This document shows, piece by piece, positions 1-64,000 of a stretch of DNA of 64,000 nt. Within the stretch, counting starts at the first letter, position 1. Every line of letters starts with the position of its first letter. The stretch is from Desulfobulbaceae bacterium (GTDB lineage: Bacteria; Desulfobacterota; Desulfobulbia; Desulfobulbales; Desulfocapsaceae). The stretch spans positions 1-64,000 of the forward strand of contig JAGXHG010000032.1 of NCBI GenBank assembly GCA_024636345.1. Reading direction: 5' to 3'. A model generated the notes under the pieces. That model was not told where the DNA came from and did no database searches. It saw only the letters and a list, made by a program, of their open reading frames with translations. The position numbers and the translations under genes were made by a program.

Positions 1-2
1 AG

Positions 3-278
3 TATGCATCGGGCATCTACCAAGACTCCATCAAAAAATCTGGCTTTATCTGTAGTATGAGTCGCAAAGGAAATTGCTGGGATAACGCGCCAGCTGAAAG
101 TTTTTTTCATACGCTTAAGACCGAATTAACTCATCATGAAAGATATGCAACCAGGGCCGAGGCGAAAAGTAATATTTTTGAATATATAGAGGTCTTTTAC
201 AATCGCCAGAGGCGTCACTCATCTATAGGATACTTGAGCCCAGTAGCATATGAGGCTGCTTATCAAAAAGCTGCGTAA
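3..278 (+). CDS. IS3-family transposase (OrfB), 3' part only
   Basis: The frame is already open at the first bases of the window, so only the last 91 codons are present. It holds the end of the rve/DDE integrase core: the catalytic glutamate lies in NAPAESFF, and the usual C-terminal block with RRHSSIGYLSP follows. The two catalytic aspartates and any OrfA lie outside the window, so intactness cannot be judged. The enzyme would cut and join the ends of its own insertion sequence. It sits just outside the island that is integrated in ssrA, so it is probably a separate mobile element. Confidence 0.88.
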   Translation, partial: YASGIYQDSIKKSGFICSMSRKGNCWDNAPAESFFHTLKTELTHHERYATRAEAKSNIFEYIEVFYNRQRRHSSIGYLSPVAYEAAYQKAA

Positions 279-283
279 TTATT

Positions 284-308
284 TGTCCGGAAAAGTCTTG
301 CCAGATCA
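284..308 (+). repeat. Possible right terminal inverted repeat of the IS3-type element
   Basis: Just after the transposase stop, a sequence containing TGTCCGGAAAAGTC runs to a TCA end. IS3-family elements usually start with TG and end with CA and have imperfect 20-30-bp ends close to the transposase stop. The left end is outside the window, so the pairing cannot be tested here. The exact boundary is an inference. Confidence 0.35.
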
Positions 309-410
309 CTTGTTGCAAGTAACCCATCAGAATAACAGGCATATTACGTTTCATGCATTTCAACACATATCAATTACTTTCAACGAAAAATAAACCCTGA
401 GGAGGGAACA

Positions 411-599
411 ATGCATGCTTTCACACAACCACATACAGGTTTCGAATTTTTAGAAATAGCATCGAGGGAGGTTAATTCTTGGCCAACATGGAAAAAAGAG
501 TTAGCTGGGCTATGTTGCTCTTCCAATGATAAACCAACGAATAAGGCACAAACAATCCATTCAGAATCTGACCATACAAAAAAATTGATCAAGACTTAA
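411..599 (+). CDS. Small hypothetical protein (62 aa) with SWPxWKK motif
   Basis: A 62-codon frame starts with ATG 7-8 bases after a strong Shine-Dalgarno sequence (GAGGAGG) and ends shortly before a strong terminator, so it looks like a complete one-gene transcription unit. The middle reads REVNSWPTWKKEL. Short bacterial proteins with a similar 'REV-x-SWP-x-WK' segment are common and uncharacterised. There is no signal peptide or membrane segment. The function is unknown. The ribosome site and terminator make it more credible than its length alone would. Confidence 0.55.
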   Translation: MHAFTQPHTGFEFLEIASREVNSWPTWKKELAGLCCSSNDKPTNKAQTIHSESDHTKKLIKT

Positions 600-636
600 G
601 TAAAAGTCAGTTTTATATTTTTTATTAGTACACACG

Positions 637-670
637 AGCCCTTTTCTGTTTTCAGAAAAGGGCTTTGTCA
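637..670 (+). terminator. Rho-independent terminator after the small gene
   Basis: A perfect 12-bp stem (AGCCCTTTTCTG with CAGAAAAGGGCT) closes a TTTT loop, 37 bases after the stop of the 62-codon gene. The T run after the stem is short, so the strength is uncertain. Confidence 0.75.
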
Positions 671-699
671 ATTGTAGTTTAGACTAGACAAACTGGGAA

Positions 700-760
700 A
701 GAACTGGGAAAGAAAATAGCCGAGACCAAAGAGAACAAAGCTCAATGATTTCGGCTATTT
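700..760 (-). terminator. Probable original ssrA terminator, now separated from ssrA by the island
   Basis: A perfect 10-bp stem (AAATAGCCGA with TCGGCTATTT, 27-base loop) lies directly beyond the left copy of the tmRNA 3' end. Read on the - strand it is followed by a T-rich tail. In an uninterrupted chromosome this hairpin would follow the CCA end of ssrA at once, so it is best explained as the ancestral ssrA terminator displaced by integration. The hairpin is seen directly; its history is inferred. Confidence 0.55.
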
Positions 761-761
761 A

Positions 762-786
762 AATGGTGGAGGCGGCGGGAGTCGAA
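762..786. repeat. attL: left 25-bp copy of the tmRNA 3' end
   Basis: These 25 bases are identical to the 3' end of ssrA (positions 10085-10109): they contain the CCA end, the 3' acceptor strand and part of the T arm, reading GGTGGAGGCGGCGGGAGTCG on the + strand. Bases on both sides differ from the other copy. Tyrosine recombinases commonly use tRNA or tmRNA 3' ends as attachment sites and leave such a duplication. Confidence 0.9.
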
Positions 787-1080
787 ATTCGACACCCTTT
801 TACATACCTGAAAGAGAATATTTAGTATCAAACTACAACCTCATCATAGCACGCAATTCCTTACCCTGCAAGGGGTTAGAAAACAAATAGGATCAGCAAC
901 AAGACAATAGGCTCTGAATTTAAGTCCGTTTTAAAATACAAATATTAGCATATGTTATGTGGTACGGCGTGTAGCACGTATATATTTAAACGAAAAATTT
1001 ATCTTGGCAACAAAAGGCTAAAAACGATAGATATGAAGCCCTTTATCTGGAACAATGTAGAGGTGAGAGTTATTGGGAAA

Positions 1081-1142
1081 GGGAAGGAGACGCAAAGCTA
1101 AACGAGTTCAAAGTCGTATCGCTAGCATCTTGTCTCCTTCCC
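1081..1142. repeat. 11-bp perfect inverted repeat, 40-base loop
   Basis: GGGAAGGAGAC pairs perfectly with GTCTCCTTCCC across 40 bases. There is no adjacent T run, so this is not an obvious terminator. It may be a structured RNA or a protein-binding site in the island end. Confidence 0.6.
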
Positions 1143-1323
1143 TCAAATCCGCAATCGAACCGGCGTCCCAAATCCTCCATATTTTATATTCTATACCGAG
1201 TCCCAGGCTTCACTATCAGAATCTCGCCAAGACCGACTAAAATTTAGAACCAATGTTTTATATTTGTAATGCAGGCTATCCAACCGCTATAACACGAAAT
1301 CAGAGATCATAGCTTTTTTACAG

Positions 1324-1368
1324 TTAATTTTCCTACCCTTCCAGCAAACCCTTGCTATTAAAGGATCT
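1324..1368. repeat. 45-bp direct repeat, copy 1
   Basis: Begins TTAATTTTCCTACCCTTCCA and ends with ATTAAAGGATCT. A second copy with about five mismatches begins 90 bases further right, so the unit and the gap between copies are both about 45 bases. Confidence 0.8.
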
Positions 1369-1413
1369 GCGACAAACTCACACACACCTAGTTTCTCTTT
1401 ATCTTATAGAGCA

Positions 1414-1458
1414 TTAATTTTCCTACCCTTCCAGAAAACCTTTAGTATTAAAGGATCT
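1414..1458. repeat. 45-bp direct repeat, copy 2
   Basis: Nearly identical to the copy at 1324-1368. It ends 12 bases beyond the stop of the helicase-like gene, which reads in from the right, so it lies in that gene's 3' untranslated region. Confidence 0.8.
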
Positions 1459-1470
1459 ATGATTTTGATA

Positions 1471-3615
1471 TTATGCTATATCGTAACAGGCCGGAAAACC
1501 AGCCAAGGATTTATTTGAGAAACCTAACTTGGTACATGCATCCCGTATTGACTTGACGCCTCCTTTTTTAAGCAAATCTATAAGTTCTTTACTAGAATAC
1601 CGACCAGGATAAGACTTAGCGAGAACAGCAAGTCTGGACTGAACCGTACTTTTACTAGTGCTGCCTTCCTTTCTACCTGTTTTCGCTAGTCTCATAGAAT
1701 CAAAATCGAAATCCCAATCATGGTCAAAGACCAATCCAGGCATCTCACGCTTAATATCACTCAAGAGCCGTTTGGTCACATGATCGGTCTTTCCAGGTAA
1801 CAATATATATATATGACACTCTGGGCAGTCACCATCTTTGCTATCCACCTTCCGAGTAGCAATTCTATTGATACCCTGAATAACGTTATTGCTTATCATG
1901 CTTAATCGAAGCTCTTCTCGAACATCCGGAAAAGCTCTAAATTTGGGTTTCGAAAACCATTCTTGATCCTGCACACCATTTAACGCCATAAAAGATGTTG
2001 CAGAGTAGTGGGCAGGGGGATAAGGCAGGCTCAAAATAAAAACATTCTTGCAATCTCTATAATCATTCGAACCATCAATATTGAACCAATGATCGAAATG
2101 TAGGTTAGAATTAACATTTGAAAGTCCTTGTGTAACAACACGATCACTCATATCATTATATTTAGTTTCACGGCTGAGACTATTCGCGTGGTCAAGGAAG
2201 CGTTCCTCTACGGACTTATGTGTTATGACTAATATGTTTTCAGCTCCTGTAACACTAGAAATCTCTTCGAAAAGACTGCTTGCTCTTTTCCTATCTTTCA
2301 TAGATCCATAGACAGAACCTTTACCCACTTTATAACCATGCCCGATATGTAGAGTTGCATTACGATAAGTCCTAGCATTCTTCGGTACATCATTCACAAT
2401 TTCAGCGTCAGGAGTACAAAGATATAAGGCATTGACTTCAGCGGTAGCATCCAAAACAACGGCACCAACACTATTTTCAGGTACAATCCTTCTAGATGTT
2501 CTAATATTTTTGTAGCCACCACACTTCTCGTAATACAGCCATTCTCGCCATGCTTCCGAAAGACCACTGATAGCCTTAACTTGCTGCTCGCGCTGGCTCT
2601 GCTGGAGTTCTTTCTTATAAGGAAGATGCTTATACCCCGCGGACTGAAGATCCTCTATGAATAGAGTAAGGTCAGGCATGACATCTTCTTCACGCTCAAC
2701 GAGAGTTTCCTGTTTAGTGTTACCTTCATCTTCGATCTTATCAAGAGTATCAACCATATCCCTGACAGCTTCAATCTCACTTGAATACCGTTCATGCATA
2801 AACTTAGGCAGAAAATTGAGGCATTGGCGCAAAGCAGTAACATCAACACAATAGTCATCAACTAAATCGAGACATTCATCAACGATAGTCAATTTACGTT
2901 TCAATTCCTCAGAAAAGAAAACATCGGGAAATGCTTTTTCCAACTCTGGATTTCCCAGGCGCACTTGACGTGATCCCCAATTGTATAGCTTATTATGAAC
3001 TGTATCCTCCTTCATTGCTGCGTGAAGAGCATTTTGAAATTTAACATGTGTAATGATCGCGACAGGATAATTTGATAATTCAGATAGTTCAGTTCCAGAA
3101 TCAGTATAAAAGGCAATACAAGCAGGATCACCATTAGGGCGGCGGCCTTCCCGAAGAATATCGCCATATATCTTTTTGCAATCTTCGATTCTTCTTGTAA
3201 CAATTAAGATACCGGGATGATCACTATCTGATAATTCTGACATAGCGATACAATACTTGATAAGGCACTGTGTCTTCCCTGTTCCTGTTGGTGCCGGAAT
3301 CACTCTGAATTTTTTTGCTTCATCTGATATGGGTCCATCAGGAGAAGGAGCTAATGCTATCCGATAATTAAATTCTCTGGCAATAATACTCCAAACCTCT
3401 AGAAGGTTATCGTTCCCTTCTACGACATAACCGTTTTCTTCCCATCGGTTAGCCATAAACTTCTTGAACTTGTTAGGCTCAATTCCACTGGATGTTGCTA
3501 TACCATTTAGAGGTTTCATAAGGCTGGATACTTTGCCAGTTTCACGTTCAGTCATAATTTTTCTCCGGATAGGGGCCAGAAACCGAGATCCTTTTTCGCT
3601 TGTGTCAATATACAT
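1471..3615 (-). CDS. SF2 helicase-like ATPase of the island (714 aa)
   Basis: The start chosen is the ATG of MYIDTSEKG, which follows GGAGG at ideal spacing; an ATG four codons upstream overlaps that site. A Walker A motif APTGTGKT lies near residue 110, a Walker B-like LTIVDEC near 245, and QGINRIATR near 580 resembles helicase motif VI. The order fits a superfamily 2 nucleic-acid helicase/translocase. The last 60 residues, rich in lysine and serine, may be a small DNA-binding domain. It is the largest cargo gene and probably acts in replication, mobilisation or defence of the island; the sequence does not say which. It is a single-gene unit, preceded by a G-rich tract about 100 bases upstream. 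Confidence 0.78.
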   Translation of the reverse strand: MYIDTSEKGSRFLAPIRRKIMTERETGKVSSLMKPLNGIATSSGIEPNKFKKFMANRWEENGYVVEGNDNLLEVWSIIAREFNYRIALAPSPDGPISDEAKKFRVIPAPTGTGKTQCLIKYCIAMSELSDSDHPGILIVTRRIEDCKKIYGDILREGRRPNGDPACIAFYTDSGTELSELSNYPVAIITHVKFQNALHAAMKEDTVHNKLYNWGSRQVRLGNPELEKAFPDVFFSEELKRKLTIVDECLDLVDDYCVDVTALRQCLNFLPKFMHERYSSEIEAVRDMVDTLDKIEDEGNTKQETLVEREEDVMPDLTLFIEDLQSAGYKHLPYKKELQQSQREQQVKAISGLSEAWREWLYYEKCGGYKNIRTSRRIVPENSVGAVVLDATAEVNALYLCTPDAEIVNDVPKNARTYRNATLHIGHGYKVGKGSVYGSMKDRKRASSLFEEISSVTGAENILVITHKSVEERFLDHANSLSRETKYNDMSDRVVTQGLSNVNSNLHFDHWFNIDGSNDYRDCKNVFILSLPYPPAHYSATSFMALNGVQDQEWFSKPKFRAFPDVREELRLSMISNNVIQGINRIATRKVDSKDGDCPECHIYILLPGKTDHVTKRLLSDIKREMPGLVFDHDWDFDFDSMRLAKTGRKEGSTSKSTVQSRLAVLAKSYPGRYSSKELIDLLKKGGVKSIRDACTKLGFSNKSLAGFPACYDIA

Positions 3616-5104
3616 TACATCCTCCATTGACTAATTGGTTTAGGTAAACGAAATGCCTACCTACAATGAACAACTGTTGCGCCTATCTTTTTAATATGAT
3701 TCAACATTTTATGATTTTGTTCTTTGCGGGGGGGGGAGGGGCACGAATTATCTTAAGAAGTTATGACCAAAATTATCTGTATCTACAGGTAGTCCTTTAA
3801 TATGATCTTGATAGTGCTTAGGGGAATCTGAAGGGATAGGCAGGACCTAAAAACATGGAAACTTGTGAGGATTTGCAATCCAGGGATAACACCGTGAGCA
3901 ATACAGGTCAGGAGGTAGGCAACAGGTTGAGCAGAAGAAAACACCATTAGTTTAAATAACTTCTTCCATCCTGGTTAATGGAACGGACTATGGCCTTGTG
4001 TGGTACGAGGTTGTCATATCACCTATTTCTGTGTGGTATGATGCTCAGAATGGACTTAATGCGAGGTATTTATAAGGGAGGAGTAAGCATCTGCTCAAGA
4101 GCTTGAATCGTTACGGCTCTGGCACAGGGAAGGATTTTAGAGGGTTCCAGGGTCGGCTATTGGTGGAGGCTGCACGAGGCGATGCAAGCGCGACAGCAAC
4201 GCAGCTACCCCTGATCTGAGAATAGGCATAATCCGGCTCTGACATCATTATGAAGCTCTTAATGTGGGTACAACATGTGAGGAGTTGACGAGATAAACGC
4301 CAAGTGTGAGGAAGGATGGGAAGGGACCGAACCATACGGGGGAAAAAGCATCTTTGGGTAGGTGAATTGCCCCCCACGAAATAGAAAATAAAAAATTAGA
4401 TGCTTAGTGCAGAGATTATGCTTTCTTTATAACTCACAGGATGTAATAAAAATAATATATTCCAATATATTATATGTATGCTCATTTATGAAAAGCCAGA
4501 TTAAATAAGAAAAATTGAAATAGCTAGTTTCAATATCGTCTGACATAAGTTGGGAGAAAGACCAGAGCTAATCTGACACCTTGTTTATTTGTAAGCGCAA
4601 ATTAAACACCGCTCACAGTATGCCCCAGAGCTAAATATGTCTGGCCGAGATTATACGGTAGCAGTGCTCTATAGTCATCCTCTGATGAGCCGGTGTAGAT
4701 ATCGACCGAGTTAACCAGCCCGCCTACCAGTTTAGCAACCAACTTTGAGCGTGGCACAATGTTGCTGCAAATTCAAGAAAACGCGCGTGCTTGCGGGTCT
4801 GGTTAAACGATTTGTTAGCCTGGCGCCTTGTATGTAATTGTCTAGAATTGCAGTGCTTTCATGAGATATTCTCGTAAGGTTTTTCTTGTTTCTATAATTG
4901 CAGAAACAACCGTATACCCCCATTAACTTTTGTCATAGTTGTATTTGATATGGGGTTATTGTTGATGGGGTACCATATATTCAGTTGCAACATGTGCCAA
5001 TAAACCGGAACGGGTTTCCCTTATTGTGGTTGCTTTTCAAACCACAAACAAATTTTATGGTGGTGTTGCTTGGTTAGCTGAGTTTTTTGACCAAAACTTG
5101 GTGC
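3616..5104. other. 1.5-kb region without a clear gene
   Basis: No frame here has both a ribosome site and protein-like composition. Visible items: a run of nine G followed by A and GGGG (3729-3742) upstream of the helicase gene; an open stretch on the - strand (about 4603-4740) reading NSVDIYTG...YNLGQTYLALGHT before a stop, probably the tail of a lost gene; and a long imperfect fold that resembles an integron attC site (4708-4821). The right third is A+T-rich. The region looks like the debris of several insertions. Confidence 0.5.
4708..4821 (-). other. Possible integron attC-like recombination site (degenerate)
   Basis: Read on the - strand, the segment starts with GGCTAACAAATCGTTTAACC and ends with GGGCTGGTTAACTC. 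The outer arms pair (GTTTAACCAGACCCGC against GCGGGCTGGTTAAC), and inner blocks such as CACGCGCGTTTTCTTG resemble the long VCR-type attC sites of marine bacteria. Its length of about 114 bases fits that class. Both simple-site cores differ from consensus (RYYYAAC and GTTRRRY) by one base. No integron integrase is in the window. The fold is seen directly; the attC identity is an inference. Confidence 0.4.
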
Positions 5105-6685
5105 TTATTTGTGTTGCCGAATTCTTAATCTAGACCTCAGATTAACCAAGAAACTTTTATATAAGTTATATGGCGTCCATACAGCCCCTTTATTTTCGTT
5201 TTTGTCTGCGATACTAATCAAGAAACTTTTATCTAAGTTATATGGCGTCCATATAGCCCCTTTATTTTCGTTTTTGTCTGCGATACCAATTTCAATGACA
5301 TTTTTTTCTTTTAGAGTATTCAAAGAGTTCAAGAAAATCGTATGTTGGTTCTCTTTTTTTACAGAAAACTGACTTATATGCTCACTATTTATTGATATAT
5401 ACATATCGATGTCATCCATAGAGCCAGCTTCATCAGATCTTATTAATATTTTCTTTGATTCAACAAATGAACGAGTTAAGAAAAGTCTGACACGATTAAA
5501 TCCTTTACGCCAATCACTATTAAAATCTTGTTTAACATTCCAACCATTCATTAAGAGAAACTTTGAACTGTTCATGAATGGAAAATTATTAAAATATTTT
5601 TCTGGTATATGTGGTAAAAGAAAATTTATAGATTCAGTTGGGTTTCCAATATATTGAAAAAGTAATTTAGTAGGTATCTCCTCCGAGCATTTTATTGTTT
5701 CAGGAATTTCAATGTCAGAAACATTGATAAGAGAGCTAATATTCCCTGCCCTAGACTCAAGATAAGATTTACTTTTTGAATTAATTTTCCAGTAAGTTGG
5801 TATATCTGAAATTTCACTATTTTCATGAATCTTCATTGTAAGTATTGTTGCATATGGATCAAGCATTTCCAGAGGCTCAATATATTTATTGAATGGGATT
5901 ACACCTTCATTTACACCATTCATTACCATTGGATGATTGTCAAATATTCGTAATTCTTCTTGCTCATGCTCTTCATGGTTTGCAACCCTTTTAGAAAAAG
6001 GATCAGAAATCAAAAACACACAACCTCCAGGCTTTGTAACACGATACATCTCTTTAACAGATGCAAGCTGTTCATTCATATGATGTAGTGCGGCGTTTGC
6101 AATCGTATAATCAAATGTATTAGAGGTAAATGGTAAACAATCAGAGTTCCCACCTAACCATTGTGCCTCTGGAACAATCTGAGAACCACTCAATATCGAG
6201 GTTGGGTTATAATCAAGACAAACGAGTTTAGCCCCACGATTTATAAGTCTTACACTATCCGAACCTAAGCCTGCCCCTATATCAAGACAGAGCTTGTTAT
6301 TAAAGTTAACATCTTTAGTTAGCAATTCAAATCCAGCCCATTCACGCAAACGAACTTGTTGAGCCATTTCAGTACTGCCAGGTACGACATTTTTTTTAAC
6401 ATTGGCTTTCTTTTGAATATAAGTACTCTCAAATTTATCATTAAATGTTTTTTCAGACTCTTCAATGTTTTTTCTAACCTTCATAGGTTCTATAGGAGCT
6501 GAAATCTTTGATGTGATTTCCATCAGCCCTAAAGTGTCATCATCATTGTAACTTCCAAGAAACTTAATACCTTTATAGCTAGGATATTCATGCCCACATT
6601 TTATGCATTTTAAAGGCTTTTTATATATATCTAAAGAATGATGGCCACAGAAAACACACCTAATATTTTCAATATTTATTTTCAT
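5105..6685 (-). CDS. Zinc-ribbon class I SAM-dependent methyltransferase (about 526 aa)
   Basis: The start chosen is the ATG of MKINIENIRC; a TTG 14 codons upstream is possible, and neither has a strong ribosome site. Residues 8-30 form a zinc ribbon (CVFCG ... CIKCG). Around residue 131 comes the SAM-binding loop LDIGAGLGSDS, then the acidic LVCLDYNP strand, and later ANAALHHM and VTKPGGCVFLISDP, typical of the Methyltransf_11 fold. The 250-residue C-terminal part is unassigned and ends with a tandemly repeated 24-residue unit. The base composition is A+T-rich, unlike the core genome, which suggests transfer. The substrate is unknown; a surface-polysaccharide or small-molecule role is only a guess. 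Confidence 0.75.
   Translation of the reverse strand: MKINIENIRCVFCGHHSLDIYKKPLKCIKCGHEYPSYKGIKFLGSYNDDDTLGLMEITSKISAPIEPMKVRKNIEESEKTFNDKFESTYIQKKANVKKNVVPGSTEMAQQVRLREWAGFELLTKDVNFNNKLCLDIGAGLGSDSVRLINRGAKLVCLDYNPTSILSGSQIVPEAQWLGGNSDCLPFTSNTFDYTIANAALHHMNEQLASVKEMYRVTKPGGCVFLISDPFSKRVANHEEHEQEELRIFDNHPMVMNGVNEGVIPFNKYIEPLEMLDPYATILTMKIHENSEISDIPTYWKINSKSKSYLESRAGNISSLINVSDIEIPETIKCSEEIPTKLLFQYIGNPTESINFLLPHIPEKYFNNFPFMNSSKFLLMNGWNVKQDFNSDWRKGFNRVRLFLTRSFVESKKILIRSDEAGSMDDIDMYISINSEHISQFSVKKENQHTIFLNSLNTLKEKNVIEIGIADKNENKGAIWTPYNLDKSFLISIADKNENKGAVWTPYNLYKSFLVNLRSRLRIRQHK
5147..5290 (-). repeat. Tandem 72-bp duplication inside the methyltransferase gene
   Basis: Two nearly identical 72-bp units lie head to tail and keep the reading frame (24 codons each). 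They encode two copies of a segment around IADKNENKGAIWTPYNL. Only a few bases differ, so the duplication is recent. Confidence 0.88.
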
Positions 6686-6821
6686 AATAATTTTTGGTTC
6701 ATTCGTAAAAAAGTTGAAGTTCAACAACCGTTAGTAACTGTATGAAAAAAAAGCATCGGATTTAACCAACTCTGTTAAAGTTTTGTTTGCGCACAGAACC
6801 TTGACAGAGAGGAGAAACCCG

Positions 6822-7040
6822 ATGCATCTCAAGACTATCACGGAGCTGCTTGCTTTGCCAAACTTTCAAGTTGTCAAAATGCTCGAACAGACTGAAACTA
6901 GAATTCATCTACTCGTTGAGTTAATCGAGTTGGTCGAGCCCGTTTGCTCTGCCTGTGGCATGGTTCATCATACTCCAATCCACAGTATAGGGTGGATCCG
7001 ATCTAAGCTTCTACATCTGATTTCATTGGAAATTATTTAA
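6822..7040 (+). pseudogene. ISL3-family transposase, N-terminal fragment
   Basis: Starts with ATG after GAGAGGAG and reads MHLKTITELLALPNF..., the typical ISL3 N-terminus, followed by a zinc-finger pair (CSACG) and HTPIHSIGW. The homology stops there and the frame ends after about 72 codons, while intact ISL3 transposases have about 400-430 residues. The DDE domain is absent, so this is a dead remnant. Its last bases overlap the end of the convergent membrane-protein gene, suggesting a deletion joined the two. Confidence 0.75.
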
Positions 7041-7707
7041 TAATTCCATATCTGACAAATAACGCTATTTTAATTGACAGATTTATTAGTAGATAAATTA
7101 CTCCTGAACCCAGCAAGAAAATAGTTAGAGGAAGGAGTATTGAAACAACGTATGAATATTTCTCTCGGGTCGAATTTTTCTGAACCTCTTCTTTTGCAAT
7201 TACAAATAAGTTTTGGTATTTTTCTGCTGTCTTTTTATCAAGAAAACTGAAAATTCCATAGTTGTACTCTGAACACCTCAGTGCTGCCATTTTCGAAGTG
7301 TCAGATCCTGTAGTATCGGAAACTGGAGACAATGTACAGACATCGTCACGATATCCATGAATGCCTCCCCCGACAGTAATGGTCTCAACTCCTCCTGCCC
7401 TTATGATTACTTCTTGTTGAATACCATTCTTGTCGTCCTCAAGTACACGAAGCCCTTCTAAGGCCACTTTTTCGTGAAATCCACCATGAAGGATAGCTCC
7501 GTTCCATAGGAACAGGTCTGGCTCTACAATCCAGCTCCCTGGGGACGTTATCCATGAATGGCATTCATATTGTCGGCCGGTAGAATCCTTCATGCATTGA
7601 ACAATATGATCGTCAAAAAAAATGTTATTTTCAGCACTCCACCATCCAAGGACAAGAAGTGGAAGAAAAAGAACGAAAAAAAATCTCTTGTATTGGCTTT
7701 TGTTCAT
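7033..7707 (-). CDS. Hypothetical membrane protein (224 aa)
   Basis: A membrane segment lies near the N-terminus (FFFVLFLPLLVLGWW), followed by about 140 residues with several cysteines that would face the periplasm, and a second, long hydrophobic segment near residues 180-212. No family is recognised. It lies just downstream of a tiny secreted MORN-like peptide gene on the same strand, and the two are probably co-transcribed. The end of the gene overlaps the ISL3 fragment, so the native C-terminus may have been altered. The function is unknown; an envelope role is inferred from topology only. Confidence 0.6.
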   Translation of the reverse strand: MNKSQYKRFFFVLFLPLLVLGWWSAENNIFFDDHIVQCMKDSTGRQYECHSWITSPGSWIVEPDLFLWNGAILHGGFHEKVALEGLRVLEDDKNGIQQEVIIRAGGVETITVGGGIHGYRDDVCTLSPVSDTTGSDTSKMAALRCSEYNYGIFSFLDKKTAEKYQNLFVIAKEEVQKNSTREKYSYVVSILLPLTIFLLGSGVIYLLINLSIKIALFVRYGIIK

Positions 7708-7740
7708 TATTTATTCGGTACCTCCGAACATAGCATTGAT

Positions 7741-7908
7741 TTACCATCCAGCCACTCCCCCCACATATTGTGAGCCAGCGGGCAATTTGTGTGTTCCTTG
7801 CCCATTTACACAGTCACCTTCAATGCACGTGATGACCTCCCCCCTGGCAATAGTTAAGCTAGGTAGTAAACAGAGAGAGAAAACGAATAAGTAGAACAAT
7901 TTCTTAAT
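7741..7908 (-). CDS. Tiny secreted MORN-like peptide (55 codons, ATT or lost start)
   Basis: The frame reads (I)KKLFYLFVFSLCLLPS..., a textbook signal peptide ending near LTIARG, then CIEGDCVNGQGTHKLPAG and SQYVGG, which match one MORN repeat (GxCxNGxGTxxxPxGxxYxG). There is no ATG, GTG or TTG ahead of the signal peptide: the codon where ATG is expected is ATT, five bases after AGAGGG, and an in-frame stop lies four codons further up. Either ATT is used as a rare start or the ATG was mutated. It lies directly upstream of the 224-aa membrane protein gene. A MORN protein normally carries several repeats, so this one may be truncated. Confidence 0.5.
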   Translation of the reverse strand: MKKLFYLFVFSLCLLPSLTIARGEVITCIEGDCVNGQGTHKLPAGSQYVGGVAGW

Positions 7909-8097
7909 GGAATCCCTCTAGGAAGACATTTGCAGTGCACATTTCAACCTAACAAAAAAACACCATGTCAGTTTTGGATACATTAATTGGTCCAGAGGTT
8001 TCTAAACATCCTAGGGGCCAGATGGTATGGAGAATCTTGGCTGCGCCTGAATCAGATGTCATGCAAGACTCAGGCCAGACCTTTCACCCCAAAGATT

Positions 8098-9981
8098 TCA
8101 ACACAAATCTGCCAGCCCCTCCGTTAAGGCATCCAGAAGCTGTTGAGCGGTGTAACCCTTTCCGTAGTGCCCATATGTCATGCTCTCAACGGAATGGCCC
8201 AGGATGGAAGCCGCAAGCCCTTCCTGGACACCCTTGCGCTTCATTTCTGTGGCTGCGGTATGACGGAATGAGTGGAAGACTAGATCGTTAGCCTCAGGCA
8301 AGATTTCTCTACGAAAGGAGGCAAACCACTTTGAGGCATTTTTACTGTAGCCATCCCGACCGTGAGGTAATTCAGGGAATAGTCTATTCTCCCCTTTATC
8401 TCGTTGCTCCTGCACAAACTCCATGAAACCGAGGCGTTTCAATTCAGGGTGGATCGGAATTTCTCTCTCGGAGGAGAGGTTCTTCAATCGTTGGTCCTCA
8501 CGCTTATCAGTTATGCAGATACAGGTGATGCCGCCATCCTTCTCGTTTATATCATCAAGATAAATCTGACACAATTCATTCAACCTTGCTCCAGTGTAAA
8601 TGCCAAGGAGGGGCAACCAGCGATGAAATGGCTTGGTCTTTGCTCCTTTGATGTTTGATCTTTCGAGTATGGCCTTGATAATGATCTGTACTTGTTCAGG
8701 CTGAAACTCTTTCCTCGTATCGCTCTTCCGTTTCGTTTGTTTTATACTCAGCCCAACGAAGAAATTCCTATCAATAAAGCCATGCTTTAACGCATAATCC
8801 ATTAAGGCATTAACTCGAATGAGATATTTATTCACGGTAGTAATGGATATACAATCCACCTTTGCGTCCTGTGCTACCTTCCCTTGAATCTTTGCCTGCC
8901 CCCTGCCATTCCCCTCAATATCCTTGAGGTATGTCTTCCGCTGAGTTGGATTCGCAGGAAGAGCAATCAACGTATCCTTGAAGGCTCTAGCTATTCCAAA
9001 CGATAGGTCGGATGGCGACTGCACTTCCAAAGCGTGTAGGATATCCCGCATACAGCCCAAGATAGAAGCAATCTCTCCGGAACTTTTCTCGGTCCAAGCT
9101 TTACCGAGTTTCTTCTCTGCGATAAAGGAATCTATCAGATCTTGGATGGACTTCGTAGGTTCTTCTTCTGTACTCCTCTCAGGAGACCCGCTCTTGTATT
9201 GCCCAAGGACTGGTTTAAGGGATCGGTTTCCAGCGGGATCAGGGTCTTTAGCTCCAAACTCTTGGATAGCCGAATTATATTCATTAATGGCGTAACTCAG
9301 AGCCTTTAGCATACCAGGGCGTAAGCTAGCTATCAAAGAGAGGTCCTTTTCATTTATATCTATCAAGCCAGCCATATCAGCCAGGAGTTCAGCAGGGTTA
9401 GGATTATTTCCTGGTAGACTGTTCAGAACAGCATTCCACTCGGCATCATTGTCAAATGAGCCTTGAAGTTTCTGCATATCCTTAAGGCTGTATGGCCCAT
9501 CCTCATCCATCCTATCCTTATATCTGGAAAGAACTCTATCATAAGTTTCATCGAGAGCTTTCTTGATGATGTGGAAAGGAAGTTCCTGTGGGCGAGAGTT
9601 ATTCTTGGTGGTTTTAGTCCCTCCGGTGGGCTGCTCGTCACTTTTCTCTGAGGTCTTGGCCATAGTCTCCTGCATCGTCTCTTGAACTATTTGCGTTACT
9701 CTATTTAATTCTTGAGTAAGGAAGATAGCGGTACCCAAGTCATCCGTCAATAGAGATCGCTGGATAGAGGAATCTTGCAATCTTCTTCTGTACTGATAGA
9801 CACATCGACCCGTAGAATCCATCCTTGAGAATAGATAAGGAACTCCTGTTTTCGTAAGGAGAGGTCTTGAAGTCCGTAACTGGGAGGATCGTTTGGTCGT
9901 ACTTTGATTTGTTCTTTTGGAGGGATGTTGGGTGGAGGGAAAAATCAGGTTTTGAATGATTCTTTGTTTAGCGTGTGGCAT
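8098..9981 (-). CDS. Tyrosine recombinase (island integrase), 627 aa
   Basis: Catalytic residues of the phage-integrase family are visible: arginine in YTGARLNEL (near 465), HSFRHTAA (near 571), the histidine of LGHSVES and the tyrosine of YGHYGKGY (near 604). It is longer than usual (350-450 aa) because of a long N-terminal part with a basic first 60 residues and a charged linker. It reads away from ssrA and starts about 100 bases from the attachment repeat. It is the natural candidate for the enzyme that integrates and excises this island at the tmRNA gene. The catalytic set looks complete, so it may be active. Confidence 0.92.
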   Translation of the reverse strand: MPHAKQRIIQNLIFPSTQHPSKRTNQSTTKRSSQLRTSRPLLTKTGVPYLFSRMDSTGRCVYQYRRRLQDSSIQRSLLTDDLGTAIFLTQELNRVTQIVQETMQETMAKTSEKSDEQPTGGTKTTKNNSRPQELPFHIIKKALDETYDRVLSRYKDRMDEDGPYSLKDMQKLQGSFDNDAEWNAVLNSLPGNNPNPAELLADMAGLIDINEKDLSLIASLRPGMLKALSYAINEYNSAIQEFGAKDPDPAGNRSLKPVLGQYKSGSPERSTEEEPTKSIQDLIDSFIAEKKLGKAWTEKSSGEIASILGCMRDILHALEVQSPSDLSFGIARAFKDTLIALPANPTQRKTYLKDIEGNGRGQAKIQGKVAQDAKVDCISITTVNKYLIRVNALMDYALKHGFIDRNFFVGLSIKQTKRKSDTRKEFQPEQVQIIIKAILERSNIKGAKTKPFHRWLPLLGIYTGARLNELCQIYLDDINEKDGGITCICITDKREDQRLKNLSSEREIPIHPELKRLGFMEFVQEQRDKGENRLFPELPHGRDGYSKNASKWFASFRREILPEANDLVFHSFRHTAATEMKRKGVQEGLAASILGHSVESMTYGHYGKGYTAQQLLDALTEGLADLC

Positions 9982-10045
9982 GGCGTGTGGCTCCCGTGAG
10001 GATTAATGATATTCCTCTTGTCGGGCATGCCTAAAATCCACCGAA

Positions 10046-10074
10046 ACCCTTGCGGCACTAAGGTCCGCAAGGGT
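10046..10074 (-). terminator. Island-borne hairpin after ssrA, probable terminator
   Basis: A perfect 10-bp stem (ACCCTTGCGG with CCGCAAGGGT, 9-base loop) lies 12 bases beyond the CCA end of ssrA, on the island side of the attachment repeat. The T tract on the - strand is weak (TTTCGG). It would replace the chromosomal terminator that the island displaced. Confidence 0.55.
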
Positions 10075-10084
10075 CTGGTATCGT

Positions 10085-10109
10085 AATGGTGGAGGCGGCG
10101 GGAGTCGAA
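10085..10109. repeat. attR: 25-bp repeat at the intact ssrA 3' end
   Basis: Identical to positions 762-786. This copy is part of the complete tmRNA gene (T arm, 3' acceptor strand and CCA), so integration restored ssrA. Confidence 0.9.
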
Positions 10110-10447
10110 CCCGCGTCCGAAAATACTCCCCTCCCGTATCTACATGCTTAGTTCCGGGCTTTAGTTTTCGCGCCAGGAGCTCCGCCGGAGCTTAGATATC
10201 CTATTGCTAACCTGCTTGGTTCTCATCTTCTGGCAAACAGGTGCTGCCAGAAGACCAGCCCACAGAGTCGGCGCTCCGATCCGGTCTTGCGGGCAGAGAC
10301 CGGGGGAACGGCAGAGCAGACTAGGCTGCTACTGCGTAGTTATAATCGTCGGCGATTATAATTAAAGTTCTATCAGTTTTACGAGCAGACAGAAGCTCGG
10401 CATGCAACGTAGAGCTTACATATCCCCGTCGAATCCGTTTCGCCCCC
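10087..10447 (-). ncRNA. ssrA: Transfer-messenger RNA (tmRNA)
   Basis: The 5' end (GGGGGCGAAACGGATTCGAC) pairs with the 3' end (CGCCTCC-A-CCA) to form a 7-bp acceptor stem with a G3-U pair, the alanine identity signal. The tag frame at 10321-10353 encodes ADDYNYAVAA followed by TAG. The length of about 361 nt is standard. It rescues ribosomes stalled on broken mRNAs and tags the nascent chain for proteolysis, together with SmpB, whose gene lies just upstream. Its 3' end is the integration site of the island. Confidence 0.96.
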
Positions 10448-10481
10448 ATAATGGTTAAATTTTATTGTTTTAGAAATGGAA

Positions 10482-10943
10482 TTAAATCTCGTTGCGGCGC
10501 ATGACCCGTTGGATCTCACGATCACTCTGCTGTTCCTTGAGAGTAGCCCGCTTATCATACTGTCTTTTACCACGAGCCAGACCTAGTTCCACCTTGGCCT
10601 TCCCTTTTTCATTAAAGTATATCTTCAGGGGGATCAAGGCAAGTCCTTTCTCCCGTAACTTACCAATCAGTTTGTTGATCTCCCGCTTATGCAGCAGAAG
10701 TTTACGTGACCGCATGGGTTCATTGGGATTATGGGTGGCAAAGGTATAGAAGGAGATGTGGACATTCAACAGCATCAGCTCACCCCTATCATTAATCTGG
10801 GCATACCCATCACGCAGATTGGCTTTGCCCGCCCGCAGTGACTTCACCTCGGGCCCGGTCAAAACCATACCGGCCTCCATGGTTGACTCGATAGAGTAAT
10901 CATGGAAGGCTTTTTTGTTACGACAGACTATCTTTTCGGCCAT
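10482..10943 (-). CDS. smpB: SsrA-binding protein SmpB
   Basis: The 153-residue protein matches the family in length and motifs: the N-terminal [29 protein letters not shown], and the C-terminal [14 protein letters not shown] with the basic tail that enters the mRNA channel. It binds the tRNA-like domain of tmRNA and is required for trans-translation. It lies 34 bases upstream of ssrA on the same strand, the usual arrangement. The ATG follows GGAG at 6 bases. Confidence 0.97.
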
Positions 10944-10957
10944 GGCCTGCTCCGTAC

Positions 10958-11131
10958 AATTACGAATTATGAATTACTAATTACGAATTCTTAATTCGTA
11001 AAAGAGTGATAAAAAGTCCAATTCTGGTAATTTTTACCAATGTAACTTACTGAAATCAAAGCTACGACTTTATCGTCTTTGACTTTTTACGAGATCATCA
11101 AGTCGTAATTCATAATTTTTAATTCGTAATT
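10958..11131. repeat. Intergenic miniature inverted-repeat element, about 174 bp
   Basis: The ends are perfect 12-bp inverted repeats (AATTACGAATTA and TAATTCGTAATT), and similar AT-rich words recur just inside each end (ATTATGAATTAC and GTAATTCATAAT). A second pair is AAAAAGTC and GACTTTTT. It fills the gap between the pilB-like gene and smpB and has no coding potential. It has the form of a MITE or REP-type element. Confidence 0.6.
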
Positions 11132-11134
11132 ACG

Positions 11135-12934
11135 CTAAGATGTCACCCGCATGGCTTCCTGATAGGTGGTAATCCCAGCCTTTACCTTCTGCCATGCATC
11201 TTCACGTAAGGTAGTCATTCCTTCACGGATTGCAACCTTTCGCATTTCATTTACATCTTCTCCGGCCCGCAGCATCCTGCTGATCTGCTCTGAAAAAATA
11301 AAGACCTCAAAGACCCCGCATCGCCCCTTGTAGCCGGTTCCGCGACACTGCCGACACCCCTTGCCCCTCTTCAACTCAAGAGTACCACTGCCAGATACCG
11401 GAAAACCAAGCTTCAGTAATTCCTCCTTCTCCGCCTGAAAAGTCTCCACACACCCAGGACAGATCGTCCGCACCAGCCGCTGGGCCACACAGCCAAGCAG
11501 GGTAGAGCTGATCAGAAAAGGCTCAAGCCCCATGTCCATGAGGCGGATAATGGATGAAACCGCGTCATTGGTATGAAGAGTGGAAAGAACAAGATGGCCG
11601 GTCATCGCCGCCTGCACGGCATGGGCAGCAGTTTCCAGATCACGGATCTCGCCAATCATGATGATATCCGGGTCCTGACGGAGGATATTGCGAAGGATGG
11701 TGGAGAAGGTCACATCAATCAGGGGCTGCACCGAGATCTGATTAAACTCCTCATGCACCATCTCCACCGGATCTTCCACGGTGACAATATTCTTTTCAGG
11801 AGTGGCAATTTTTTTCAGGGTCGAATAGAGGGTGGTTGATTTACCGCTGCCCGTAGGCCCCGTCACCAACACGATACCATGCGGGGCATTGATGAAGGAA
11901 TCAAAGACCTGACGATCACGATGGGAAAAAGCCAGATGATCCAGATCCTGAAAGATCACATCCGAATCCAAAATACGCATGACCGTCTTTTCACCAAAGG
12001 AAACGGGAACGGTGGAGACCCGGATCTCAACCTCTTTTTTCCCGCCGACACCTATCTTGATCCGCCCGTCCTGGGGCCTTCGCTTCTCCGAAATATCCAT
12101 CCGGGCCAGAGACTTGATCCGGGCGGTGATCGCCGCATGTACGACCTTGGGCAACTTGTAAATCGGATGCAGCATGCCGTCAATACGGAATCTGACCATG
12201 CAGGCGTCACGTTTCGGTTCGATATGGATATCACTGGCCTGCTGATCAAGGGCGTAATGAAAAAGGTGGTTGACCGCAGACTTAATATGCTGATCTGACG
12301 AAGATATCTCTCTGGCAGAAGAGATCTTGACAAACTGCTCGAGGTTGCCGATATCCACCGAGCTGCCAAGTCCCGGCCCTGCAAACTGACTCTCCGCCGC
12401 CCGGATGGACTTCTGGAAACCAAAAAATTCAGCCTGAATCTTTTTGATATCAGATTTGGTGGCAATATAGGGTTTGACCGTGACCTGATTAGCTTGCTCA
12501 ATATCGGCAAGCACTGTTTTTTTGTCGGGATGATAGACCGCGATCTCCAGGATTCCGTTCTGCATATTAAACGGAAGCAGCAGATGGGTAACAGCGAAAT
12601 TTCTGGGAATACTTTTAGTGACAATATCCATGTCAAGTGCCAGCGGATCCAGCTTTTTAAAAGGCAGCTTGAACTCATGGGCCACCGCCTGCATCATGAT
12701 CTCTTCATCCAGCGCCACCCCTTTCCTGTCATGTATCTCTAACTGAAACGAGGCTATAATATCAACAAGATCGGGGTAGCTCTTGTCTGCATCCATTCCA
12801 TTGTCGTCAGCACGTTTTAACAACTTTTGCCGCTGTTTTCCCTTCTCCAGGGTGATCTTCTGCCGTTGCTGGCCAGTAAGCAAAAGCTGTCGTTGCAGAA
12901 GATCAAGTAGTTCGTCGCTATTCAAAAAACTCAT
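11135..12934 (-). CDS. Type II secretion / type IV pilus assembly ATPase (GspE/PilB family), 599 aa
   Basis: The start chosen is the ATG of MSFLNSDELL, which follows AGGA at 8 bases; an ATG 11 codons upstream has no ribosome site. Domains: an N-terminal MshEN/T2SSE_N region (residues 50-180), then the ATPase core with Walker A GPTGSGKSTT (near 357), the Asp box DPDIIMIGEIRD and HLVLSTLHTNDA. A zinc-binding cysteine set (CPGC ... CRQCRGTGYKGRC) follows near 495-540. It powers pilus or pseudopilus assembly at the inner membrane. No other pilus or secretion genes are in the window, so the pathway cannot be named. Confidence 0.93.
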   Translation of the reverse strand: MSFLNSDELLDLLQRQLLLTGQQRQKITLEKGKQRQKLLKRADDNGMDADKSYPDLVDIIASFQLEIHDRKGVALDEEIMMQAVAHEFKLPFKKLDPLALDMDIVTKSIPRNFAVTHLLLPFNMQNGILEIAVYHPDKKTVLADIEQANQVTVKPYIATKSDIKKIQAEFFGFQKSIRAAESQFAGPGLGSSVDIGNLEQFVKISSAREISSSDQHIKSAVNHLFHYALDQQASDIHIEPKRDACMVRFRIDGMLHPIYKLPKVVHAAITARIKSLARMDISEKRRPQDGRIKIGVGGKKEVEIRVSTVPVSFGEKTVMRILDSDVIFQDLDHLAFSHRDRQVFDSFINAPHGIVLVTGPTGSGKSTTLYSTLKKIATPEKNIVTVEDPVEMVHEEFNQISVQPLIDVTFSTILRNILRQDPDIIMIGEIRDLETAAHAVQAAMTGHLVLSTLHTNDAVSSIIRLMDMGLEPFLISSTLLGCVAQRLVRTICPGCVETFQAEKEELLKLGFPVSGSGTLELKRGKGCRQCRGTGYKGRCGVFEVFIFSEQISRMLRAGEDVNEMRKVAIREGMTTLREDAWQKVKAGITTYQEAMRVTS

Positions 12935-12971
12935 AAAATATTCCTGTTTATACCTTTGTTCATGCACTTAT

Positions 12972-13844
12972 TCATACACTTGCTTCCCCTGTTCCTGGCT
13001 TTTCAATGAGCCCTCGCAACACCAACAGATTATCCCGATCTTCCTGCAGATCGTCACCCTTCGGGGTCTCAAGCGTCATGGGATGATCAGCAAAACGAGG
13101 ATCATTAAGCAGGCTTCTGAATCCCTCCAGGCCGATTGCCCCCTGACCGATATGTTCGTGCCGGTCGACCCGGCTGGCCAGTTTCTGCTTCGAATCATTG
13201 AGATGAAAAAATTTGATCCAGCCGATTCCCACCTGCCGATCAAACTCTTCCAGGGTCTGGATATAAGCCGGCAAGGTTCGGATATCATAGCCGGCGGCAA
13301 AGATATGGCAGGTATCGACACAAATTCCAAGCCGCTGTGGATAACGGGAATGCTCAAGGATAGAGGCCAATTCCTCAAAACGACTGCCCAGGCTTGTTCC
13401 CTGCCCGGCCGTGGTCTCCAGCAGAACCGCAACATCATCCCCTGTTTCTTCCAGTGCCAGATCAAGGGCCGTACTAAAGCGGGCAAGCCCTGTCTCCACC
13501 CCATCACCCCCATGAGAACCGGGATGGATAACCACAAAGGGAATACCCAGTTGTTTGCAGCGGTGGATCTCAGACGTAAAGGCAGTGATGGATTTATCCA
13601 TCAGTTCCTGCTTGCCGCTGGCCAGATTAATCAGATACGACGCGTGTGAGGCAACGGGCAGACAACCACTCTGTTGCCAAGCTGTTTGAAACAAATCGAT
13701 CTCGTCTTCCGTCAACGGTTGCGGATGCCACTGGCGCTGATTTCTGGTGAAGATCTGCAGAGCTTCCCCGCCAACCTGCTGCAGTCGGTTAAAGGCAAGC
13801 TGCAAGCCTCCTGCCACTGATTCATGGGCTCCTAAAAATGGCAT
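12972..13844 (-). CDS. nfo: Endonuclease IV (AP endonuclease)
   Basis: At 290 residues it has family length. Metal-binding signatures are visible: GAHESVAGG at the N-terminus, VIHPGSHGGDG, LLETTAGQGTSLG, CVDTCHIFAAGYD and HLNDSK, then DRHEHIGQG. It cuts DNA at abasic sites with three zinc ions and starts base-excision repair. It is on the same strand as the pilB-like gene, 37 bases upstream of it, and the two may share a transcript. The ATG is preceded by CAGGA. Confidence 0.95.
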   Translation of the reverse strand: MPFLGAHESVAGGLQLAFNRLQQVGGEALQIFTRNQRQWHPQPLTEDEIDLFQTAWQQSGCLPVASHASYLINLASGKQELMDKSITAFTSEIHRCKQLGIPFVVIHPGSHGGDGVETGLARFSTALDLALEETGDDVAVLLETTAGQGTSLGSRFEELASILEHSRYPQRLGICVDTCHIFAAGYDIRTLPAYIQTLEEFDRQVGIGWIKFFHLNDSKQKLASRVDRHEHIGQGAIGLEGFRSLLNDPRFADHPMTLETPKGDDLQEDRDNLLVLRGLIEKPGTGEASV

Positions 13845-13880
13845 TTGTCAATTCCTGTGTTGCAATTCATCTTCTTGCCT

Positions 13881-15686
13881 TCACCTCAAGTGGTCGCGAT
13901 AGCTCGTACCCCGGAAACGCACAATCTGCTGTTGATAATACTCCCGAGTTGCGGGATCTGCAAGGGCCGCCTCCTCTTCAGTGGCCACCGCCTCGTCAAC
14001 AAATCCATTGGCCCAGAAGGCCAATCCCAACGTATCGTAATAAGCCCCCACCGGTTTCAAACGCACGGCAGAACGGGCCAAGGTCAAAGCCCGCGGGGGA
14101 TCACGCAGCGCCAGATCCTCACTGGTTAACAGCAACCAGGCGAGGTTATTCATCAGATCTGGGCTGACCGGCGTAAAGGTCATGGCCTGCTCATAGGCAT
14201 CAAGGGCCTTTTGCTCCATTTTTTTGTGCTGCATCAGGTCTCCCGCCATCTGCAGCCACAACGCCTTATCCGGTTCCTGCTGCACCTTTTGCCAGAGGAC
14301 AGTCTCAATATACTTTTCCTCATACTGACGGGCAAGCTCTTCCACCGGCATATATTGCGCCCAGCCGACAGCCGCTGCCAGCACCATCAGATAGGCGGAG
14401 AGACTGAACAAAACCTTCCGCCCGTGCCGGCCTTGCTCCTGAGGAGCCTGTTCGCATTTTTCCAAATACGCCACCCGCTCACCAATACCGAAATGATGCC
14501 AGCTGGGCTCATCCCGGCTGTTTCCGCTCAACAGAGCGATCTTCTCCAGTGCCGAGATCAGGGCATGACTACTGCCAATGGCTGTAAAAACATGCAGGTC
14601 CGCCTGCCTTTCAAAATTTCTGACAAAATAACCAAAGAGATAACGGAAATAAACCAGCATGATCACCAGCAAAGGAATAGCGACACAGACAACCAGCAAA
14701 GCCTCGGGCGACATCCCGCTCCAGCGCAACAGGGAGTAAAAAAAGTCCCGGGACAAGAGAAAGAACGTCAAGGGTTCGGTGTACAGGCCAACCACAAGAC
14801 TGAAGCCGGCAATCAGCACCAGATAGAGCAGAAGGTGCTTTTTCCGGACATGACCAATCTCATGGGCCATGACCGCCTCCAGTTCCTTCAGAGTCAAGGC
14901 CTCAATAAGCCCTGGAGTGATCAGGACATAACGCAGACCCGGCACAACACCCATGACTCCGGCAGTCAGAGCCCGCCCCTCGAAGAGCGGCCAGAGATAC
15001 AGTTCGGTGGAAAAATTCTGGCTGGCACAAAAGGCTGCGAGCTGATCTCTGAGCGGACCTGCCGGCATCCTGGTGCAACCCCAGAGACGACGTACCAGAG
15101 GTGGAAAGACAAGGAGAACAAAAAAGAGGAATAGAACATAAAACAGGAAATCCCCCCAAGCGGAAGGCAGGAAACCTTGCAAAGCGGACCAGGGAAGCAG
15201 GGCCACCAGATCATAACAAAATGACAGCAGCGCCCAGGGCAGAACTATAGGCAGGTTCACCTTGATATTTGAAACAATAAAAGTCCCCGTGCTGTAGGTG
15301 CGTCCAAATACCCTCTGATAATTGGACCGGGCCGCCATCCACATGAGTGAAAGATAAAGTAGAAAGAGAAACAGCCCTGCAATATTCACCAGAGAGGGCA
15401 ACACCTTCGCCCATGGCAGAACAGAGAGATAATATTTGAGATCACAGACATAGGTCGCCAATCCAAAGAAAAGAATGGCAAAAATCGAGGCCTTGCGCTC
15501 CGCCTTAAAATACGCCACGGAGCTTCCTGCTTGCCTGTGAATTATACGAGCCAGCCGTTCATAAGTGACCAAACTCAGGACAAAAAAAACAATAGCTCCC
15601 CAGCCAGGCAGCCAGGGTGCCTCGGGAGCCGTGTTCATGCTGAAGAGAAAGATTGCAGTGAGGAAATAGAGAAGATTATTATACAT
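13881..15686 (-). CDS. M48-family membrane metalloprotease with C-terminal TPRs (601 aa)
   Basis: The N-terminal third has several hydrophobic membrane segments. The zinc motif HEIGH lies near residue 275, in VMAHEIGHVRKKHLL. A further membrane region follows, then QADLHV, which supplies the third zinc ligand region. Residues after about 460 form tetratricopeptide-like helices (AYEQAMTFTPVSPDLMNNLA, then LARSAVRLKPVGAYYDTLGL). It resembles HtpX/Ste24-type peptidases fused to TPRs and probably acts in quality control of membrane proteins. It starts 36 bases upstream of nfo, so an operon is likely. The ATG follows AGGGG. Confidence 0.9.
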   Translation of the reverse strand: MYNNLLYFLTAIFLFSMNTAPEAPWLPGWGAIVFFVLSLVTYERLARIIHRQAGSSVAYFKAERKASIFAILFFGLATYVCDLKYYLSVLPWAKVLPSLVNIAGLFLFLLYLSLMWMAARSNYQRVFGRTYSTGTFIVSNIKVNLPIVLPWALLSFCYDLVALLPWSALQGFLPSAWGDFLFYVLFLFFVLLVFPPLVRRLWGCTRMPAGPLRDQLAAFCASQNFSTELYLWPLFEGRALTAGVMGVVPGLRYVLITPGLIEALTLKELEAVMAHEIGHVRKKHLLLYLVLIAGFSLVVGLYTEPLTFFLLSRDFFYSLLRWSGMSPEALLVVCVAIPLLVIMLVYFRYLFGYFVRNFERQADLHVFTAIGSSHALISALEKIALLSGNSRDEPSWHHFGIGERVAYLEKCEQAPQEQGRHGRKVLFSLSAYLMVLAAAVGWAQYMPVEELARQYEEKYIETVLWQKVQQEPDKALWLQMAGDLMQHKKMEQKALDAYEQAMTFTPVSPDLMNNLAWLLLTSEDLALRDPPRALTLARSAVRLKPVGAYYDTLGLAFWANGFVDEAVATEEEAALADPATREYYQQQIVRFRGTSYRDHLR

Positions 15687-15847
15687 GGCACCCCTGACTC
15701 CAGGAATCTGTCATCCGAAAATCTTTTAAATCAATCACAACCACGCTCCTTCTTTTTGCATATTTCCCCTGAAACAAACCAACCCCCATTCAGAATCACT
15801 ATACCTGTGCCAACAGACACTGGCAACCGCGGAACCTTCATCAAAAA

Positions 15848-15889
15848 GAAAAAGGGGTTGTCGTCAATCCTGACGACAACCCCTTTTTC
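15848..15889 (-). terminator. Strong bidirectional terminator after the response-regulator pair
   Basis: A perfect 19-bp stem (GAAAAAGGGGTTGTCGTCA and its complement) closes an ATCC loop with T runs on both sides. It ends the - strand unit of the two response regulators and separates it from the M48-nfo unit. Confidence 0.9.
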
Positions 15890-15966
15890 TTTTTCGTACC
15901 TTTCCTTTCCAGACAGCCCGGAAAAACTATCCGTAGCTTCTCACATGGAGCAATCAGCTCGCCGTC

Positions 15967-16350
15967 TCAACCATGCAAGGCCTTTTTGACAGCCACCCCA
16001 AGCTCCTTGAGGGTGTATGGTTTTTTCACAAGCTGACTGGCACCCATTTGTAATGTTCGGTTTATCTCGCGGGAATCCGCAAACCCGCTGACAATAATTG
16101 CCCGCTGCCCCGGCCTGAGGACAAGTATTCTTTCATAAAGCTCCCTGCCATTTATTCCTGGCCCCAGTAGCATGTCAAGCATGACAAGATGGGCCTGATT
16201 CTGTTCCAGGTATGAAACCGCTTCTTCACCACTTGCTACCGCGGCTACCGAATAACCGAGTGTTTCGAGCATCTCTCCGGCCATAGCCCGCAGTACTCCT
16301 TCATCTTCGACAATCAGAATTTGCTCGCCATTTCCTTTGATCTCCTCCAT
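15967..16350 (-). CDS. Single-domain response regulator (CheY-like), 127 aa
   Basis: The start chosen is the ATG of MEEIKGNGEQ, which follows GGTGAT; longer starts would overlap the upstream gene. It is a plain receiver domain: acidic pair in LIVEDEG, phosphorylatable aspartate in HLVMLDMLLGPG (near 57), SG in IIVSGFADS, lysine in VKKPYTLKEL. There is no output domain, so it would pass phosphate on or act by protein contact. It begins 25 bases after the upstream regulator's stop and shares its terminator. No kinase gene is adjacent. Confidence 0.9.
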   Translation of the reverse strand: MEEIKGNGEQILIVEDEGVLRAMAGEMLETLGYSVAAVASGEEAVSYLEQNQAHLVMLDMLLGPGINGRELYERILVLRPGQRAIIVSGFADSREINRTLQMGASQLVKKPYTLKELGVAVKKALHG

Positions 16351-16375
16351 TATATCACCGGCATCCTGACCACAC

Positions 16376-17413
16376 TTACAGGGAGAGCAGAGCAGTACTG
16401 AGGTTGACGTTGTCACCTTTTTTCAAACCCAGCTTCTCCCGCAGGTGGGCTCGATGATACTCCACAGTACAAAGCGCTATATTCAATTGATGAGCAACCT
16501 CCTTATTACTCATCCCTAATCTGACCAGATTGGCAACCTCTCGCTCTCTTGCAGAGAGACGAGGAAACTTGTTCGCCAATAGTGTTTTAAAAGAGGAAAA
16601 GCCAAACTCGGTAATATCAATCATGACCCCCAGGATCCCCACCGGACGTTTATGGGCTCCGTTCGTAACAGCAGAAAGATAAACGAGCACCTCCCGCTGC
16701 AGACCTTGTCGATCTGTTACCATCTGCTCATGGCAGGCAACACCACCATCAGTGATAAGAGTGAGCTCGCTTTCCTGATTCCTGATAATAATATACTGTT
16801 TGTTGACATGGCCATCTTCACAGATTTTACCGACAATCGAATCCCGACCAAGACCAGTAAAATCTTCTAAGGCCTTATTGACCTGAATTACGACACGTTC
16901 TCTATTCTTGACAAAGACAGGGAACGGAAGGGCCTCAATCAGGTCCTGTTCTTCCATATTATCCAGACCAAAAGATGAGGCCTGTTTACTCAGGAACTCC
17001 AAGGTATCCACATTGAAGGAAAGCCGCTTCTTGATCTCGGTCAGCCTGGTATAACGGCGGCAGATGGCTATAATTTCACTGGAGCGGAAGGGTTTTCGAA
17101 TAAGGGAACAGATCCCCTGATCAAAACATTCGTTTAAGACCAGATCATCTTCATATCCGGTGATCACAAGGACAGGACATGATGAACTGCCCCGTTGTTT
17201 CCATTCCTTCAAAAACCCGATCCCATCAAGAACCGGCATACACATATCAAGGAAAATAAGATCTGGATGAATAGCATTGGCTTTTTCCACACCATCCTGG
17301 CCATTAATCGCGAAAAAAAGATCATACCCCTCATCCTTGAGGATCTCGGACATAACAGAATTAATTATTGAATCATCATCGATGATGAGTATTTTGGGTT
17401 TGTGCTTGTGCAT
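16376..17413 (-). CDS. Response regulator with PAS and LuxR-type DNA-binding domain (345 aa)
   Basis: Domains in order: a receiver (residues 8-120; IDDDS, aspartate in LIFLDMCMPVLDG near 54, lysine in RKPFRSSE), a PAS domain (about 160-275, starting LIEALPFPVFVKN), and a C-terminal LuxR/FixJ helix-turn-helix (LSAREREVANLVRLGMSNKE, then VEYHRAHLREKLGLK). It should be a transcription regulator that integrates phosphorylation with a PAS signal, an uncommon three-part layout. It is followed in the same unit by a stand-alone receiver. The cognate kinase is not in the window. Confidence 0.9.
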   Translation of the reverse strand: MHKHKPKILIIDDDSIINSVMSEILKDEGYDLFFAINGQDGVEKANAIHPDLIFLDMCMPVLDGIGFLKEWKQRGSSSCPVLVITGYEDDLVLNECFDQGICSLIRKPFRSSEIIAICRRYTRLTEIKKRLSFNVDTLEFLSKQASSFGLDNMEEQDLIEALPFPVFVKNRERVVIQVNKALEDFTGLGRDSIVGKICEDGHVNKQYIIIRNQESELTLITDGGVACHEQMVTDRQGLQREVLVYLSAVTNGAHKRPVGILGVMIDITEFGFSSFKTLLANKFPRLSAREREVANLVRLGMSNKEVAHQLNIALCTVEYHRAHLREKLGLKKGDNVNLSTALLSL

Positions 17414-17506
17414 CAATCATCCAAAGTACAAAAGGGGAATGAAGCTGATCATCTGATTTTCTCTACCTTATTGTAACACAATGCCACACTTTAATTATAA
17501 AACTAC

Positions 17507-17547
17507 AGGACTAACCCTCTGTCAACACGAGGTTAGTCATAGTTTTT
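17507..17547 (+). terminator. Orphan hairpin with T run
   Basis: GACTAAC(C)CTC pairs with GAGGTTAGTC around a 9-base loop, with TTTTTT four bases later on the + strand. No + strand gene lies upstream, so its purpose is unclear; it may equally be a leader structure for the regulator gene on the - strand. The rest of the 300-base gap up to the tRNA promoter shows nothing else. Confidence 0.4.
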
Positions 17548-17674
17548 TCTCTTAGAGACAATGAATATTGATAGAAGGAGGAAAATCCTGCACTTGTATC
17601 CAATGAAACCGGCTAGGTTTTGAACGAAAGATCCGAATAATTTACCTGTTCCCTGGGAAAAAAACTTTTTTTTG

Positions 17675-17703
17675 TTGACAATAGAGACGACATGCTCTTA
17701 TAT
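17675..17703 (+). promoter_or_regulatory. Sigma-70 promoter of the tRNA gene
   Basis: A perfect -35 (TTGACA) and a good -10 (TTATAT) are separated by 17 bases. The tRNA begins 22 bases after the -10 box. Confidence 0.85.
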
Positions 17704-17724
17704 TGATAAGTTTGTTGTCAGAAA

Positions 17725-17801
17725 GGGCGCATAGCTCAGCTGGCTAGAGCCACCGGCTCATAACCGGTCGGTCGTAGGTTCAAGTCCTACTGCGCCCACC
17801 A
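17725..17801 (+). tRNA. tRNA with CAU anticodon (tRNA-Met elongator, or tRNA-Ile2)
   Basis: A full cloverleaf: acceptor GGGCGCA pairs with TGCGCCC, discriminator A, encoded CCA, D arm TAGCTCAGCTGGCTAGAG, anticodon loop CTCATAA, T loop TTCAAGT. The first pair is G-C and the anticodon stem lacks three consecutive G-C pairs at the loop, so it is not initiator tRNA. CAU also occurs in lysidine-modified tRNA-Ile2, and sequence inspection alone cannot decide between the two. Confidence 0.95.
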
Positions 17802-17941
17802 TATTATTGCAGAATCTGAATCCAACCACCAGGTTCCTTGAATACATTATCTTTTTTCACAAACAAAGAAGGGAACGCAATATCTTCCCTACGCGATCTG
17901 GCCATCCAGGAGATTCGTCCCTGGCCCAGACGAAATGAAAT

Positions 17942-17977
17942 AAAAAGGTACACCCCTGCCGGGATGTACCTTTTTTT
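17942..17977 (+). terminator. Terminator downstream of the tRNA
   Basis: An 11-bp stem (AAAAAGGTACA with TGTACCTTTTT) with an inner CCC/GGG pairing and seven T. It works on paper in both directions and lies 140 bases after the tRNA. Confidence 0.8.
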
Positions 17978-18013
17978 ATTTCCTGTCGCCGGCTCCATAC
18001 AGAGGCAGACAGC

Positions 18014-18832
18014 GTGAGCGTGCAACTCCACCATCTCCTGAACGGCCTTGATCAAATTGCCCCCTTTTCTCTAGCCGAAAGCTGGGATAACGTGGGACTG
18101 CTTGTGGGCAATCCGGATGCACGCATCACCTCTATATTGCTTGGACTTGACCCAGGCCTCCGCCTCCTCGACGAAGCCATTACCCTCGGGGCAAACACCA
18201 TTATCACTCACCACCCCTGTATTTTCCATCCACTTGCCACGGTTATCACCAAGACTCCTGCCGGCGCCTTGCTTGAAAAAGCGCTGTCTCACAATATCAA
18301 TATCATCGCCTGTCACACTAATCTTGACAACAGTGCAGAAGGTGTCAGCGATGCCTTGGCCTGGGCGCTGGGCCTTACAGACCTGAGCCCACTTCGCCCC
18401 GGCGCAATTGAAGAAACTGGCGCGGGCCGCATTGGTGTCTTTGCCTCCCCTCTGTCTGACTCCGCATTTATGGACAAACTGTTCCAGACACTGCAGCTTG
18501 AGACCATCCAGATAGCCGGCAGACTTCCGGAACAAATCAAAACAGTGGCCCTCTGCGGCGGAAGCGGCTCAGATCTGGCAGAGATGGCACAAGACAGAGG
18601 CGCAGACCTATATCTCTCTGCCGAAATCAAACACAGCACAGCTCGCTGGGCAGAAGAATGTGGATTCTGTGTCATCGACGGCACGCATTATGGCACAGAA
18701 CAACCTGTCATGCCTTTCCTGCAGCGTAAGATCCAGGCATTAGCCGCGACAAATAACTGGCCACTGGAAGTTGCCCTGACCCAAATAGAAAGACACCCTT
18801 TTATCTATAAACACAGACACAATTCCATATAA
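18014..18832 (+). CDS. Nif3-family protein (GTP cyclohydrolase I type 2-like), 272 aa
   Basis: Starts at GTG. Metal-site motifs of the NIF3 family are present: THHPCIFHPL (near 60), ACHTNLDNS (near 95) and, at the C-terminus, DGTHYGTEQPVMPFL. SWDNVGLLVGN near residue 25 is also typical. Family members form toroidal hexamers with two metals; their true role is unsettled, and some hydrolyse GTP derivatives. It is followed at 23 bases by a zinc-ribbon coiled-coil gene, a pairing often seen next to rnpB in Desulfobacterota. Confidence 0.92.
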   Translation: MSVQLHHLLNGLDQIAPFSLAESWDNVGLLVGNPDARITSILLGLDPGLRLLDEAITLGANTIITHHPCIFHPLATVITKTPAGALLEKALSHNINIIACHTNLDNSAEGVSDALAWALGLTDLSPLRPGAIEETGAGRIGVFASPLSDSAFMDKLFQTLQLETIQIAGRLPEQIKTVALCGGSGSDLAEMAQDRGADLYLSAEIKHSTARWAEECGFCVIDGTHYGTEQPVMPFLQRKIQALAATNNWPLEVALTQIERHPFIYKHRHNSI

Positions 18833-18855
18833 TCACACGAACCAGGAGAACCATT

Positions 18856-19575
18856 TTGAACGAAGTCATCGCGCAACTCATTTCACTGCAACAAATTGAC
18901 CTGCAACTCGACACCATTGACAATGCCATAAAACAGGAACAAGATAACGTCGACCAACACAGCACCATGCTCAGCCAAAGAGAGTCTGATATTGAAGATC
19001 TCCACGAGCAGATCAACACCCTGGAAAACGAACGCCGCACCCTGGATCTGGAAATGAGCGAGGAGTTGGCCCATGTAAAATCACGCCAGTCAAAAATGAT
19101 GCAGGTCCAGACCGGCCGGGAACAGACTGCCATACTCAAAGAAATCGAAGATGGCAAACGGAACATTAAGGAAAAAGAGGAAAAGATTGTCGCCATCATG
19201 GAAGAAGTGGAATCACTCACCGCCCAGATCACCAGACAACAGGAACTCTTGAAAGAGGAAACAAAAAGCCTGGCGGCAGAAACGTCCAAAGCAAAAGAGA
19301 CCATTAAGGGAATTAACAAAAAAAAGCAGGATCAGGACAGTAAACGGAAACAACACGCCAAGGCAGTGGAGGAAAAACTCCTCAATAAGTACACTATCCT
19401 GCGGGAACGGCGCAATGGGCTGGCCGTGGTGAGTGTCATCCAAGGCGTTTGCCAGGGATGCTTCATGAGCATTCCACCTCAGCAGTTCAACACACTGCTG
19501 CGAGGCGATCGGCACCTTGACTGCCCCATCTGTCAACGCATAATGTACTATCAGGCACCCGAAGATCAGGAATAA
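18856..19575 (+). CDS. Coiled-coil protein with C-terminal zinc ribbon (239 aa)
   Basis: Starts at TTG, eight bases after AGGAG. Residues 10-185 are a long heptad-rich coiled coil (many E, K, Q). The C-terminus carries two CxxC knuckles (VCQGCF and CPICQR), matching the zf-RING_7/CT398-type family. Relatives bind other proteins or nucleic acids as rigid hairpins, but the role is not established. It is translated from the same transcript as the Nif3 gene, and rnpB follows 70 bases later. Confidence 0.88.
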   Translation: MNEVIAQLISLQQIDLQLDTIDNAIKQEQDNVDQHSTMLSQRESDIEDLHEQINTLENERRTLDLEMSEELAHVKSRQSKMMQVQTGREQTAILKEIEDGKRNIKEKEEKIVAIMEEVESLTAQITRQQELLKEETKSLAAETSKAKETIKGINKKKQDQDSKRKQHAKAVEEKLLNKYTILRERRNGLAVVSVIQGVCQGCFMSIPPQQFNTLLRGDRHLDCPICQRIMYYQAPEDQE

Positions 19576-19646
19576 ATCCTGTCAACAGCTGAGAGAAGAG
19601 GTACATTCTCCTTTCAACTTTCACGCTCCTGCGGTATCATAAGGTT

Positions 19647-20000
19647 GAAGCGGGTGCATGATCGCTCCGGTCTTATGCCGGGGAGGAAAGTCCGAACTCC
19701 GCAGGGCAGGATGGTTCGTAACGCGAACGCCGGGTGACCGGGGGAAAGTGCCACAGAAAATAAACCGCCCAGGATAGTGCTGGGTAAGGGTGAAACGGCG
19801 AGGTAAGAGCTCACCGCCTGGATGGTGACATTCAGGGCACGGCAAACCCCATTCGGAGCAAGACCAAATAGGGAGACGTTTAAGGGCTGCCCGCTCATTG
19901 TCTCCGGGTAGGTTGCAAGAGGTGTCGGGCAACCGGCATCCATAGTGAAATGATCATGGCCCCATTTATGGGGAACAGAATTCGGCTTATACCCCGCTTC
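19647..20000 (+). ncRNA. rnpB: RNase P RNA (bacterial type A)
   Basis: The ends pair (GAAGCGGG with CCCCGCTTC). Universally conserved blocks are present: GAGGAAAGTCCGAACTCC at the 5' side of P4, GGTAAGGGTGAAACGG in the middle and ACAGAATTCGGCTTA near the 3' end. A run of nine T follows at once and serves as terminator with the P1 stem. TATCAT lies seven bases before the 5' end as a -10 box, but the -35 is weak. It is the catalytic subunit that trims the 5' ends of pre-tRNAs. Confidence 0.97.
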
Positions 20001-20122
20001 TTTTTTTTTAAACTACTCAGGTGTACAGGGGGAATAAACATGCAAACTCTTTTTTTATTGCGCACCCCTGCCAGACTGCAACCTGAACAAGATCTGTAGT
20101 AACTCTCTTTTTCTTCACTTCT

Positions 20123-21298
20123 ATGCCATCTGTTGCCGCCATCATCCCTGCCGCCGGAAGCGGAACCAGGATGGGTCTGGGACACCCGAAACAATACCAC
20201 TACCTTGCCGGCGCCCCAATCCTGATCCATACCATCCGTGCCTTTGTCAGCGTCCCCTCGGTCACCCGCATTATCGTTGTTGTTCCCAAAGATTTTATTA
20301 CTGAAACCCACAAGATCCTTACAGAATACAATCTGACCAGTGACACTATCACCGTCACGGCTGGGGGCCGAAGACGGCAGGATTCCGTACTGGCCGGTAT
20401 GGAGTGTCTGACGGATGCAACCGAGGTCGTCCTTGTCCATGATGGCGCACGGCCACTGGTAAAACCGGAGCTTATCCAGCGTTGCCTTGAAGCAGCATGG
20501 CAGCATGGCGCGGCCATTGCCGCCATACCTGTCAAAGATACCTTAAAACAGGCTCGCCCCAACCATACCATCGTCTGCACCATAGACCGGCAGGAACTGT
20601 GGCAGGCCCAGACCCCACAGGCCGTTAAATTCTCCCTGCTCAAAGAAGCATATGCAAAACTTGGCGACAGGGACGCAACCGACGAGGCCGCCCTGCTGGA
20701 ACAGTCTGGAATGGCGGTCACCCTGATTGAAGGTTCTGAGACCAACATCAAAATAACCCGACCTGACGACCTGATCCTGGCGGAAAAAATCATGCATCCA
20801 CCTTCCACCCCCACCATGCGTATCGGACACGGCTATGATGCCCATCGCCTTGTTGCCGACCGGAATCTTGTTCTTGCCGGCGTGAGAGTTCCCAACGATC
20901 TGGGACTGGCAGGCCACTCCGATGCCGATGTGGTCACCCATGCCCTGTGCGATGCCGTGTTGGGAGCCCTTGGTGCCGGCGATATCGGCCGCCATTTCCC
21001 AGACTCGGATCAGCGCTTCAAGGATATCTATTCCATCACCCTGCTGGAACAGGTGATGGAACTGGCCTTCCAAAAAGGGTTTACCGTCTCCAATGCCGAC
21101 ATAACCATCATCTGCCAGGCCCCGAAACTGGCCCCCCATATTAAGGCCATGCGTACAACTCTGGCCCAGGCCTGCCAGGTAAGCAGCGAACAGATTAACC
21201 TTAAAGCCACCACCACCGAAAGGATGGGCTTTACCGGTCGGGAAGAAGGAATCAGCTGCCATGCTGTGGTTCTGCTAACCACCAGACAAGAGAGATAA
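20123..21298 (+). CDS. ispDF: Bifunctional IspD/IspF, isoprenoid (MEP) pathway
   Basis: The 391-residue fusion starts with an IspD cytidylyltransferase domain (residues 1-230: AAGSGTRMG nucleotide loop, VHDGARPLV, DTLKQA, QTPQAVKF, TDEAALLE), followed by IspF (from about 233: RIGHGYDAHRL, GHSDADVVTHALCDA, HFPDSD, TTTERMGFTGR). It makes CDP-methylerythritol and later the cyclodiphosphate; the middle enzyme, IspE, is not in the window. The fusion is known in alpha-, epsilon- and some deltaproteobacteria. Metal-binding residues of both domains are intact. Confidence 0.96.
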   Translation: MPSVAAIIPAAGSGTRMGLGHPKQYHYLAGAPILIHTIRAFVSVPSVTRIIVVVPKDFITETHKILTEYNLTSDTITVTAGGRRRQDSVLAGMECLTDATEVVLVHDGARPLVKPELIQRCLEAAWQHGAAIAAIPVKDTLKQARPNHTIVCTIDRQELWQAQTPQAVKFSLLKEAYAKLGDRDATDEAALLEQSGMAVTLIEGSETNIKITRPDDLILAEKIMHPPSTPTMRIGHGYDAHRLVADRNLVLAGVRVPNDLGLAGHSDADVVTHALCDAVLGALGAGDIGRHFPDSDQRFKDIYSITLLEQVMELAFQKGFTVSNADITIICQAPKLAPHIKAMRTTLAQACQVSSEQINLKATTTERMGFTGREEGISCHAVVLLTTRQER

Positions 21299-21302
21299 AA
21301 GA

Positions 21303-22529
21303 ATGATAAAGATCCCCATCAATCAAGAACGGCTGGCCCGCACCTTTGTGCAACTCTGCGAAATTGACAGTCCCTCCCGTAAAGAAAAAGGGCTCTCCGA
21401 CTACCTGAAAAAGACTTTTCACGACCTGGGAGCCGTAAGCATCGCGGAGGACAATTCTGCGCAACAGACCGGATCTGACTGCGGCAATCTTATCGTCTCC
21501 TTTCCCGGGAACAGGCCGGATCAAGAAACGATTTTTTTCGCCTGTCACATGGACACCGTGGAGCCAGGCTGCGGGGTAGAGGTGGTGCAAACCGGGGATA
21601 TCTTCACCAGCCGCGGCGATACCGTGCTCGGCAGTGACGACAAGTCAGGGATTGCCTCCCTCATTGAGCTGATTCGGATACTGCAGGAAAACAGAATCGC
21701 TCATGGCCCGCTAGAGCTCCTCTTCACCACCTGCGAAGAGATAGGGTTGCTCGGGGCCAAGGCCCTGGACTGCACCAGACTGACTGCCGGATACGGATAC
21801 GCCCTCGATTCAACCGGCATTGACCGGATCATCACCGGGGCACCTGCCGCCAACAAACTGAAAATTGAGGTTCACGGTATTGCCGCTCATGCCGGACTCC
21901 ATCCGGAACAGGGGGTCAGCGCCCTGTGCCTGACTGCCAATGCCATTACCAACCTGCGTCTGGGACGCCTTGACGAGGAGTCAACAGCCAACTTCGGAAT
22001 TATTCACGGGGGCGTGGCCACCAACATCATCCCGGATCATATCACCCTTGAAGGTGAGGTCAGAAGCCATTCCCTGCAAAAACTGGCAGCTCACACCGCA
22101 GAGATCCAACGCACCTTTCAGCAGGTGATCGAATGCTGGCCGTTCCCGCCATCCCTGGCTCCCACGGCATTAGAACATCCCTGTCCGTCGCCGTTCCCGC
22201 CAGGCCATCGAGACGAAAACGAAACGCAAGCACTGGATTTTTCACCATCGGTTACGATCAACGTCCAACTGGAATACCCGGCCATGCGCCTTGAATTGAG
22301 TGACCCAGTGCTGGCACGAGTCCAAAAGGCCGGTATCAATCTGGGCCGCACACTGGAATTTCAGGTTGCCGGGGGCGGCAGCGACGCCAATATCTTCAAC
22401 AGCTTCGGCCTACCCACCGCCATTATCGCTACCGGTATGGACAAGGTTCATACCACTGACGAATGCCTTGACCTGAAAGACATGATCCGCCTTACAGAGC
22501 TGCTCTTTGCCATTGTAGTAGTGGCGTAG
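21303..22529 (+). CDS. M20-family metallopeptidase (peptidase T-like), 408 aa
   Basis: Metal-site motifs appear in order: FFACHMDTVEPG (near 80), DTVLGSDDKSG (near 105), FTTCEEIGLLGAKALD (near 140), YALDSTGI (near 162), and a C-terminal HTTDECLDL. The dimerisation domain lies in between (HGIAAHAGLHPEQG ...). Two zincs would cleave a small peptide; the exact substrate is unknown. An odd, proline-rich stretch of about 35 residues (about 279-315) interrupts the lid domain and coincides with short DNA repeats, apparently an in-frame insertion. It begins 4 bases after ispDF. Confidence 0.9.
   Translation: MIKIPINQERLARTFVQLCEIDSPSRKEKGLSDYLKKTFHDLGAVSIAEDNSAQQTGSDCGNLIVSFPGNRPDQETIFFACHMDTVEPGCGVEVVQTGDIFTSRGDTVLGSDDKSGIASLIELIRILQENRIAHGPLELLFTTCEEIGLLGAKALDCTRLTAGYGYALDSTGIDRIITGAPAANKLKIEVHGIAAHAGLHPEQGVSALCLTANAITNLRLGRLDEESTANFGIIHGGVATNIIPDHITLEGEVRSHSLQKLAAHTAEIQRTFQQVIECWPFPPSLAPTALEHPCPSPFPPGHRDENETQALDFSPSVTINVQLEYPAMRLELSDPVLARVQKAGINLGRTLEFQVAGGGSDANIFNSFGLPTAIIATGMDKVHTTDECLDLKDMIRLTELLFAIVVVA
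22137..22212. repeat. Short mosaic repeat inserted in the M20 peptidase gene
   Basis: Two copies of GCCGTTCCCGCCA flank segments with CATCCCTGGC and CATCCCTGTC. The core CCATCCCTGGC is shared with the repeat in the 5' part of purF. The DNA encodes the proline-rich extra segment of the peptidase and keeps the frame. Confidence 0.6.
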
Positions 22530-22572
22530 TAGTGGCCTGAACAACGACCTGTGTATCTCACCTTCTGAAAAA

Positions 22573-23412
22573 ATGAAATCCCGTCACCCGATTATGAACG
22601 ATCTCAATGTCATTTCACTTGGTTTCGGATGTGCTGCTAAAACAGAACTCATTAGAAAATACTTTCCGGAACAACCTGCGCTCTTTTTTGATTATCTGGG
22701 GAATTTCGACGGACTGGACACCTGTACCCAGATCATCCTGAACGATTTTCAGGATTTTCAAGACATCGACGATTTCTTCTATTATCCGCACCCCAAATGG
22801 AATACCGACATTGAGCTGAAACCCATTTCACTGTGTGCCAACCCACCGGGAAGAACCCAAAACATGCTGGTGAGCAGACATTTTGTCAATATTGTATTTT
22901 ATCACTACAAACACACCATCGACACCCTGCAATCGTTCAAAAGGAAAAGTGAACGATTCAAAAAGATACTGCAAGATACAAACCGTCAAACCGTCTTTCT
23001 TTATTATCGACAGTATGACGAGCCACTGAACGGCAATTACGCTGAAAACGATGATTATTCAATAGATGAAAAATTATCCAGGCTTGAGTCTGAATCCATA
23101 TGGTTCCGAGATGCCATTGCAAAAAAATATCCTTTACTGCAATTCAAGCTCATCGCCCTGATCATGGAACCTTTTACATTTCACGAAAAAGTGACTCCGG
23201 CAATCGACAAATTTCTGCAACAAAAATCAATCTCCACCAAAACAATCGTTTTTGACAGGGTCCTCACTTCCGTTCCTGAAGATAAAGGAAAGATCTCATC
23301 AAAAAGCTGGGGCCGAATCTATCGGAAGCACCTGATCACAAACCCTTTTATGCGAATGGGTAAGCATGTCTCACCATTCCTTTTAAAGTGGCAAAAAATT
23401 TTCAGCAATTAA
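22573..23412 (+). CDS. DUF1796-like putative papain-type cysteine peptidase (279 aa)
   Basis: Near the N-terminus it reads VISLGFGCAAKTELI and, about 25 residues later, FFDYLGNFDGL, which match the 'SLGxxCxxxxxLrk ... FDW' signature of DUF1796. An ATG seven codons downstream (MNDLNVISLG) is an alternative start; neither has a clear ribosome site. There is no signal peptide. The last 30 residues are basic. Members are often found near glycosyltransferases, but none is here. The peptidase activity is a family prediction, not shown. Confidence 0.6.
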   Translation: MKSRHPIMNDLNVISLGFGCAAKTELIRKYFPEQPALFFDYLGNFDGLDTCTQIILNDFQDFQDIDDFFYYPHPKWNTDIELKPISLCANPPGRTQNMLVSRHFVNIVFYHYKHTIDTLQSFKRKSERFKKILQDTNRQTVFLYYRQYDEPLNGNYAENDDYSIDEKLSRLESESIWFRDAIAKKYPLLQFKLIALIMEPFTFHEKVTPAIDKFLQQKSISTKTIVFDRVLTSVPEDKGKISSKSWGRIYRKHLITNPFMRMGKHVSPFLLKWQKIFSN

Positions 23413-23498
23413 GGAAAAAATGTGCCTTCTCAAAGGGATTATAATAAAAAATACAATTATTAACCCTGGAAGCACACAGTTGCAGTACTCAACCCAGC

Positions 23499-24551
23499 TC
23501 ACACAAGCTCTATCTGTCCTGGAGCACCTGTGACAATTTCACCTATCTCGGCACAGGCAAGTGGATATCCCTGCGTCCGCATCTCAAGCAGGATGGCGGC
23601 GGCGGCTCTTGGGCTGGCCGCAATCAGCAAGCCTCCTGAAGTTTGCGGATCGGCCAGAATTATCTCCAGAGAATCCTGTTCAGACCGGCGGCCCATGAGC
23701 GCCGTGGCATAATGTTTCCTGTTGACATGTGCACCTTCGGGTATGATCCCCATATCAACAAAATCCCTGACCCCGTCAAGTACCGGAATCTGTTCGCCAA
23801 ATATCCTGGCGGCAACCCCTGAGGCCAGCAACATCTCGGAGAGATGCCCCAGCAAGCCAAAACCCGTAATATCTGTACAGGCATGCACTTCCTCACCACG
23901 GCCCCGCAGCTCCTGCATGATCTCTGATGCCAGCCGATTCAAGGTCACCATCACCTCCACAATCCTGGCCTCCACCTCTGGACCAGCAAGATTGCCCTTG
24001 ATGGCCGTTGACAGGATCCCAAGCCCCAGAGGTTTGGTCAAGATCAAGCGATCTCCAGGACGGGCTCCAGCATTGAGCAGGACATGATCCGGATGGACCA
24101 CGCCCGTGACCGAAAGACCATACTTTAATTCAGTATCCTCAATAGAATGACCACCCACCAGCAGAGCACCAGCCTCCTGCACCTTGTTTAAGCCTCCGCG
24201 GATCACCTCTCGAAACACCGAGATATCCATGGTCTTCACCGGACAGGCCAGGATATTCATGGCCAGAAGTGGCCTGCCACCCATGGCATAGACATCGCTC
24301 AAAGCGTTGGCCGCAGCGATCTGGCCAAAGCTGAAAGGATCGTCGACAATGGGGGTGAAGAAATCAAGCGTCTGGATCAAAGCCGTCTCATCGTTCAACC
24401 GATAGACCCCCGCATCATCGCAAGTTTCTGCGCCCACAATCAGATTCGGATCCTTGGGCAGGGTAATTCCGCAAAGTATCTGACCCAGATCCCCTGGGCC
24501 CAACTTGGCAGCTCAACCAGCAGCTTTTACTGTACTTGTCAATTTTATCAT
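23499..24551 (-). CDS. selD: Selenide, water dikinase, itself a selenoprotein (350 aa)
   Basis: The gene extends upstream of the first ordinary open frame through an in-frame TGA (24513-24515). With TGA read as selenocysteine the N-terminus is MIKLTSTVKAAGUAAKLGPG, the classic SelD active-site segment with Sec at residue 13. Further motifs: CDDAGVYRL, ANALSDVYAMGG, GGHSIEDTELKYG and TDITGFGLLGH. It makes selenophosphate from selenide and ATP for Sec and selenouridine. A hairpin fitting a bacterial SECIS follows the TGA. The gene stands alone, divergent from purF. Confidence 0.93.
24482..24500 (-). promoter_or_regulatory. Candidate SECIS hairpin of selD
   Basis: Twelve bases after the TGA, GGCCCAG pairs with CTGGGTC (one G-U pair) around the loop GGGAT. 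The loop begins about 20 bases after the TGA and starts with G, as bacterial SECIS elements require for SelB binding. Confidence 0.75.
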
Positions 24552-24678
24552 TTTCCGTCACATCCCTTTCTTCCACTCAAATTTTCGAGAACAGTTCAAC
24601 AGAAAAAAGCAGCACATCATTCTTTCTTGTTGAATTTCTGCAGAACATCATTATAAATGATTAGTATCAGATTTGATT

Positions 24679-24714
24679 GAAAGGCACAAAGGTAATTTCC
24701 TCTTTGTGCCTTTC
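24679..24714. terminator. 13-bp hairpin between divergent selD and purF
   Basis: GAAAGGCACAAAG pairs perfectly with CTTTGTGCCTTTC around a 10-base loop. T tracts on both sides are weak. Because both neighbouring genes read away from it, it is more likely a leader structure of purF or a relic than a normal terminator. Confidence 0.4.
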
Positions 24715-24817
24715 CCCATTTTGGCATCTTAAAGGTAGTTGGCACAGCTTCCGAGACCGTTTTGCCATCGAAACGACGCCCCTTATTTTATCCCAACGGT
24801 CCTACGAGAAAGAGACT

Positions 24818-26347
24818 ATGAAAAACGACAATGGTAGCTCCAGTGCCATCCTTGGCGCATGTAACACTAACCCATCCCTGGCCTGCGGTCGCTCTTTATC
24901 CATCCATGGAGCGAGTGACACTGGGCCATCCCTGGCCTGCGGACAACAGCCAGAATCAGGACGACCAAGACATGAATGCGGAGTTTGTGGCATATTTGGC
25001 CATGAAGATGCGGCAAAACTCACCTATTTCGGCCTTTATGCCCTCCAGCACCGGGGTCAGGAAAGCGCCGGGATTGTTACCTCAGATGGAAAGAAAGTTT
25101 CTATTCATAAAGACATGGGTCTGGTTCCAGAAATATTTACCGAATCCATCCTCCAAGGTCTGCCTGGACATATGGCAGTTGGCCATGTCCGTTACTCCAC
25201 CACCGGTTCCTCCCATATCACCAATACTCAGCCTCTATTAGTAACCCACAAGGGCACAACCCTGTCGGTTGCGCACAATGGCAACCTGGTCAATGCCATT
25301 GAGCTGCGGCATGATCTTGAGGAAAAGGGCTCCATCTTCCAGACCGGCATGGACAGTGAAGTGGTACTCCACCTCATGGCACGCACCACCCATCTTGGCC
25401 TGGATCGCGCCCTCACCGAATCTTTTTCCTGCCTCAAAGGAGCCTATTCCATCCTGTTGATGACCCAGGACACCCTGGTGGCCGTACGTGACCCAGGTGG
25501 TTTCAGGCCGCTCTGCCTTGGAAAACTCAACAATGGCGGCTGGGTTGTCGCCTCAGAGACTTGTGCCTTGGATCTGATTGAGGCCAAGTATGTGCGGGAT
25601 ATCGAGCCGGGAGAGATGCTTATCATTAACAAGGACGAGATGCGCTCTATCTTCCCTTGGCCCAAACAGAAGCCCAGCTTCTGTATCTTTGAGCAGGTCT
25701 ATTTTGCAAGACCCGACTCGGATATATTCGGAATCAATGTTTATGAAGCCAGAAAAAGAATGGGAGAGATACTGGCCAGAGAATTCCCCATCGACGCCGA
25801 TTTTGTCATGCCCTTCCCTGACTCCGGGAACTATGCGGCCCTTGGCTATTCACAGGCATCCGGTCTTCCCCTGGAGATGGGCATGATCCGCAACCATTAT
25901 GTGGGCAGGACCTTCATCCATCCCACCCAATCCATGCGCGATTTCAACGTCAGAGTGAAACTGAATCCTGTCCGCTCGCTCCTGAAAGATAAGCGGATTG
26001 TCATCGTCGAAGACTCAATTATCAGAGGAACCACCGGCAAAAGCCGAGTCCGCTCGCTCCGTGACGCAGGGGCCAAAGAAGTCCATATGCTGGTCAGTTG
26101 CCCGCCAACCCGAAATGCCTGCTATTATGGTATCGATTTTCCCTCTTCCACAGAACTGATCGCGGCCAAGCGTTCTGTGGAAGATATTGCCGAATATCTG
26201 GGTCTGGACTCACTTCATTATCTCAGTTTGGAAGGACTGGTTGAAGCGGCTGGCCTGGGAAAAGAAAATTACTGCTTGGCCTGTTTCGATGGCAAATATC
26301 CGGTGGAACCCGACCTTCATTTTCACAAAGGGGCCCTGGATACCTAA
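24818..26347 (+). CDS. purF: Amidophosphoribosyltransferase PurF with an unusually long propeptide (509 aa)
   Basis: The start chosen is the ATG of MKNDNGSSS, after GAAAGAG. Catalytic Cys54 in HECGVCGIFG must become N-terminal by propeptide removal. Other motifs: HRGQESAGIV, HVRYSTTG, HNGNLVNA, the PRPP loop VIVEDSIIRGTT, and cysteines (SCPPTRNAC, YCLACF) that fit the 4Fe-4S-bearing Bacillus-type enzyme. It makes phosphoribosylamine, the first step of purine synthesis. The propeptide is 53 residues instead of about 11, because it contains short DNA repeats. A ferredoxin gene follows. Confidence 0.95.
   Translation: MKNDNGSSSAILGACNTNPSLACGRSLSIHGASDTGPSLACGQQPESGRPRHECGVCGIFGHEDAAKLTYFGLYALQHRGQESAGIVTSDGKKVSIHKDMGLVPEIFTESILQGLPGHMAVGHVRYSTTGSSHITNTQPLLVTHKGTTLSVAHNGNLVNAIELRHDLEEKGSIFQTGMDSEVVLHLMARTTHLGLDRALTESFSCLKGAYSILLMTQDTLVAVRDPGGFRPLCLGKLNNGGWVVASETCALDLIEAKYVRDIEPGEMLIINKDEMRSIFPWPKQKPSFCIFEQVYFARPDSDIFGINVYEARKRMGEILAREFPIDADFVMPFPDSGNYAALGYSQASGLPLEMGMIRNHYVGRTFIHPTQSMRDFNVRVKLNPVRSLLKDKRIVIVEDSIIRGTTGKSRVRSLRDAGAKEVHMLVSCPPTRNACYYGIDFPSSTELIAAKRSVEDIAEYLGLDSLHYLSLEGLVEAAGLGKENYCLACFDGKYPVEPDLHFHKGALDT
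24863..24942. repeat. Short dispersed repeat pair in the purF propeptide region
   Basis: Two copies of CCATCCCTGGCCTGCGG, each preceded by an AACACT or GACACT word, are separated by about 37 bases that contain TCCATCCATGGA. The copies encode NPSLACG and GPSLACG. The core CCATCCCTGGC also occurs in the M20 peptidase gene. Confidence 0.75.
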
Positions 26348-26427
26348 AAGGGCCGTCAGGGACAGATCCTGCTGTTTAAAATTCTTTTATAAAAATTTAA
26401 GACTAAAACTCAACTCATGTCAGCACC

Positions 26428-26631
26428 TTGAAACAAACAATTTCCATAGACACCTACGAATGCAATGGCTGTGGCTCATGCGTGGAAATTTGCCCTGAGA
26501 TATTCCGAATGGACGGGACTGGAGAGAAGGGTGAGGTCATAACTCCCATTGTTGAACTCAACCCCCAGATAGAAGAAGCGGCCGCTTATTGTCCGGCAAA
26601 ATGTATCTCTTTTACCAAAGACCTGCGATGA
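26428..26631 (+). CDS. Small ferredoxin, single 4Fe-4S cluster (67 aa)
   Basis: Starts at TTG without a clear ribosome site. The cluster-binding pattern is CNGCGSCVEICP with a second cysteine group YCPAKCI near the C-terminus, as in one-cluster ferredoxins of sulfate reducers. It is a soluble electron carrier. It sits between purF and an HD-domain gene and overlaps the latter's start by ATGA, so the two are translationally coupled. Its redox partner is not evident. Confidence 0.88.
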   Translation: MKQTISIDTYECNGCGSCVEICPEIFRMDGTGEKGEVITPIVELNPQIEEAAAYCPAKCISFTKDLR

Positions 26632-27542
26632 CTATTGAGCATGGGCTGAACCATCAACAATTAACAAAAATATTTGAATCGGGAGCAACCAGCGATCCCT
26701 TTGACGAGATCCTTTCCTTGGTAGCCCTGATCCAGCCGACCTTCAACCCTTCCCTGCTCCATAATCTGCATCATGATGTGGCAAGGCTCTTTAACGGAAG
26801 CTATCCAGGATTTCGTGCCAGCACGACCCCATACCATAACCTCACACATACCATGAGCGTGGCACTGGCCACAGCCAGACTGCTGCATGGTCTGGCCTGC
26901 ACTGGCCAAAAAATTTCCATTCAAGTCATGGAGCAGGCCTTATACAGCGCATATTTTCATGATACAGGGTTACTCATGGAGACTTCAGACGAAGCGACAT
27001 CGGGGGCAATCTATACTCAGAACCACGAAGAGCGTTCCATAACCTTCATGACCCAATATCTTGCCGAAAATAATCTTTCAAAACTTGTTTCCCTGGAATA
27101 CTCCGCCGTCATCGAATGTACAAATCTTGCCGTTGACCCAAGAGATATTACCTTTCCATCACCGGCCTCAAAACTGGCTGGATACGTCTTAGGCTCAGCA
27201 GATATTCTAGCCCAGATGGCCGACAGATATTACCTTGAACGCTTACCTTTCTTATTCCAGGAGCTCAAAGAAGGTGGACTTAAAAATCATGATTCTGCCA
27301 TTGGTCTGATACAAGACACCACTTTTTTTTATCACAATATCATTACCGAAAGATTGGAGAAGGCCTTCTCCAACACTGCAGAGGTAATGCAAGCACATTT
27401 TCACCAGCGATGGCAGATTAATAACAATCTCTACTACACGAATATCTCAAAAAATATCGATTATCTCAAAAAAGTTCTTACTCTATGCGAAGATAAACTG
27501 GAAAGTATTGGCACCTTTCTGAAAAGAATCCCACCGGCTTGA
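26628..27542 (+). CDS. HD-domain phosphohydrolase, PDEase-like (304 aa)
   Basis: The ATG overlaps the ferredoxin stop. Metal ligands of the HD fold are visible: TPYHNLTHTMSVA (near 65) and the HD pair in YSAYFHDTGLLME (near 105), then QNHEERS. The layout 'YHNxxH ... HD' resembles eukaryotic-type cyclic-nucleotide phosphodiesterases. The substrate is unknown; a cyclic nucleotide or another phosphoester is plausible. There is no membrane segment or sensor domain. Confidence 0.8.
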   Translation: MTIEHGLNHQQLTKIFESGATSDPFDEILSLVALIQPTFNPSLLHNLHHDVARLFNGSYPGFRASTTPYHNLTHTMSVALATARLLHGLACTGQKISIQVMEQALYSAYFHDTGLLMETSDEATSGAIYTQNHEERSITFMTQYLAENNLSKLVSLEYSAVIECTNLAVDPRDITFPSPASKLAGYVLGSADILAQMADRYYLERLPFLFQELKEGGLKNHDSAIGLIQDTTFFYHNIITERLEKAFSNTAEVMQAHFHQRWQINNNLYYTNISKNIDYLKKVLTLCEDKLESIGTFLKRIPPA

Positions 27543-27581
27543 CGCGCGCCTTCGTTGCCGGTGATGAACAATCGGCTGTCT

Positions 27582-27791
27582 TTATTTCTTCCGGGGATCT
27601 GTACCCGTCTCAAACATCTCAAAGAGATCATAAAAAAGCCTGGCAACAGCACTAAAATGGGTTGCTGAACCGGAACCGGCATATGCCTTGGTCAACTCCA
27701 TAGCCCTGGCAAAACTCTCCTGGCTCTCAGAGCTCTGCGGATTCCGAACCACCTGAACAAGAGCTTCTCCCACATCTTTTTCCTGCATCAT
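27582..27791 (-). CDS. Small hypothetical protein (69 aa)
   Basis: The start chosen is the second of two adjacent ATGs (MQEKDVGEAL), which has GGAGG at good spacing; longer starts are less likely. The protein is acidic and predicted helical (ESFARAMELTKAYAGSG, ARLFYDLFEMFE). No family is recognised. It stands alone between the convergent HD gene and the tRNA-Leu unit. Confidence 0.55.
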   Translation of the reverse strand: MMQEKDVGEALVQVVRNPQSSESQESFARAMELTKAYAGSGSATHFSAVARLFYDLFEMFETGTDPRKK

Positions 27792-27871
27792 TCCTCCGTT
27801 TCTCTCTTGTCTACGATTTAAAATCGTAAAAAAACTCAATATAGAACGAAACACATGTTGTGTCTCGTCTC

Positions 27872-27912
27872 AAAAAAAAAGCCGAATCCTTTAGTTACAA
27901 GAATTCGGCTGT
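27872..27912 (-). terminator. Terminator of the tRNA-Leu gene
   Basis: AGCCGAAT pairs with ATTCGGCT on the - strand and is followed by nine T. Confidence 0.88.
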
Positions 27913-27919
27913 ATTTCAA

Positions 27920-28006
27920 TGGTGCCGGAGGTCGGAATCGAACCGACATGGGATTGCTCCCGCGGGATTTTGAGTCCCGTGCGTCTACCAGTTTCACCAC
28001 TCCGGC
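27920..28006 (-). tRNA. tRNA-Leu (anticodon CAA)
   Basis: A class II tRNA of 87 nt with encoded CCA. Acceptor GCCGGAG pairs with CTCCGGC, discriminator A; anticodon loop CTCAAAA gives CAA, which reads UUG; a long variable arm (CGGGAGCAATCCCA region) and the T loop TTCGATT follow. Its promoter and terminator are both visible. Confidence 0.97.
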
Positions 28007-28021
28007 AATAAAATCTAAAAC

Positions 28022-28050
28022 TTAATACCGTCCTTGTCTTCACCTGTCAA
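28022..28050 (-). promoter_or_regulatory. Sigma-70 promoter of tRNA-Leu
   Basis: On the - strand a perfect TTGACA is followed after 17 bases by TATTAA; the tRNA starts 15 bases later. Confidence 0.8.
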
Positions 28051-28070
28051 GGGAAATGGATATTCCCCTC

Positions 28071-28637
28071 TTATGACTTGACTGTTTCCTGAAATATATT
28101 TCGCAGATTATAAAAATAATCTATTCCCGACCAGATGGCCATAACCAGGCTGATATAGAGCAGAACCAGCCCGATCTGATGAAGATAAGGCACCGGTAGA
28201 ATACCAAGAGGAAAAATCAAAAACCCAATCCCAAAATACTGAAAATTGCTCTTGATCTTTCCCATTTGTCCGGCAGCAACTACCACACCGGTGGATGCAG
28301 CAAGTCCCCTGAAACCGGTAATAATGATCTCACGGCAGATAATCAAAAGACAAACCCAGGCCGGAACCCGTCCCATGGGAATGAGCATGATCAGGGCGGT
28401 TGCAACAAGCACCTTGTCGGCAAGGGGATCCATAAGCTTGCCAAGAGTCGTCTCGCTCTTGTATTTTCTAGCAAAATAGCCATCCACAAGGTCAGTAAGG
28501 GCGGCCAAGACAAAGACAATAAAAGTCACCAGACCAATGACAGTTGTCTGTTCTACTGAAAACAAGACAATGAGCACGGGAATCAAGGCAAAACGAAGTC
28601 CAGTCAATATGTTTGGCAACGTCACCAAGTGATCCAT
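28071..28637 (-). CDS. pgsA: CDP-diacylglycerol-glycerol-3-phosphate 3-phosphatidyltransferase
   Basis: The 188-residue membrane protein has the CDP-alcohol phosphotransferase signature DLVDGYFARKYKSETTLGKL followed by MDPLADK, which gives D-x2-DG-x2-AR-x8-G-x3-D-x3-D. About five hydrophobic segments surround it. It makes phosphatidylglycerol phosphate for the inner membrane. The ATG follows GAGGAG at 6 bases. The next gene upstream, a transglycosylase, lies 31 bases away on the same strand, so they may be co-transcribed. Confidence 0.95.
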   Translation of the reverse strand: MDHLVTLPNILTGLRFALIPVLIVLFSVEQTTVIGLVTFIVFVLAALTDLVDGYFARKYKSETTLGKLMDPLADKVLVATALIMLIPMGRVPAWVCLLIICREIIITGFRGLAASTGVVVAAGQMGKIKSNFQYFGIGFLIFPLGILPVPYLHQIGLVLLYISLVMAIWSGIDYFYNLRNIFQETVKS

Positions 28638-28668
28638 TTTATACTCCTCAAAACAGACAGCATTGTTC

Positions 28669-29358
28669 TTATCTAACCATCACCAGATCACCCACGCTCA
28701 CTGAAGAGGTTACAGAGGACAATTTACGCCCAAGTCCTTTATACCCTTTATAATGCTGGAGTACGCGCTGGACATATTCTACCGTCTCAGGAATCTGAGG
28801 CATCCCATTTGTCCGTTTCACTAAATTTGGCCCGGCATTATAGGCTGCAAGACTCAAGGGAATATTCCCGTTAAATGTATCCAGCATAGTGCGAAAATAA
28901 CGGGTTCCTCCATCAATATTGGCCCGAGGATCAAATGGGTTAGAAACATTAAGGTCTTTAGCCGTTCCCGGCATAAGCTGCATAAGACCCTGGGCACCTT
29001 TCCCCGACCTGGCATAACAATCAAAATCCGACTCTGCCTTGATGATTGCTTTAATAAGTCGAGGATCGATATTATATCGGTAACCACTCCGCTTAATATG
29101 ATGATCGAAAGCAGTAGTACTTTTCGAGTAATTGCGATGACCACTCACCCGCACCTCCGGCCAGGAATGAACTGACGGTTTACTGATCGTCACGCCTTCG
29201 TGCTGATAGAGACTAGACTGGCCGGCAGCAGGGACATTCGTATAATAGCGAGTCCCCTTATTGTCCACATAGGTGTACATATCGGCCATAGCCAGTGACT
29301 GCCCATAAGCCAGGAGGGCTACCGCTGCCGCCAACATCATTCTACCAGTTGTTCCCAA
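28669..29358 (-). CDS. Periplasmic lytic transglycosylase (SLT) with DUF4124 N-terminus (229 aa)
   Basis: The start may be TTG (after AGGGTG) or an ATG six codons later. A signal peptide ends near SLAMA. A DUF4124-like segment follows (MYTYVDNKGTRYYTNVP), then the SLT domain with catalytic glutamate in IKAESDFD, GAQGLMQLMPGTA and LAAYNAGPN. It cleaves peptidoglycan with formation of anhydromuramic ends. The DUF4124-SLT pairing is common in proteobacteria. Confidence 0.92.
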   Translation of the reverse strand: MGTTGRMMLAAAVALLAYGQSLAMADMYTYVDNKGTRYYTNVPAAGQSSLYQHEGVTISKPSVHSWPEVRVSGHRNYSKSTTAFDHHIKRSGYRYNIDPRLIKAIIKAESDFDCYARSGKGAQGLMQLMPGTAKDLNVSNPFDPRANIDGGTRYFRTMLDTFNGNIPLSLAAYNAGPNLVKRTNGMPQIPETVEYVQRVLQHYKGYKGLGRKLSSVTSSVSVGDLVMVR

Positions 29359-29472
29359 GTTTCACCCTTTCTGGTCCCTGAACTTTTATACCCACTCGCC
29401 CGGATCTCTTATACCAATATATTCCTGAGCGCCAAGTGTAATACAGATAGATACTGGATGGTTAATTATGAA

Positions 29473-30117
29473 TCACTTTGTTCTTTTTTCCCAATCCGCC
29501 AGGAACTGTTCCATGCCAAGGGTGGTTAACGGATGTTTGGCCATCTGCTCAATCACCTTAAGCGGGATGGTAGCAATATCAGCACCTATCAGCGCCGCAT
29601 CCATAACATGAAGTGGATTTCTTACACTGGCCACAATAACCTCACTCTGGTATTCGTAGTTACGATACACCGTCATAATTTCATTGATAAGCTCCATTCC
29701 ATGTTGTCCAATATCGTCAAGCCTACCGACAAAAGGGCTGACATAACTGGCACCGGCCTTAGCGGCCAGAAGCGCCTGTGCTGCTGAAAACACCAGCGTC
29801 ACATTGGTATTAATACCCAAGGCTGTAAGTTGTTTAACAGCCTTCATCCCCTCCATAATCATGGGAATCTTGATCACAATCTTATCACTCAAAGCGGCAA
29901 GTACTTTGGCCTCTTTGACCATACCATCGGCCTCAAGGCTGATCACTTCGGCACTGACCGGACCATCCACCACCTGACAGATCTCTTTGAGAATCTCCTC
30001 AAATGGCTTATTTTCCCTGGCAATCAGGGAAGGATTGGTGGTGACGCCATCGACCATGCCCATGGCAACACCTTTTTTGATCTCATCAATATTGGCAGTA
30101 TCTATAAAAAATTTCAT
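29473..30117 (-). CDS. Fructose-6-phosphate aldolase / short transaldolase (214 aa)
   Basis: The length and motifs fit the small decameric TAL/FSA family: [13 protein letters not shown] at the start, [11 protein letters not shown], the Schiff-base lysine in [28 protein letters not shown] and [11 protein letters not shown]. Members either act as transaldolase or cleave fructose-6-phosphate; the sequence alone does not decide. The ATG follows AGGAG and overlaps the stop of the upstream YHS-type gene. A transaldolase would connect with the zwf/Entner-Doudoroff genes elsewhere in the window. Confidence 0.9.
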
Positions 30118-30383
30118 TTCTGTTCTCCTTTTTCACTGATAAAACGGCTGCAACATGCCTCGCTGCAGAAATAATAGATCTGATTTTCATGTTGCAATCG
30201 TAGCGCCTGTCCCTTGGGTACAAGGGTATGACATACCGGATCCTCAACTAACGCATCGGAAACCGGGGAGGAGTGTTTTCCCTCCAACGGTTTGGGTTCA
30301 GATTTTTTCTTTCCAATTCCGGCAAGCAAACGATACAGGATATAGAACAGAATGGCCAGGATCACCAACCTTAAAGGAGTCAC
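30114..30383 (-). CDS. Small membrane-anchored YHS/TRASH-like protein (89 aa)
   Basis: Starts at GTG, seven bases after GGAG. An N-terminal membrane helix ([18 protein letters not shown]) and a basic linker precede a small metal-site domain: [11 protein letters not shown] ... [12 protein letters not shown], with the cysteine pattern of YHS/TRASH domains. Such domains bind metals and occur in metal-handling proteins. It overlaps the aldolase gene by four bases (ATGA), though no functional link is known. Confidence 0.78.
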
Positions 30384-30526
30384 GTTGTCACTCCCATTCT
30401 ACTACTGGTTATTCTATAAAAAGATAAAGCCATGTGTTTATTATAGTCGTCCACAGATAAATGTCTAATTATTCTTTCCTGAACCAAAGCACCTTCACCT
30501 CCCTGAGAACACAACACAGGCCCCTG

Positions 30527-31069
30527 TCATTCTGTTCGCTCAATTCTGGAGATGGTCTGTGGTAATATTTTTCCCTGCTCAATTCGAGCGAGAAGCTGTT
30601 GATACATTTCCTCCGCTGTGAGTCCAGTCGAAGGATCCTGGAGCCATGGGGCAATTTCGACCAGCGGGGCCAGGACAAAAAGACGATTAGCAATATGAGG
30701 ATGAGGGAGCACCAACTCTGGTGAGTTCCACACAATCCCATCAAAATAGAGCAGATCCAGATCAATAAAGCGATCCTGATAGCCCTCTGCATCGACATCA
30801 CGCAGGCGTCCATGCTCCGTCTCTACCTGCAGCAATAGCTGTAACAACTCCGTTGGCTCAAGTACTGTTTCAACCATGCCCACGGCGTTGGTAAAAAGAG
30901 ACCGGCTGTTCATGCCCACCGCCTCCGTAACATACAGTGACGACAAACGAAACGGAACAACCCTTTCCTCAATGGCTAATCGATTCCACGCACTCAGGAG
31001 CAGCTGCTGACCATTGCCAAGATTTGAACCAAGACCAATAAAGGCCCGGGTTATTCCCCCTGATCTCAC
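30527..31069 (-). CDS. folK: HPPK (2-amino-4-hydroxy-6-hydroxymethyldihydropteridine pyrophosphokinase)
   Basis: The 180-residue protein shows AFIGLGSNLGN at the N-terminus, the signature YQDRFIDLDLLYFDG with the Mg-binding aspartates, and LPHPHIANRLFVL. It transfers pyrophosphate from ATP to the pterin in folate synthesis. It starts 3 bases after the dapB stop and is the last gene of the biosynthetic run; no other folate gene is adjacent. Confidence 0.94.
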   Translation of the reverse strand: MRSGGITRAFIGLGSNLGNGQQLLLSAWNRLAIEERVVPFRLSSLYVTEAVGMNSRSLFTNAVGMVETVLEPTELLQLLLQVETEHGRLRDVDAEGYQDRFIDLDLLYFDGIVWNSPELVLPHPHIANRLFVLAPLVEIAPWLQDPSTGLTAEEMYQQLLARIEQGKILPQTISRIERTE

Positions 31070-31072
31070 ATC

Positions 31073-31882
31073 CTACAGATCCTGTAAGCCCAGGACATCA
31101 AACATGGAATAGAGTCCGGGTTTCTGGCCGACCACCCAAGCCGCCGCAGTAGCAGCTCCCTTGGCAAAATTGTCGCGACTGTGTGCACGATGGGTAATCT
31201 CGATGCGTTCCCCAGGACCGGCAAAGTAGATGGTGTGTTCACCGACAATATCTCCACCACGGATCGTCTGGATGCCAATCTCTTTTTTACCCCGCTCTCC
31301 GATCATCCCATGACGTTCATAAACAGCCACTTCAGCAAGATTACGCTTCACACCCGATGCGGCCATCTCTGCCAGTTTCAGGGCAGTACCGCTGGGGGCA
31401 TCTTTTTTCTTGTTATGATGGGCCTCCACAATCTCAATGTCATAGTCATCACCAAGGATGGCGGCGGTCCGGGCGGCCAGTTTAAAAAGGACATTGACCC
31501 CAACTGCCATGTTCGGAGACTGGACACAGGGGAAGTGGCGACTCAGTTCTGCCAGCTCCGCCAGGTTTTCCGGGCTCAGGCCCGTTGTACCGATGACCAT
31601 CGCCTTATTATGCCTGGCTGCCAGACGGGCAAATTCCATGGTGGCCTTGTGGAAGGTAAAATCGATCAGGACATCCCCCTGATCAATTACCGCCTCAAAA
31701 CCTTCAGCGATGGAAATTCCGGCCCTGCCCCAGCCAGCAGTCTCACCAGGGTCACGGCCAATAGCCGGACTGCCGGCAGCCTCAAAGGCCGCAGCATAGT
31801 GCAAACCAGGGTGCTCACTTACCATATATCCTACCCGCTGCCCCATACGACCGGAGGCCCCGGCAACAATAACATTGACCAT
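31073..31882 (-). CDS. dapB: 4-hydroxy-tetrahydrodipicolinate reductase
   Basis: The start chosen is the ATG of MVNVIVAGASGRMG, after AGGAAGAG; an ATG six codons earlier is possible. Motifs: nucleotide loop AGASGRMGQR, DFTFHKAT, GTTGLS and the catalytic EAHHNKKKDAPSGTA. It reduces dihydrodipicolinate in diaminopimelate/lysine synthesis. It is preceded by dapA (64 bases) and followed tightly by folK. Confidence 0.95.
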   Translation of the reverse strand: MVNVIVAGASGRMGQRVGYMVSEHPGLHYAAAFEAAGSPAIGRDPGETAGWGRAGISIAEGFEAVIDQGDVLIDFTFHKATMEFARLAARHNKAMVIGTTGLSPENLAELAELSRHFPCVQSPNMAVGVNVLFKLAARTAAILGDDYDIEIVEAHHNKKKDAPSGTALKLAEMAASGVKRNLAEVAVYERHGMIGERGKKEIGIQTIRGGDIVGEHTIYFAGPGERIEITHRAHSRDNFAKGAATAAAWVVGQKPGLYSMFDVLGLQDL

Positions 31883-31946
31883 TTTCTCTTCCTTTTCCAT
31901 GCAGATGACACTCCTCAAAGCATTCAGGTTTTAGACTAAATGCTCC

Positions 31947-32828
31947 CTATACCAATCCTGCGTCCTTCATCACTGCAGTCAATTTGGCCAGGGCCGCAGC
32001 ATCAATTGCCGACAAAGGCAGCCGGGGCAGGCCATCTTTGATCTTGCCCATCAACTCAACACCCTTTTTGGCAGGCACGGGATTCGGGGCATAGAACATG
32101 GCATTCATGAGCGGAAAGAGGCGGTAATGAATTTCGTTGGCTTTTTTCAGATCTCCAGCCAACGCGGCCTCCATAAGATCTGCCATGCCCTTAGGCTCCA
32201 CATTGGAGGTCACTGAGATAACCCCCTTGCCACCGATTAAGGCAGTTGGCATGGCGGTAAAATCATCACCGGAAAGAAGAATAAAATCAGCAGGACAGAG
32301 CCGGATCACATCGCTGATCTGCTGCAGACTGCCGCAGGCCTCTTTGATGCCGATAATATTCTTCACCCCGGCAAGACGAGCCACTGTTTCCGGCAACATG
32401 TTGATGGATGTCCGGCTAGGCACATTGTACAAAAACATTGGGATATCAACAGCCTCGGCAATAGCCTTGAAGTGCAGATACAGACCTTCCTGACTTGGTT
32501 TGTTATAATAAGGAGTCACGGATAAAACCGCATCGGCACCGCTATCCTTGGCGCTTTCCGTCAGCTCGATCGCCTCTTTGGTATTATTGGCGCCAGTTCC
32601 GGCAATAACCGGCACTCGCCCGGCAACCGTTTTAACCGTCAACTCAATGACCCGCTTGTGCTCATCGAAATCAAGAGTTGCCGACTCGCCCGTTGTGCCA
32701 CAGGGAACAATGCCATGGGTCCCACCCGCTATCTGAAATTCAATAAGATCCACTAAACCCTGTTCATCCACTTCCCCATCTATAAACGGGGTCACAATGG
32801 CAACGATGGCGCCATAATATTTTTTCAT
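31947..32828 (-). CDS. dapA: 4-hydroxy-tetrahydrodipicolinate synthase
   Basis: At 293 residues it has family length. Motifs: PCGTTGESATL (binding the pyruvate carboxylate), FLYNVPSRTS with the catalytic tyrosine, and the Schiff-base lysine in IIGIKEACGSL. It condenses pyruvate with aspartate semialdehyde. The ATG follows AGGAG at 8 bases. A palindromic intergenic repeat lies between dapF and dapA and may affect the mRNA at that joint. Confidence 0.96.
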   Translation of the reverse strand: MKKYYGAIVAIVTPFIDGEVDEQGLVDLIEFQIAGGTHGIVPCGTTGESATLDFDEHKRVIELTVKTVAGRVPVIAGTGANNTKEAIELTESAKDSGADAVLSVTPYYNKPSQEGLYLHFKAIAEAVDIPMFLYNVPSRTSINMLPETVARLAGVKNIIGIKEACGSLQQISDVIRLCPADFILLSGDDFTAMPTALIGGKGVISVTSNVEPKGMADLMEAALAGDLKKANEIHYRLFPLMNAMFYAPNPVPAKKGVELMGKIKDGLPRLPLSAIDAAALAKLTAVMKDAGLV

Positions 32829-32860
32829 ATTTTTTCTCCTGATATATCTTTCGTATACTT

Positions 32861-32913
32861 AAGAGCCGTTACGAAATAACTTGGCCCTTTATAACTATTT
32901 CGTTACGGCTCTT
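32861..32913. repeat. Dispersed intergenic palindrome, copy 1 (dapF/dapA gap)
   Basis: AAGAGCCGTTACGAAATAA pairs with its complement TTTCGTTACGGCTCTT across an AT-rich loop. The flank CTTTATGC ... CATTCAAATGACCATGTTA also recurs at the second copy (35211-35263). Confidence 0.8.
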
Positions 32914-33065
32914 TATGCCGGTCTGGCCATTCAAATGACCATGTTATTAATTTATAACGGCCTAACTCAGCTTTTTGAAACTGTTGCCCGTCAGGGCTGA
33001 ATATTCATCCATTTCGTCTTGGAAGTCTATTATTCACCTGACCTCCTACAGACTATCAACCTTTA

Positions 33066-33905
33066 TCAAAGCAATGCTTCCGCCGTCAGATTCCCTTCAT
33101 AGATAATTCTGGCCGGACCCTGCAGAAAAACATTCTCCGCCTGTGGTCCATCCTGCAGATCAAACAAAATCGTCAACCGCTCCCCGCCGGAGGTGGTCAC
33201 TGCCACTGGCGACTGGGCCATCCCGCTGACTGCGGCAAAAAGAGCAGATGCCACCGCTCCGGTACCGCAAGCCATGGTTTCATCCTCCACACCCCGCTCA
33301 TAGGTACGCACACGAATGGTATTCTCACCAATTTTCTGCACAAAATTCACATTGGTGCCTGCCGGTTGAAACAGCGGATGGAAGCGAACGATCTTACCCC
33401 ACTCTCGAACCGGAACCTCATCGTCTTCCTCCATAAAAAGAACGGCATGGGGCACTCCGCTATTCACAAAAGAAAGAATTCTCTCCTGACCGTCCAGAAC
33501 AACCGACAGGTCTGTTTTAAAATCAGAGGGAGCCGTCATCTGCAGACGCACACTGTCATCATCACTAATCTCAGCCTTAATGATACCCGCGAGAGTCTCA
33601 AACGACATGGAGGCACCGGCGATTGCTCTTGAATGGGCAAAACGGGCCGCACAGCGGGCCCCATTACCACACATCTCCGCCACCGAACCATCACCGTTAT
33701 AAAAGCGCCAGCGAAAATCAGCAAGCTCTGAGTTTTCAATCAAAATAAGACCATCAGCCCCCACGGAAAACATCCGCCGGCACACTTTCCTGACAAATTC
33801 CGCCTGCTCAGCATCTGGAATTAATAAAACACGATGATCTATAACAATAAAGTCATTGCCCGCCCCGCTCATCTTGGCAAAAGGGATCGGAAAATTAATG
33901 GCCAT
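33066..33905 (-). CDS. dapF: Diaminopimelate epimerase
   Basis: The start chosen is the ATG of MAINFPIPFAKMSG, which overlaps the end of lysA; 279 residues. Both catalytic cysteines are present: AEMCGNGARCAA and TMACGTGAVASA. It converts LL- to meso-diaminopimelate for peptidoglycan and lysine. It lies directly downstream of lysA with overlapping frames (translational coupling), and dapA follows after a 240-base gap that holds a palindromic repeat. Confidence 0.95.
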   Translation of the reverse strand: MAINFPIPFAKMSGAGNDFIVIDHRVLLIPDAEQAEFVRKVCRRMFSVGADGLILIENSELADFRWRFYNGDGSVAEMCGNGARCAARFAHSRAIAGASMSFETLAGIIKAEISDDDSVRLQMTAPSDFKTDLSVVLDGQERILSFVNSGVPHAVLFMEEDDEVPVREWGKIVRFHPLFQPAGTNVNFVQKIGENTIRVRTYERGVEDETMACGTGAVASALFAAVSGMAQSPVAVTTSGGERLTILFDLQDGPQAENVFLQGPARIIYEGNLTAEALL

Positions 33906-35172
33906 GTCGGACGCCGCCTGGAATAGTCTCACCCTGAACAAGTGACTCAAAAGTCTCCCGACGACGGATTATCTCGTAATGACTGCCATCCACCAACACC
34001 TCCGCCACTCTGGGCCGAGAGTTATAGTTAGAGGACATACTGAAACCATATGCCCCGGCACTCATCACCGCCAGCAGATCACCCTGCTCTACCCGCGGCA
34101 GCTCCCGATCCTTAGCCAGAAAATCTCCCGTCTCACAGATCGGGCCGACAATGTCCACCACCTCGCACTCAGCACCTTTCTCAAGGACAGGGACAATGGC
34201 ATGATACGCACCATAGAGACTTGGGCGGGTCAGGTCATTCATGGCCGCATCCACCACCACAAATTTCTTGACCTGCTCAGTGCCCCGGTTGCTCTTGGTG
34301 TATTGTACCTCGGTCACCAGAATGGCCGCATTGCCGACAATAACCCGCCCCGGTTCAAGGATCAGGGTCGCCTTGAATCCCTGCAACTCTTGCTTGATCG
34401 CTTCAGCATAGTCCCGGGGATGAGGTGGTTGCTCCGTATCATAAGTAATGCCGACGCCGCCTCCCAGGTCAATAAAGTCTATGGTAATACCCTTGGCAGT
34501 AAGCCGTTCCACAAAGATCTTCACCTTTCGCAGAGACTCTATAAAAGGTGAGATCAGGGTCAACTGCGAACCGATATGGCAACTCACTCCCTTTACCTCG
34601 ATATTCTCCATACCCATGGCCCGTTCATACAACTCCAGAGCCTCATCAATGGGGATGCCGAATTTATTCTTGGCCAGACCGGTGGAGATATAGGCATGGG
34701 TCTGAGGATCCACATCAGGATTGACGCGAAAGGAAACAGGGGCCTTGACCCCCTTGGCTGCCGCTACCTGTTGCAGGCGTTCAAGCTCCTGAGAGGATTC
34801 CACATTAAAAAGCAGAATTCCTGCCTCCAAGGCATAATGCAACTCCTGCTCGGTCTTGCCCACCCCTGAATAAATGATGCGTTGGGGGTCAACACCGGCG
34901 GTCAGAGCCCGGTACAATTCGCCGCCTGAGACGATATCAGCGCCACTGCCGAGACCTGAAAAAAGATTGAGTATGGCGATATTGGAACAGGCCTTGACGG
35001 CAAAACAGGTCAGATGATCAATACCAGCAAAGGCAGAATCAAAGGCCTGAAAATGACGAGTCAGAGTTGCCTTAGAATAAAGGTAAAATGGGGTTTCCAC
35101 GTCTCTGGCAATTTCTGCCACCGACACCTGCTCACAGAAGAGTTCCCCGTTTGTTGAGACAAAATGATTCAC
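33895..35172 (-). CDS. lysA: Diaminopimelate decarboxylase
   Basis: Starts at GTG after GAGG; 425 residues. PLP lysine in CFAVKACSNIAIL (near 60), SGGELYRAL, FRVNPDVDPQTH, HIGSQL, the glycine-rich DLGGGVGI, and the subunit-crossing GPICETGD near 345. It makes lysine from meso-diaminopimelate. It overlaps dapF at its end. The gap on its upstream side holds copy 2 of the palindromic repeat. Confidence 0.95.
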   Translation of the reverse strand: MNHFVSTNGELFCEQVSVAEIARDVETPFYLYSKATLTRHFQAFDSAFAGIDHLTCFAVKACSNIAILNLFSGLGSGADIVSGGELYRALTAGVDPQRIIYSGVGKTEQELHYALEAGILLFNVESSQELERLQQVAAAKGVKAPVSFRVNPDVDPQTHAYISTGLAKNKFGIPIDEALELYERAMGMENIEVKGVSCHIGSQLTLISPFIESLRKVKIFVERLTAKGITIDFIDLGGGVGITYDTEQPPHPRDYAEAIKQELQGFKATLILEPGRVIVGNAAILVTEVQYTKSNRGTEQVKKFVVVDAAMNDLTRPSLYGAYHAIVPVLEKGAECEVVDIVGPICETGDFLAKDRELPRVEQGDLLAVMSAGAYGFSMSSNYNSRPRVAEVLVDGSHYEIIRRRETFESLVQGETIPGGVRHGH

Positions 35173-35210
35173 AACAACCTCAAAAAAATAAAAGATAAGT
35201 CAGATTGTTC

Positions 35211-35263
35211 AGAAGCCGTTACGAAATAACGTAACCGTTTATAACTATTTCGTTACGGCATCT
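35211..35263. repeat. Dispersed intergenic palindrome, copy 2 (upstream of lysA)
   Basis: AGCCGTTACGAAATAAC and TATTTCGTTACGGC form the arms, closely matching copy 1 in arms, loop (GTTTATAACT) and right flank (CTTATGC ... CATTCAGATAGCCATGTT). Confidence 0.8.
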
Positions 35264-35376
35264 TATGCACTTCAGACATTCAGATAGCCATGTTTTTTTA
35301 TTACAGCTGCTTAGTCACTGGTTATTAAGCTGACAGTTTGAATGACTACAAATTTATCCACCGGAGTCGTCCCTTC

Positions 35377-36432
35377 TCAGTGGCGTACCGTTGCCTCAGC
35401 CGAAGGCTTGCTCTCATTGGCCGGCTTCATACTATCGTAGGCAGTAACAGAATAATAAAACTGTCCGTCGCCCGAGACAGTAGTGTCCTCGAAAATGGTA
35501 TATATTGCCTGGACATCACCGACACGCTCTTTCTTCTTCTGATCAGCAGCACGACGATACACATGATAACCCTGCAGATCACCCGCTGTGGCTTTATCCC
35601 AAAAAACCTTAAAGCCATTCCCTGTGGAAATAACCGTAACGCCTGTTGGTACTTCCGGCGCAGTCATATCAACCGGCACCGCTGTTGTAACTTCGCTCAT
35701 GCCGCCAGCAACTGCGTTCCCATCGACCAGAAGAACCGATTGGATCTTATAAAAATATTTCTGACCATTCTGCAGCGAAGCATCAGTATAGCTAGTCTCG
35801 GTCCCAACAGTAGCAAGCTCTTCAAAGGATTTCCCGTCAGGACTTCGCAACACCTGATATTGAACAGGAAGATCAAGCTGTTGCCCATCCATCAATTGAG
35901 TCACGGCTTGCCATTGCAGCTGGACTGAGCGATCCCCCCCTTCCGCCTGTAGAGAGACCGGGCCCTTGGCAGGCATATGCCAGACAAAGGTGACAATATT
36001 GGAATCAGCACTTGCCGCCCACCAACTGGTACGAGAACGCACCTTGAAAAAATATTTTTCACCCGAACGCAAAAGCGCACTTTCATAGATTCCTTTCCGT
36101 CTTCCATCGGTGTTAATCATACCACCAGGAATAACCATAGGCTCACCGAAGGGAATGGGACAGGTCGAGCAATAACTGTCAAGGGAGACCACTGCCCGGT
36201 AAAGCTCAAAAGAGGCGATCTCGGTAAGATCAGTCCCTTTGATTGTTTCCACTGGATATGACCAGGTCAGGGTGACACCTTTTTCATCCACGGAATAGCG
36301 AAGATCCTCAATGGCCTTTGGCACAATAGTTTCAGGAGGCACCGGCAGTGTCTTGTATCCACAACCCCCAAAAAACAATACTCCAACAAGCATCAACGCC
36401 CCTGCATGACATGCCCCAAAAGAAATTTTCAT
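35377..36432 (-). CDS. Lipoprotein with two fibronectin type III-like domains (351 aa)
   Basis: A signal peptide with lipobox LFFGGC puts the lipid on Cys24. After it come FN3-like repeats (VTLTWSYPVETIKGTDLTEI..., VQLQWQAVTQLMDGQQ..., FKVFWDKATAGDLQGYHVYR). It is anchored in the envelope; its partner is unknown. Its ATG overlaps the argH stop by four bases, so it is translated with the arginine operon. Similar lipoproteins sit between argH and lysA in related genomes (from memory), but no role in amino-acid synthesis is known. Confidence 0.85.
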   Translation of the reverse strand: MKISFGACHAGALMLVGVLFFGGCGYKTLPVPPETIVPKAIEDLRYSVDEKGVTLTWSYPVETIKGTDLTEIASFELYRAVVSLDSYCSTCPIPFGEPMVIPGGMINTDGRRKGIYESALLRSGEKYFFKVRSRTSWWAASADSNIVTFVWHMPAKGPVSLQAEGGDRSVQLQWQAVTQLMDGQQLDLPVQYQVLRSPDGKSFEELATVGTETSYTDASLQNGQKYFYKIQSVLLVDGNAVAGGMSEVTTAVPVDMTAPEVPTGVTVISTGNGFKVFWDKATAGDLQGYHVYRRAADQKKKERVGDVQAIYTIFEDTTVSGDGQFYYSVTAYDSMKPANESKPSAEATVRH

Positions 36433-37835
36433 AATCTTATCCCTATGTTATATTCAGCAAGATCAAGAGCCTCTTCCACGCGCTGCAAGGCTGTCCCGCC
36501 GGCTGAGATCCGACTGTTAACAGAACCTTGCACGCTCAACACCTCAAACACATCTTTCCCGATCACCGCTGAGAATTGGCCCATATCTTCCAAGGTTAGA
36601 TCGACAAGCTCGCATCCCTTTTCAATACAAAACGCCACCACCCGACCCACAATACCATGGGCCTCACGGAAAGGAACATTTTTTAAGACCAGATAATCGG
36701 CAAGATCAGTGGCCGTCATAAAACCGGTCCTGGTTGCCTCTTCCATGCGCCCGGTGTTAAAAACAAGATTGGCCAGCAGCTCGGCAGTAATGGCAAGCGA
36801 TGCCGAAACCGTATCCACTGTATCAAAAACCGGTTCCTTATCTTCCTGCAGATCACGATTATAGGTGAGCGGCAAACCTTTCAGCAAGGTGCACAGGGCC
36901 ATGAGACTGCCAACAACCCGTCCGGTCTTGCCCCGAATCAACTCGGGGATATCCGGATTCTTTTTCTGCGGCATGATAGAGGAGCCGGTACAGAAGCGAT
37001 CGGCAATATCAACAAAGGAAAATTCCTGACTGGACCAGAGCACCAGCTCCTCAGAGAGCCGGGAGAGGTGGAGCTGAATCAGGGTGCAGCAACTGACAAA
37101 CTCGACGGCAAAGTCCCGGTCGCCGGTGGTATCCATGGAATTAGCAGTAATGGAGGCAAAACCGAGGAGGTCCGCCACCTGCTGCCGATCTATGGGCAGA
37201 CCGGTTCCCGCCAGTGCCGCGGCGCCCAGAGGCATGATATTAATCCGTTTCCGACAGTCTACCAGACGCTCCCGGTCGCGGCCAAACATCTCATAATAGG
37301 CCAGCATATGGTGTGAAATCAGCACCGGCTGTGCCCGCTGCAAATGGGTATAACCGGGCATCACCTGCCCCAGATACTTTCGGGCCAGAACCACAAAGGC
37401 CCTCCGCGTGGCGTCCAGCAGCTCCATGAGACGATCACACTCGTCCCGCAGATAGAGGCGCATGTCGAGTGCAACCTGATCATTGCGGCTGCGGGCGCTG
37501 TGCAGCCTGGCACCCGCAGCACCGATGCGGTCCACCAGGGCCTTTTCAATATTCATATGAATATCTTCCAGATCCTGCCTGAATTCGAAGGTGTCGGCCT
37601 CAATCTCGGCCTCAATGACCGCAAGCCCAGAAACAATGGACTCCAGCTCTGCAATAGACAGCAAACCATGAGCAGCCAGCATGGTCGCATGAGCCCGACT
37701 GCCGGCAATGTCGTATTTATACAGGCGGGAATCGTAATGAATGGAGGCGGTAAAGGCCTCAACCGAGGCAGCCGTAGCCCCCTCAAATCGCCCACCCCAA
37801 AGTTTCTTGGATCCGCCTTTTTTGTCTTTGCTCAT
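36429..37835 (-). CDS. argH: Argininosuccinate lyase
   Basis: The 468-residue enzyme has SRNDQVALDMRLYLR, the histidine of GYTHLQRAQP and the flexible catalytic loop GSSIMPQKKNPD. It splits argininosuccinate into arginine and fumarate. It lies about 170 bases downstream of argG, and its stop overlaps the lipoprotein start. Confidence 0.96.
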   Translation of the reverse strand: MSKDKKGGSKKLWGGRFEGATAASVEAFTASIHYDSRLYKYDIAGSRAHATMLAAHGLLSIAELESIVSGLAVIEAEIEADTFEFRQDLEDIHMNIEKALVDRIGAAGARLHSARSRNDQVALDMRLYLRDECDRLMELLDATRRAFVVLARKYLGQVMPGYTHLQRAQPVLISHHMLAYYEMFGRDRERLVDCRKRINIMPLGAAALAGTGLPIDRQQVADLLGFASITANSMDTTGDRDFAVEFVSCCTLIQLHLSRLSEELVLWSSQEFSFVDIADRFCTGSSIMPQKKNPDIPELIRGKTGRVVGSLMALCTLLKGLPLTYNRDLQEDKEPVFDTVDTVSASLAITAELLANLVFNTGRMEEATRTGFMTATDLADYLVLKNVPFREAHGIVGRVVAFCIEKGCELVDLTLEDMGQFSAVIGKDVFEVLSVQGSVNSRISAGGTALQRVEEALDLAEYNIGIRL

Positions 37836-38007
37836 ACCTTATTGCCCATAAAAAACTCTGTGAGAATCGCCACTCACGGATTAAAAAAGAGTTCCCGAAG
37901 AGGCGCTACGACACCGAGAAAAACTTTTCTGGCCTTCTCTGCGCCTCAGCGCCTTCGTGGGAAAAGATGTCTTAGACATCAATCGCTATACTGAATAATT
38001 ACCACTG

Positions 38008-39207
38008 CTATTTTTTCTGCATGGCCTGAATGCGCAGACGCAGACCATTAAGACGGATAAATCCACCGGCATCAGCCTGATCATAGACCTGATCTTCCTC
38101 AAAGGTGGCGTAACTCTCCTGATACAAAGACTGATCTGACTTACGGCCCACCGGAATACAGTTGCCCTTGTAGAGTTTCAAACGCACAGTGCCATTCACT
38201 GTTTTCTGAGTGGCATCCATGGTGGTCTGCAGCAGTTCACGCTCAGGCGAGAACCAGAAGCCGTTATAGATCAACTCGGCATAACGTGCGACCAGGGAAT
38301 CCCTGATCCGCATCACTTCCCGATCCATGGTGATAGTCTCAAGATCGCGATGGGCCGCGCGCAGGATGGTACCGCCCGGGGTCTCATAGACACCATGGGA
38401 TTTCATACCCACAAACCGATTCTCCACCAGATCCAGACGACCGATACCATTGGCCCCGCCCAGTTCGTTCAGTCTCATGAACAGGGGCAGGGGCGCCATC
38501 TTCACCCCATCGAGTGCCACCGGATCACCATTGGCAAACTCAATCTCAATATAGGTGGGGACATCCGGTGCCTTTTCCGGAGAGACGGTCAGCTTGAACA
38601 TGGCCTCGTCCGGTTCATTCCACGGATTTTCCAGAATTCCACCCTCAAAACTGATGTGGAGTAGATTCTCATCCGAGCTGTAGGGTTTTTCCTTGGTCAC
38701 CGGCACCGGAATCTTATGCTCTTTGGCATACTCAACCAGCTTTTTCCTGGAATTGAGATCCCAGGTCCGCCAAGGGGCAATGATGGTCAAACTAGGATCA
38801 ATTCCCAGATAGGCCAGTTCAAAGCGAACTTGATCATTACCCTTGCCGGTGGCGCCGTGGCTGACTGCATCCGCCCCCTCGGCATGGGCAATCCGCACCT
38901 GCTCTTTGGCAATGATCGGCCGCGCCAGTGAGGTTCCCAGCAGATACGAACCCTCATAGATGGCATTGGAGCGGAAGGCTGGAAAGATATACTCTTCCAC
39001 AAATTCTTTTTTAAGATCGGAGATAATGACCTTTTCTGCACCGGTGGCCAGCCCTTTGGCCCGCACCGCATCCCAATCTTCTTCCTGACCCACGTCCGCA
39101 GCATAGGCCACGATGGGACACTGATATTCTTCAGACAACCACTTCAATATCACCGAAGTATCAAGCCCGCCGGAGTATGCCAGCACAATCTTCTTTACAT
39201 CCGCCAT
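38008..39207 (-). CDS. argG: Argininosuccinate synthase
   Basis: The start chosen is the second ATG ([14 protein letters not shown]): GGAGG lies 6 bases before it, while the first ATG directly abuts GGAGG. The 399-residue enzyme shows the PP-loop [22 protein letters not shown] and [12 protein letters not shown]. It joins citrulline and aspartate using ATP. Its start overlaps the end of argF. Confidence 0.97.
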
Positions 39208-39209
39208 CT

Positions 39210-40124
39210 TCATCCTCCGATCAATTTCTCAAGAATCGCTTTATGCATGTGCATCTTATTTTCTGCCTGATCAAAGGCCACACACCGCTCTGATTCCAGG
39301 ACCTCTTCCGTTATTTCTTCACCACGATGGGCTGGCAGACAATGGAGAACAATGGCCTGAACCGGGGCGCAGGCAAGCAAGGCATCATTGATCTGAAAGC
39401 CATCGAAGGCCGCCAGGCGCGTATTCTCTTCACCTTCCTGTCCCATGGAGGTCCACACATCCACATTGATCACATCGGCCTCGGCCACGGCCTGTTCCGG
39501 ACTGCGAACCAGGACAACAGGCTTGGCTGCATTGCGGCGCCCCTTATGCAGGATCTCAGGATCAGGGTCATAGCCCTCAGGACAGGCCAGGATCAGTTCA
39601 AAACCAAAAAATTCAGCGGCCTGAATCCAGGAATTGGCCACATTATTACCATCTCCCACCCAGGCAATCTTCAGATTCTCAATGGGACCTTTCTTCTCGA
39701 TCACGGTCATCACGTCACTGAGGATCTGGCAGGGATGATGCAGATCGGTCAGGGCATTAATCACCGGCACCGATGAATATCGAGCCAGTTCCTCCACCAC
39801 ATCCTGTCCAAAAGTCCGCACCACCAGGCCATCCACATAACGGGCCATGACGCGGGCCATATCTTTCAGGGGTTCAGAGCGGGCAAGCTGGGTATCACGT
39901 CCAGAAAGGAAGATCACCTGGCCGCCCAGACCATACATGGCAGACTCGAACGAAACCCTGGTTCTGGTGGAGGGCTTTTCAAAGATCAGACCAATGGTCT
40001 TTCCGGCAAGCTGCTGATGCTTCACCCCGGCCTGACGTTCTTTTTTTAACTCCAGGGCCCGCTCAATGAAAGCGCCCAGTTCTTCCTTGGTAAAATCTTC
40101 TAACGACCGTAAATGCCTTAACAT
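39210..40124 (-). CDS. argF: Ornithine carbamoyltransferase
   Basis: At 304 residues it has the carbamoyl-phosphate motif [15 protein letters not shown] in [11 protein letters not shown] and the ornithine-site [10 protein letters not shown]. It makes citrulline. It follows argD after about 150 bases that contain no gene, and ends within the first codons of argG. Confidence 0.96.
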
Positions 40125-40276
40125 GGAGATCCGTCTCTATACCAGGCAGAAAAAGAGTTTTCTGCCAAATTCACTCTGCCCCCAAGCCCAATGCTTATTT
40201 ATATGGGGAAAAGACAATATCTACAAAAAAAAAAGACGATTTGCAAAGAATTTCCCACTTTCAGGTAATTCAGGCC

Positions 40277-41479
40277 TCACATCTCCCCCAGAACCTCCGT
40301 CAGGATCTGCATCATCTGGTCAATCTCCTCGCGACTGACAATCAGCGGCGGCAGAAACCGCAGGACGACATTCCCGGCAAAATTGATCAGACAACCTTTT
40401 TCAAACATCCGAGTCACTATAAGCCCACCCTTTTCCACCCCGGCCTCGGTCAACACCAGACCCTGAATCAGCCCAAGGCCTCGGGCTCCGGCGGCAAGTG
40501 TTGGAAAACGGGCAGCCAAATCCTGAAGCTGTTCATGGAGGTAGTTCCCCTTTTCACGCACCTCAGCTAGAAAGCCATCAGCAAGCATCACCTTCATAGT
40601 GGCTACTGCCGCAGCCGAAGCCACAGGATTCCCGCCAAAGGTGGAGGCATGGGTGCCTGGAGTAAAGGCAGCGGCGATCTCTTTTCGAGTCACCATTGCC
40701 CCAATGGGCAGGCCATTGCCAAGGGCCTTGGCCAGAGTCATGATATCCGGCACTACCCCCATCTGTTCATAGGCAAAGAGAGTACCAGTCCGCCCCATAC
40801 CTGTCTGGATCTCATCAAAGATCAGCAGCAGCTCATGTTTGTCACAGAGACGGCGCAGTCCCTCCAGGTATTCGCGATCAAGGGGACGCACCCCGCCCTC
40901 TCCCTGCAGCGGCTCACAGAGGATGGCACAGGTCTGATCGGTGATCATGGCGTCAAGCACAACCAGATTGCCAAAGGGAGCATGGGAAAATCCCTCTGGC
41001 ATGGGTTCAAACCCCTTATGGAATTTGGGCTGACCGGTGGCGGCAACCGTGGCCAGAGTCCGACCATGAAAAGAGCCCGAGAGTGAAATAACCCCGTAGC
41101 GTTCTTCCCCCCCCCAGATCCTGGCCAGTTTGATAGCCGCCTCATTGGCCTCCGCCCCGCTGTTGGCAAGAAAGACCCGATCAGCAAAGGAGTGGGCCGT
41201 CAGCAGCTCGGCAAGCTCTGTCTGCGGTTCGGTATAATAAAGGTTTGACACATGCACCAGTTCACCTGCCTGGTGGCAGATGGCCGCGGTCACTGCCGGA
41301 TGACAATGGCCAAGGCCACAGACGGCAATCCCCGCCAGAAAGTCCAGATACTCTTTGCCATCCGCATCGGTCAGCCGACAACCGGCCCCTTTGACCATGG
41401 CCGCCGGATACCGGTTATAGGTTCCTATGAACACCTGATTGCTCCTTACCGCTATTTCCTTGTTTGCATTCCCCATCAT
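40277..41479 (-). CDS. argD: Acetylornithine aminotransferase
   Basis: The 400-residue PLP enzyme of class [40 protein letters not shown] and the PLP lysine in [14 protein letters not shown]. It transfers an amino group to N-acetylglutamate semialdehyde and may also serve diaminopimelate synthesis. Its ATG overlaps the argB stop (ATGATG). Confidence 0.95.
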
Positions 41480-42369
41480 ACAATCTCCGTCCCGACACCT
41501 TCACGGGTGAACATCTCCAGCAGAATGGCATGTTCAACCCGGCCATCAATGATATGAGCCTTGGTGACTCCCCCGGCCAACGCCTCTCCACAACAACGCA
41601 CCTTGGGAATCATGCCGCCGACAATCGTCTCTTTGTCAATCAGGGCCTCAATATCAGCCCTGAGCAGAGAGTGGATCAAATCTCCCTGCCGGTCCTTGAC
41701 TCCCTCCACGTCGGTGAGCAGAATCAGCTTGGCCGCCTTCAGCTCCGCAGCAATGGCTCCGGCCACCAGATCGGCGTTAATATTAAAGGCCTGGCCATCC
41801 GCGCCTACACCCACAGGGGCGATCACCGGAATAAAGTCCTCACGCTCAAGAGTCCTGAGGATCTCGGCGTTGATCCGAGTCACCCGGCCCACCCGGCCCA
41901 GATCAATGAGCTCCGGAGGCGCATTTTCCATGGCCGCAGCATCCGTTTTTTTACTCACCTGCAGTTTTTCCGCGCACACCAGATCGCCATCCCGTCCGGA
42001 CAGACCCACTGCCCTGCCCCCGCAATGATTGATATTGCCGACAATCTCCTTGTTGACCTTACCCACCAGCACCATCTCCACCACATCCATGGTCTCGCCA
42101 TCGGTCACCCGCATCCCCTGGACATAGTTGGGTTTGATCTGCAGACGATCCAGCAAAAGATTAATCTGCGGCCCGCCGCCATGAACGATCACCGGATTGA
42201 TGCCGATATGTTTCATCAGAATCACATCGAGGGCAAACTGTTTTTTCAGATTTTCATCAACCATGGCATGACCGCCATACTTGATCACCACCGTCTTATG
42301 ACGAAACGTCTGCATATAAGGTAAAGATTCAATGAGCACCTTGGCCCGTTCAATACTTTCTTCTTTCAT
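41476..42369 (-). CDS. argB: Acetylglutamate kinase
   Basis: The 297-residue amino-acid kinase shows [24 protein letters not shown] and [10 protein letters not shown]. It has the long N-terminus of the arginine-inhibited hexameric class ([20 protein letters not shown], a helix before the kinase core), so feedback control by arginine is likely. It is the first gene of the run. About 30-50 bases upstream of its start lies TGAATAATTCGTTGAATA, half of which resembles an ARG box; this is weak evidence of ArgR-type control. Confidence 0.95.
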
Positions 42370-42616
42370 TATTGTCCATCCTCTATCTATTGGAATGCCA
42401 TGAATAATTCGTTGAATATTTGTTAAAAAAAGTAGACATTACTTTATATTGTACTGACTTGCATACGCTAAGTAAAGCACTCTTTCTCTATGCTCGACAA
42501 CCTTTTACGAAGCCGCACCTTTACAATTTATTCGGCTCCGAGTATCATAGGCTCAATAATTGCATTGTAATTTTAACGTGTTTTTTTATACTTCCAACCT
42601 GATCAGGAGTCTCTCT

Positions 42617-43141
42617 ATGCGCCTTTCCCTCCTAGCCAACCCTCATCTTTTTACCCGCGCCTTGTTCTTGCTCCTGCTCGTGCTGGCTGCTCCCGCTTGG
42701 TCTGCCGACAAGTCGCCTATCAACATCGAGGCAGACCGGATGGTCTCCCTCGAACAGAAAAACAGTGTCCTCTTCTCCGGCAACGTGCTGGCCACCCAGG
42801 CAGATGTAAAGATCCGCTCCAATGAAATGACCGTTTATTACTCTCAGGCCGCCAAAGGCAAGGGTCAGGGACAGGAGGTCAAAAAACTTCTCTGTATCGG
42901 TAATGTGGAGATTACCAGAGGAGACTGGCTGGGTACCGGGAACAAGATGGATTATCTGGCCCAGGAAAGAAAGGTCATTCTCACAGGAGATGCCAAGGCC
43001 TGGCAGGGGAAAAATCAGGTATCCGGCGATATTATTGTCTATTATATCGACGAAGGCCGATCCGAGGTCGTCCCTTCCAAAGCCTCTGCCACTTCCGGGA
43101 AAAAAGGCGGACGGGTCAAGGCCACCATCATTCCTAAATAG
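42617..43141 (+). CDS. lptA: LPS-transport periplasmic protein LptA (OstA-like), 174 aa
   Basis: The start chosen is the ATG seven bases after AGGAG (MRLSLLANP); a longer start is unlikely. A signal peptide ends near APAWSA. The beta-jellyroll OstA domain follows (INIEADRMVSLEQKNSVLFS, GNVLATQADVKIRS). It bridges lipopolysaccharide from the inner to the outer membrane. It is directly upstream of lptB and divergent from argB. Confidence 0.92.
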   Translation: MRLSLLANPHLFTRALFLLLLVLAAPAWSADKSPINIEADRMVSLEQKNSVLFSGNVLATQADVKIRSNEMTVYYSQAAKGKGQGQEVKKLLCIGNVEITRGDWLGTGNKMDYLAQERKVILTGDAKAWQGKNQVSGDIIVYYIDEGRSEVVPSKASATSGKKGGRVKATIIPK

Positions 43142-43162
43142 ACTCCGATCCGGTATTCATCC

Positions 43163-43885
43163 ATGGCCCAGCTTGAAACAAAAAAAATTGTCAAACGCTA
43201 TCGCAGCCGCACCGTGGTCGATGGTGTAAGTCTGCAGGTAAATACCGGCATAGTGGTTGGCCTGCTCGGCCCAAACGGCGCCGGCAAGACCACCTCATTC
43301 TACACTATTGCCGGATTTATCCGGCCGGACAGCGGCCAGGTACTGCTCAATGGCGAGGACATCACCGCCCTTCCCATTCACAAGCGGGCCCTGAAGGGCA
43401 TCTCCTACCTTGCTCAGGAACCATCCGTCTTTAAAAAGCTGACCGTCGAAGAAAACGTGCGCATCATCCTTGAACCGCTGGGGCTCTCTAAAAACGAGAT
43501 CAATAACCGGATCAATGAACTGATGGCAGATCTGAAAATCGAATACCTGCGCCACAACAAGGGCCACGCCCTTTCAGGAGGCGAACGACGGCGGGTGGAA
43601 ATCATGCGCGCTCTTGCCACCCGCCCCAACTTTATTCTGCTGGATGAGCCCTTTGCCGGTATTGATCCTCTGGCGGTGGCCGATCTGCAGAAGATTATCA
43701 TGGGACTGAAGGATAAGGGCCTTGGTATCCTCATCTCTGACCACAACGTCCGGGAGACCTTGCAGGTCTGCGACTTTGCCTATATAATGAACGCGGGGCA
43801 GATTCTCACCAGCGGGGTGGCCGACGACATCATCGCCAGCGAAGTAGCCCGGAAGATGTACCTGGGCGAAAACTTCAGCATGTAA
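43163..43885 (+). CDS. lptB: LPS export ABC transporter ATPase LptB
   Basis: The 240-residue ABC ATPase has Walker A GPNGAGKTTSF, signature ALSGGERRRVEIMRAL, Walker B FILLDEPFAGIDP and the H-loop ISDHNVRETL. It powers LPS extraction by LptFG, whose genes are not here. It lies between lptA and rpoN, a conserved order in proteobacteria, with only five bases before rpoN. Confidence 0.96.
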   Translation: MAQLETKKIVKRYRSRTVVDGVSLQVNTGIVVGLLGPNGAGKTTSFYTIAGFIRPDSGQVLLNGEDITALPIHKRALKGISYLAQEPSVFKKLTVEENVRIILEPLGLSKNEINNRINELMADLKIEYLRHNKGHALSGGERRRVEIMRALATRPNFILLDEPFAGIDPLAVADLQKIIMGLKDKGLGILISDHNVRETLQVCDFAYIMNAGQILTSGVADDIIASEVARKMYLGENFSM

Positions 43886-43890
43886 CCGCC

Positions 43891-45342
43891 ATGGCCCTGG
43901 AACTAAGACAACAGCTCAAACTGACCCAGAAGCTGGTAATGACCCAGCAGCTGCGTCAGGCTATCAAGCTCTTGCAACTCAACCGTCTGGAACTGAGCAA
44001 CGCCCTGCAGGCTGAACTGGAACAGAATCCCGCCCTCGAAGAAGACTTCAGTATCGAGGAAAAGATCTCTAATCCGCAGAGCTTGACCGCAGTCGAAGAA
44101 GCACCGGGAAGCGGCCAGGAAACAGACTATACCGAACCAGTCAGGGCAACAGACACCATCCCCGAGACCAACTGGGAAGATTACGCCAATACCTTTGACG
44201 ATAATTTCTCCTTTTCCCACGAAACCCCTGCGGCCGACGCTCCCAGCCAGTTTGACTTCATCTCGAAGAAGCCGGGACTCTCAGCCTACCTCCAGTGGCA
44301 ACTTGCCCACAGCAACCTTGATTCAGAAGGATGGGATGTTGCCCTTTTTATCGTCGGCAATCTCAACCGTTACGGTTTTCTGGAAGTTGACCTGCCAGAG
44401 GTCATGGCGGAGACAGGCTGCGATCAGGATACGGCCGAATATATCCTGGAGGTCATTCAAGATCTTGATCCCCCCGGGATCGCCGCCAGAGACGTCGGAG
44501 AATCACTCTTTCTCCAACTTGAACGCAAGGGAATGGGAGATTCCCTTGCCGCCGAGATCGCACTCCACCATCTGAACCACCTCCAGACCGGCAACCATGC
44601 AGCCATTGCCAGGGCAACCGGCCGCAAGAAACCTGAAGTTGTCAAGGCCATTAACTTTATCACCACCGAGCTTTCTCCCTACCCGGGCCTGCCTTACGCT
44701 GAAGAAAGCACTAATTATATCGTCCCTGATATCTATGTGAAGAAAATTGACGGCGAGTATGTGGTGCGACTCAACGACGATGACCTGCCCCATCTCAAAC
44801 TTTCCTCTCATTATCAGGAACTACTCCAGAGCAGCGGTGACATGGAGAAAAATTCGCGCGCCTATCTCAAGGAAAAACTCAAGGATGCCGAATGGTTTCT
44901 CAAGTCCATCCACCAGCGACAACGCACCATTCTCAAGACCATGGAGAGCATCCTCCGTTTTCAACATGATTTTTTTGAATATGGCCCCACTCGACTCAAA
45001 CCCCTCATTCTCCGGGACGTGGCCGAAGACATTGAGATGCACGAATCGACAATCAGCCGGGTCACCTCCAACAAGTATGTTCATACCCCGCAGGGCATCT
45101 ATGAACTGAAATATTTCTTCTCCACCTCCATCCCCCGTGAAGGTGCCGACCCCCTGGCCGCTGAATCCATCCGCGAACGAATTCGACAACTGATCAGAGA
45201 TGAAGATCCGCGAAAACCGCTCAGCGACGATGCCCTCTCTAAAAAACTGGCCGAGACCAATGTCCAGATTGCCAGGCGTACCGTGGCCAAATACCGGGAG
45301 CAGATGAAAATCCTGCCGGTGAAACATCGCCGGAAAAGCTGA
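43891..45342 (+). CDS. rpoN: RNA polymerase sigma-54 factor
   Basis: The 483-residue protein starts with the glutamine/leucine-rich region I (QQLKLTQKLVMTQQLRQAIK), has an acidic region II (about 50-115), then the core-binding domain and a C-terminal DNA-binding domain with the RpoN box ARRTVAKYRE. It directs transcription from -24/-12 promoters with AAA+ activators. The gene follows lptB almost without a gap. Confidence 0.97.
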   Translation: MALELRQQLKLTQKLVMTQQLRQAIKLLQLNRLELSNALQAELEQNPALEEDFSIEEKISNPQSLTAVEEAPGSGQETDYTEPVRATDTIPETNWEDYANTFDDNFSFSHETPAADAPSQFDFISKKPGLSAYLQWQLAHSNLDSEGWDVALFIVGNLNRYGFLEVDLPEVMAETGCDQDTAEYILEVIQDLDPPGIAARDVGESLFLQLERKGMGDSLAAEIALHHLNHLQTGNHAAIARATGRKKPEVVKAINFITTELSPYPGLPYAEESTNYIVPDIYVKKIDGEYVVRLNDDDLPHLKLSSHYQELLQSSGDMEKNSRAYLKEKLKDAEWFLKSIHQRQRTILKTMESILRFQHDFFEYGPTRLKPLILRDVAEDIEMHESTISRVTSNKYVHTPQGIYELKYFFSTSIPREGADPLAAESIRERIRQLIRDEDPRKPLSDDALSKKLAETNVQIARRTVAKYREQMKILPVKHRRKS

Positions 45343-45552
45343 TTATCAAGCGCTCATTCCGCATACTAGCAAATTCAGGGTAATGAATGGGACTGCGGAT
45401 CTCAGCTCCTCATCTTTCCGCTTCCGTCAATGGAAGAAAATCAATTTCAGACCAGGATTGACGTCCTGCAGCAATCAAGGATGATTCTCCCTGCAGTTTC
45501 TATCTACCTTCGCCTCTCTCCAGTCACATAGCTATAACAAGAAAGGTTTTCA

Positions 45553-47676
45553 ATGGAACAGCACCAAAAAACTATTGCCCGGGAACTGAATATCCGCATT
45601 GAGCAGGTGACGGCCACCACGACGCTGTTCGATGCCGGGGCCACTGTCCCCTTTATTGCCCGCTACCGGAAAGAGGTCACCGGTTCACTGGATGAAACCC
45701 AGATTACCGCCATTCGTGATCGACTGGCACAATTGGGCGAGCTTGATAAGCGGCGGGAGGCCATTCTCTCGTCGCTGACCGAGCGAGAGCTTTTAAGCAA
45801 GGACCTGAACACAGCGATCCTGGCCGCCACCAACCTGACGACACTCGAAGATCTCTACCTGCCCCATCGACCTAAACGACGGACCAAAAGCAGCATTGCC
45901 AAAGAAAAGGGGCTCGAAGCCCTGGCCCGCGTTATGTTTGCTCAGGACAACCGCCCACTGCGGCCGCAAGACTTTGTTAATCCGGCCAAAGAGGTGCAGA
46001 ATACAGACGAGGCCCTGGCCGGAGCCAGGGATATCATGGCGGAATGGATCAATGAAGATCCTGCAACCCGGGCCAGATTGCGCCGTGTCTTTGCCAATCA
46101 GTCTCTGATTGTCTCCTCGGTTGTAAAGAAGAACAAGGAAACCGGCATCAAATTCCGGGATTATTTCGACTGGCAAGAAGCAGCGGCAAAGACACCGGGC
46201 CATCGTTTTCTGGCCATGTTGCGTGGTGAAAATGAAAAAGTGCTGACCCTTTCCCTGCGCCCCCCCGAGGATGTTACCCTGGGCCTGTTGCATCAACACT
46301 ATGTGAAGAGCGGCAATGAATCCGGCCGTCAGATCGCGATGGCTATTGATGACAGTTACAAACGTCTGCTGGCGCCGTCCCTTGAAAATGAACTGCGCAC
46401 CACCCTCAAAGAACGGGCGGATGCGGAAGCGATCCAGGTCTTTGCCGAGAATCTGCGGCAGTTGTTGCTGGCTCCGCCCATGGGCCAGAAAAAGGTCCTG
46501 GCACTCGATCCCGGCTTTCGAACCGGTGCCAAACTGGTCTGTCTCGACGGGCAGGGCAAGCTCCTCCACTTCACCACCATCTATCCGACTCACTCCGAGA
46601 AAAAGAGCCAAGAGGCCGGCCAAGTTATCATTGAGCTGTGCGAAAAATTCAAAATCGAGGCCATCGCCATTGGCAACGGCACGGCAGGTCGCGAGACAGA
46701 GACCTTTGTCCGCGATCTCAACCTGCCCCATGACCCGCTGATCACCATGGTCGATGAAAGCGGCGCCTCAATTTACTCCGCCTCAGAGACGGCGAGGACC
46801 GAATTTCCCGACCATGACCTGACAGTACGCGGTGCGGTCTCCATCGGCCGGCGGTTGCAGGACCCTTTGGCCGAATTGGTGAAACTCGACCCCAAAGCCA
46901 TCGGTGTTGGCCAATACCAGCACGACGTCAATCAATCGGCTCTGAAGAAATGCCTGGAGGATGTGGTCGTAAGCTGCGTCAACAGCGTGGGGGTGGAGGT
47001 AAACAGCGCCAGTATGGAGCTCCTCACCTTTGTCTCCGGGCTGGGTCCAGTCCTTGCCAAAAACATTATTGCCTTCAGAGATGAACATGGGCCATTCAGC
47101 AGCCGGCTCCAGTTATTAAAGGTCCCTCGCCTGGGGGCCAAGGCCTTTGAGCAGGGCGCCGGTTTCCTGCGCATCCGTGGGGCCAAAAATCCCCTTGACG
47201 GCAGCGCCGTACATCCGGAGCAATATACTATCGTTGAACAGATGGCCAAGGATTGCGGCTGCCGGGTTGTCGACCTGATGGAGCAGGAGGAATTCAGGAA
47301 ACAGATAGATGTACGCCGCTATGTCACAAATACGGTGGGATTGCCGACTCTGGCCGACATTATGGCGGAACTGGCCAAACCCGGCCGTGACCCACGCGCC
47401 TCTTTTGCACTCTTTGCCTTTGCTGCAGGAGTGAACAGCATCGATGACCTGGAACCAGGCATGAGACTGCCAGGGATCGTCACCAACGTGACTAAATTCG
47501 GGGCCTTTGTCGATATAGGAGTGCACCAGGATGGCCTGATTCACATCAGTCAGTTGGCCGACCGCTTTATAAAGGACCCGACAGAGGTGATCCAAGTGCG
47601 GCAGCAGGTGACTGTGCGCCTGCTCGAGATCGACCTTCAACGAAAAAGGATCGCCCTTTCGCTCCGCAATGTTTGA
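45553..47676 (+). CDS. tex: Tex-type RNA-binding transcription accessory protein (707 aa)
   Basis: Domains in order: an N-terminal helical domain (FIARYRKEVTGSLDE), a YqgF/RNase H-like fold (LALDPGFRTGAKLVCLD, near 315), helix-hairpin-helix units (KNIIAFRDEHGPFSSRLQLL, near 510) and a C-terminal S1 domain (GMRLPGIVTNVTKFGAFVDI, near 640). It binds RNA and affects transcript handling and stress behaviour in other bacteria. The ATG follows AAAGG. It is a single gene, about 210 bases after rpoN. Confidence 0.95.
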   Translation: MEQHQKTIARELNIRIEQVTATTTLFDAGATVPFIARYRKEVTGSLDETQITAIRDRLAQLGELDKRREAILSSLTERELLSKDLNTAILAATNLTTLEDLYLPHRPKRRTKSSIAKEKGLEALARVMFAQDNRPLRPQDFVNPAKEVQNTDEALAGARDIMAEWINEDPATRARLRRVFANQSLIVSSVVKKNKETGIKFRDYFDWQEAAAKTPGHRFLAMLRGENEKVLTLSLRPPEDVTLGLLHQHYVKSGNESGRQIAMAIDDSYKRLLAPSLENELRTTLKERADAEAIQVFAENLRQLLLAPPMGQKKVLALDPGFRTGAKLVCLDGQGKLLHFTTIYPTHSEKKSQEAGQVIIELCEKFKIEAIAIGNGTAGRETETFVRDLNLPHDPLITMVDESGASIYSASETARTEFPDHDLTVRGAVSIGRRLQDPLAELVKLDPKAIGVGQYQHDVNQSALKKCLEDVVVSCVNSVGVEVNSASMELLTFVSGLGPVLAKNIIAFRDEHGPFSSRLQLLKVPRLGAKAFEQGAGFLRIRGAKNPLDGSAVHPEQYTIVEQMAKDCGCRVVDLMEQEEFRKQIDVRRYVTNTVGLPTLADIMAELAKPGRDPRASFALFAFAAGVNSIDDLEPGMRLPGIVTNVTKFGAFVDIGVHQDGLIHISQLADRFIKDPTEVIQVRQQVTVRLLEIDLQRKRIALSLRNV

Positions 47677-47941
47677 TGCCGATATTGGATTCGCCTTTCT
47701 CCAAGCCATTGAAATAAAAAGATCCGTACCTTTCAAATTCCAGCCAGCCTTGACTTCTTAAACCTCTTCTGATAATTCTTCATTTCTGTTCAACTGACAA
47801 TCAGCCAGCAGTAAATGATATATTGAAGGATAAGAGATACAAGACCTCTCTTTATCCCCCTTGACAGGGATCATCTAAGGATACATTTTTTCTTGCACTG
47901 TCTGCAGCCCTTCTAAATTCTTTTACAAGAGGAACAGAGTC

Positions 47942-48394
47942 ATGAATACCTTTATCGTCACCTGTCCATCCTGCTCCGGTAAGAACCGTATTCCGGCCGA
48001 TCGCCAGCATCTGCGTTCCAAATGCGGTAAATGCGGAACTCCTTTGGAGCTTCGGAACAAAGCCCAGCCCATCGAATTGACGGATCATGAATTCCAAAAT
48101 TTTCTCAAGGGTGCCACCCTGCCGGTAATGGTTGACTTCTATTCTCCGACCTGCGGCCCATGCAAGGCCCTGGCTCCCCTGGTTTACCGGCTTAACCGGG
48201 AATACCTGGGCCGAGTCCAGATAGCCACCCTGAACACCGCCCTTCATCCCGGTACAGCTGGCCATTACCAGATCCGGGGTGTGCCCACTCTTCTCTTTTT
48301 TCAAAACGGCCAACTGGTTGATCAAGTGGTGGGCGCCCCTCCTGAGCCACAGCTCCGGCAAAAGCTGGAGCAGCTGACCAGAGAGCATGGGTAA
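47942..48394 (+). CDS. Thioredoxin 2-type protein with zinc ribbon (150 aa)
   Basis: An N-terminal zinc ribbon (CPSCSGKNRIP ... CGKCGTPL) precedes a thioredoxin fold with active site PTCGPCK and the cis-proline IRGVPTLLFF. The layout is that of TrxC (thioredoxin 2), a cytosolic disulfide reductase tied to oxidative stress in other bacteria. AGAGGA lies nine bases before the ATG. No reductase gene is adjacent; the 265 bases upstream contain no gene. Confidence 0.93.
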   Translation: MNTFIVTCPSCSGKNRIPADRQHLRSKCGKCGTPLELRNKAQPIELTDHEFQNFLKGATLPVMVDFYSPTCGPCKALAPLVYRLNREYLGRVQIATLNTALHPGTAGHYQIRGVPTLLFFQNGQLVDQVVGAPPEPQLRQKLEQLTREHG

Positions 48395-48459
48395 TTTCAG
48401 GAATAAACAAAACTGATTTATTCCTCTTTCCTCAGTTGGAGTCTGATTTTCATATCATC

Positions 48460-48582
48460 TCACCTTGCAACTGCATTACTCAGCTCTGGTGAAAGATGAA
48501 GGTAGCCCTGCTCAATGCTATCAAGCCAGTCGCGGTTTAATTTTGTTTTGCGGAGTACTTGGAGAGTAAGACTTACATCAAT
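48460..48582 (-). other. Protein-like frame beyond the histidine kinase stop
   Basis: In the frame shifted relative to the end of the hybrid kinase, the DNA reads DVSLTLQVLRKTKLNRDWLD followed by SIEQGYLHLSPEL and a stop. It has no start codon or ribosome site of its own. It may be a remnant of another gene or of an older, longer kinase end. No family is recognised. Confidence 0.25.
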
Positions 48583-50813
48583 TTTTGGAGTGTTTTGCTT
48601 AGCTTGGTCAGGGGGAAGGGCTTGGCCAGGGCAGCCTGGAAACCATACTCGTGAAAATTGGCCATGACCGGATCGTCTGAGTATCCGCTGGACACGATGG
48701 CCCTGACCCCGGGGTCGAGCTCGATGAGCTTGGCAATGGTTTCCTTACCACCCATACCGCCCTTGATGGTCAGATCAAGAATGACTCCGGCATACACTCG
48801 CCCGGATGCCATGGCCTGTACATATTTGGCAAGGGCCTCTTCACCGTTCACGGCCAATTCCACACTGTATCCCAAAGTCGATATCATGCTCTCGGACATA
48901 GTCCTGATTATCTCATCATCATCCATAACCAGAATGGTGCCACTGCCGGTCTGCAGCATGCACTCTTCCTGAATTGCAGGTAAGATGTTTTTTTCGGAAG
49001 CTGGCAGATAAATGGAAAAAGTAGCGCCCTCTCCCGGTTTCGACTGCACCTCGATGATGCCGCCATGTTTCTTGACAATGGAAAAAGAGGCCGCCAGCCC
49101 CAGACCATTCCCTTTCTCTTTTGTGGTGAAATAGGGGTCAAATATTTTTTTAATATATTCTTCCGGAATCCCTTCCCCGCTGTCCTCGATGTTGATCAGC
49201 ACATATTTACCAGCCTGGAGATGGGGTAGTGCATTTTCATCATTGCTTATATTCCTGACAACGATATGAATGGTTCCACCTGTGGGCATGGCATCTGATG
49301 CATTGATCACCATGTTCTGCATAACCTGACTCAACTGACCTTCATCCGCCTCAACAGGCCAGAGGGGATCATCAATAGTAAATTGACAGTCAATACTAGA
49401 TCCACTCAGGGCTAACCGTACAGAATGCGTAATAATCAGCGGGAGCTGAACCACCTTTTTGATCGGCTCTCCCCCTTTCGAAAAAGTCAGGAGCTGCTGG
49501 GTCAGATTTCTCGATAAATTGAGCGCCTTCTCGGCATGCTCGAGCATTTCATACACTTCGCCATTGGGAGCAGCTTTCATCTTTGCCAGGGAAATGTAGC
49601 CGAAAACACCCTGTAACAGGTTATTGAAGTCGTGAGCTAACCCGCCGGCAAGTGCCCCTACCGACTCAAGTTTGTCGAGTTTAAGGAGTTCATCTCTCAT
49701 TCTTTCCTGCTCGGTGATGTCAATGGCGACACAGGAAATACCGCTCACCATACTTCCTTCGGAAATCAACGAGCCGGAGAAAAGCATAAGAACTTTTTTA
49801 CCGTCTTTGGTCCTATATGAGGTGTCCATATTGTTGACAAAACCCTTTATCAGAATCTCGTCGAACAGGGCTTTGCAATCGGCCTCACCGTTATAAAAGA
49901 TTTTCTCTATGGGTTTGCCGATCAGCTCCTGTGAATCATACATCAATAACCTGCAAGTGGCTGGATTGACGAGAACGATCTGCTTTTCGGGTGAGAGAAC
50001 CACCAGGGAATCCATCATGCTGTTAATGATGTTGTCGACATATTTTTTGGATACAGTGGTGGTATTGAGGTTCTCGGCCATCTCATTGAAAGAGTCGGCC
50101 AGCATCTGAATCTCACCACTGCTCTTGATGTCCACCTTAGACAAAAGATGACCCGCAGCCAGACGACTGGTTGCCCGGCTCAACACCACAATGGGATCCA
50201 GAATAATCTTCTTCGTGGCGATAAACAGGGCGGTGCCAAGTACCAGGGCAATAATCAAATTAAGAGCGACCACAAAGAAAACAGTTTTTGTTATCTGTTC
50301 TCTGATCCGTGTCTCCGATAAGCCAATCGTGACCTTACCCATGAGGTCGACACCAAGCATGATGGGCAAGGAAATTTCCCGTACATCCCCTTCTTTTTTA
50401 AGGGCCTCAAGCATATCTGGCAGATCGATACCCTTGGGAAGCCTTGGAAGAATCTCATTCAATTCCGGCCACTTATAATTAATACTCTCGAACTGGCTGG
50501 TCAGGAGCTTCCCCTGATTGTCCGTGATAGTGGTGTAGGCGATTTCTTCATCGGTGATCAGCTCTGTCAATACATTTTCCAGGCGGGTACTGCCGCTGAT
50601 CAATATTGCGTTTTCGTTGCGTTTTACTATGTTGGTGGCCAGACTTCTCCCCTTGCTGGTCAGGGATTCCTGTAGCAGGCTATCAATATTATAGGCCAGA
50701 GTACCACTCAACAGGCAGGTGCTGATAAACAGAATGAAACAAATTCTTTTTAAAAATCTGTAACGGATACTTGTTTTGAATGAGGGAGAAGGGGATAAAT
50801 CCATTTCAGACAA
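48573..50813 (-). CDS. Hybrid sensor histidine kinase (746 aa)
   Basis: Layout: membrane helix (about 20-42), periplasmic sensor region (about 45-170), second membrane helix (about 175-200), HAMP (about 200-255), PAS (about 265-375), HisKA with the phospho-histidine in AGGLAHDFNNLL (near 391), HATPase (NASDAMPTGG, GEGIPEEYIKKIFDPYF, GNGLGLAAS), and a C-terminal receiver with the aspartate in VILDLTIKGGMGG (near 679). The start may be TTG or the ATG three codons later. It lies 25 bases downstream of a Cache/substrate-binding fusion that probably feeds it a ligand signal. No partner regulator is adjacent. Confidence 0.93.
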   Translation of the reverse strand: MSEMDLSPSPSFKTSIRYRFLKRICFILFISTCLLSGTLAYNIDSLLQESLTSKGRSLATNIVKRNENAILISGSTRLENVLTELITDEEIAYTTITDNQGKLLTSQFESINYKWPELNEILPRLPKGIDLPDMLEALKKEGDVREISLPIMLGVDLMGKVTIGLSETRIREQITKTVFFVVALNLIIALVLGTALFIATKKIILDPIVVLSRATSRLAAGHLLSKVDIKSSGEIQMLADSFNEMAENLNTTTVSKKYVDNIINSMMDSLVVLSPEKQIVLVNPATCRLLMYDSQELIGKPIEKIFYNGEADCKALFDEILIKGFVNNMDTSYRTKDGKKVLMLFSGSLISEGSMVSGISCVAIDITEQERMRDELLKLDKLESVGALAGGLAHDFNNLLQGVFGYISLAKMKAAPNGEVYEMLEHAEKALNLSRNLTQQLLTFSKGGEPIKKVVQLPLIITHSVRLALSGSSIDCQFTIDDPLWPVEADEGQLSQVMQNMVINASDAMPTGGTIHIVVRNISNDENALPHLQAGKYVLINIEDSGEGIPEEYIKKIFDPYFTTKEKGNGLGLAASFSIVKKHGGIIEVQSKPGEGATFSIYLPASEKNILPAIQEECMLQTGSGTILVMDDDEIIRTMSESMISTLGYSVELAVNGEEALAKYVQAMASGRVYAGVILDLTIKGGMGGKETIAKLIELDPGVRAIVSSGYSDDPVMANFHEYGFQAALAKPFPLTKLSKTLQKLM

Positions 50814-50838
50814 AATCTCCAGCCCAAAGGGTTCTTGG

Positions 50839-52221
50839 CTAATCTATGGTTTTCGTAACCTTATTTATGAAAAGAGGTGAAAGGACGAATTTTCCTTGTA
50901 TCTCCGTTTTCCTGTTCAAAACAATATCAACTTTTGTCGGAGTCCCCACTGGTATGGATGAGGGTTTTGCACCTTTCAGAATCTGCACTATTTTTTCTCC
51001 CGCCATCCGGCCTTCCAAATAGGGATCGGCACAAATACCAACCAACACTCCCTTCCGGACCAGATCTTCTAAGTGGGTAATGGTTATCATTTTCTCTTTA
51101 CCCGCCGCATCGACAATGAGGGGCACGGTTGCATTCACAATGCTGCTGCCGGTAAGATAGATGGCATCCGAGGTGTGGACCACCTCATGTAGGATCTTTT
51201 CAAGGTCCTGTTTCTTGAAAAGGGGGACCGGTTCAACCTTAATCTGTAATTTTTTTTCCACTGACTGCAGTGCCGAAAGCTGCGCCTGGGAATTTTTTTC
51301 GCCGGGCATGTAGAGCACCGCCAGTTTGTTCACTGGTGCCATCTCCTTCAAGGTGTTCAAGATGTTTTCCATGGGAATTTTGGTACTGGTACCAGTGGCA
51401 TTGTGGCCGGGTTTTTCCCAATCATCAACAATTCCTGCTTCCACCGGATCGTAGACCACACTGAAGACTACCGGCACATCTTTAATCGCCTTCGTGACAA
51501 TGACGCTGGCCTGAGTGCCGAGACTAACAATCAAATCCATACGTGCTATAGCCAGTTTTTGAACCAGTTCTTCGGCTTTAACATAGCTGTTCATGGCATT
51601 TTCAATCATGAAAGTGGCGGTATCAGCACCCAGGCCATCTTCTTCCAGCTGATCCATAATACCCCGTAGCGACTCGTCGTAAAGTGTCTGGTCAAATAAT
51701 TTGAAAATACCAATACGAACCTTGACTTTTTCCTGAACTTCCCTTCCATAAACTCCGGAACCAATCCATATGCCATCGTTTATTTTCAAGACATAAGCCA
51801 TCTTGTCTTCGATTTTCTTGCTGATCGGGTTCGACCATTTATAATAATACCAGCCACTCCCTTTCTGGGCGGTGTCAATAAGTCCCCGAATGAGGTATCT
51901 ACCATCTGCATCCTGGAAGTCATAAAGGTTTTTGCCGACTAGTTTGGGATTGGCGCCGTGTGCCAGAACCACCCCATTAAAATCATAGGCAAAAATATAG
52001 AGGTCGTGATTAATAAACTCGCCTTTTTTTTCAGAACCAGCCAAAGTAATTTCAGCCAGGGTTTTTTCCTTGCCATACTTCTGGAACCACACCGCCGCGT
52101 TTTCGATCATGGCACGCGCTTCTTCCTTTGTGCCTTGCACGACTTTCTGCTCGGCAAGGGAATCCGTTACCAGCGAACAAAAAAAGAAACTCGCCAGGAG
52201 AATGAGAAAGAAATTTTTCAT
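50839..52221 (-). CDS. Periplasmic fusion of a Cache domain with an ABC substrate-binding (DUF534/TrpX-like) domain, 460 aa
   Basis: A signal peptide (ends near SLAEQ) is followed by a single-Cache-type sensor (about 30-165: WFQKYGKEKTLAEI, DLYIFAYDFNGVVLAHGANP, GSGWYYYKWSNP), then a periplasmic-binding fold of the ABC_sub_bind class (about 170-450: DLIVSLGTQASVIVTKA, VPVVFSVVYDP, GTSTKIPMENIL). No permease or ATPase gene accompanies it. Its stop is 25 bases before the hybrid kinase, so it is most likely the sensory subunit of that kinase. The ligand is unknown. The ATG follows a full AGGAGG. Confidence 0.85.
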   Translation of the reverse strand: MKNFFLILLASFFFCSLVTDSLAEQKVVQGTKEEARAMIENAAVWFQKYGKEKTLAEITLAGSEKKGEFINHDLYIFAYDFNGVVLAHGANPKLVGKNLYDFQDADGRYLIRGLIDTAQKGSGWYYYKWSNPISKKIEDKMAYVLKINDGIWIGSGVYGREVQEKVKVRIGIFKLFDQTLYDESLRGIMDQLEEDGLGADTATFMIENAMNSYVKAEELVQKLAIARMDLIVSLGTQASVIVTKAIKDVPVVFSVVYDPVEAGIVDDWEKPGHNATGTSTKIPMENILNTLKEMAPVNKLAVLYMPGEKNSQAQLSALQSVEKKLQIKVEPVPLFKKQDLEKILHEVVHTSDAIYLTGSSIVNATVPLIVDAAGKEKMITITHLEDLVRKGVLVGICADPYLEGRMAGEKIVQILKGAKPSSIPVGTPTKVDIVLNRKTEIQGKFVLSPLFINKVTKTID

Positions 52222-52600
52222 TAGCCTATACCTCCTGCCTGCCCTATATATGAGCAGAGCCGACAGTTAATAATTTTTTTTGGACCCGCTGACCAATTCA
52301 ACACCGTAAAAGGGGGTTTAACCTTTAAGTGAAGACCGTCCACCTTTCACTTTAAGATACAAGATTTGATTCAGAGGAAATTTTAGTCACTCATTCCTGA
52401 GGCACTATGATATGTGAATTGAAAGTCCAAGAGCGACTCATCTGAGTTGGCGTGAAATACTAACCTATAGTAAGTTGTATAAAATAACCCTTTATAAAGT
52501 CAATTAATTTTTAAAGTTCCAGTCATTTACAGCCATGTAAATAGTGTATAAATAAAGAGTCAGGCCTTGCCTTGATCACATCAACCAAGGGAGTAAAAGC
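52222..52600. other. 379-base gap between divergent sensor unit and metallophosphoesterase
   Basis: No gene is seen. It must contain the promoters for both divergent units; the AT-rich part near 52460-52560 (several TATAAA-like words) is a likely place, but no clear -35/-10 pair stands out. Confidence 0.4.
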
Positions 52601-53737
52601 ATGACCTATTTTCTGCTTGTTTATCTGTCGGTCTATTCCATCGCCCACTACTATGCCTTTCATAAGATCAGAATGGCATTTTTACCTGGCAGGAAAGCCA
52701 GTACCGGCATAATCATATTCATGGCGGTCATGATCACGGCACCGATCGTGGTCCGCCTGGCCGAACGAGCCGGAATTGAAACCGGGGCGCGATTCTGGAC
52801 CTATAGCAGCTTCACTTGGATGGGACTCCTTTTCCTTTTCGTGACCCTGGCCGCCACGGTTGATGTAATTCGTTCTGTCATTCTGGCAACTGAGAAAGTT
52901 CTGAAACGACAGCCTTCCAAGCCAAAAGTATCGCCGCGGCAACTCTTTGCAATACAGGCAATAATAGTGTTTGCCGTTTACGGCTACGGCCTCTTTGAGG
53001 CAGCAAATATCCGCCTGCAGCACATCGAAATCGCCAGTCCAAAAATTCTAGAAAACACCGGCAGGATACGTATTGCCCAGATTTCAGATGTACATTTGGG
53101 ACTCATTGTTCGGGAGGAACGGCTGAACAAGATTATTGCCAGGATAAAATGGGCAAATCCCGATATCCTGGTGTCCACCGGCGACCTGGTTGACGGTCAG
53201 CTCAATCACCTCACTACAGAAGCGAGACTGCTGGCGGCGGTCAAGCCGCCTCTGGGCAAGATCGCCATCACCGGCAACCATGAATTCATCGCCGGTCAGC
53301 AGGATGCCTTGGATTTTACAGAAAAGTCAGGGTTTACAATATTGCGCCATCAGGGGATAGTAATTGGTGGTATCAATATTGTCGGAGTGGATGACCCGGC
53401 AGCCAAATCATGGGGAAAAGAACATGCGCAATCGGAACGTGATCTTCTTTTGGCCCAACCCAGGGAACAATTCACGATCCTTCTCAAGCATCGGCCTGAT
53501 ATTAACCCGGACAGTCTTGGGCTTTTTGATCTCCAGCTTTCCGGCCACAGCCACAAGGGCCAGATATTTCCCTTCAACCTGCTCACTTGGTTATTTTATC
53601 CCCAGCGAGCCGGCCAACTCACCAAACTGAACAGTGGCCTTCTCTATCTGAGCCGCGGCACCGGCACATGGGGTCCACCCATCCGATTCCTGGCACCGCC
53701 GGAGGTGACCATAATCGATCTGGTACATGCTAAATAA
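52601..53737 (+). CDS. Membrane-anchored metallophosphoesterase (378 aa)
   Basis: Four hydrophobic segments occupy residues 1-145. The calcineurin-type domain follows with all five blocks: ISDVHLG, STGDLVDGQ, ITGNHEF, LKHRPD and SGHSHKGQ. It resembles YaeI/YkuE-type enzymes, some of which act on lipid phosphates such as UDP-diacylglucosamine; the substrate here is unknown. GGGAG lies eight bases before the ATG. It is a single gene. Confidence 0.92.
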   Translation: MTYFLLVYLSVYSIAHYYAFHKIRMAFLPGRKASTGIIIFMAVMITAPIVVRLAERAGIETGARFWTYSSFTWMGLLFLFVTLAATVDVIRSVILATEKVLKRQPSKPKVSPRQLFAIQAIIVFAVYGYGLFEAANIRLQHIEIASPKILENTGRIRIAQISDVHLGLIVREERLNKIIARIKWANPDILVSTGDLVDGQLNHLTTEARLLAAVKPPLGKIAITGNHEFIAGQQDALDFTEKSGFTILRHQGIVIGGINIVGVDDPAAKSWGKEHAQSERDLLLAQPREQFTILLKHRPDINPDSLGLFDLQLSGHSHKGQIFPFNLLTWLFYPQRAGQLTKLNSGLLYLSRGTGTWGPPIRFLAPPEVTIIDLVHAK

Positions 53738-53775
53738 TAAATCACCATCCCCTTTTCTTCTTTTTTTATCCATAA

Positions 53776-53856
53776 CCTTTGCCTGCCGACAAGCCGCAAC
53801 TGGTGAAGATCGCCATCACACCCTGCACCGATGTCATCAAGACCTTCAAGGAGTAG
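53776..53856 (+). pseudogene. Possible 3' remnant of a lost gene
   Basis: The stretch reads PADKPQLVKIAITPCTDVI before a stop, with the codon use of a real gene, but is closed by a stop only 26 codons upstream and has no start or ribosome site. It may be the tail of a deleted gene. The rest of the 350-base gap up to the diguanylate cyclase holds nothing recognisable. Confidence 0.3.
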
Positions 53857-54090
53857 CGGCAGAGAAAACGAGTTAACGGGCAGTAAACACCTCCCCATAA
53901 GTGCCAAATATGTGCTAATTATGCACCAAGAGCACAGCATGTATTTTATACATTGGTGGTTACATTTTTACCTGAAATGCGATAGCATATTATTTAAAAG
54001 CATCCGACTGAGGAAAAATATGCACACAGAAATAATGAGCAGTGCCTAAGAAACAACTATTCTCCGAAATCCACCCCACATGTTATCGAC

Positions 54091-55554
54091 ATGAAAAATA
54101 TAACACCCTTAAAACTATTTTTTTCCCTGACGCTGCTTATTGGCATAATTGAGTATGGTGTCATGTCGTTTCTTGTCAAGCTTTCCCTTCCTCCCCTTGC
54201 GGCTGGCCTGCTGGACTCCTGCCTACTGATCCTAGCTCTTTTCCCCTTCCTTTATCTACTGGTATACAGACCATTTCAAAAAAACATCCTGCAGTTGACA
54301 CAAACAAAGGAAAAAACAGAATTTAGCCATGAGCGCACGCTTACTGTTTTAAACAGCATTGATGCCATTGTCTACGTGGCTGATATGGAGACCTATGAAG
54401 TTCTCTTTATCAACGACTACATGAAAAAAATATTTGGCGATATTACGGGACAAATCTGCTGGAAGTCGATCCAGGTCGGGCAGAGTGGTCCGTGTCCATT
54501 CTGCACAAATGACAAACTGATCGGGGCCGACGGAATTCCTCTCGAGATGTACCGCTGGGAATTTCAAAATACAACGAACGGCCATTGGTATGATATCCAT
54601 GACCGCGCAATCCGCTGGATTGACGGCAGAGTCGTCCGAATGGAGATTGCCACGGATATTAGCCAACGAAAAGAATCAGAAGAAAAGATCCAGCAACAGA
54701 ACCATTTCCTGCACAGCGTGATCGAATCACTCCCTTATCCCTTCTATGTTATAGATGTGGATTCCTATGAGGTTGAACTATCCAACACTATGGCTGCACA
54801 TGCCGGAATTAAACCAGGGAGAAAATGTTTCACCGCCACGCACAACAGTGAGAGCCCCTGTAATTCTGAAGAGCACGAATGCCCCCTGAATCTTGTTAAA
54901 ACAAAAAGAGAGCCTGTGATTGTCGAACATGTCCACCAAAATGAAGATGGTGAAGAAGAATATGTTGAGGTTCACGGCTACCCCATCGCAGATAAAAACG
55001 GCATTATCAGCAAGATGATAGAAATCCAGATTGATATTACCGAGAGAAAAAAAGCCGCAGAAAAACTCCAGCAGATATCGATCACTGACGAGATGACAGG
55101 GCTCTATAACAGGCGGGGATTTCTGATGCTTGGCGAGAAACAGATTCAGCTTGCAGATCGAACTCCAGGTGAAATCTATGTTATCTATGCCGATTGCGAC
55201 AAACTGAAATTGATAAATGATACCCTTGGGCACAAAATGGGAGATATTTTTATTAAGGAAACAGCCGATCTGTTGAAAGAAACCTTTCGGAAGTCCGATA
55301 TCATAGGACGATTGGGCGGTGATGAATTTGTGGTTCTTCTCGTAGAGGAAGCGGGAAAAGAAAGTGAGGTGATCCTGAATGCACGCCTGACAGAGGCTAT
55401 TTCCCGGAAAAATCAACAACCTGGACGTACGTTTCCCTTTTCCATCAGTTACGGAATAACCTGCTATGACAAGAAAAACCCCTCCTCGCTGGAAAAGTTG
55501 CTCTCACGGGCCGATCACCATATGTACCAAAACAAAAAAGGGCTTGCCGTTTAA
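54091..55554 (+). CDS. Diguanylate cyclase with two membrane helices and two PAS domains (487 aa)
   Basis: Two N-terminal membrane helices (about 8-65), PAS 1 (about 85-195, with GPCPFC), PAS 2 (about 205-325, with SPCNSEEHECPL), then GGDEF (about 328-485). The active site is RLGGDEFVVLL, and RKSD five residues before GGDEF is an intact product-inhibition (I) site. It makes cyclic di-GMP. The cysteine pairs in both PAS domains could bind metal or sense redox. No ribosome site is evident at the ATG. The 166-aa DUF3124 gene follows 118 bases later. Confidence 0.93.
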   Translation: MKNITPLKLFFSLTLLIGIIEYGVMSFLVKLSLPPLAAGLLDSCLLILALFPFLYLLVYRPFQKNILQLTQTKEKTEFSHERTLTVLNSIDAIVYVADMETYEVLFINDYMKKIFGDITGQICWKSIQVGQSGPCPFCTNDKLIGADGIPLEMYRWEFQNTTNGHWYDIHDRAIRWIDGRVVRMEIATDISQRKESEEKIQQQNHFLHSVIESLPYPFYVIDVDSYEVELSNTMAAHAGIKPGRKCFTATHNSESPCNSEEHECPLNLVKTKREPVIVEHVHQNEDGEEEYVEVHGYPIADKNGIISKMIEIQIDITERKKAAEKLQQISITDEMTGLYNRRGFLMLGEKQIQLADRTPGEIYVIYADCDKLKLINDTLGHKMGDIFIKETADLLKETFRKSDIIGRLGGDEFVVLLVEEAGKESEVILNARLTEAISRKNQQPGRTFPFSISYGITCYDKKNPSSLEKLLSRADHHMYQNKKGLAV

Positions 55555-55672
55555 ATGTACTTTTTTAACAATGTACGCAATGCTGTTCCACATCATCCTA
55601 TGCAGCGGAACAGATAAGCGTGCCCCCTTTTATTTCACCTATTCAACAAGCAGCAAGGGATAGATCAGATCA

Positions 55673-56173
55673 ATGGACACTAACAGAAAAAGATCACTGC
55701 CGATTCTTGTCTTTCTTCTTTCACTGATAACACCCCTGGGAATTTGCCGGGCAGAAGCGACATCTACTGCGATTACACAATCTCTGGGGCAAGTGATCTA
55801 CGTGCCGATTTATTCCCACATCTACATTGGCAACAAGGAAAGCCCTTTCAACCTGGCAGCCACTATCAGTATCAGAAACACTGATCCGAAACAGGCAATC
55901 ACGCTTGTAAGCTTGGAATATTATGGTTCTTCCGGGAAACTGCTGAAAAAATATCTGGAGGCCCCGATCAGCCTGGGACCGATGGCCGCTACTCGCTACG
56001 TGGTGAAAGAAGCCGATACCACCGGTGGTTCAGGCGCAAGCTTTCTCGCCACCTGGAAGGCGGACAGCCCGACGAACCAGCCACTGCTCGAATCGGTCAT
56101 GATCGGCACCCAACTCCAGCAGGGCCTCTCCTTTACCTCCCGCGGCCAAGTACTCAGCGAGATCTCTAAATAA
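55673..56173 (+). CDS. DUF3124 exported protein (166 aa)
   Basis: A signal peptide (SLPILVFLLSLITPLGICRA) precedes a single domain with the family marks QVIYVPIYSHIYIG, SIRNTDPKQAI, YYGSSGKLLKKYL and GGSGASFLATW. The function of DUF3124 is unknown; members are periplasmic. The gene may be read with the diguanylate cyclase, though a 118-base gap separates them. Confidence 0.85.
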   Translation: MDTNRKRSLPILVFLLSLITPLGICRAEATSTAITQSLGQVIYVPIYSHIYIGNKESPFNLAATISIRNTDPKQAITLVSLEYYGSSGKLLKKYLEAPISLGPMAATRYVVKEADTTGGSGASFLATWKADSPTNQPLLESVMIGTQLQQGLSFTSRGQVLSEISK

Positions 56174-56177
56174 ACAA

Positions 56178-56211
56178 AACCGGCCATGAAGCAATGCCTC
56201 AGGGCCGGAAA
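56178..56211 (+). terminator. Hairpin after the DUF3124 gene
   Basis: CCGGCC pairs with GGCCGG around a 20-base loop, just after the stop. There is no good T run, so termination is uncertain. Confidence 0.45.
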
Positions 56212-56217
56212 ATATTC

Positions 56218-56274
56218 AGGAGCCGCAACGAAGAAATAACCAGGAACTTTTCTAATTATTTCGTTGCAGCTCCT
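56218..56274. repeat. Dispersed intergenic palindrome, copy 3
   Basis: GGAGCCGCAACGAAGAAATAA pairs with TATTTCGTTGCAGCTCC, and the right flank (CTTATACC ... CATTCAGAAA) resembles copies 1 and 2. The match is looser, but arms, loop and flank agree in order. Confidence 0.65.
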
Positions 56275-56304
56275 TATACCTTCTGATCATTCAGAAACTC
56301 TATT

Positions 56305-57090
56305 TCAATGACCAGCCGTTGCCATGGCCTCCATGGCCCGGGCCGGATTCTGCTCAACCTCTTTTAAAATTTCACTCACTTTAGTCTCAGGCAGCCACTC
56401 AATCTTACCAGTGGCCACATCATACAGTGCCCCAACCACCTTAACCTTACCGCTTTTCACCACTTCACGTACGGCAGGACTCCTCATGAAAAGTTCATTG
56501 ATTCCCTGCCAGACATTTTCTTCAATGGCATAGGGGATAACATCCTTACCATGTTTGTCTGGATGGGCTGCCATAGCTTTCTTGACTGCCGGGGCAATAT
56601 TGTCAACCAGAGGCGGGATGTTACGCTCCAGGGCATGACCATGCCCTTCAACTTCGTTGGTAACCGCGGTTACTGCCCCGCATTGCGTATGCCCCAGTAC
56701 CACCAGAACCGGAGTATTGACATGAAGCAATCCATACTCTATGGAACCGGCCTCATCGACATCTATCACATTGCCCGCCACCCGGACCACAAAGATATCC
56801 ATAACCCCGGCATCAAAAATCCGTTCCACCGGAACCCTTGAATCTGAACAGGTAATGACCGTGGCATAGGCATAATTCCCCTGGTCTTCTTTGCCGGCCT
56901 GGATTAGACGCTGGGTGTCGCTATTGGGATGAATAGACTTATTGGCCACAAAGCGGGAATTTCCTTCCTGTAACATCTTCACGATCTCTGCCGGAGCAGG
57001 CTTTTGGATAGCACTGCGAGCCTGGCTTTGCACAGCGGTAACTGCCAGCAGACAACAACCAAGGGCTAAGGTTTTGATAATTTTGTTCAT
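56305..57090 (-). CDS. Periplasmic beta-class carbonic anhydrase (261 aa)
   Basis: A signal peptide (ending near VQSQARS) is followed by a beta-carbonic anhydrase with zinc ligands in ITCSDSRVP and GHTQCGAV, plus EYGLLHVNTPVLVVLGH. It interconverts CO2 and bicarbonate outside the cytoplasm. Export is unusual for the beta class in general, but known in some anaerobes and Proteobacteria. The ATG follows GGAGG. It is a single gene. Confidence 0.94.
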   Translation of the reverse strand: MNKIIKTLALGCCLLAVTAVQSQARSAIQKPAPAEIVKMLQEGNSRFVANKSIHPNSDTQRLIQAGKEDQGNYAYATVITCSDSRVPVERIFDAGVMDIFVVRVAGNVIDVDEAGSIEYGLLHVNTPVLVVLGHTQCGAVTAVTNEVEGHGHALERNIPPLVDNIAPAVKKAMAAHPDKHGKDVIPYAIEENVWQGINELFMRSPAVREVVKSGKVKVVGALYDVATGKIEWLPETKVSEILKEVEQNPARAMEAMATAGH

Positions 57091-57256
57091 TTCCTACTTC
57101 CTCCTTTTTTTGAAATAGATACCAATGTTTATTCTAGAAAGAATTAGCTCTTTCCAGAACCACTTGTCAAGTCGCGAAATATTTGTCCACTTATGGCAGA
57201 TAGCGCGCGATGTCCACGTCATCAATCTGCTGTTCATATACCATCACTCCCCCTAA

Positions 57257-58177
57257 TTATTCCAGTACACCCGTAATCTCTGCGGCCAGTACATGCCTTG
57301 CACCCGGTTGTAGAATAATAGCTGCTTGGGGGGCGATGGCGGTCTCAACACAAACCATCTCCCGGTATTCTTCACCAATCATATCGCCCATGGCTGATGC
57401 TTTGACCGGACCTGGATTCCAGACAACCGTGGCGGTGCTTCCCTGCTGACGGACCAGGATATCCCGACCACTCTCAGGGATTTCAATCCGGCAGGGGGCA
57501 TCGGGGATAAGATAAAGACGATCCGTTTCCTGCTCAAACACAACCTCTCCTGATTGCGTTCTGCGGGCATATCCCTCTACCTTATCCAGATAATCGACAC
57601 CATCCAGACCGTGAATCCAGCAGGTCTGCCAGTCGCCAACGCGAAAATAACTGTGCAAGGCACAGCTGAGACTCACGAGTGACGCGCTGCGGTTTTCCAT
57701 GGTCAGCAACAGTTGCAGACTGGTGCCAAAGACAATGGTCAGGGTCAGATAAAAGGGATGTGGCCAGATGGCATGGGTCTGCGGGCTGTCATTTAAGGAC
57801 AGAGTAATAACGGTTTCGCCCTTACTATTATAGCTAGTTGTAACCAGATTCCATAGGGCGGTACGGGCAAACCCATGGGCCGGTTTCACTGGATCTGAGG
57901 GATGATTGCCGAACCAGGGCCAGCAGACAGGGATACCGCCGCGGATAGCCTTGCCCGGCTGATAGAGGCTGGTGCTGCTCGTCCACAACACCGGATCCTG
58001 TCCCTGCGGCTGATAGTCGGTAACATGGCCGCCCTGCAGATAAACCCGGCCCCGGCACCATGCATTGCTGATCTCTGCGAATATCAGCCCCTGAGGGTCG
58101 GCGGCAAAGGTCAGCCGTCCGTCGCTGCCGTACTGCTCATTCAATGCCTCCACGGATTGTATCACCGCTTTATCCAT
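57257..58177 (-). CDS. D-hexose-6-phosphate mutarotase (YeaD-like), 306 aa
   Basis: Aldose-epimerase fold with the motifs GGIPVCWPWFG, HGFARTALW and, later, CALHSYFRVGDW and VWNPGP. It interconverts the anomers of glucose-6-phosphate and similar sugars. It is the last gene of the Entner-Doudoroff run, 21 bases after eda, which fits a role in feeding the correct anomer to Zwf. Confidence 0.9.
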   Translation of the reverse strand: MDKAVIQSVEALNEQYGSDGRLTFAADPQGLIFAEISNAWCRGRVYLQGGHVTDYQPQGQDPVLWTSSTSLYQPGKAIRGGIPVCWPWFGNHPSDPVKPAHGFARTALWNLVTTSYNSKGETVITLSLNDSPQTHAIWPHPFYLTLTIVFGTSLQLLLTMENRSASLVSLSCALHSYFRVGDWQTCWIHGLDGVDYLDKVEGYARRTQSGEVVFEQETDRLYLIPDAPCRIEIPESGRDILVRQQGSTATVVWNPGPVKASAMGDMIGEEYREMVCVETAIAPQAAIILQPGARHVLAAEITGVLE

Positions 58178-58198
58178 ATCTCCAGTCTTACCCCAGTC

Positions 58199-58852
58199 TT
58201 ACCCTTTTTCTCGGACAGCAGCGACCGTCTGTACCGCCAGTTCGGTGATCGCGTCCCAGTTTCGCGCCGCAATGAGATCAGCGGCAATGATCCAGGAACC
58301 GCCGACACAGGCCACGTTCTTCAGGGCCAGATAGTCTCGATAGTTGGCAGCAGAGATGCCGCCGGTGGGACAGAAGGTCACCTGGGGAAAGGGTCCGGCA
58401 ATAGCCTTGAGCATCTCAATGCCGCCTGCGGCCTCCGCCGGAAAAAATTTGAACTGACGATAACCTTTATCCATCCCCTGCATCAGCTCGGAGATCGTGG
58501 CTATACCCGGAATCAGAGCAATGGGCCCCTGCAGGGCGGCATCCAGCAGCTCCCCGGTCAGGCCGGGGCTGATGGCAAACATGGCACCGGCCTCGGTGAC
58601 TGCCGCCAGATCATGGCTATTGACCACGGTTCCGGCACCGGTGATGGCCTCCGGCACTGCACGGACAATGGCCCGAATGGCCTCAATGGCCACAGATGTC
58701 CGCAGGACAATCTCCAGCACCCTGACCCCGCCGGCTACCAAGGCCCGGGCCAGCGGCACGGCATATTCAAGTTCATGGATCACCATGACCGGCACCACCG
58801 GACCAGCCTGGAAAATATCCAATGGTGGTATCTTCCATTGTATTTGTGTCAT
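58199..58852 (-). CDS. eda: KDPG aldolase
   Basis: The start chosen is the ATG of [10 protein letters not shown], after GAGGA at 5 bases; 217 residues. Motifs: [35 protein letters not shown], the Schiff-base lysine in [12 protein letters not shown] and CPTGGIS. It splits 2-keto-3-deoxy-6-phosphogluconate into pyruvate and glyceraldehyde-3-phosphate, the last step of the Entner-Doudoroff route. It lies between edd and the mutarotase. Confidence 0.95.
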
Positions 58853-58970
58853 CTTTTTCCTCATCTCAAGATTCAAAAGCAACTATTTACCATATAGATT
58901 CTCTTCTCGTGCAGAATGAGAAAACCAGTTTTCTATCTTTCCCTACACCTTTGCATCTCTGCACCAGACG

Positions 58971-60800
58971 TCAATTTTCCTCAGTATAGGTAAAGATAGA
59001 ACTTGCTCCCTCTTCGGCGCCGGCCAGGTTTTTCCGCAAAGAGGCAAAGATCTGCCGCCCGAAACCGGAACGGGCCTCCCGGAGATCCGGCCGGACCAGA
59101 GGCCGGGCGGCCAGTTCCTCGTCACTGACCTGAACTTGCAGGACGCCGCTGCCGCTCATGGTGATCAGGTCACCATTCTGGATCTTGGCGATCATCCCGC
59201 CGGCCAGGGCCTCAGGAGTCAGATGGATGGCAAATGGTACCTTGCCGGAGGCACCTGACAGTCTGCCATCTGTAACCAGCCCCACGGTAAAACCCCGATC
59301 CATGAGGATAGAGAGATAGGTGATCAGCTTGTGCAGTTCCGGCATGCCATTGGCCCGTGGCCCTTGGAAACGGACGACCGCAATCAGATCCCGGTTCATC
59401 TCTCCGGCCTTAAAGGCTGCAGCCATCTCCTCCTGAGAATGAAAGATCATGGCCGGGGCAGTCAGTGCGGTGTTGACCCCCTGAGCCAGGGCCGAGACTT
59501 TAATGATGGCCCGCCCAAGATTGCCGCGTACCAGCTTGATACCACCGGTGGCGGCAAAGGGTTGACTGGTGGTGGCAAGAGTCTCAGGATCAGACGATCC
59601 ATCAGGGATCTTTTCCCAGACCAGTTCTCCGTCTTTATCCTCCGGCATCCGGATATACCGCTCCAGCCCTAATCCCACTACCGTCTGCACGTCTTCGTGA
59701 AGATAGCCATTGTCCAGGAGTTCCTTAATAAAGACGGTCATGCCGCCTGCCCGCTGAAAAGAATTGATATCGCCGGAACCATTGGGGTAGATACTCACGA
59801 TCAGGGGGACCACGTCGGAAAGCTCGGAGAAATCGTCCCAGTTAATCCTGATCCCGGCGGCCCGGGCAATAGCCACCAGGTGCATAGTCTCGTTGGTGGA
59901 ACCTCCGCTGGCCAGCAGGCCGACCATGGCATTCACCACCGACTTTTCACTGATTACATGACCAATAGGGACATATTCCTTATCGTGCCTGGCAAGCTCC
60001 GTTACCCGCCGGGCCGCACCCTTGGTCAGCAGTTCCCGCATCGGAGTCCCGGCATTGACAAAAGAGGAACCTGGCAGATGCATCCCCAGCATCTCGGCCA
60101 TCAACTGATTGGAGTTGGCGGTCCCGTAAAAGGTGCAGGTGCCCGGACTATGGTAAGCATGGCTCTCATACTCAAGCATTTGCTTCCGGCTGATCTGGCC
60201 CTGGACAAACCGCTCCCTGGCCCGGGCCTTATCTTTATTGGCTATCCCGGACTGCATGGGGCCGGAGGGCACCAGGAGCATGGGCAAGTGACCGAACTGC
60301 AGGGCACCCATGAGCAGGCCGGGCAGGATCTTATCACAGACCCCGAGCAGCAGAGCACCATCAAAGACATTGTGAGACAAGCCAATAACCGTGGCCATGG
60401 CAATGACATCGCGACTAATCAGGCTCAGGTCCATACCCGGTTCGCCCTGAGTCACGCCGTCACACATGGCCGGAACACCACCGGCAACCTGGCAAATTCC
60501 CCCGGCCTCAGCGACTACGCTCTTAATCAGAGCCGGATATTCACCATAGGGATTGTGGGCGGAGACCATGTCGTTATAACTGGAAATAATACCTATATTG
60601 GGCATCCGGTCATCACGAATGATCATACAGGCACCGCCGGAGCAGCTTGCTACATGGGCCAGGTTGCTACAGGGTAGATGATGACGGAAGGGGATGTCAG
60701 AGCGAGCCTCCTCCAGACGCTGCAGATACTCGCTCCGATGTTTTTCGCTGCGCCTGACGATATGCTCGGTCACCTGCTGTATTACACCTACACCGTTCAT
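58971..60800 (-). CDS. edd: Phosphogluconate dehydratase
   Basis: The start chosen is the ATG of MNGVGVIQQV, seven bases after AGGAG; 609 residues. Fe-S cysteines in LGVCDKILPG and GTCTFYGTANSNQ, and the C-terminal motif TDGRLSGASGKVP, mark it as Edd rather than IlvD (overall length and NAGTPMRELLTKGA also fit Edd). It dehydrates 6-phosphogluconate. It sits between pgl and eda on the same strand. Confidence 0.95.
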   Translation of the reverse strand: MNGVGVIQQVTEHIVRRSEKHRSEYLQRLEEARSDIPFRHHLPCSNLAHVASCSGGACMIIRDDRMPNIGIISSYNDMVSAHNPYGEYPALIKSVVAEAGGICQVAGGVPAMCDGVTQGEPGMDLSLISRDVIAMATVIGLSHNVFDGALLLGVCDKILPGLLMGALQFGHLPMLLVPSGPMQSGIANKDKARARERFVQGQISRKQMLEYESHAYHSPGTCTFYGTANSNQLMAEMLGMHLPGSSFVNAGTPMRELLTKGAARRVTELARHDKEYVPIGHVISEKSVVNAMVGLLASGGSTNETMHLVAIARAAGIRINWDDFSELSDVVPLIVSIYPNGSGDINSFQRAGGMTVFIKELLDNGYLHEDVQTVVGLGLERYIRMPEDKDGELVWEKIPDGSSDPETLATTSQPFAATGGIKLVRGNLGRAIIKVSALAQGVNTALTAPAMIFHSQEEMAAAFKAGEMNRDLIAVVRFQGPRANGMPELHKLITYLSILMDRGFTVGLVTDGRLSGASGKVPFAIHLTPEALAGGMIAKIQNGDLITMSGSGVLQVQVSDEELAARPLVRPDLREARSGFGRQIFASLRKNLAGAEEGASSIFTYTEEN

Positions 60801-60828
60801 TGGATTCTCCTTTATGGCCTGTTCATCT

Positions 60829-61524
60829 TTATGGTGACCAATAAACGGCCAGGGGGGTTGTTGTCTGTCGCAAGATATAACGGATAGGCATTTCCCCGGC
60901 CTCCCCTGGCTCCTGGGCTCTGGCCAGCGTCTTTTTCTTTTCTTCACCCTGCAGATGGAGAATCAGCTGACGGCTGTCCAGAATGGCAGGCAGGGTCAAG
61001 GTCATGCGCTCGTAGGGCACCGCAGGTGGCTGGATGGCCATGCAGATCTTACCGGAATGGAGATCAACCGCCGCCTCCAGATTTTTGGCACCGGGAAAAA
61101 GGGAAGCAGTATGGCCGTCATTGCCCATCCCCAAGATCAGGCAGTCATAAGGCCGGGAAAGCAGCTGAAGCCGTTTTTCACACGTTGCTTCCCCACCACT
61201 GGCCACAGCCGCTTCATTTTTCATGCCGATAAACGAGGCGTTCGCCGCCTTTTCCCGAAGTAAATGGCTGCGCACCAGATTTTCATTGGAATCAGGACTA
61301 TCCGGCGCCACCCAGCGTTCATCCACCAGAAAGACAGTAACCTTGTTCCACTCCAGCTCTGTTTTCGCCAGCCGGGCAAAAAGGGGAAGAGGAGTGCTGC
61401 CGCCGGACACTGCCAGATTGGCCTGACCACGACTACGAATCGCCTGGTGCAGGCAATCACAAATCCGAGCTGCCAAGGCCTCCACCAGCAATGCAGAAGA
61501 GGAAAACTCGACACAGTGTTCCAT
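60829..61524 (-). CDS. pgl: 6-phosphogluconolactonase
   Basis: The start chosen is the ATG of MEHCVEFSSS, after AAGGA; longer starts read into a repeat element. The 231 residues show AVSGGSTPLPLFARL, DERWVAPDSPDSNE and GMGNDGHTASLFPG. It hydrolyses the lactone made by Zwf. It lies 28 bases upstream of edd; a 220-base gap with a repeat element separates it from zwf. Confidence 0.95.
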   Translation of the reverse strand: MEHCVEFSSSALLVEALAARICDCLHQAIRSRGQANLAVSGGSTPLPLFARLAKTELEWNKVTVFLVDERWVAPDSPDSNENLVRSHLLREKAANASFIGMKNEAAVASGGEATCEKRLQLLSRPYDCLILGMGNDGHTASLFPGAKNLEAAVDLHSGKICMAIQPPAVPYERMTLTLPAILDSRQLILHLQGEEKKKTLARAQEPGEAGEMPIRYILRQTTTPLAVYWSP

Positions 61525-61564
61525 GATATTCCTTGTTTTATTTTTGCAATCGAGAAGACATTCC

Positions 61565-61745
61565 AATTCCAGCAAGCATTCAAGTCGAGACCGAAAAGGC
61601 AAGCGAACGGCGACAAAGCAGTACGAGAAAGTACGGTGAGGAGCCGTACAGCGTAGGAGCAAAGTACGGACGCTTCAGTATCTTGCGAGCCGGGGATGGA
61701 GAGAGCTCGACCAACGAAGGTATCGGCTGATTTTTTGCTGGAATT
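61565..61745. repeat. Miniature element with 11-bp terminal inverted repeats between zwf and pgl
   Basis: AATTCCAGCAA at the left end is the exact complement of TTGCTGGAATT at the right end; the 181-base unit is otherwise non-coding for its neighbours and abuts the zwf stop. Inside are CAGTACGAGAAAGTACGG words that can pair locally. The structure suggests a MITE- or REP-like element. Confidence 0.6.
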
Positions 61746-63210
61746 ATTCCTCCCACTCCCGGCCGTCCCTTGCCAGAAGGGCCACCGAGGCCACCGGCCC
61801 CCAGGAGCCGGCCGGATAAGTCCGAGGCGGCTCGTTAGAACTGGCCCAGGCCTCTTGGATAGAGTCAATCCAGACCCAGGAACGCTCCACTTCATCGCGG
61901 CGGATAAAGAGGGATTGATTACCGATCATCGTCTCCAGAATGAGACGTTCATAGGCGTCAGCAACGTGCTCACCCAAAAAGGCATCGGAAAAACTTAAAT
62001 TCAACATGGTCTTCTGCAGCTTGATTCCCTTGCCGATCCCAGGCACCTTGTTCAGCATCTCAATCTCCACCCCCTCATCTGGCTGAAGACGAATCACCAG
62101 CTTGTTGGGTGGCAGATCCCTGTAACTATCTTTGAAGATGTTATGAGGCAATTGTTTGAAAAAGATAACGACCTCTGAACGTTTGGTGGTCATCCGTTTT
62201 CCGGTTCGCAGATAAAAAGGGACGCCTGCCCAGCGCCAGTTATCGATATCCACCTTAATGGCCACAAAGCTTTCAGTAGTGGATCTGGGATTCCCGCCCT
62301 CTTCCTGCAGATAGCCGACAACCGGATTACCTTTGATAAAACCGCCAGCATACTGGCCGCGCACAGTTTTATCGTCCACATTGTCAACGGTAATTGGACG
62401 CAGGGCCTTGAGCACCTTAAGTTTCTCGTTGCGGATGGAGTCTCCATCCATATTCGCCGGCGGCTCCATGGCCACCAAAGTGAGGATCTGTATTAAATGA
62501 TTCTGCACCATATCCCGCAACTGGCCGGATTTATCGAAATAGCCCCACCGCCCCTCAATGCCGACCTCTTCCGCCACGGTGATCTGGACATGGTCAATAG
62601 TATCATGGTCCCAATTGGTAGTGAAAATGGAGTTGGCAAAACGCAGGGCCAGCAGATTCATGACTGTTTCCTTGCCCAGATAGTGATCAATCCGATAAAC
62701 TTGACTCTCAGCAAAGACTCTGGCCACCACATCATTGATCTCCTGGGACGAGGCCAGATCCCGGCCAATCGGTTTTTCGAGTACCACCCTGGTTTCCGGC
62801 ATGATAATGCCGGCGTGATCAAGCCCTTGGCAGATATCCTCATAGAGATTGGGAGCAACGGAAAAATAATTGACCAGCACCCGCCTGCCCTGATCGGTTG
62901 CTGCCAGCAGCTTTTTATAATCCTCGGGTTGGTCAATATTAATCAGGACATAACTCAGACGGGCCAGCAGACGCTCCACCACCTCTTCATCTAGACCATT
63001 TTTAACAAAGATTTCAAGCGCCACCCGCATTTTCCCGACAAAATCAACATGACTGAGATCATGGCGGGCAATACCAATAATCCGGGTTTCCGGATGCAGC
63101 AATCCCTCTCGATCCAACTGGTAGAGTGAAGGGATGAGTTTGCGACGGGACAGATCACCAAGAACTCCAAAAATGGCAAAGTCACACGCTATATTCTTCT
63201 GTTCCGGCAT
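61744..63210 (-). CDS. zwf: Glucose-6-phosphate 1-dehydrogenase
   Basis: The start chosen is the ATG of MPEQKNIACDF, after AGAGG; 488 residues. The NADP loop FGVLGDLSRRKL and the substrate motif YRIDHYLGKE are intact. It makes 6-phosphogluconolactone and NADPH, the first step of the oxidative branch. First gene of the run zwf-pgl-edd-eda-mutarotase. Confidence 0.96.
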   Translation of the reverse strand: MPEQKNIACDFAIFGVLGDLSRRKLIPSLYQLDREGLLHPETRIIGIARHDLSHVDFVGKMRVALEIFVKNGLDEEVVERLLARLSYVLINIDQPEDYKKLLAATDQGRRVLVNYFSVAPNLYEDICQGLDHAGIIMPETRVVLEKPIGRDLASSQEINDVVARVFAESQVYRIDHYLGKETVMNLLALRFANSIFTTNWDHDTIDHVQITVAEEVGIEGRWGYFDKSGQLRDMVQNHLIQILTLVAMEPPANMDGDSIRNEKLKVLKALRPITVDNVDDKTVRGQYAGGFIKGNPVVGYLQEEGGNPRSTTESFVAIKVDIDNWRWAGVPFYLRTGKRMTTKRSEVVIFFKQLPHNIFKDSYRDLPPNKLVIRLQPDEGVEIEMLNKVPGIGKGIKLQKTMLNLSFSDAFLGEHVADAYERLILETMIGNQSLFIRRDEVERSWVWIDSIQEAWASSNEPPRTYPAGSWGPVASVALLARDGREWEE

Positions 63211-63739
63211 ACTGCGACCTCTCTTAGCTATGATTAAATGACTGCTCAACAAAAGACACTTAATCCTATCAGTGCTCTCCCTTGAATGCAACTATTCGCA
63301 CACTTTTAGTGCAAGATACCTTTACAATCTGGAGACAAGCTGCTGAATGCCTTGCTGGCCGGTTTCATTCTGGAGGGCAGGAACCAATACTTTGCTTACG
63401 ATCATCCGGGCCGCTAGGTGGTACAAATGTCCTCTCAGTGATGCTCCTCCAGAGATTGTCCATCAATATTGGCAATACCATTTTGACTGTGAACGCCATG
63501 GTTTTAGTTTTGCTATCAATATATTATTGAAGCAGTACGTTATACTCTTATAGTTCTTTTTGTCAGTTTGAAGGTTATTCATCTCGTGGTCACTGGACTC
63601 AGCCAGAAGGACGGCCGTCTTTATCATTTCCTCAGAATGGGAAATTATATCACAAGAGATTTAAAAAGATATATGACGTGGAGTCACTATTATCAATAGG
63701 TGTGAAACGGGATATGCCAGTAATGAGGAGCATATTTAG
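63211..63739. other. Degraded region upstream of zwf
   Basis: No convincing gene is present. Open stretches on the + strand (for example around 63400-63550, WYKCPLSDAPPEIVHQYWQY) look protein-like but lack starts and shift frame. It probably contains remnants of inserted DNA, besides the zwf promoter. Confidence 0.4.
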
Positions 63740-63856
63740 TATGCCGTGGTTCCGCTAACCGAGGTTGGCCACCTTAAAAGATTCGTGCAAGAGATTGATC
63801 CTGCTGCTTTTGTGGTAGTAAATGACACGTTGGAGGTAGGAATTTACAAGATCTAG
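63740..63856 (+). pseudogene. YitT-type (DUF2179) C-terminal remnant
   Basis: The frame reads VVPLTEVGHLKRFVQEIDPA then AFVVVNDTLEV and a stop. The pattern 'L..L...V.EIDP.AFVVV.D..EV' is the end of the DUF2179 domain of YitT membrane proteins. An in-frame stop lies directly upstream, and no membrane segments precede it, so only the tail survives. The last 140 bases of the window show nothing. Confidence 0.5.
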
Positions 63857-64000
63857 AACTAGCCACACTGGCAATAGGTACCTTGGAAAACATTAAGCAT
63901 GTGTACAATATTACATCATAAAATAACAATAATTATCACTAGCTATAGACAAGTTAATCCCTAAAAACCCCACACCAGTGACTTTTTGATCCACCCTTCC

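Follow-up and report, generated by a model that had tools for sequence, protein, structure and literature searches.

A small genomic island at the 3′ end of the tmRNA gene in a Desulfobulbaceae bacterium

In this study, we analysed a 64,000-nucleotide stretch of DNA (hereafter the window, positions 1-64000 of contig C9) from the 2.96-Mb, 41-contig genome of a Desulfobulbaceae bacterium. The window begins at the start of the contig, where the end of an IS3-family element with its transposase occupies positions 1 to about 310, and it carries an intact tmRNA gene (ssrA) next to smpB. An exact 25-bp direct repeat, AATGGTGGAGGCGGCGGGAGTCGAA, is present once at the 3′ end of ssrA, with 23 of its 25 bp inside the gene and 2 bp just downstream, and once more 9.3 kb away, leaving a left flank of 761 bp. 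The chance expectation for an exact 25-bp match within the stretch is about 5e-11. The duplication of the ssrA 3′ end at both borders, on which the original prediction was built, is exact, and the features between and beside the two copies are collected in Table 1.

Table 1. Features of the ssrA locus and of the island inserted there (window coordinates)
Feature	Position	Strand	Evidence
Likely ancestral ssrA terminator, displaced (hairpin and U tract)	690..761	-	95% identity to G005 post-ssrA sequence (690-786)
Left att repeat, displaced 25-bp ssrA 3′ fragment	762..786	.	Exact match to 10085-10109
Helicase-like ATPase, 718 aa	1471..3627	-	PF00270 E 3e-4, below cut-off
Putative insertion-sequence relics: 53-bp repeat and adjoining stretch	4539..4819	.	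Repeat elsewhere in genome; DNA matches in family
540-aa ORF, zinc-ribbon-like CxxC pairs and class I SAM methyltransferase	5105..6727	-	PF08241 E 4e-15
Truncated transposase-like ORF (6783-7040) with upstream end, IS relic	6684..7040	+	DNA match ~6684-6902 in family genomes
224-aa protein with hydrophobic segments close to both termini (by eye)	7033..7707	-	
52-aa ORF, signal-like N-terminus	7741..7899	-	No Pfam match
Tyrosine recombinase (integrase), 627 aa, apparently intact	8098..9981	-	PF00589 E 1.1e-15; phrog_1 E 4e-36
Hairpin of the island immediately downstream of ssrA, candidate substitute for the terminator (U tract weak)	10037..10078	-	-25.4 kcal/mol
Right att repeat, restored ssrA 3′ end	10085..10109	-	Exact 25-bp match
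ssrA (tmRNA), intact, tag ADDYNYAVAA	10087..10447	-	ARAGORN; Rfam RF00023, 212 bits
smpB, chromosomal flank, syntenic in genus	10482..10943	-	PF01668 E 1e-57; flank aligned in relatives

The integrase gene lies downstream of ssrA and is read in the same direction. The protein had been called apparently intact, and this description held: its reading frame is open throughout, and R466, K500, R573, H596, and Y606 are present and invariant among seven aligned sequences. Its best relatives in genomes reach up to 40% local identity and are mostly found beside ssrA. Specifically, the best ones within the family (G098, G099, G095, and G093) directly follow ssrA, with the orientation seen in the window, as do those of G091 and G077; the remaining family relatives are located at tRNA-Leu, tRNA-Ala, or tRNA-Glu genes. 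Overall identity to the aligned relatives is 23-27% (26-27% to the ssrA-linked best matches), and in the integrase tree the window protein has as its neighbour a Vibrio integrase linked to tRNA-Ser, joined by long branches that make the placement unsure. Because of this low identity and this neighbour, the specificity of the integrase for ssrA rests mainly on its own location. Its relatives in IMG/VR carried no ssrA att core, and the contigs that hold them contained no match to any other island protein.

The helicase-like ATPase and the methyltransferase had both been anticipated in the cargo. The former shows SF2-type motifs, namely PTGTGKT (113), DECL (250), DATA (393), and QGINRIATR (584), with the below-cut-off domain match given in Table 1, and the latter has its Pfam domain. 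Outside the genome that carries it, the ATPase had no relative among 93 family and 395 phylum genomes, nor among plasmids, phages, and IMG/VR, and none found in the PDB was convincing; an AlphaFold model computed without an alignment had a mean pLDDT of 36. The ATPase could be a replication protein. The methyltransferase ORF contains an in-frame 72-bp tandem duplication (5143-5286, 96% identical, 24 aa) in the part encoding its C-terminus, and its matches in the family genomes are limited to the widely shared SAM domain. The 224-aa protein had no match in Pfam, NCBIfam, PHROGs, or PADLOC and no relative in the 92 other family genomes, plasmids, or IMG/VR. The 52-aa ORF corresponds to the peptide predicted to be MORN-like, a label that found no support in Pfam. 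A defence assignment of the cargo was considered and rejected, as PADLOC gave weak partial matches only. The cargo most likely has an accessory role, either for the host or for the element itself; that the ATPase and the 224-aa membrane protein, with the small secreted-type peptide, form an undescribed system seen so far only here, for example for phage defence or for the element's own replication, appears quite improbable.

The body of the island differs from the chromosome around it. Its GC content is 0.404 versus 0.503 in the right flank, where windows of 9.3 kb range from 0.468 to 0.536, and when its 9298-bp unique part was compared at the DNA level with the 92 other family genomes, only short relics matched, around 4539-4819 and 6684-6902. 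We had allowed that the same 9.3 kb could be ancestral sequence shared by close relatives, and this possibility was rejected because the body is absent from them. The main ORFs cover 68% of the body, and about a third lies outside them, including a non-coding gap with relics at 3630-5100. A distant plasmid search with this gap gave no match, and a group II intron or other RNA in it was rejected, since Rfam at E values up to 1 returned tmRNA models only. Judged from its repeats and matches, the stretch at 4539-4819 is probably derived from insertion sequences. The 53-bp repeat within it (4539-4591) is present at least eight times in the genome, for example at 75440-75492 and 128574-128626 of contig C9, and also in other members of the genus. 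The truncated transposase-like ORF had no Pfam match and was assigned as ISL3-like by eye. In addition, the helicase-like gene is closely followed, toward the left end of the island, by a 45-bp direct repeat (91% identity, spacing 90; 1324-1368 and 1414-1458), whose copies may be arm sites for the integrase or the product of a tandem duplication.

An unoccupied ssrA site was found in two genomes. In G005, of the same genus, a match to window positions 690-786 (97 bp, 94.8%) runs unbroken into ssrA and smpB, and in G013 the same arrangement is seen with 88% identity over 713-786. Both genomes thus provide the empty site by which the prediction was to be checked. The stretch common to the window, G005, and G013 is likely the ssrA terminator, as it forms a hairpin followed by T residues along ssrA transcription; in the window this hairpin (690-761) has a free energy of -19.3 kcal/mol and a TCTTT tail, and it lies 9.3 kb from ssrA, beyond the left repeat. 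Past the terminator, the flank of G005 is unlike the left flank of the window. In G005, an ORF (L104 1-525) is oriented against ssrA and extends into its terminator, and by eye it is possibly the C-terminus of a HEPN-like protein.

Other elements occupy the same site in related genomes. In G002, ssrA is separated from the same ancestral terminator by an unrelated element of ~6.7 kb, encoding an Arm-DNA-bind_3/Phage_int_M integrase and a DUF3987 protein. This satellite-like element shares with the island the ssrA 3′ end and the displaced terminator, but differs in its unrelated integrase subfamily and in its DUF3987/Toprim replication-type protein. An integrase of the G002 type also adjoins ssrA in G003, G008, and G010. 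By these gene neighbourhoods, integrases of at least two unrelated types use the ssrA 3′ end in this genus, which makes it a hot spot. A further counterpart was found in G099 (L099 336-19204), with a related integrase, the same ssrA 3′ att core, and the same layout; its borders are ssrA and, at a distance of 18.9 kb, a repeat of 25 ssrA bases. In contrast to the island, the G099 element is 18.9 kb long and carries a TIR-TPR protein, HNH, radical SAM, an AntA/KilAC antirepressor, and a second integrase; homology of the island helicase to its 437-aa ATPase was sought by phmmer and not found. The ssrA fragment that follows the displaced terminator in G002 and G011 is decayed, whereas the window copy is exact, which suggests that the insertion in the window is younger.

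Taken together, the exact repeats, the empty site, and the absence of the content from relatives make it very likely that positions 762-10109 are a small integrative genomic island that was inserted into the ssrA 3′ end by its own tyrosine recombinase; the original reading of the 9.3 kb as a mobile element is thus supported. The circular form would have carried a copy of the 25-bp ssrA 3′ end (attP), and recombination of attP with the chromosomal attB would have split ssrA, which would have been restored by the 3′-end copy of the island. The original 25 bp and the original terminator would thereby have been pushed 9.3 kb away, and the hairpin at the island end would now stand in the place of the old terminator, so that ssrA could still be terminated. 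We infer the catalysis by the island integrase, the exact crossover point, and the terminator role of the new hairpin.

The Islander catalogue comprises genomic islands in tRNA and tmRNA genes (tDNA), with a length filter of 2-200 kb and a size distribution peaking at 13.6 kb (PMC4383910). By the criteria of Islander, the locus shows an intact tmRNA gene at one island end (ARAGORN, Rfam), a displaced 3′ fragment that lies on its downstream side and keeps its orientation (the exact 25-bp direct repeat), and a tyrosine integrase gene inside the interval (PF00589, catalytic residues); the unoccupied site in G005 and G013 adds a supporting feature. These properties are shared with Islander tDNA islands, from which this one, at 9.3 kb within the filter and below the peak, differs in nothing essential (PMC4383910). 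Neither relaxase nor conjugation genes were detected among the island ORFs scanned with Pfam, NCBIfam, and PHROGs or among the small ORFs, nor phage structural, packaging, or typical satellite replication genes with PHROGs, whose matches were limited to the integrase, the transposase, and weak ones for the helicase and the methyltransferase. No recognisable excisionase was found among the ORFs, and no second copy of the island was seen. Given several relics and neither a transfer gene nor a recognisable excisionase, the element probably needs help to move or moves no longer; it is probably a small, partly decayed (reduced) integrative element.

How far this decay has gone is the point on which a finer version of the same explanation differs, namely whether the element still moves. 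Under it, a larger island or satellite prophage would have left only this dead remnant, its mobility genes having been removed by internal deletions and IS insertions while the ends and the integrase survived. The low share of the body in main ORFs, the IS relics, and the lack of any excisionase, relaxase, or phage structural gene among those found favour it, but the exact att repeats and the open integrase point to a fairly recent integration, and the displaced fragments in G002 and G011 are visibly decayed by comparison; we give this version slightly less than an even chance. A chance repeat or an assembly artefact is barely conceivable. The contig does start only 761 bp to the left, at an insertion sequence, but besides the very low chance expectation, the 72 bp that precede the left repeat independently match the sequence downstream of ssrA in G005 and G013 and its displaced counterpart in G002, and the empty site contradicts this explanation.

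It is also unlikely that the island is composite, with an older left element (helicase, 787-4158) that lost its integrase and a younger right one (methyltransferase, 224-aa protein, and integrase), separated by a decayed third att copy at 4159-4183. At that place 19 of the 25 att positions match in the same orientation, a score above the maximum of 18 obtained in 300 Markov resamples of the island, and the non-coding gap with its relics spans it. This att-like stretch hints, if thinly, at a composite origin; it is, however, locally GC-rich, the test was made after the match had been seen, a score of 19 is likewise obtained at the end of a tRNA-Leu gene in the window, and neither half occurs alone in any genome.

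Many mobile elements insert at the end of the tmRNA gene, and the integrative island described here is a well-supported, ordinary one of this well-known kind. It is cleanly bounded, with the empty site and both junctions visible, and it adds the observation that at least two unrelated types of integrase share the same ssrA end in one genus, with elements that bring their own downstream hairpin. These data can be used in annotation and in catalogues of integrase targets, and the general picture is unchanged.

A strong hairpin stands just after ssrA both in the window and in G002-type elements, which, by their sequences, appear to replace the displaced ssrA terminator with a hairpin of their own. 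The G098/G099 group has no matching hairpin directly after ssrA and shows instead a conserved stretch with two TTATCCAC words. Six family genomes (L098, L099, L100, L101, L103, and L062) have such a stretch with TATCCAC words, for example CTTTATCCACTCACATTATCCACA, within 100-110 bp after the end of ssrA, and a related integrase adjoins it in five of them; the words may be DnaA-box-like or integrase arm sites. Additionally, a hairpin sequence of ~57 bp directly downstream of ssrA is fully identical in G011, G019, and G029 (L052, L061, and L063), which belong to three genera, and other members of the genus of G011 have different sequences there; this hairpin is a conserved terminator or else marks the end of an element that spread recently.
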